In this document: positions 1 through 12,671 of the stretch, one piece after another
Layout: the number at the start of each line of letters is the position of its first letter
Position numbering within the stretch: the stretch's first letter is position 1
Source: an archaeon
GTDB lineage: Archaea > Nanobdellota > Nanobdellia > Woesearchaeales > GW2011-AR9
NCBI GenBank assembly: GCA_023266155.1
Contig: JAHFRS010000014.1
Location: forward strand, 1 to 12,671
Direction: 5' to 3'
DNA: 12,671 nucleotides
Made by a program: the position numbers and the translations under genes
Notes under the pieces: generated by a model
Databases searched by the model: none
What the model was told of the DNA's origin: nothing
Seen by the model: the letters and a program-made list of their open reading frames with translations, nothing else

Positions 1-37
1 AGACTGGAGTAAAGGCTGGAGTAAAAAGCCATTATCT

Positions 38-47
38 CTTTATAAAG
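38..47 (-). promoter_or_regulatory. TATA-like box, off-window gene to the left
   Basis: The box ctttataaag is a perfect palindrome, so its direction cannot be read from the box itself. The minus direction is preferred because the plus direction would run antisense into the RNA ligase gene. The paired 14-mers at 61-108 would then sit just upstream, where an archaeal regulator could bind. The expected transcript start is near position 15-20. Confidence 0.3.
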
Positions 48-101
48 ATTTCTTTTCAAAACCACGAACTTTCATCAAAAGTAGTGTAGTGCAACCACAA
101 A

Positions 102-121
102 CTTTCAGGTTGTGCTGAAAG
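102..121. repeat. 7-bp perfect hairpin / inverted repeat
   Basis: Arms ctttcag and ctgaaag flank a 6-base loop. The left arm overlaps the end of one of the two 14-mer repeats. No T-run follows on either strand close enough to call it a terminator. It may be an operator half-site pair or an RNA hairpin in the 3' tail of the RNA ligase transcript. Confidence 0.4.
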
Positions 122-208
122 AATAATCAGGAAAGCATTCTCGAAGAAAATAGTTTCTCCTCGTTTAGGCGAATCTTCTATTGATAGCAGCGTCTCCGAT
201 TCCCCATC

Positions 209-814
209 TTAATCCATTTTATGCTTTTTCCCGTCAAACCAGTCAAACATGTCCCGCCGCAGCTTGGCCATTTTTCCCGTGGAAGGCTGCACGAAGACAA
301 TGCCTTCTGCCGGCTGTACCATTCCCTTCCGGCGCACGAACAGCGAAAAGAGGTCGTCCTTGAACCATTTACTCAAAGTTTCGAAGTCCTTAGGATACTT
401 CCCCCAGCTGTTGTAGGCCAGATGCTTCCGGCAGAATGTCGTGAAAGGAACCCAGAGGTGTCCCTGAATTTTATGCGGATTGCCATTGACCTTTTCGCCG
501 ATAAGTTCGCCAAAATGCTGTCCGTCCGGAAGGTCGCAGTAACCTTTCTTGAAAGCTTCGAGAACACCTTCGATGAGGTGTGACTTGCCCTTCTTAAAGA
601 ACGGAATCTGTTCAGTCCTGTTCCAGATACTCACAATCTGCCCATGGTCAATGACAATACTGACATTAGTGCCGTCCAGTTTTTCTGTTGCCAGCACCGT
701 GTCGTCGGTAAACACCCAGTCCAGGCCTTCGGCTATTTGAGGCGTGACCAGGTACGCTTCGCCGCGCCTCTCCCGCACCAACGGCGATTCCAGTTTAGGC
801 ATGTCCTTAGGCAT
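209..814 (-). CDS. Minimal Rnl2-like RNA ligase (nucleotidyltransferase)
   Basis: A predicted ATP-dependent RNA ligase of 201 residues. The family first forms a covalent lysyl-AMP, moves AMP to a 5'-phosphate RNA end and then seals the nick. The nucleotidyltransferase motifs are visible in order: motif I EKLDGTN with nucleophile K45, a motif Ia-like arginine at R66, motif III FGEL with E103, motif IV AEGIVF with E170, and motif V KMAKLR with K184 and R186. T4 Rnl2 is about 330 residues with a C-terminal domain. This protein is essentially the catalytic domain alone. The ATG at 814 gives the longest frame; M5 is an alternative start. No strong ribosome-binding site is visible. It is transcribed away from a broken vapBC locus, so a link to RNA damage is possible but unproven. 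The fold and motif call is firm; the substrate is unknown, and a DNA substrate cannot be excluded. Confidence 0.88.
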   Translation of the reverse strand: MPKDMPKLESPLVRERRGEAYLVTPQIAEGLDWVFTDDTVLATEKLDGTNVSIVIDHGQIVSIWNRTEQIPFFKKGKSHLIEGVLEAFKKGYCDLPDGQHFGELIGEKVNGNPHKIQGHLWVPFTTFCRKHLAYNSWGKYPKDFETLSKWFKDDLFSLFVRRKGMVQPAEGIVFVQPSTGKMAKLRRDMFDWFDGKKHKMD

Positions 815-835
815 GGTTGTATTTTTCGCTCTATC

Positions 836-870
836 TTTAATATCATTAAAACCAGTGGTTCTTTATAAAT
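836..870 (-). promoter_or_regulatory. Candidate promoter of the RNA ligase gene
   Basis: Two TATA-like boxes face the ligase gene on the minus strand. One, tattaaa at about 836-843, sits roughly 25 bases from the ATG and would give a leaderless mRNA like the other genes here. The other, atttataaag at 861-870, is closer to consensus and would give a leader of about 25 bases. The sequence alone cannot decide between them. Confidence 0.5.
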
Positions 871-924
871 ATTGTGTTTTTATTACTTTAGAGTGGTTTT
901 GAGGTTCTTTACTGTACAGCGAAA

Positions 925-934
925 GATATTAATA
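925..934 (+). promoter_or_regulatory. TATA-like box of vapB
   Basis: The box gatattaata is centred about 28 bases upstream of the vapB ATG at 957, fitting a leaderless transcript. The stretch is broadly A/T-rich (a second TA run lies at 934-944), so the exact box is uncertain. Confidence 0.45.
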
Positions 935-956
935 CATATATACATACACAGACCAT

Positions 957-1226
957 ATGGCCACAAAAACGATCTCTATTATGGACGATGTCTACAAAAT
1001 GTTGGTCGCTTTCAAAGTTCCGAAGGAAAGCTTTTCTGACGAGATCCGGCGATTGGTTCGAACAAAAAGCAGCATTATGGAATTTGCCGGTGCCTGGAAG
1101 GACCTCTCTGAGGAAACTGCAGGAAAAATGAAGGGACGGATTCACGAGCGACGAAAGGAGAGAAGTAGACTGGAAGAACTCCGCCGAAAAACTATCCCGG
1201 GAAGGAAAAAAAATCGGCGAGACTGA
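957..1226 (+). CDS. vapB: VapB-type antitoxin, C-terminus altered by deletion
   Basis: A small antitoxin of the archaeal VapB type (DUF217-like). Family members bind their own promoter as dimers and use the C-terminal tail to neutralise the VapC PIN-domain RNase. The N-terminus (MATKTISIMDDVYKMLVAF) has the short strand plus helix typical of ribbon-helix-helix DNA binding. The segment ESFSDEIRRLV at about residues 23-33 is the usual second helix. A charged helix rich in E, R and K follows. The last 14 or so residues (from RRKTIP onward) are very basic and look unlike the family. They are the vapC remnant read in the wrong frame, because the vapC coding frame continues one base away. The true antitoxin tail therefore probably ended near residue 74. 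Without a working toxin it may persist as a relic or act on another VapC. Confidence 0.8.
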   Translation: MATKTISIMDDVYKMLVAFKVPKESFSDEIRRLVRTKSSIMEFAGAWKDLSEETAGKMKGRIHERRKERSRLEELRRKTIPGRKKNRRD

Positions 1227-1332
1227 TTGTTTAATAGTCGGAGTAGCGTTAGCCAATGGTATTACGGAAATAATTACCGATAACAAAGAACATTTTGAAC
1301 GAATTCCTTCTTTGAAGATTATTACCCCTTGA
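1183..1332 (+). pseudogene. vapC: Truncated VapC (PIN-domain toxin) remnant
   Basis: Reading from 1183, one base out of frame with vapB, gives about 49 codons to the TGA at 1330-1332. They include AEKLSREGKKIGETD, LIVGVALANG and TDNKEHFERIP. This matches the C-terminal third of a VapC PIN domain: the conserved aspartate of the GExD segment, the small hydrophobic helix with ALANG, and the final TxxxxHFxRIP motif. The family is normally about 130 residues and begins with a strand holding the first catalytic aspartate. All of that part, roughly 75-85 codons, is missing, and there is no start codon. The fragment joins the end of vapB directly, so one internal deletion with its junction near 1175-1185 explains both genes. 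It cannot make an active nuclease, since the N-terminal acidic residues are absent. Confidence 0.82.
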
Positions 1333-1333
1333 G

Positions 1334-1378
1334 AAAAAATAAGCCGAAGTTTTCAGAGTTTTCTGCTGACTTATCGGC
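1334..1378 (-). terminator. Hairpin plus U-tract terminator of the giant gene
   Basis: On the minus strand, about 40 bases past the stop of the giant gene, lies a stem GCCGA/TCGGC (1374-1378 with 1343-1347). It is extended by AGT/ACT across a two-base bulge and by a short inner CAG/CTG pair. A T-rich run (ttatttttt, 1342 down to 1334) follows at once. This is a textbook hairpin-plus-U-tract arrangement; archaeal termination often needs only the T-run. Confidence 0.6.
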
Positions 1379-1409
1379 CAAAGAAGGCACTGATGGTTAC
1401 ATGGGATAA

Positions 1410-1417
1410 TTTTTTTT
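1410..1417 (+). terminator. T8 run ending the vapB/vapC-remnant transcript
   Basis: Eight consecutive T's on the plus strand lie about 80 bases past the vapC remnant stop. They overlap the last codons of the convergent giant gene. A T-run of this length is enough for archaeal termination. Together with the minus-strand terminator next to it, it closes both convergent units. Confidence 0.45.
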
Positions 1418-4400
1418 ACTGCGTACTCAACGGTTCTTCCATTACTTCAACCAACTTTTCTGATGAAACTATCGGTCTCTCCAGTGGCGTGATAGAAATT
1501 CTGTTGGCCGGAAACAGTCCTGAATTCCGCAATCCTTCAATGACATCATTGCTCACGAGCCGCCGCACTTCCTCGGGGTGGTCAATGAACGTTTGCACAA
1601 TTTTTCCATTAACGACGGCATCCAATGAAAAGAGAGCATTTCCGGTAAGTTCTGCCCCCGCATGAAGAGGAATACCTAATCGCCTTGATTCTAAAGTTAA
1701 CAATTCTTCCAGGGGAATCTCATTGACAAGGGTCTCAATGTTTTCATATTTTGTGCCAAACAAGCCCCCCCATTTCTTTTTGACAGCAAACCAGCCAGCA
1801 TCATCAGGTGTCGAGAGATAGACATATTGTTGACCGCCAACATCGTATCTGGTAAATTTTGTGGGGTCATGAACATCTTGTGTTTTTTCCAGAAATCGTG
1901 CCCATCCATCAGGATTATCGTTAAAGAATCGCTCCTGCCAAGTTGTCTCCAGTAACGTATCACTGCCAAACCCATTGTCAATAAGGACAAACTGTTGAGT
2001 AGTTTTATCCCAGATAAAATTCCCTGGGTGTGCATCAAGGGGAAGGCCATGGCGAATCGAACTCTGGTAAATCTCTGCCAAACTATTAATTTGCGCTTCT
2101 GTCAATCGGCCTTCCTGAGATTTTAATAGTTTGGAAACTGTCGGCCCTTCCACAAATTCTTTGACTAAATATCGTGCGTCTGGATCTGGATTGAGAATAC
2201 GCGCGGTACGAATACCAGCTTTTTCTAACGCATCGCCACGTAAAACTTCCGCTTGCAGTTGCAACAACGATTCTCGCGGCGTAATTCCCGGATGAAGAGG
2301 ATCAAAAATAGGCAGCTTAATAATTTTGCTACATTCTGGATTATAACAATAAACAACACCAAATGAACCTTCTCCCAATTGAGGACCCAGTACTGTTGTT
2401 ATTCCATCCTGTTCCTGTAACTGGATAATTTTCCCTTCCAGCGAATTGGCCTGCTCGCTGGTGTAAACGCGGCCTTCTCGTAAATCTAAGGAAGCTTTAC
2501 TGGGACTAATTTTTGGTCCCCCTACTTTAAGCTTTTCTGGCACTGTAGTTACTTCCGCCTTCTGCGCCACCCTTCCGGTAATGGCCTGCTCTACATCTGC
2601 TGCTAAGTTAGGTGCCGGTTTTACTGTCAGATAATCAGTATTCTTATTGAGGTCACCGCCTGCTTCGACATAATCATCTAACAATCGAGCGAGAGCAGTA
2701 TCTTCGGCACCCGCGGCTCGTAATTCCTGTACTACTTCTCCATGATTCTGTACGCGTCGGACAACTTCAAAATCTATTTTTCGAGCTTCCGCTAAATTCC
2801 CTGCCTGCAATGCTTCCTGCCGATCAAGAAGTAATCTCGCCAACTCATCATCACGAGGCGTCGCAGTACGGGCTATCAGTTCTTCCAAATCACTGCCAGA
2901 GGGAGTACTTTTCATCAGGCGGACTTCTGCCGGGGTTGCCTCTGCTGCCCGCAATGGTCTTGGATTTAAGGCACCATGAGCCGCGGCGTCCGGTGTCACG
3001 ATGGGAAGGGCACCGTTGGATCTTCCAACACTTGTTTGTTCACGTAAATCATCCATCACCCGGGCAGCCACATTAGCCGATGAGGCCTGATCAAATCGAG
3101 CAGCAAGAGCAGCATCTGCTTTTCCGGCAATCTCGCGGATTTCAGATGAGGTAACTTCGCTCGCATCCAGGTTTTGTTCCAACCTTGCAGCAATATCTCG
3201 TGCTCGTTGCTGATCTGCGGGAGGCAGATGAGAAGCCTCATAGTCGAAATTCCTACCTTGAAATCTTCCTGGCGGAGCACCGGGTTCCAAGTTGCAGAGG
3301 GCACAGCCGGCGACCGCCAAATCCCCTGGTCTAGGACTAATATCAACATCTAACCCCTGTAATCCCCTAAGATCATCCTGGACTTGCAGAACTCTCCCTT
3401 CTGCCGAGCGACCACGAACTGCTGCTACTACGTTATCTTCCAGCCGTGCGCCCCAGGCAGCTTTTTCCGCTCGGTCAGCAGTTCGAAGCACTTCTTGAGC
3501 TACTTCTCTGGGAACAGGACTTCCAGTTTCTATTGCAGTTTTTAGTTGTTGTGATGCTTCACTATATTCTCGCAGTGCCTCACGATGTTCAGCAGTAACT
3601 CCTCGATCTCGAACGAGAAAATTAGAAGTTGCTGTTCTTCCATGTGCCTGCTGGACCACACGTGCATTTGCTAAAGCTTGTTCGGCACGCACTACCTCTT
3701 CAGCATTCCCAGTGGCTCGTGCTGCTTCTACAGCATGCTCGGCCTGCACAGCATTGTCTGCTAATTCTCTTCCTGTTGTTTCCAACGCACGTTGAATTCC
3801 AGCGATATTCTCGCCGGCAGAACGACCAATGGCACGAAATGGTGTTGCAGCTACATCTATCGTTGTGGCAACACTTTTAGCTATTTCTGTGGCTCTGACT
3901 GCTTCTGCAAACCTCGTGGCACTTTTAGCAATCATGATGCCGGCTCGGGTAGCTTTTCCCGCCTCCACAGCAACGCGACCAAGTTTAGCAGCAGTAGCAA
4001 AAGGAATAAAATTGTCAAGAGAAGAAATCTGGATAGCAATGTCCCGGTATTTGTCAAGAGTTCGAGCCGTGACAATTCCCTTTTTTTGGTCCAGCTCTTC
4101 ATCGAGTTGTTTTGCTCTCTGGCCAGCAACAGTATCAGAAAATTCACGGGTGAGTGCCTCAAACTCATTCTCAGCTACAAAGGTGTCTCCATTATGTAAT
4201 GTGACCTTTTTCATTACTTCATCTAATCGTATTTTTGCCTGCATCTCACGAGAAATATCCTGCCCAGAAAGCTGACGCTCGAGTGCCAGATGGAAATCGA
4301 CATCTCCACCAGCAAATGATTGGGCAGCCCGCAATGCTTCCAACGGGCTCTTCCCTTGATCCCTCGCATTTTTGTAGGCTACAAGAGCAAACTCAGAGGC

Positions 4401-7400
4401 ATGGGCATTTTCATAGAGAATGCGATGGGCCTTAAAGCGTTGATCCTGAAGTAAATCCACATAATTTGGATCAGCAAAATTTACGTCCGGGAGAACAGAA
4501 GCCACTGTCCCCACAACGACCCCCCCATAGTATCTGCCAAAATAATCTAAGAAACTATCATCGCGAGAAAGATCTTCCGAGGCTTGTTTTTTGTAATTCT
4601 GATTTTTCTCGTTTAGTCCTCCTAACTGTTCATTGATCAGCCTATCGGAAAATCCATTAATCAAGTGATACGCCTTATTTTTCTCATCCACGCTTTCGAT
4701 GACTGCCCTATAATTGAACGCTTCAGGGAGATTGCCTTCCTTCAGTGCTGCCTCCACCAAAATGACTTTTCCTTTATCAGAAGCAAGAGGAATCAGCCGT
4801 TCTACGGCGATACTTCTGGCTAACACCGTATCGCCGGCCTGTAACGCCAGCTCCGCCGCTTTGTCCGGCCGTTCACCGACATACTGTGACGTGAGATCAG
4901 TTATTGCCTCTTCCGTCGCGCCTTGAAAAGCATCCAGGCCATTCTGCTGCTGCTGTAACTGGGCTATATTTTCCCGAAGATGTTTTTCTTTTGTGGCTTT
5001 TTCTTCGGATGTTAAAGGAACCTGCCGGATAATTTCAGTAGTTTCACCTCCCACACCTCTGCCAAATCCTGTAACCTCTTTTGTCGCTGTAGGGAGTTGA
5101 TCTAATTCTTCGGTTAACAGAACTATCTGCTGTTCGGTCCCTTGCAATCGCTCTTTAATCTTTCGCATCTGGTCATGAAGGGCAGCTGCGTCTGATTCCG
5201 CATCGTCAAACCCTTCTACGGGTGCATTGGTTTCTATGTCCCGCTTTATTTCTCGCTCCCGTCGTTGTGACTCCCGATGTTCATTGATAGTGTCCATCTG
5301 GGCACGCACACGCTGTAATTCCACTATCTGCTTCTGATTGAATTTACGTTGTTCCTGCATTTCATTGCTTTCTTTCCCCTCGAGCCCCTCAGATTGTTTT
5401 AATGCCGTCCATTCACTGTTTTGTGCTTGCAGAGATCTCACTCGCGCGGCAGTGTATACATAGCCTAAAGTGGATCCTTTGTTCAAAGCTGTTTTAATTT
5501 GATCCTGACAATCCGGCGGAGCAATACAACTACCCTGCTCATTCAGCTGGACACCAAAATCCTGTGCCAATCGATCACGGAAATCCACAAACTCCTGCTG
5601 CTGTCTGACCGCAGCACGAATCTGGCCCAGATACTCAGGATTATTCACCAAATCAATATCTATTCTCGTCTGTTCCTTCAGATACCGTCGTAAATCCGGG
5701 TCAGCATCAAATTTCAATCCGGCAGAATCCAGTTCTCCATATTTCTTCTGCTGTAAAAGGTTTAATAATATCTGCACATTTTTCTTATTGTTCTCAGAAG
5801 TAATGATAATGGCCTCACCAACGGATTCCCCGACATTGAGATTGATCGGAGGAGGAACGATGTCAATTTTCTTTCCGTCACGATAGAGTTCCCGATACAG
5901 ACTAAGTCCCTGACTTCCTTCTGGTTTACTGATGCGAAGATATTCCTGTGAAGTCGGAGTTCCATCCTGGCTGCGGGACTCGCTGCTAAGACTCATATCC
6001 AAGTATCGTTCCAGAATGGCTGTATTGCCTTTTAGAGCTTCCGCAATTGCTCCCATCTGAGACGAAGAAGGATCAATGGTCAGAACACCAGCATTGCCCA
6101 TCACGACATTGATATTGAAATCAGTACTGCCAACGCTGCTAAAGAGGCGATTTCCTCTTTCCAATCGTTCGCCAAAGGCAATCGTTTTTACCACAGAAGT
6201 TGCCTGGCCAGCTCCACAGCCAAAACAAGCAACATCCATGATATCTGTATCTTTTCCGGTTCCGCTGCCAAAGCGACGTAGGGCCACGGAAGCGCCATCC
6301 TGCTTATTTTCAATACCACTATGTACAGTAACTTGGCCACTCTCGTATTTAACGTTCCCATACTGATCATCACTGTAAATCCCTTTTCCACGAACATCGA
6401 GGTCAACATCTCCATTTCTTTTCAGGTCAAATTCTGCTTTTCCGTCAGTACCGCGGTAATAAGGCCGGTTCAACAGCAAAACATTATCACGATAAAAACC
6501 AACGTCCGCTTTCCCTTTTGCCATCACGACCAGTTTATTACTGGCCGTTCTTCTGATCCAGACTTCCCCATTTTCTCCCAGGGAATTGGGCTGAGGCGGT
6601 ACTGCTCTGGCTCTCTCGCGCAGCTCTTTCGCGGGTGGTGGAGGTTGTATTTTATCCGGCTCTGCGGCCCGTTCCTGATGACGAGAAAAAGGTGAAGCGG
6701 CATCGAGATGAATTTTTACGACTTCATTTACACCTTTCTGTCCCTGAGATGTTACGCCGACATTTTCTGCTGAACCATCAAGATAAATGGCCACGGTTTC
6801 CCCCTTGCGGACATTTCCTAATGTACTATCGCCGTGATTCCAGATGTTTAATTCTCTGGCTGCTTTATTGTAATTGGCCGCACCGTCAATAAATAATTCC
6901 CGTGTAATAATTTCAGCATTCTGGGATGAAAAATCACCATCACCCTCCAGAATAAGCAATCCCCGCCGATTGTCATACTGTACTCTCTCACCCTGGACAA
7001 AGACAACACCACGGGCAGGACCGTCAACGGTAATCGTTCCATCAGCCGCCATATTAAACCGACCCGGTACTGGCGTCTTTCCTTCTTTCACTTCTGGCTG
7101 AATGAATTGGTTATTGTGACTTTGACCATCACTCATCGTGAAAGCTTTGGTCTCCGAATCATAACTTACCAAACCCTCACCCGTGCCGCCGAAACAGCTG
7201 TTTTTTCCGCCCGTAAATGTCACACAAAAACCATCTGCCACTAAGTCAATCCTCTGGACATTTGCTTGGTATTGCTCTAATGGAATAGTCTTTTGCCCAT
7301 TAACCATCATGCCATCTTTGCTATACGAAAAGTCTGGGCTCACTGTTGCTAATGTAAATGAGGGCCCCCAGCGCGCCTGAAAGAATTCCTGCACTTTGCC

Positions 7401-7817
7401 AGAATTTCCACGAAGGTATTGGTGTACTGTCGTCGAATCACCGGAGAAGAAAGTATCGCCGATGGAGATGGCCTGCTCATTACCAGTAAAAGAAATTCTG
7501 TTCAGATATTCCCAGGCAATTTGAGTATCCTGACTCGTAAAAGTATCTTTAGGTCCCAAAAAATTCCCGGCATTAGTTTTAAATTCCGGCCGGTCAAAAA
7601 AACCGGGATAATTCTGGGCCCGGGAAAAAAAATCAGGACTACCCCAGTTGGCAGAATTATCCAGCCATTGTAATTGTTGTTCTTGGTTCATCTGCGAGTA
7701 ATCTGGTTCTGCCGGAGCTGCTGAGGGAGTGGAAACATCAGTTTGCGCCAGAGAAGAAAACAGGAAAACCACTACCCACAGTAATAGTGCCAGCAAATAC
7801 TTTGTTTTGTTATTCAT
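1416..7817 (-). CDS. Giant exported protein with C-terminal kinase-like domain
   Basis: I do not recognise this 2133-residue protein as a named family. Residues 1-24 form a signal peptide: KTK, a hydrophobic core, then likely cleavage SLA|Q. Residues about 150-600 are Gly/Asp-rich and look beta-stranded. Residues 785-970 hold charged, Gln/Glu-rich coiled coil. Residues 985-1200 are helical and repeat-like. Residues 1265-1760 are long Ala-rich helices. A kinase-like domain starts near 1800: Gly loop GEGSFG (1815-1820), ATP-site K1834, likely helix-C E1857, catalytic loop LDAHPGN with D1928 and N1933, and DNG (for DFG) with D1947. The catalytic residues are therefore intact; the DAHPGN form resembles UbiB/aminoglycoside-kinase-like folds more than classical HRD kinases. 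All ten cysteines lie in five close pairs, as in disulfide-bonded exported proteins. The ATG at 7817 overlaps the preceding gene by 8 bases and has GGTGA just upstream. The signal peptide and kinase motifs are seen directly; extracellular kinase action is inference. Confidence 0.85.
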   Translation of the reverse strand: MNNKTKYLLALLLWVVVFLFSSLAQTDVSTPSAAPAEPDYSQMNQEQQLQWLDNSANWGSPDFFSRAQNYPGFFDRPEFKTNAGNFLGPKDTFTSQDTQIAWEYLNRISFTGNEQAISIGDTFFSGDSTTVHQYLRGNSGKVQEFFQARWGPSFTLATVSPDFSYSKDGMMVNGQKTIPLEQYQANVQRIDLVADGFCVTFTGGKNSCFGGTGEGLVSYDSETKAFTMSDGQSHNNQFIQPEVKEGKTPVPGRFNMAADGTITVDGPARGVVFVQGERVQYDNRRGLLILEGDGDFSSQNAEIITRELFIDGAANYNKAARELNIWNHGDSTLGNVRKGETVAIYLDGSAENVGVTSQGQKGVNEVVKIHLDAASPFSRHQERAAEPDKIQPPPPAKELRERARAVPPQPNSLGENGEVWIRRTASNKLVVMAKGKADVGFYRDNVLLLNRPYYRGTDGKAEFDLKRNGDVDLDVRGKGIYSDDQYGNVKYESGQVTVHSGIENKQDGASVALRRFGSGTGKDTDIMDVACFGCGAGQATSVVKTIAFGERLERGNRLFSSVGSTDFNINVVMGNAGVLTIDPSSSQMGAIAEALKGNTAILERYLDMSLSSESRSQDGTPTSQEYLRISKPEGSQGLSLYRELYRDGKKIDIVPPPINLNVGESVGEAIIITSENNKKNVQILLNLLQQKKYGELDSAGLKFDADPDLRRYLKEQTRIDIDLVNNPEYLGQIRAAVRQQQEFVDFRDRLAQDFGVQLNEQGSCIAPPDCQDQIKTALNKGSTLGYVYTAARVRSLQAQNSEWTALKQSEGLEGKESNEMQEQRKFNQKQIVELQRVRAQMDTINEHRESQRREREIKRDIETNAPVEGFDDAESDAAALHDQMRKIKERLQGTEQQIVLLTEELDQLPTATKEVTGFGRGVGGETTEIIRQVPLTSEEKATKEKHLRENIAQLQQQQNGLDAFQGATEEAITDLTSQYVGERPDKAAELALQAGDTVLARSIAVERLIPLASDKGKVILVEAALKEGNLPEAFNYRAVIESVDEKNKAYHLINGFSDRLINEQLGGLNEKNQNYKKQASEDLSRDDSFLDYFGRYYGGVVVGTVASVLPDVNFADPNYVDLLQDQRFKAHRILYENAHASEFALVAYKNARDQGKSPLEALRAAQSFAGGDVDFHLALERQLSGQDISREMQAKIRLDEVMKKVTLHNGDTFVAENEFEALTREFSDTVAGQRAKQLDEELDQKKGIVTARTLDKYRDIAIQISSLDNFIPFATAAKLGRVAVEAGKATRAGIMIAKSATRFAEAVRATEIAKSVATTIDVAATPFRAIGRSAGENIAGIQRALETTGRELADNAVQAEHAVEAARATGNAEEVVRAEQALANARVVQQAHGRTATSNFLVRDRGVTAEHREALREYSEASQQLKTAIETGSPVPREVAQEVLRTADRAEKAAWGARLEDNVVAAVRGRSAEGRVLQVQDDLRGLQGLDVDISPRPGDLAVAGCALCNLEPGAPPGRFQGRNFDYEASHLPPADQQRARDIAARLEQNLDASEVTSSEIREIAGKADAALAARFDQASSANVAARVMDDLREQTSVGRSNGALPIVTPDAAAHGALNPRPLRAAEATPAEVRLMKSTPSGSDLEELIARTATPRDDELARLLLDRQEALQAGNLAEARKIDFEVVRRVQNHGEVVQELRAAGAEDTALARLLDDYVEAGGDLNKNTDYLTVKPAPNLAADVEQAITGRVAQKAEVTTVPEKLKVGGPKISPSKASLDLREGRVYTSEQANSLEGKIIQLQEQDGITTVLGPQLGEGSFGVVYCYNPECSKIIKLPIFDPLHPGITPRESLLQLQAEVLRGDALEKAGIRTARILNPDPDARYLVKEFVEGPTVSKLLKSQEGRLTEAQINSLAEIYQSSIRHGLPLDAHPGNFIWDKTTQQFVLIDNGFGSDTLLETTWQERFFNDNPDGWARFLEKTQDVHDPTKFTRYDVGGQQYVYLSTPDDAGWFAVKKKWGGLFGTKYENIETLVNEIPLEELLTLESRRLGIPLHAGAELTGNALFSLDAVVNGKIVQTFIDHPEEVRRLVSNDVIEGLRNSGLFPANRISITPLERPIVSSEKLVEVMEEPLSTQ

Positions 7818-7829
7818 CTTTCACCACTA
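7803..7829 (-). promoter_or_regulatory. Translational coupling site of giant gene
   Basis: On the minus strand the sequence ggtgaaagATGaaTAA holds an archaeal-type ribosome-binding site (GGTGA), the ATG of the giant gene (7817-7815) and the stop of the upstream gene (7812-7810). This overlap decides the start of the giant gene and makes reinitiation by the same ribosome likely. Confidence 0.7.
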
Positions 7830-8838
7830 TTCTAACCTGCTGTTCATCTTTAAGCCCCTGAACATCCTCAACGCTAAATTTAACGACGTACATCCCGACC
7901 GGAGTGGCAGTCTGACTAATAACACCATCTGGCATTACCGGAAATAATATTGAATCAGAAGAAAAACGGAGGAGATCCTCTTCGGCATCCTTGGCCGTTA
8001 ACTGATACGAAAAAGAAGATCCTTTCTGGATGACCTGTTTGGGGATATAGGTTAACTCCGGGGCAGAATTGATGGCATCATCTTTAATGGCAAACATAAA
8101 TGTAAATGGAGCACTATCCGTCACAGAACTTTTATCGCTGAGAGAATAAATAAACGTCCGGGAATCAAAGGGAAAAGATGATAAAAAGTAGTTCTCATCT
8201 TGGGGGACATAGGCCAGTAAACGAGTCTGATTTTGCTGATGACTTTGAATAACGTTCCGTGCTTCCCTAACAACCGCTCCCACCCTCAACGGCACACTGT
8301 TCGAGAAATCCTCAATCTGGAAAGAATCATCACCCAAAGCCACTTTCAGTTTATACTTCGCCTTCACCGTGACATCCTCTAATCCGATCTTAACATCAGC
8401 CTTCAATACATTCTTTTCCGTAACGGTAATTCCCTCATTGGCAAAAACAAAAAAATCATCCAGGCAAGGATTAATATTTTCTTCGACATAACGATTCAGC
8501 TGCTGCTCCATCTTCTCAAGAGAAAGTCGGTTTACGCCATTCAGATAGCCGTAATTAATCAACGCATTTTCCGTGACAAGAATGGTGGTCGGATCATCAG
8601 GGTAAACGATACCACCTTGTATTCCCAGCAGATACATCGCCGGAGTAACAGTTTCCCGCAGACAACTTTCGATAAAAGTAGTTATTTGCGGTTTTAACCG
8701 CAGGGCTAAAGGTGATGCTAATTCTGTCTCCAGTCGGCCTTTTTCCAGTGAAGAAACGAGATAAAACACGCCGGCAAACACCGCGAGGAGAATGATACCT
8801 ATAATTAAGAAAATCGTCACCTGTCCTCTTTTTGGCAT
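7810..8838 (-). CDS. Prepilin-like membrane-anchored protein, Ig-like C-terminus
   Basis: A surface protein of 342 residues. The start MPKRGQVTIF followed by a hydrophobic helix (about residues 7-31) is a class III (prepilin-type) or simple N-terminal anchor, of a form I know from many Woesearchaeota-like proteins. Residues 50-130 contain IESCLRETV (C59), GIQGGIV and NPCLDD (C125). This CL...GxQGG pattern recurs in a DPANN family of unknown function; the two cysteines could pair. From N257 to the end the sequence (SAPELTYIP, SYQLTAKDAEED, VKFSVEDVQG) looks like a cadherin/Ig-like beta-sandwich. Its stop codon overlaps the start of the giant gene by 8 bases, so the two are co-translated. It may anchor or assemble the giant at the cell surface. 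The first ATG is supported by a TATA-like box 26-34 bases upstream. Function is otherwise unknown. Confidence 0.82.
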   Translation of the reverse strand: MPKRGQVTIFLIIGIILLAVFAGVFYLVSSLEKGRLETELASPLALRLKPQITTFIESCLRETVTPAMYLLGIQGGIVYPDDPTTILVTENALINYGYLNGVNRLSLEKMEQQLNRYVEENINPCLDDFFVFANEGITVTEKNVLKADVKIGLEDVTVKAKYKLKVALGDDSFQIEDFSNSVPLRVGAVVREARNVIQSHQQNQTRLLAYVPQDENYFLSSFPFDSRTFIYSLSDKSSVTDSAPFTFMFAIKDDAINSAPELTYIPKQVIQKGSSFSYQLTAKDAEEDLLRFSSDSILFPVMPDGVISQTATPVGMYVVKFSVEDVQGLKDEQQVRIVVKDE

Positions 8839-8862
8839 AAGGAGAAAAGTAGGCCTAAACCA

Positions 8863-9342
8863 CTATTTAAAGCTTCGGGGAAACTTCTTCTGACTTTTCT
8901 CTTTGATCTTTTCTTTCCGCAGCAGCTTTTCCATCTCCCGTACAAACTCCAGGACATCTTGATGGTCTTCTTCAATATCGTGAAACTCCCGATCTTCATC
9001 AACTTTCGCATACTGATGTACCAGCAAATTACGTAAACCGATAAGCTCTTTGATTTGTTGTGCTAACTTCTCGGGAAGCAGCCCATACTTTGAAAGGGTC
9101 GTGATGCTTTCCCGTGCTTCAGGGGGCCGTTCCAATCCTTTCCCAGAAATAATCATCATCACGACATCAACAATGGAATCAGCAATCAGCTCGATCGTTT
9201 TTTCCACGGCCCGCCGGGAGATCCGATTTCGCCTGAAAGTGGCTTGAGAAGGCAAATCTTCCATCAGTTCTTCATGGTAGCGCACAATCAGGTCAAGCTT
9301 ATCATTAATCCTTTGGATGTGTTTTGAATCGAGTGGTCTCAT
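8863..9342 (-). CDS. hepT: HepT-type HEPN RNase toxin (DUF86)
   Basis: Toxin half of an HEPN/MNT toxin-antitoxin pair, 159 residues. The hallmark RX4HXY motif is complete: R104, H109 and Y111 in RNLLVHQY. In this family R and H form the RNase active site at the dimer interface. The tyrosine is the residue that the MNT partner AMPylates to switch the toxin off. The rest is helical, as expected for HEPN. An N-terminal basic patch (FRRNRISRRAVEK) near residues 36-48 and a Lys-rich tail are notable. The usual DUF86 length is about 110-150, so the tail of about 20 residues (KEKIKEKSQKK) is slightly long. The gene overlaps mntA by four bases (ATGA), so antitoxin is made first and the two are coupled. 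The stop codon sits within the TATA-like box of the next gene. Confidence 0.9.
   Translation of the reverse strand: MRPLDSKHIQRINDKLDLIVRYHEELMEDLPSQATFRRNRISRRAVEKTIELIADSIVDVVMMIISGKGLERPPEARESITTLSKYGLLPEKLAQQIKELIGLRNLLVHQYAKVDEDREFHDIEEDHQDVLEFVREMEKLLRKEKIKEKSQKKFPRSFK
8864..8872 (-). promoter_or_regulatory. TATA-like box of the surface-protein operon
   Basis: The sequence ctttaaata on the minus strand is centred about 30 bases upstream of the ATG at 8838, with a purine-rich stretch before it. It overlaps the hepT stop codon. This suggests the surface-protein operon has its own promoter, although read-through from mntA-hepT is also possible because no T-run separates them. Confidence 0.5.
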
Positions 9343-9704
9343 ACTGTCGCCATCATCTCCTTATGGTACTCTTCCAGAAAAGCTTTATATCGCGGGTATT
9401 CTAATTCGATGTAGGAAAACTGCTGAAAGATTCGATCATCATTTCTGGTAAAGAGAAGTTTTCCATTAAAGAGGACCTCCCTTTTTATATGCAGAGGCAA
9501 GTCCTCGTAGAAACTAAAGTCGTATTTCTCCGGAAATTCGGTAATTATACGCAACTTCTGCCGTAGCGAGAGTAATGTTGTGGTAAAGATACAGAGATCA
9601 ATATCGCCATAATCCTTACTCTCCAGCGATGAGCCAAACTGAATAACTGATTCTACCAATGGGTTCCTCTTCAATGTATTTACAATTTCAATCAACTGTT
9701 CCAT
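9339..9704 (-). CDS. mntA: MntA-type minimal nucleotidyltransferase antitoxin
   Basis: Antitoxin partner of HepT, 121 residues, of the minimal nucleotidyltransferase (MNT) family. In characterised pairs this enzyme neutralises HepT by AMPylating the tyrosine of RX4HXY. The active site is FGSS...GDIDL: G24-S25 and the metal-binding D34 and D36, with D62 in KYDFSF the best candidate for the third carboxylate. Between GS and DxD there are eight residues, whereas the textbook MNT motif has ten. The loop is therefore short, but all catalytic residues are present. The C-terminus (DDRIFQQF onward) is helical. The gene is first in the operon, overlaps hepT by ATGA and diverges from mutS across a 110-base gap. 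The TATA-like box about 26 bases upstream supports the ATG at 9704. Confidence 0.88.
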   Translation of the reverse strand: MEQLIEIVNTLKRNPLVESVIQFGSSLESKDYGDIDLCIFTTTLLSLRQKLRIITEFPEKYDFSFYEDLPLHIKREVLFNGKLLFTRNDDRIFQQFSYIELEYPRYKAFLEEYHKEMMATV

Positions 9705-9726
9705 AACATCAGAAAAGGAAGACCGC

Positions 9727-9735
9727 TATAAAAAG
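9727..9735 (-). promoter_or_regulatory. TATA-like box of mntA-hepT
   Basis: The sequence ctttttata on the minus strand is centred about 26 bases upstream of the mntA ATG, consistent with a leaderless mRNA. Confidence 0.55.
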
Positions 9736-9763
9736 GTATCTCTGATTAAACTTTTTCGCCATT

Positions 9764-9779
9764 GTAACTTTCAACCACA
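9764..9779. promoter_or_regulatory. Motif shared with the left-edge repeats
   Basis: The stretch aactttcaaccacaa lies between the divergent mntA and mutS TATA-like boxes. It contains the same two blocks (aactttca and accacaa) as the paired 14-mers at 61-74 and 95-108, in swapped order. It may be a binding site for a shared regulator; chance is not excluded for A/T-rich words this short. Confidence 0.25.
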
Positions 9780-9784
9780 ACAAT

Positions 9785-9793
9785 CTTTAAAAA
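9785..9793 (+). promoter_or_regulatory. TATA-like box of mutS
   Basis: The sequence ctttaaaaa is centred about 26 bases upstream of the mutS ATG at 9815. No ribosome-binding site precedes the ATG, so a leaderless transcript is likely. Confidence 0.55.
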
Positions 9794-9814
9794 AAGGCCT
9801 CTTCTCAAGAGAGC

Positions 9815-12373
9815 ATGAGCGATGAAATCGGGGGAAGTCAGGGAAACAAGTCCAGCATCCTTGACTTTGAGCCAGAGCAGTTAACTCCCGGCATGCGACA
9901 ATATTTAGAAGTCAAAAGATCTCACCCTGACTGTCTGGTCATGCTCCGCATGGGCGATTTCTATGAGATGTTCTATGAGGATGCCATCACCGCCGCACGG
10001 GAATTAGAAATAACTCTCACCTCTCGAGGAAAGGGTGAAAAACGCGCGCCGTTAGCGGGTGTTCCCTTCCATGCCCTGGATACCTATCTCGGTCGGCTGG
10101 TCAAAAAAGGCTTTAAAGTTGCCATCGTCGAACAGCTGGAAGATCCTAAATTGGCGAAAGGGTTAGTCAAACGAGGCTTGGTTCGCATCGTCACCCCCGG
10201 AACAGTGATCGAAAGTTCTCTGCTGAATGAAAAAGAAAATAATTATCTTGTGGCACTCACATCATTTGGCGACCAGTATGCTTTAGCCAGCTGTGACCTT
10301 TCCACCGGCGAATTTTCCGTCACCAGTATTCGTGGCCAGCCGCAACTGTTTCATGAACTGGCCCGGTTAAATCCCCGTGAAAGCATCATTCCGCAAAGCT
10401 TACAGGTCGATAGAGAATTGCTGGAACAGCTCAAACGTCAGGGCTGTTTCCTCACGACGCTGGAAGATTATTTTTTCCGGCCGGAGAAAGCGGCGGAAAT
10501 CCTGCGGCAGCACTTTCAACTTCAGACTCTTTCCTCTTTTGGCCTCGACGAACGCAGCTTGTCGACGGCGGTCGCAGGAGCTTTGCTTCATTACCTGATC
10601 AGCACCCAAAAAAATTCGTTAAGTCATATCAAAAAGATAACTCATCGTCATAATCAGGAGACGATGCTGCTGGACTTTACGACGATACGTAACTTGGAAC
10701 TGCTGGGTAATATCCGTGACGGCTCACTGAAGGGGTCTTTATTGTCCGTGCTGGACCATACCATGACCGCGATGGGCGCTCGGCTGTTACGCCGCTGGAT
10801 CAAACAACCCTTGCTGCAGAAAGATAAAATTAATCAACGGCTGGATTCGGTTCAGGCACTGAAAGAAAACATTATTGCACGGGAAGAGATCATGGTAGGA
10901 CTTTCTGCTATCCAAGATTTGGAACGCTTGATCAGTAGAGTAAATTATGGAAACGCGACTCCCCGCGAGGTGCTAGCTCTGCGAAATTCACTCCAACTCT
11001 TGCCACTGGTCAAACAAAAAATAAGTTCATTACTTCAGGGATCCTCACCACTTCCCCACCAATCTCAGGGATCATCAAACCCCTTGCTTACAGAAATAGC
11101 CACTCTTCCTGATTTTTCTGCCCTTACTTCCATGCTCGCCGCCGCTCTTCGTGATGATGCTCCCATCACCATCCGGGAGGGAGGGATCATAAGGCAAGGT
11201 TATAACTCCGAACTGGATGAATGGCAAAAAATCAAAACGCATGGGCGAGACTATTTACAGCAGTGGGAAGAGCAGGAGCGGCAACGTACGGGAATTTCGA
11301 CCTTAAAAATTGGCTATACCGACGTTTTCGGCTATTTCATTGAAATTACCAAGAAAAATCTTCATTTAGTTCCCCGCCATTACCTCCGGAAACAAACGAC
11401 AGCAAATGCCGAGCGTTACATTACCGAAGAATTGAAACAATGGGAAGAAAAAATTCTCAGTGCCGAAGAAAAAATTGTGGAATTGGAATATACTTTGTTT
11501 CAGGCCCTGCTGACACAAATTGTACAGCACACCAGTGAAATTCAGGATGCTGCCTCTAAAGTTGCGGTGCTGGATGTTCTATGTTGCCTGGCGAAAGTCG
11601 CGGCAGAAAATAATTATCGAAAGCCTGAACTGGTGGAGCACGCCATCATTCATCTTCACCATTCTCGCCATCCGGTGATTGAACGAATGACTTCCAACTT
11701 CATTGCCAACGATATTAGATTAGATGAAAAAGAAATGATAATCATCACTGGCCCAAACATGAGTGGGAAAAGCACTTTGATGCGACAGGTAGCTTTAACC
11801 GTTCTTCTTGCCCAGATTGGTTCTTTCGTCCCGGCAGATAAAGCCGTGTTGGGTATCGTCGATCGGATATTTACCAGAGTCGGCGCCTATGATGACTTGA
11901 GTTCCGGGCAATCAACGTTCATGATTGAAATGAGTGAAACGGCGGCCATCCTTAATAATGCCACAGAAAAAAGTTTGATCATCCTTGACGAGATTGGCAG
12001 AGGAACGTCCACCTTTGACGGCGTCGCTATCGCCTGGAGTGTCGCTGAACATTTGTATCACCAGATCAAAGCTAGAACGTTATTTTCCACCCATTACCAC
12101 GTTCTGAACAAACTGACACAGCACTGTCCCCGCATCAGAAATTATAATTTAGCCGTTCGTGAAGTTAAAGATGAAATTATTTTTTTGCGGAAATTGGTTG
12201 AGGGTGGCACAGATCAAAGTTACGGGATTCATGTCGCTCAATTAGCGGGACTGCCCTCTGAAGTGGTTAACCGGGCGCGGGAGATTCAGGCGTTGTTAGA
12301 GAAAGATGATGAGATGATGAGAAAACTGAAAGGCAAAAGAATGGAGGAGCAGGTGAGTTTAGGAAGGTTTTGA
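9815..12373 (+). CDS. mutS: DNA mismatch repair protein MutS (bacterial MutS1 type)
   Basis: A full-length mismatch recognition ATPase of 852 residues, about the size of E. coli MutS (853). The mismatch-binding domain carries the diagnostic F-x-E in MGDFYEMF (F49, E51). The connector, lever/clamp and ATPase domains follow in normal order. The ATPase domain has Walker A GPNMSGKST (646-654), a signature region rich in DDLSSGQSTF, Walker B DEIGRGTSTFDG (D725, E726) and STHYH with H760. A small insertion in the lever region (about residues 408-425) contains a duplicated QGSS. The protein ends EEQVSLGRF, a clamp-binding-like peptide; there is no long C-terminal tetramer domain after it. MutS1 is patchy in archaea and is usually viewed as bacterial in origin. 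No mutL is in the window. The gene diverges from mntA-hepT. The start fits the normal spacing before LTPGMRQYLEVK and the TATA-like box. Confidence 0.97.
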   Translation: MSDEIGGSQGNKSSILDFEPEQLTPGMRQYLEVKRSHPDCLVMLRMGDFYEMFYEDAITAARELEITLTSRGKGEKRAPLAGVPFHALDTYLGRLVKKGFKVAIVEQLEDPKLAKGLVKRGLVRIVTPGTVIESSLLNEKENNYLVALTSFGDQYALASCDLSTGEFSVTSIRGQPQLFHELARLNPRESIIPQSLQVDRELLEQLKRQGCFLTTLEDYFFRPEKAAEILRQHFQLQTLSSFGLDERSLSTAVAGALLHYLISTQKNSLSHIKKITHRHNQETMLLDFTTIRNLELLGNIRDGSLKGSLLSVLDHTMTAMGARLLRRWIKQPLLQKDKINQRLDSVQALKENIIAREEIMVGLSAIQDLERLISRVNYGNATPREVLALRNSLQLLPLVKQKISSLLQGSSPLPHQSQGSSNPLLTEIATLPDFSALTSMLAAALRDDAPITIREGGIIRQGYNSELDEWQKIKTHGRDYLQQWEEQERQRTGISTLKIGYTDVFGYFIEITKKNLHLVPRHYLRKQTTANAERYITEELKQWEEKILSAEEKIVELEYTLFQALLTQIVQHTSEIQDAASKVAVLDVLCCLAKVAAENNYRKPELVEHAIIHLHHSRHPVIERMTSNFIANDIRLDEKEMIIITGPNMSGKSTLMRQVALTVLLAQIGSFVPADKAVLGIVDRIFTRVGAYDDLSSGQSTFMIEMSETAAILNNATEKSLIILDEIGRGTSTFDGVAIAWSVAEHLYHQIKARTLFSTHYHVLNKLTQHCPRIRNYNLAVREVKDEIIFLRKLVEGGTDQSYGIHVAQLAGLPSEVVNRAREIQALLEKDDEMMRKLKGKRMEEQVSLGRF

Positions 12374-12403
12374 ACTGGTGAGAAGCCTAACTTATAGCTC
12401 AGC

Positions 12404-12416
12404 TTTTGCGGTTTTT
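12404..12416 (+). terminator. T-rich terminator-like run after mutS
   Basis: Two T clusters (tttt, then ttttt ending at 12416) lie 30-43 bases after the mutS stop, with a weak aagc/gctt stem before them. Archaeal termination needs little more than such a run. Confidence 0.4.
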
Positions 12417-12428
12417 GACATTTAAATA

Positions 12429-12608
12429 TTAGAGTACGCAAATCATATCTATTCGACGGGCTGTCTTATGACCATCAACGCTATACTGATGGTGTCCAGA
12501 TGGTGATTGGCGATTTTGGTTTGCGTACTGCTTTCTGTAAAGCTTAGCCAGTAAGAACGAGAATATTTCTACCTTGAAAAACCCTGCGGAGTTTTTAAGC
12601 GCATTCAT
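12429..12608 (-). CDS. Possible small basic protein, 59 residues
   Basis: An ATG at 12608 opens 59 codons to the TAA at 12431-12429, convergent with mutS. I do not recognise the product. It begins MNALKNSAGFFKVEIF, continues with a short hydrophobic helix (FSFLLAKLY), then a Gln/Asn/His-rich and basic part (NRQSPSGHHQYS, HKTARRID), ending ICVL. There is no signal peptide or known motif. The main support is a TATA-like box (ttttttaata, 12638-12629) centred 25 bases upstream of the ATG, the same spacing as at the other genes here. Against it: the length is near chance, there is no ribosome-binding site, and the same DNA holds inverted repeats that may be the real signal. Confidence 0.3.
   Translation of the reverse strand: MNALKNSAGFFKVEIFSFLLAKLYRKQYANQNRQSPSGHHQYSVDGHKTARRIDMICVL
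12433..12529. repeat. 10-bp inverted repeat enclosing a smaller hairpin
   Basis: The arms agtacgcaaa (12433-12442) and tttgcgtact (12520-12529) are perfect complements. Inside, ccatca (12472-12477) pairs with tgatgg (12487-12492) around a 9-base loop, with a possible GA/TC extension over a two-base bulge. This nesting could be a structured RNA or the remnant of a small element. No conserved RNA family motif is recognised. Confidence 0.4.
12576..12596 (+). terminator. Hairpin with T5, terminator-like
   Basis: The stem aaaaacCC / GGagttttt with loop tgc and a bulged A (about 12577-12595) ends in five T's on the plus strand. It could back up termination after mutS. It could also lie inside the possible small minus-strand gene by chance. 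Confidence 0.3.
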
Positions 12609-12628
12609 CAGCAGGTCTTTCGCTGAAT

Positions 12629-12638
12629 ATTAAAAAAG
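12629..12638 (-). promoter_or_regulatory. TATA-like box of the possible small gene
   Basis: The sequence ttttttaata on the minus strand is centred about 25 bases upstream of the ATG at 12608, matching the leaderless pattern seen elsewhere in the window. Confidence 0.35.
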
Positions 12639-12671
12639 CTCCAGACCGACCGTACTCTGCGCGGGGAATAG

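Follow-up and report, generated by a model that had tools for sequence, protein, structure and literature searches.

The 12,671-nucleotide stretch of DNA analysed here (the window) contains on its minus strand a single open frame with an ATG start (1416..7817), encoding a giant protein of 2133 aa. Sequence comparison very likely places this protein in an exported, mosaic family of giant proteins in one order of the DPANN archaea. The window protein appears to be the kinase-bearing member of this family, and we interpret it, with a probability of roughly 0.5, as a delivered effector kinase that acts in a partner cell.

Export signal and kinase-like module

The N-terminus of the giant protein contains K4 and K6, a hydrophobic core and Ser-Leu-Ala at residues 22–24, the pattern of a Sec-type signal peptide (residues 1–24; 7746..7817, minus strand, as all features below). 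The hydropathy of the core is 2.69 (15-residue window), in agreement with the original prediction of a signal peptide at this position. Past the first 30 residues no 19-residue hydropathy window exceeds 1.3, and by hydropathy the protein has no second membrane-like segment. An uncleaved, inward-facing anchor was also considered and was not found, the starts being signal-peptide-like throughout the family: the N-terminal hydropathy was 2.23–3.63 in 15/15 members with intact starts, versus at most 1.37 in 28 ordinary local kinases (of 30 loci). As judged from its sequence, the protein is very probably exported.

The region that defines the family in alignments, residues 105–640 (5898..7505), is beta-rich. 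This part of the predicted layout fits the AlphaFold2 model of residues 25–800 (mean pLDDT 81.4); the coiled-coil and helical remainder is a reading of the sequence alone. Residues 237–600 are 24–33% identical to 9 relatives, and the columns of the Cys pair in this core, C531 and C534 (6216..6227), are invariant in 10/10 aligned sequences. Residues 640–1390 (3648..5900) are less conserved and apparently helical or coiled-coil, with a recurring part at 1179–1390. Residues 1255–1300 (3918..4055) of this region are moderately hydrophobic and carry a D-x-x-P-like motif, a stretch that in the alignment is common to several relatives. The stretch had no Pfam match in the window giant, nor did Pfam reveal a known trafficking or pre-toxin N-terminal domain there, and at E ≤ 5 no match of this type was seen in 10 of the family's 14 aligned hydrophobic regions; a divergent domain would be compatible with these results.

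The C-terminal kinase-like module (residues 1781–2106, 1500..2477) is preceded by a region, residues 1676–1780 (2478..2792), that is similar in the relative P0002 and weakly similar in P0003, the C-terminal domain of which differs. The motif residues occur in kinase order and all at the positions first proposed: the Gly loop at residues 1815–1820 (G1815, G1817 and G1820; 2358..2375), the likely ATP-binding lysine K1834 (2316..2318), the catalytic loop from D1928 to N1933 (2019..2036) and D1947 (1977..1979), the likely metal-binding Asp of a DFG-like site, which reads D-N-G here. E1857 and E1887 are likely additional kinase motif residues; in the catalytic loop, D-A-H-P-G-N, the His of the HxD motif is missing. 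All 11 motif residues checked are identical in P0002, the sole close relative found; K1834, D1928 and D1947, the loss of which in homologues would have spoken against a kinase, are thus kept in this one homologue. The kinase domains of the two proteins are 61% identical. Identities with P0002 per 100 residues amount to 72, 64 and 54 in the kinase, 31–38 in residues 1–800 and 12–25 in residues 801–1700, and this excess indicates that the kinase-like domain is under constraint.

A kinase relationship also emerged from the profile searches. Profile-profile comparison with 20 local Pkinase homologues gave 97.3% (E 2.3e-11; reversed profile 0.1%) and comparison with 30 Bud32 sequences 90.8% (reversed control 0.1%), and a two-sequence profile matched protein kinases in the PDB at 3.7e-5. 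The nearest NCBIfam and Pfam models to the catalytic core were Bud32 (TIGR03724, E 1.4e-5, 24.7 bits, below the curated cut-off of 125) and ABC1/UbiB (PF03109, E 1e-3, 18.7 bits, below the gathering cut-off of 22.9). Kinases of both these groups are cytoplasmic, whereas the giant is predicted to be exported. Searched by itself, P0002 matched none of the Pfam kinase models at E ≤ 1, and the AlphaFold2 model of the kinase-like domain (mean pLDDT 37.5 with a 4-sequence alignment) was too poor for reading a fold. The profile-supported similarity and the ordered Gly loop, Lys, Glu, Asp, Asn and Asp are two marks of the protein kinase-like superfamily, supporting the view that the C-terminal domain of the giant is kinase-like and has its motifs intact.

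This type of kinase is rare. In 352 genomes only the window's own copy was clear, the nine further matches being weak (E 8e-5 to 0.01), and a database of 5.8 billion proteins contained one relative, P0002. A small module within the domain, GGxxYVY...LExxRLxIPL (residues 1992–2051, 1665..1844), is also present in P0002, in G071 and twice in G030.

Mosaic tails and the partner gene

The N-terminus of the giant is common to 15 of 352 genomes of the order, that of the window included, with one giant carrying this core in each matching genome. The four relatives that have a name are classified as Nanoarchaeota, and the order may be Woesearchaeales. A literature search found no description of such a giant exported family. 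Its members are multi-module proteins of up to 7647 aa with mosaic C-termini, in which kinase-like modules of three kinds and further domains, mostly of no recognised type, are exchanged between proteins that are otherwise similar. G030 and G071 are 75% identical over approximately 1890 residues and then diverge, as do G010 and G060 after 1300 residues of 46% identity. G018b shares a block of about 477 residues with G071 (52% identity) and differs in much of the remainder, and P0003 shares the N-terminus of the window giant without its type of kinase. The other two kinds of kinase-like module, A and C, scored 96.2% and 95.9%, respectively, against local kinases in profile-profile comparison; modules of other kinds than that of the window were present in G071, G036, G030, G002 and G129. 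Three of the 15 members were truncated before any kinase could show; among the 11 whose C-terminus is intact, 6 had no profile-supported kinase module. In combining a constant, exported N-terminus with C-terminal modules that are exchanged, the family has the anatomy of polymorphic toxins, and both the export and the mosaic structure are well supported.

Between the modules of the relatives a Cys-bounded Ala/Gly-rich element recurs (21 observed versus 0.16 expected), with up to six copies per protein and mostly marginal hydrophobicity. The window giant is without this element and has C1505-x-x-C1508 (3294..3305) roughly at the site of the element in its relatives.

A gene for a protein of 342 aa (7810..8838, minus strand) shares 8 bases with the giant gene, and this partner gene was found directly upstream of the giant in all 12 loci with upstream DNA. 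It encodes a pilin-like membrane protein with two conserved Cys, the C-terminus of which is Ig-like and scores 21.8 bits against Pfam Big_9 (cut-off 23.6). The class III signal peptide motif, [DERK][GA][ALIFQMVED][ILMVTAS], was present in 16/16 partner proteins, as in type IV pilin-like proteins. The partners have Q at +1, like euryarchaeal proteins cited in the literature (PMC2910488).

At the giant locus we identified no machinery for secretion or injection. The giant gene has an intact 3' end in 11 loci, and in 4 of these no same-strand frame of at least 40 aa started within 200 bases downstream. The downstream frames of the other 7 differ by eye and include a further-module partner and a lipoprotein-like gene; in the window the downstream same-strand frame lies antisense to a VapB-like gene. 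No immunity gene common to the family was seen within 200 bases downstream in these 11 loci.

Proposed delivery to a partner cell and alternative readings

In the model that we favour, the giant would exit the producer through Sec and be held by the partner protein, either on the surface of the cell or on a structure resembling a pilus, and the beta-rich half would bind the partner (host) cell. The tail would then pass into the bound cell, where ATP is present, and the kinase would phosphorylate targets of the host. Delivery or release may be served by the hydrophobic helical region and, in the relatives, by the Cys-bounded linkers. We infer delivery, target and activity. Kinases require ATP, which is scarce outside cells, and this favours action inside another cell. 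The original prediction had already proposed a use in contact with a host cell; the mosaic family and the partner gene give a stronger reason for an effector reading than the single sequence did.

The most serious alternative, to which we give a chance of about one in five, is that the giant stays on the surface, binding neighbours or matrix. Its tail would then either use released ATP to act on surface proteins outside the cell or serve only to bind ligands. The beta-rich exported N-terminus, the Ig-like membrane partner and a locus in which no injection machinery was seen suit such a role. However, the catalytic residues kept in P0002 run counter to mere binding, the scarcity of extracellular ATP to a kinase acting outside, and the exchange of tails resembles effectors more than a single surface function.

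Some bacterial kinase-fold effectors carry out AMPylation or glutamylation, and the module could likewise catalyse another reaction in the target cell. D-N-G in place of D-F-G, the unusual catalytic loop and the strong divergence from Pfam kinase models point in this direction; the residues expected of a normal kinase (Lys, both Glu, Asp, Asn and Asp) are nevertheless all there, and identical in P0002, which makes this unlikely.

Less likely still is a receptor kinase, with an ectodomain that senses contact and a kinase tail in the cytoplasm of the producer. P0002 has a hydrophobic stretch at approximately 1346–1371, before the kinase, followed by basic residues, and G043, a further exported giant from the order, has possible membrane segments ahead of its kinase domains. 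These segments suggest that the kinases of such giants need not all be outside, and DPANN giants that end in a cytosolic ATPase have been described (PMC10266531). The window giant, however, has no second window above 1.3 despite a kinase so close to that of P0002, and the mostly marginal hydrophobicity and repeated occurrence of the Ala/Gly-rich elements in the relatives also count against a receptor. A bacterial-type polymorphic toxin aimed at kin and paired with an immunity protein is improbable, for all the shared anatomy, in view of the 4 loci without a same-strand frame in the first 200 bases downstream, the differing frames of the other 7 and the single giant per matching genome.

Comparison with known systems

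Bacterial effector kinases, e.g. of Legionella, Yersinia and Shigella, are exported and act in another cell. The giant kinase is likened to them by its proposed role and not by sequence, and differs in its archaeal producer, giant carrier and export route.

Bacterial polymorphic toxins have an exported constant N-terminus and C-terminal modules diversified by recombination, kinases being listed among their activities; their immunity genes are described as invariably adjacent, and most archaea show a general paucity of the classical systems (PMC3482391). The giant family is alike in its constant exported N-terminus and exchanged tails, but it differs in giving no Pfam match to a known N-terminal or pre-toxin domain, in that no shared immunity gene was seen, in its multi-module proteins of such length and in its pilin-like partner gene. 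The VARTIG modules of Thermococcales, which their authors compare with polymorphic toxin systems, comprise a large multi-domain protein with a C-terminus that is hypervariable by recombination involving Ig domains; the portion of that text available to us mentions neither kinases nor DPANN (PMC8416519). In VARTIG the varying part is an Ig domain, whereas in the giant family the Ig-like domain resides in the separate partner (PMC8416519).

SPEARE and related nanohaloarchaeal giants combine Ig repeats and a membrane segment with an ATPase of the VirB4/TraG-like type in the cytosol (PMC10266531). The window giant has no Pfam Ig repeats and no ATPase match at E ≤ 1; both groups are Sec-exported giant DPANN proteins with a proposed action on hosts (PMC10266531). 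The authors of that work mention yet unknown effectors; the means by which DPANN influence the cells that carry them are largely obscure, effectors having been postulated and none named (PMC10266531). The constant part, partner gene and swapped tails described here provide concrete effector candidates that can be tested by expression, and a handle to search for more. If the kinase does act in the partner cell, archaeal protein phosphorylation would be used between prokaryotes. More tentatively, the family may represent a system for delivery by contact that is specific to DPANN. The pilin-like Ig protein would present a giant Sec-exported carrier, which would bring exchangeable enzyme cargo, above all protein kinases, into archaeal or bacterial hosts, with the Cys-bounded Ala/Gly-rich elements as membrane-inserting or cleavable cassette linkers; the window kinase and its counterparts would then be the first archaeal effector kinases.

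Export signal and kinase-like domain of the giant protein

The minus-strand frame 7817..1416 of the window encodes 2133 residues (ORF reading). Its N-terminus is a Sec-type signal peptide with A24 as the last residue, which was seen directly; computed hydropathy agrees with the sequence on this peptide, placed by the original prediction at residues 1-24. Past the first 30 residues no 19-residue window exceeded a Kyte-Doolittle value of 1.3. Ordinary topology rules would therefore put all of the chain beyond residue 24 on the outside. A hydrophobic N-terminal core (2.23-3.63) was found in 15/15 intact starts of the family, including its database relatives P0002 and P0003. The N-terminal hydropathy of ordinary kinases from local genomes was at most 1.37 (n = 28, readable out of 30 loci), and that of five larger kinase proteins at most 0.43. 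Sec export of the window protein is strongly supported.

As a single sequence, the kinase domain gave modest matches: NCBIfam Bud32 at 1.4e-5, Pfam ABC1 at 1e-3, PDB protein kinases at 1.7e-4 (3.7e-5 with a two-sequence profile) and, at 1e-3, PADLOC PD-T4-6, which we take to be a kinase system. Searched by itself, P0002 matched no Pfam kinase model at E ≤ 1. The stronger test was a comparison of profile against profile, with the two-sequence profile of the domain as query. It scored 97.3% (E 2.3e-11) against 20 local Pkinase homologues, the match (columns 29-171) reaching from the Gly loop as far as the DFG-like site, and 90.8% against 30 Bud32 homologues; the controls gave 0.1% (reversed profiles), 0.3% (the N-core, the beta-rich exported N-terminal region shared by the family) and 0.3% (the partner, a pilin-like membrane protein encoded directly upstream). 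The comparison supports the kinase-like domain of the original prediction, whose K1834, D1928 and D1947 are kept in P0002, the one homologue compared, as are the other checked positions (G1815, G1817, G1820, E1857, E1887, H1930, N1933 and G1949; 11 identical in all). AlphaFold2 modelling of the domain with four sequences reached a mean pLDDT of 37.5, too low for structural confirmation of the fold.

Relatives and exchange of C-terminal modules

P0002 (2132 aa) shares the N-terminus of the window protein (31% over a single 997-column local alignment) and its kinase (61% identity over 99% of the region), and has an extra C-terminal stretch after the kinase that the window protein lacks. Identities per 100 window-protein residues were 31-38 in 1-800, 12-25 in 801-1700 (many gaps after 1200), 41 in 1701-1800 and, within the kinase module, 72, 64 and 54. 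P0003 (2254 aa) has the N-terminus in common (30%) and, by sequence comparison, no kinase of the window type. With the full window protein as query, 10 of 191 genomes gave matches; when an alignment of 10 N-core sequences was used instead, 15 of 352 genomes of the order did so. The window's own genome is counted both times, and the one genus sibling searched contained no family member. Members with both ends intact (G numbers denote genomes and their giants) range from 1955 (G098) to 7647 residues (G016); of the remaining giants, that of G018 is divided between two frames next to a stretch of N and the others are truncated at contig ends.

Over residues 1-1890 the giants G030 and G071 have 74.6% identity, after which they diverge, as do G010 and G060 after 1300 residues at 45.8%. 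Block 1313-1789 of G018b is 52% identical to G071 1901-2366, and G012 and G018b share 59% over 227 columns of their C-terminal stretches. Two further module kinds resembled local kinases when their alignments were scored as wholes, not as individual members: module A (G071, G002, G030, G036, G129) at 96.2% and module C (G002 tail, G030 middle) at 95.9%. Module A of G129 has no clear Gly loop. Module B did not pass the kinase profile test. Against these modules the window kinase profile scored poorly, with 3.2% for A (16.6% when query and target were exchanged), 1.0-1.8% for C and 0.1% for B; the module kinds are therefore distinct. Of the 11 members whose C-terminus is intact, 5 carry a kinase-like module (window, G002, G071, G030, G129) and the other 6 have none with profile support; among cut members it occurs in G036, and none was found in the sequence present of G020, G011 and G327. 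Other tails carry, by eye, hydrolase motifs (G016) or metallopeptidase motifs (G030, twice).

An Ala- and Gly-rich stretch of 13-25 residues bounded by two Cys, often located between modules, recurs in G030, G071, G036, G002, G016, G012, G018b, G020, P0002 and P0003, up to six times per protein. Its pattern, written after examples had been seen, occurred 21 times across 17 proteins, 10 of which contain it; 500 shuffles gave a mean of 0.16 and a maximum of 2. Conceivable roles for the element are those of a linker, a processing site or a loop active on membranes. The window protein lacks it and has C-x-x-C at roughly that place. A module of about 60 residues (GGxxYVY...GW...LExxRLxIPL) also recurs, at window 1665-1844 (-), P0002 1843, G071 2416, and G030 2930 and 3337.

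A separate giant frame was seen in G043 (contig C36; loci L153, L161, L162, L154), with 17,312 residues and still open at the contig end. It has a signal-peptide-like start and, near the C-terminus, two kinase domains (Pfam Kdo 8.6e-19, Pkinase 9e-19, two stretches each) preceded by possible membrane segments; no N-core match was listed for G043 in the searches of 191 and 352 genomes.

The partner gene and other neighbours

The partner gene (7810..8838 (-), 342 aa) overlaps the giant gene by 8 bases. It lies directly upstream in 12/12 giants having upstream DNA (window, G016, G071, G030, G036, G018, G011, G012, G327, G129, G010, G098). The giants of G002, G020 and G060 start at or near contig ends; another G002 contig stops just behind a partner gene, and another G060 contig inside a frame that follows one, which fits the link between partner and giant without proving it. 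Partners form a large paralogous family, matched in 49/49 genomes of the taxonomic family (4 to 17 each). Of 30 partner-family loci, 28 have a recognisable partner frame, and in 22 of these 28 the frame that comes next has a hydrophobic N-terminus (by eye); in the other 6 the contig ends (2), the next frame runs off the locus (3) or no such start is seen (1). On the strength of these 22 cases, the pairing of a partner with an exported protein appears to be a general two-gene module, and the giants one type within it. The exported-looking protein at L024 49-1710 (-), behind a partner gene, matches peptidase M64 (7.2e-9) and is possibly another cargo.

An Ig-like C-terminal region was aligned in 13/16 partners, with Pfam support below the cut-off (21.8 against 23.6 for the window's; weaker for that of G016). 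All 16 partners start with what we take to be a class III signal peptide motif. PMC2910488 describes class III peptides as well as the Q at +1.

The window also contains a HepT/MntA-like toxin-antitoxin pair adjoining the module (8863-9704 (-)); the G011 locus has one that resembles it by eye (L024 2624-3377 (-)). Encoded in the window too are an RNA ligase family protein (209-814 (-), 3.6e-7) and a VapB-type antitoxin (957-1226 (+), 1.8e-15), beside which no toxin gene was recognised within the window. L,D-transpeptidases are odd for archaea without peptidoglycan; genes resembling them lie beside giant loci at L023 413-1249 (YkuD, 4.1e-14) and, by eye, at L022 9638-10399 and L024 6956-7666. 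Lipoprotein-like genes of about 240-250 aa, alike in appearance, were seen by eye near three giants (L021 451-1179 (-), L020 14674-15399 (+), L049 5866-6630 (+)).

Possible mode of action and known systems

ATP is scarce outside cells, and an exported kinase would be most useful where ATP is, from which we infer action in another cell. The giant would leave the producing cell through Sec, and the partner, judged by its features, may tether it to the membrane or to a pilus-like assembly. The giant would then bind another cell, which the tail would enter and where the kinase would phosphorylate. Swapped tails attached to an exported part that stays constant have the look of polymorphic effectors, as outlined in PMC3482391. 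Among the 11 loci with intact 3' ends, 4 had no same-strand frame of at least 40 aa starting within 200 bases downstream, and 7 had downstream frames that differ (by eye). This makes kin competition with adjacent immunity less fitting and points to a different cell type, e.g. a host, as the target.

Among the papers listed from the open-licence literature on effectors, kinase domains and secreted kinases, polymorphic toxins and giant or large proteins of archaea, including DPANN and Woesearchaeota, no description of the giant family was seen. The SPEARE giants of nanohaloarchaea are likewise exported, and passages of PMC10266531 give them Ig repeats, a membrane segment and a VirB4/TraG-like ATPase; in the window protein Pfam detected neither Ig repeats nor an ATPase. 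In VARTIG, according to an excerpt of PMC8416519, it is the Ig domain itself that varies. Finally, a 2019 overview (PMC6393860) names one family of archaeal membrane proteins with an extracellular Ig-like domain, predicted to be part of a putative secretion system (arCOG02884).
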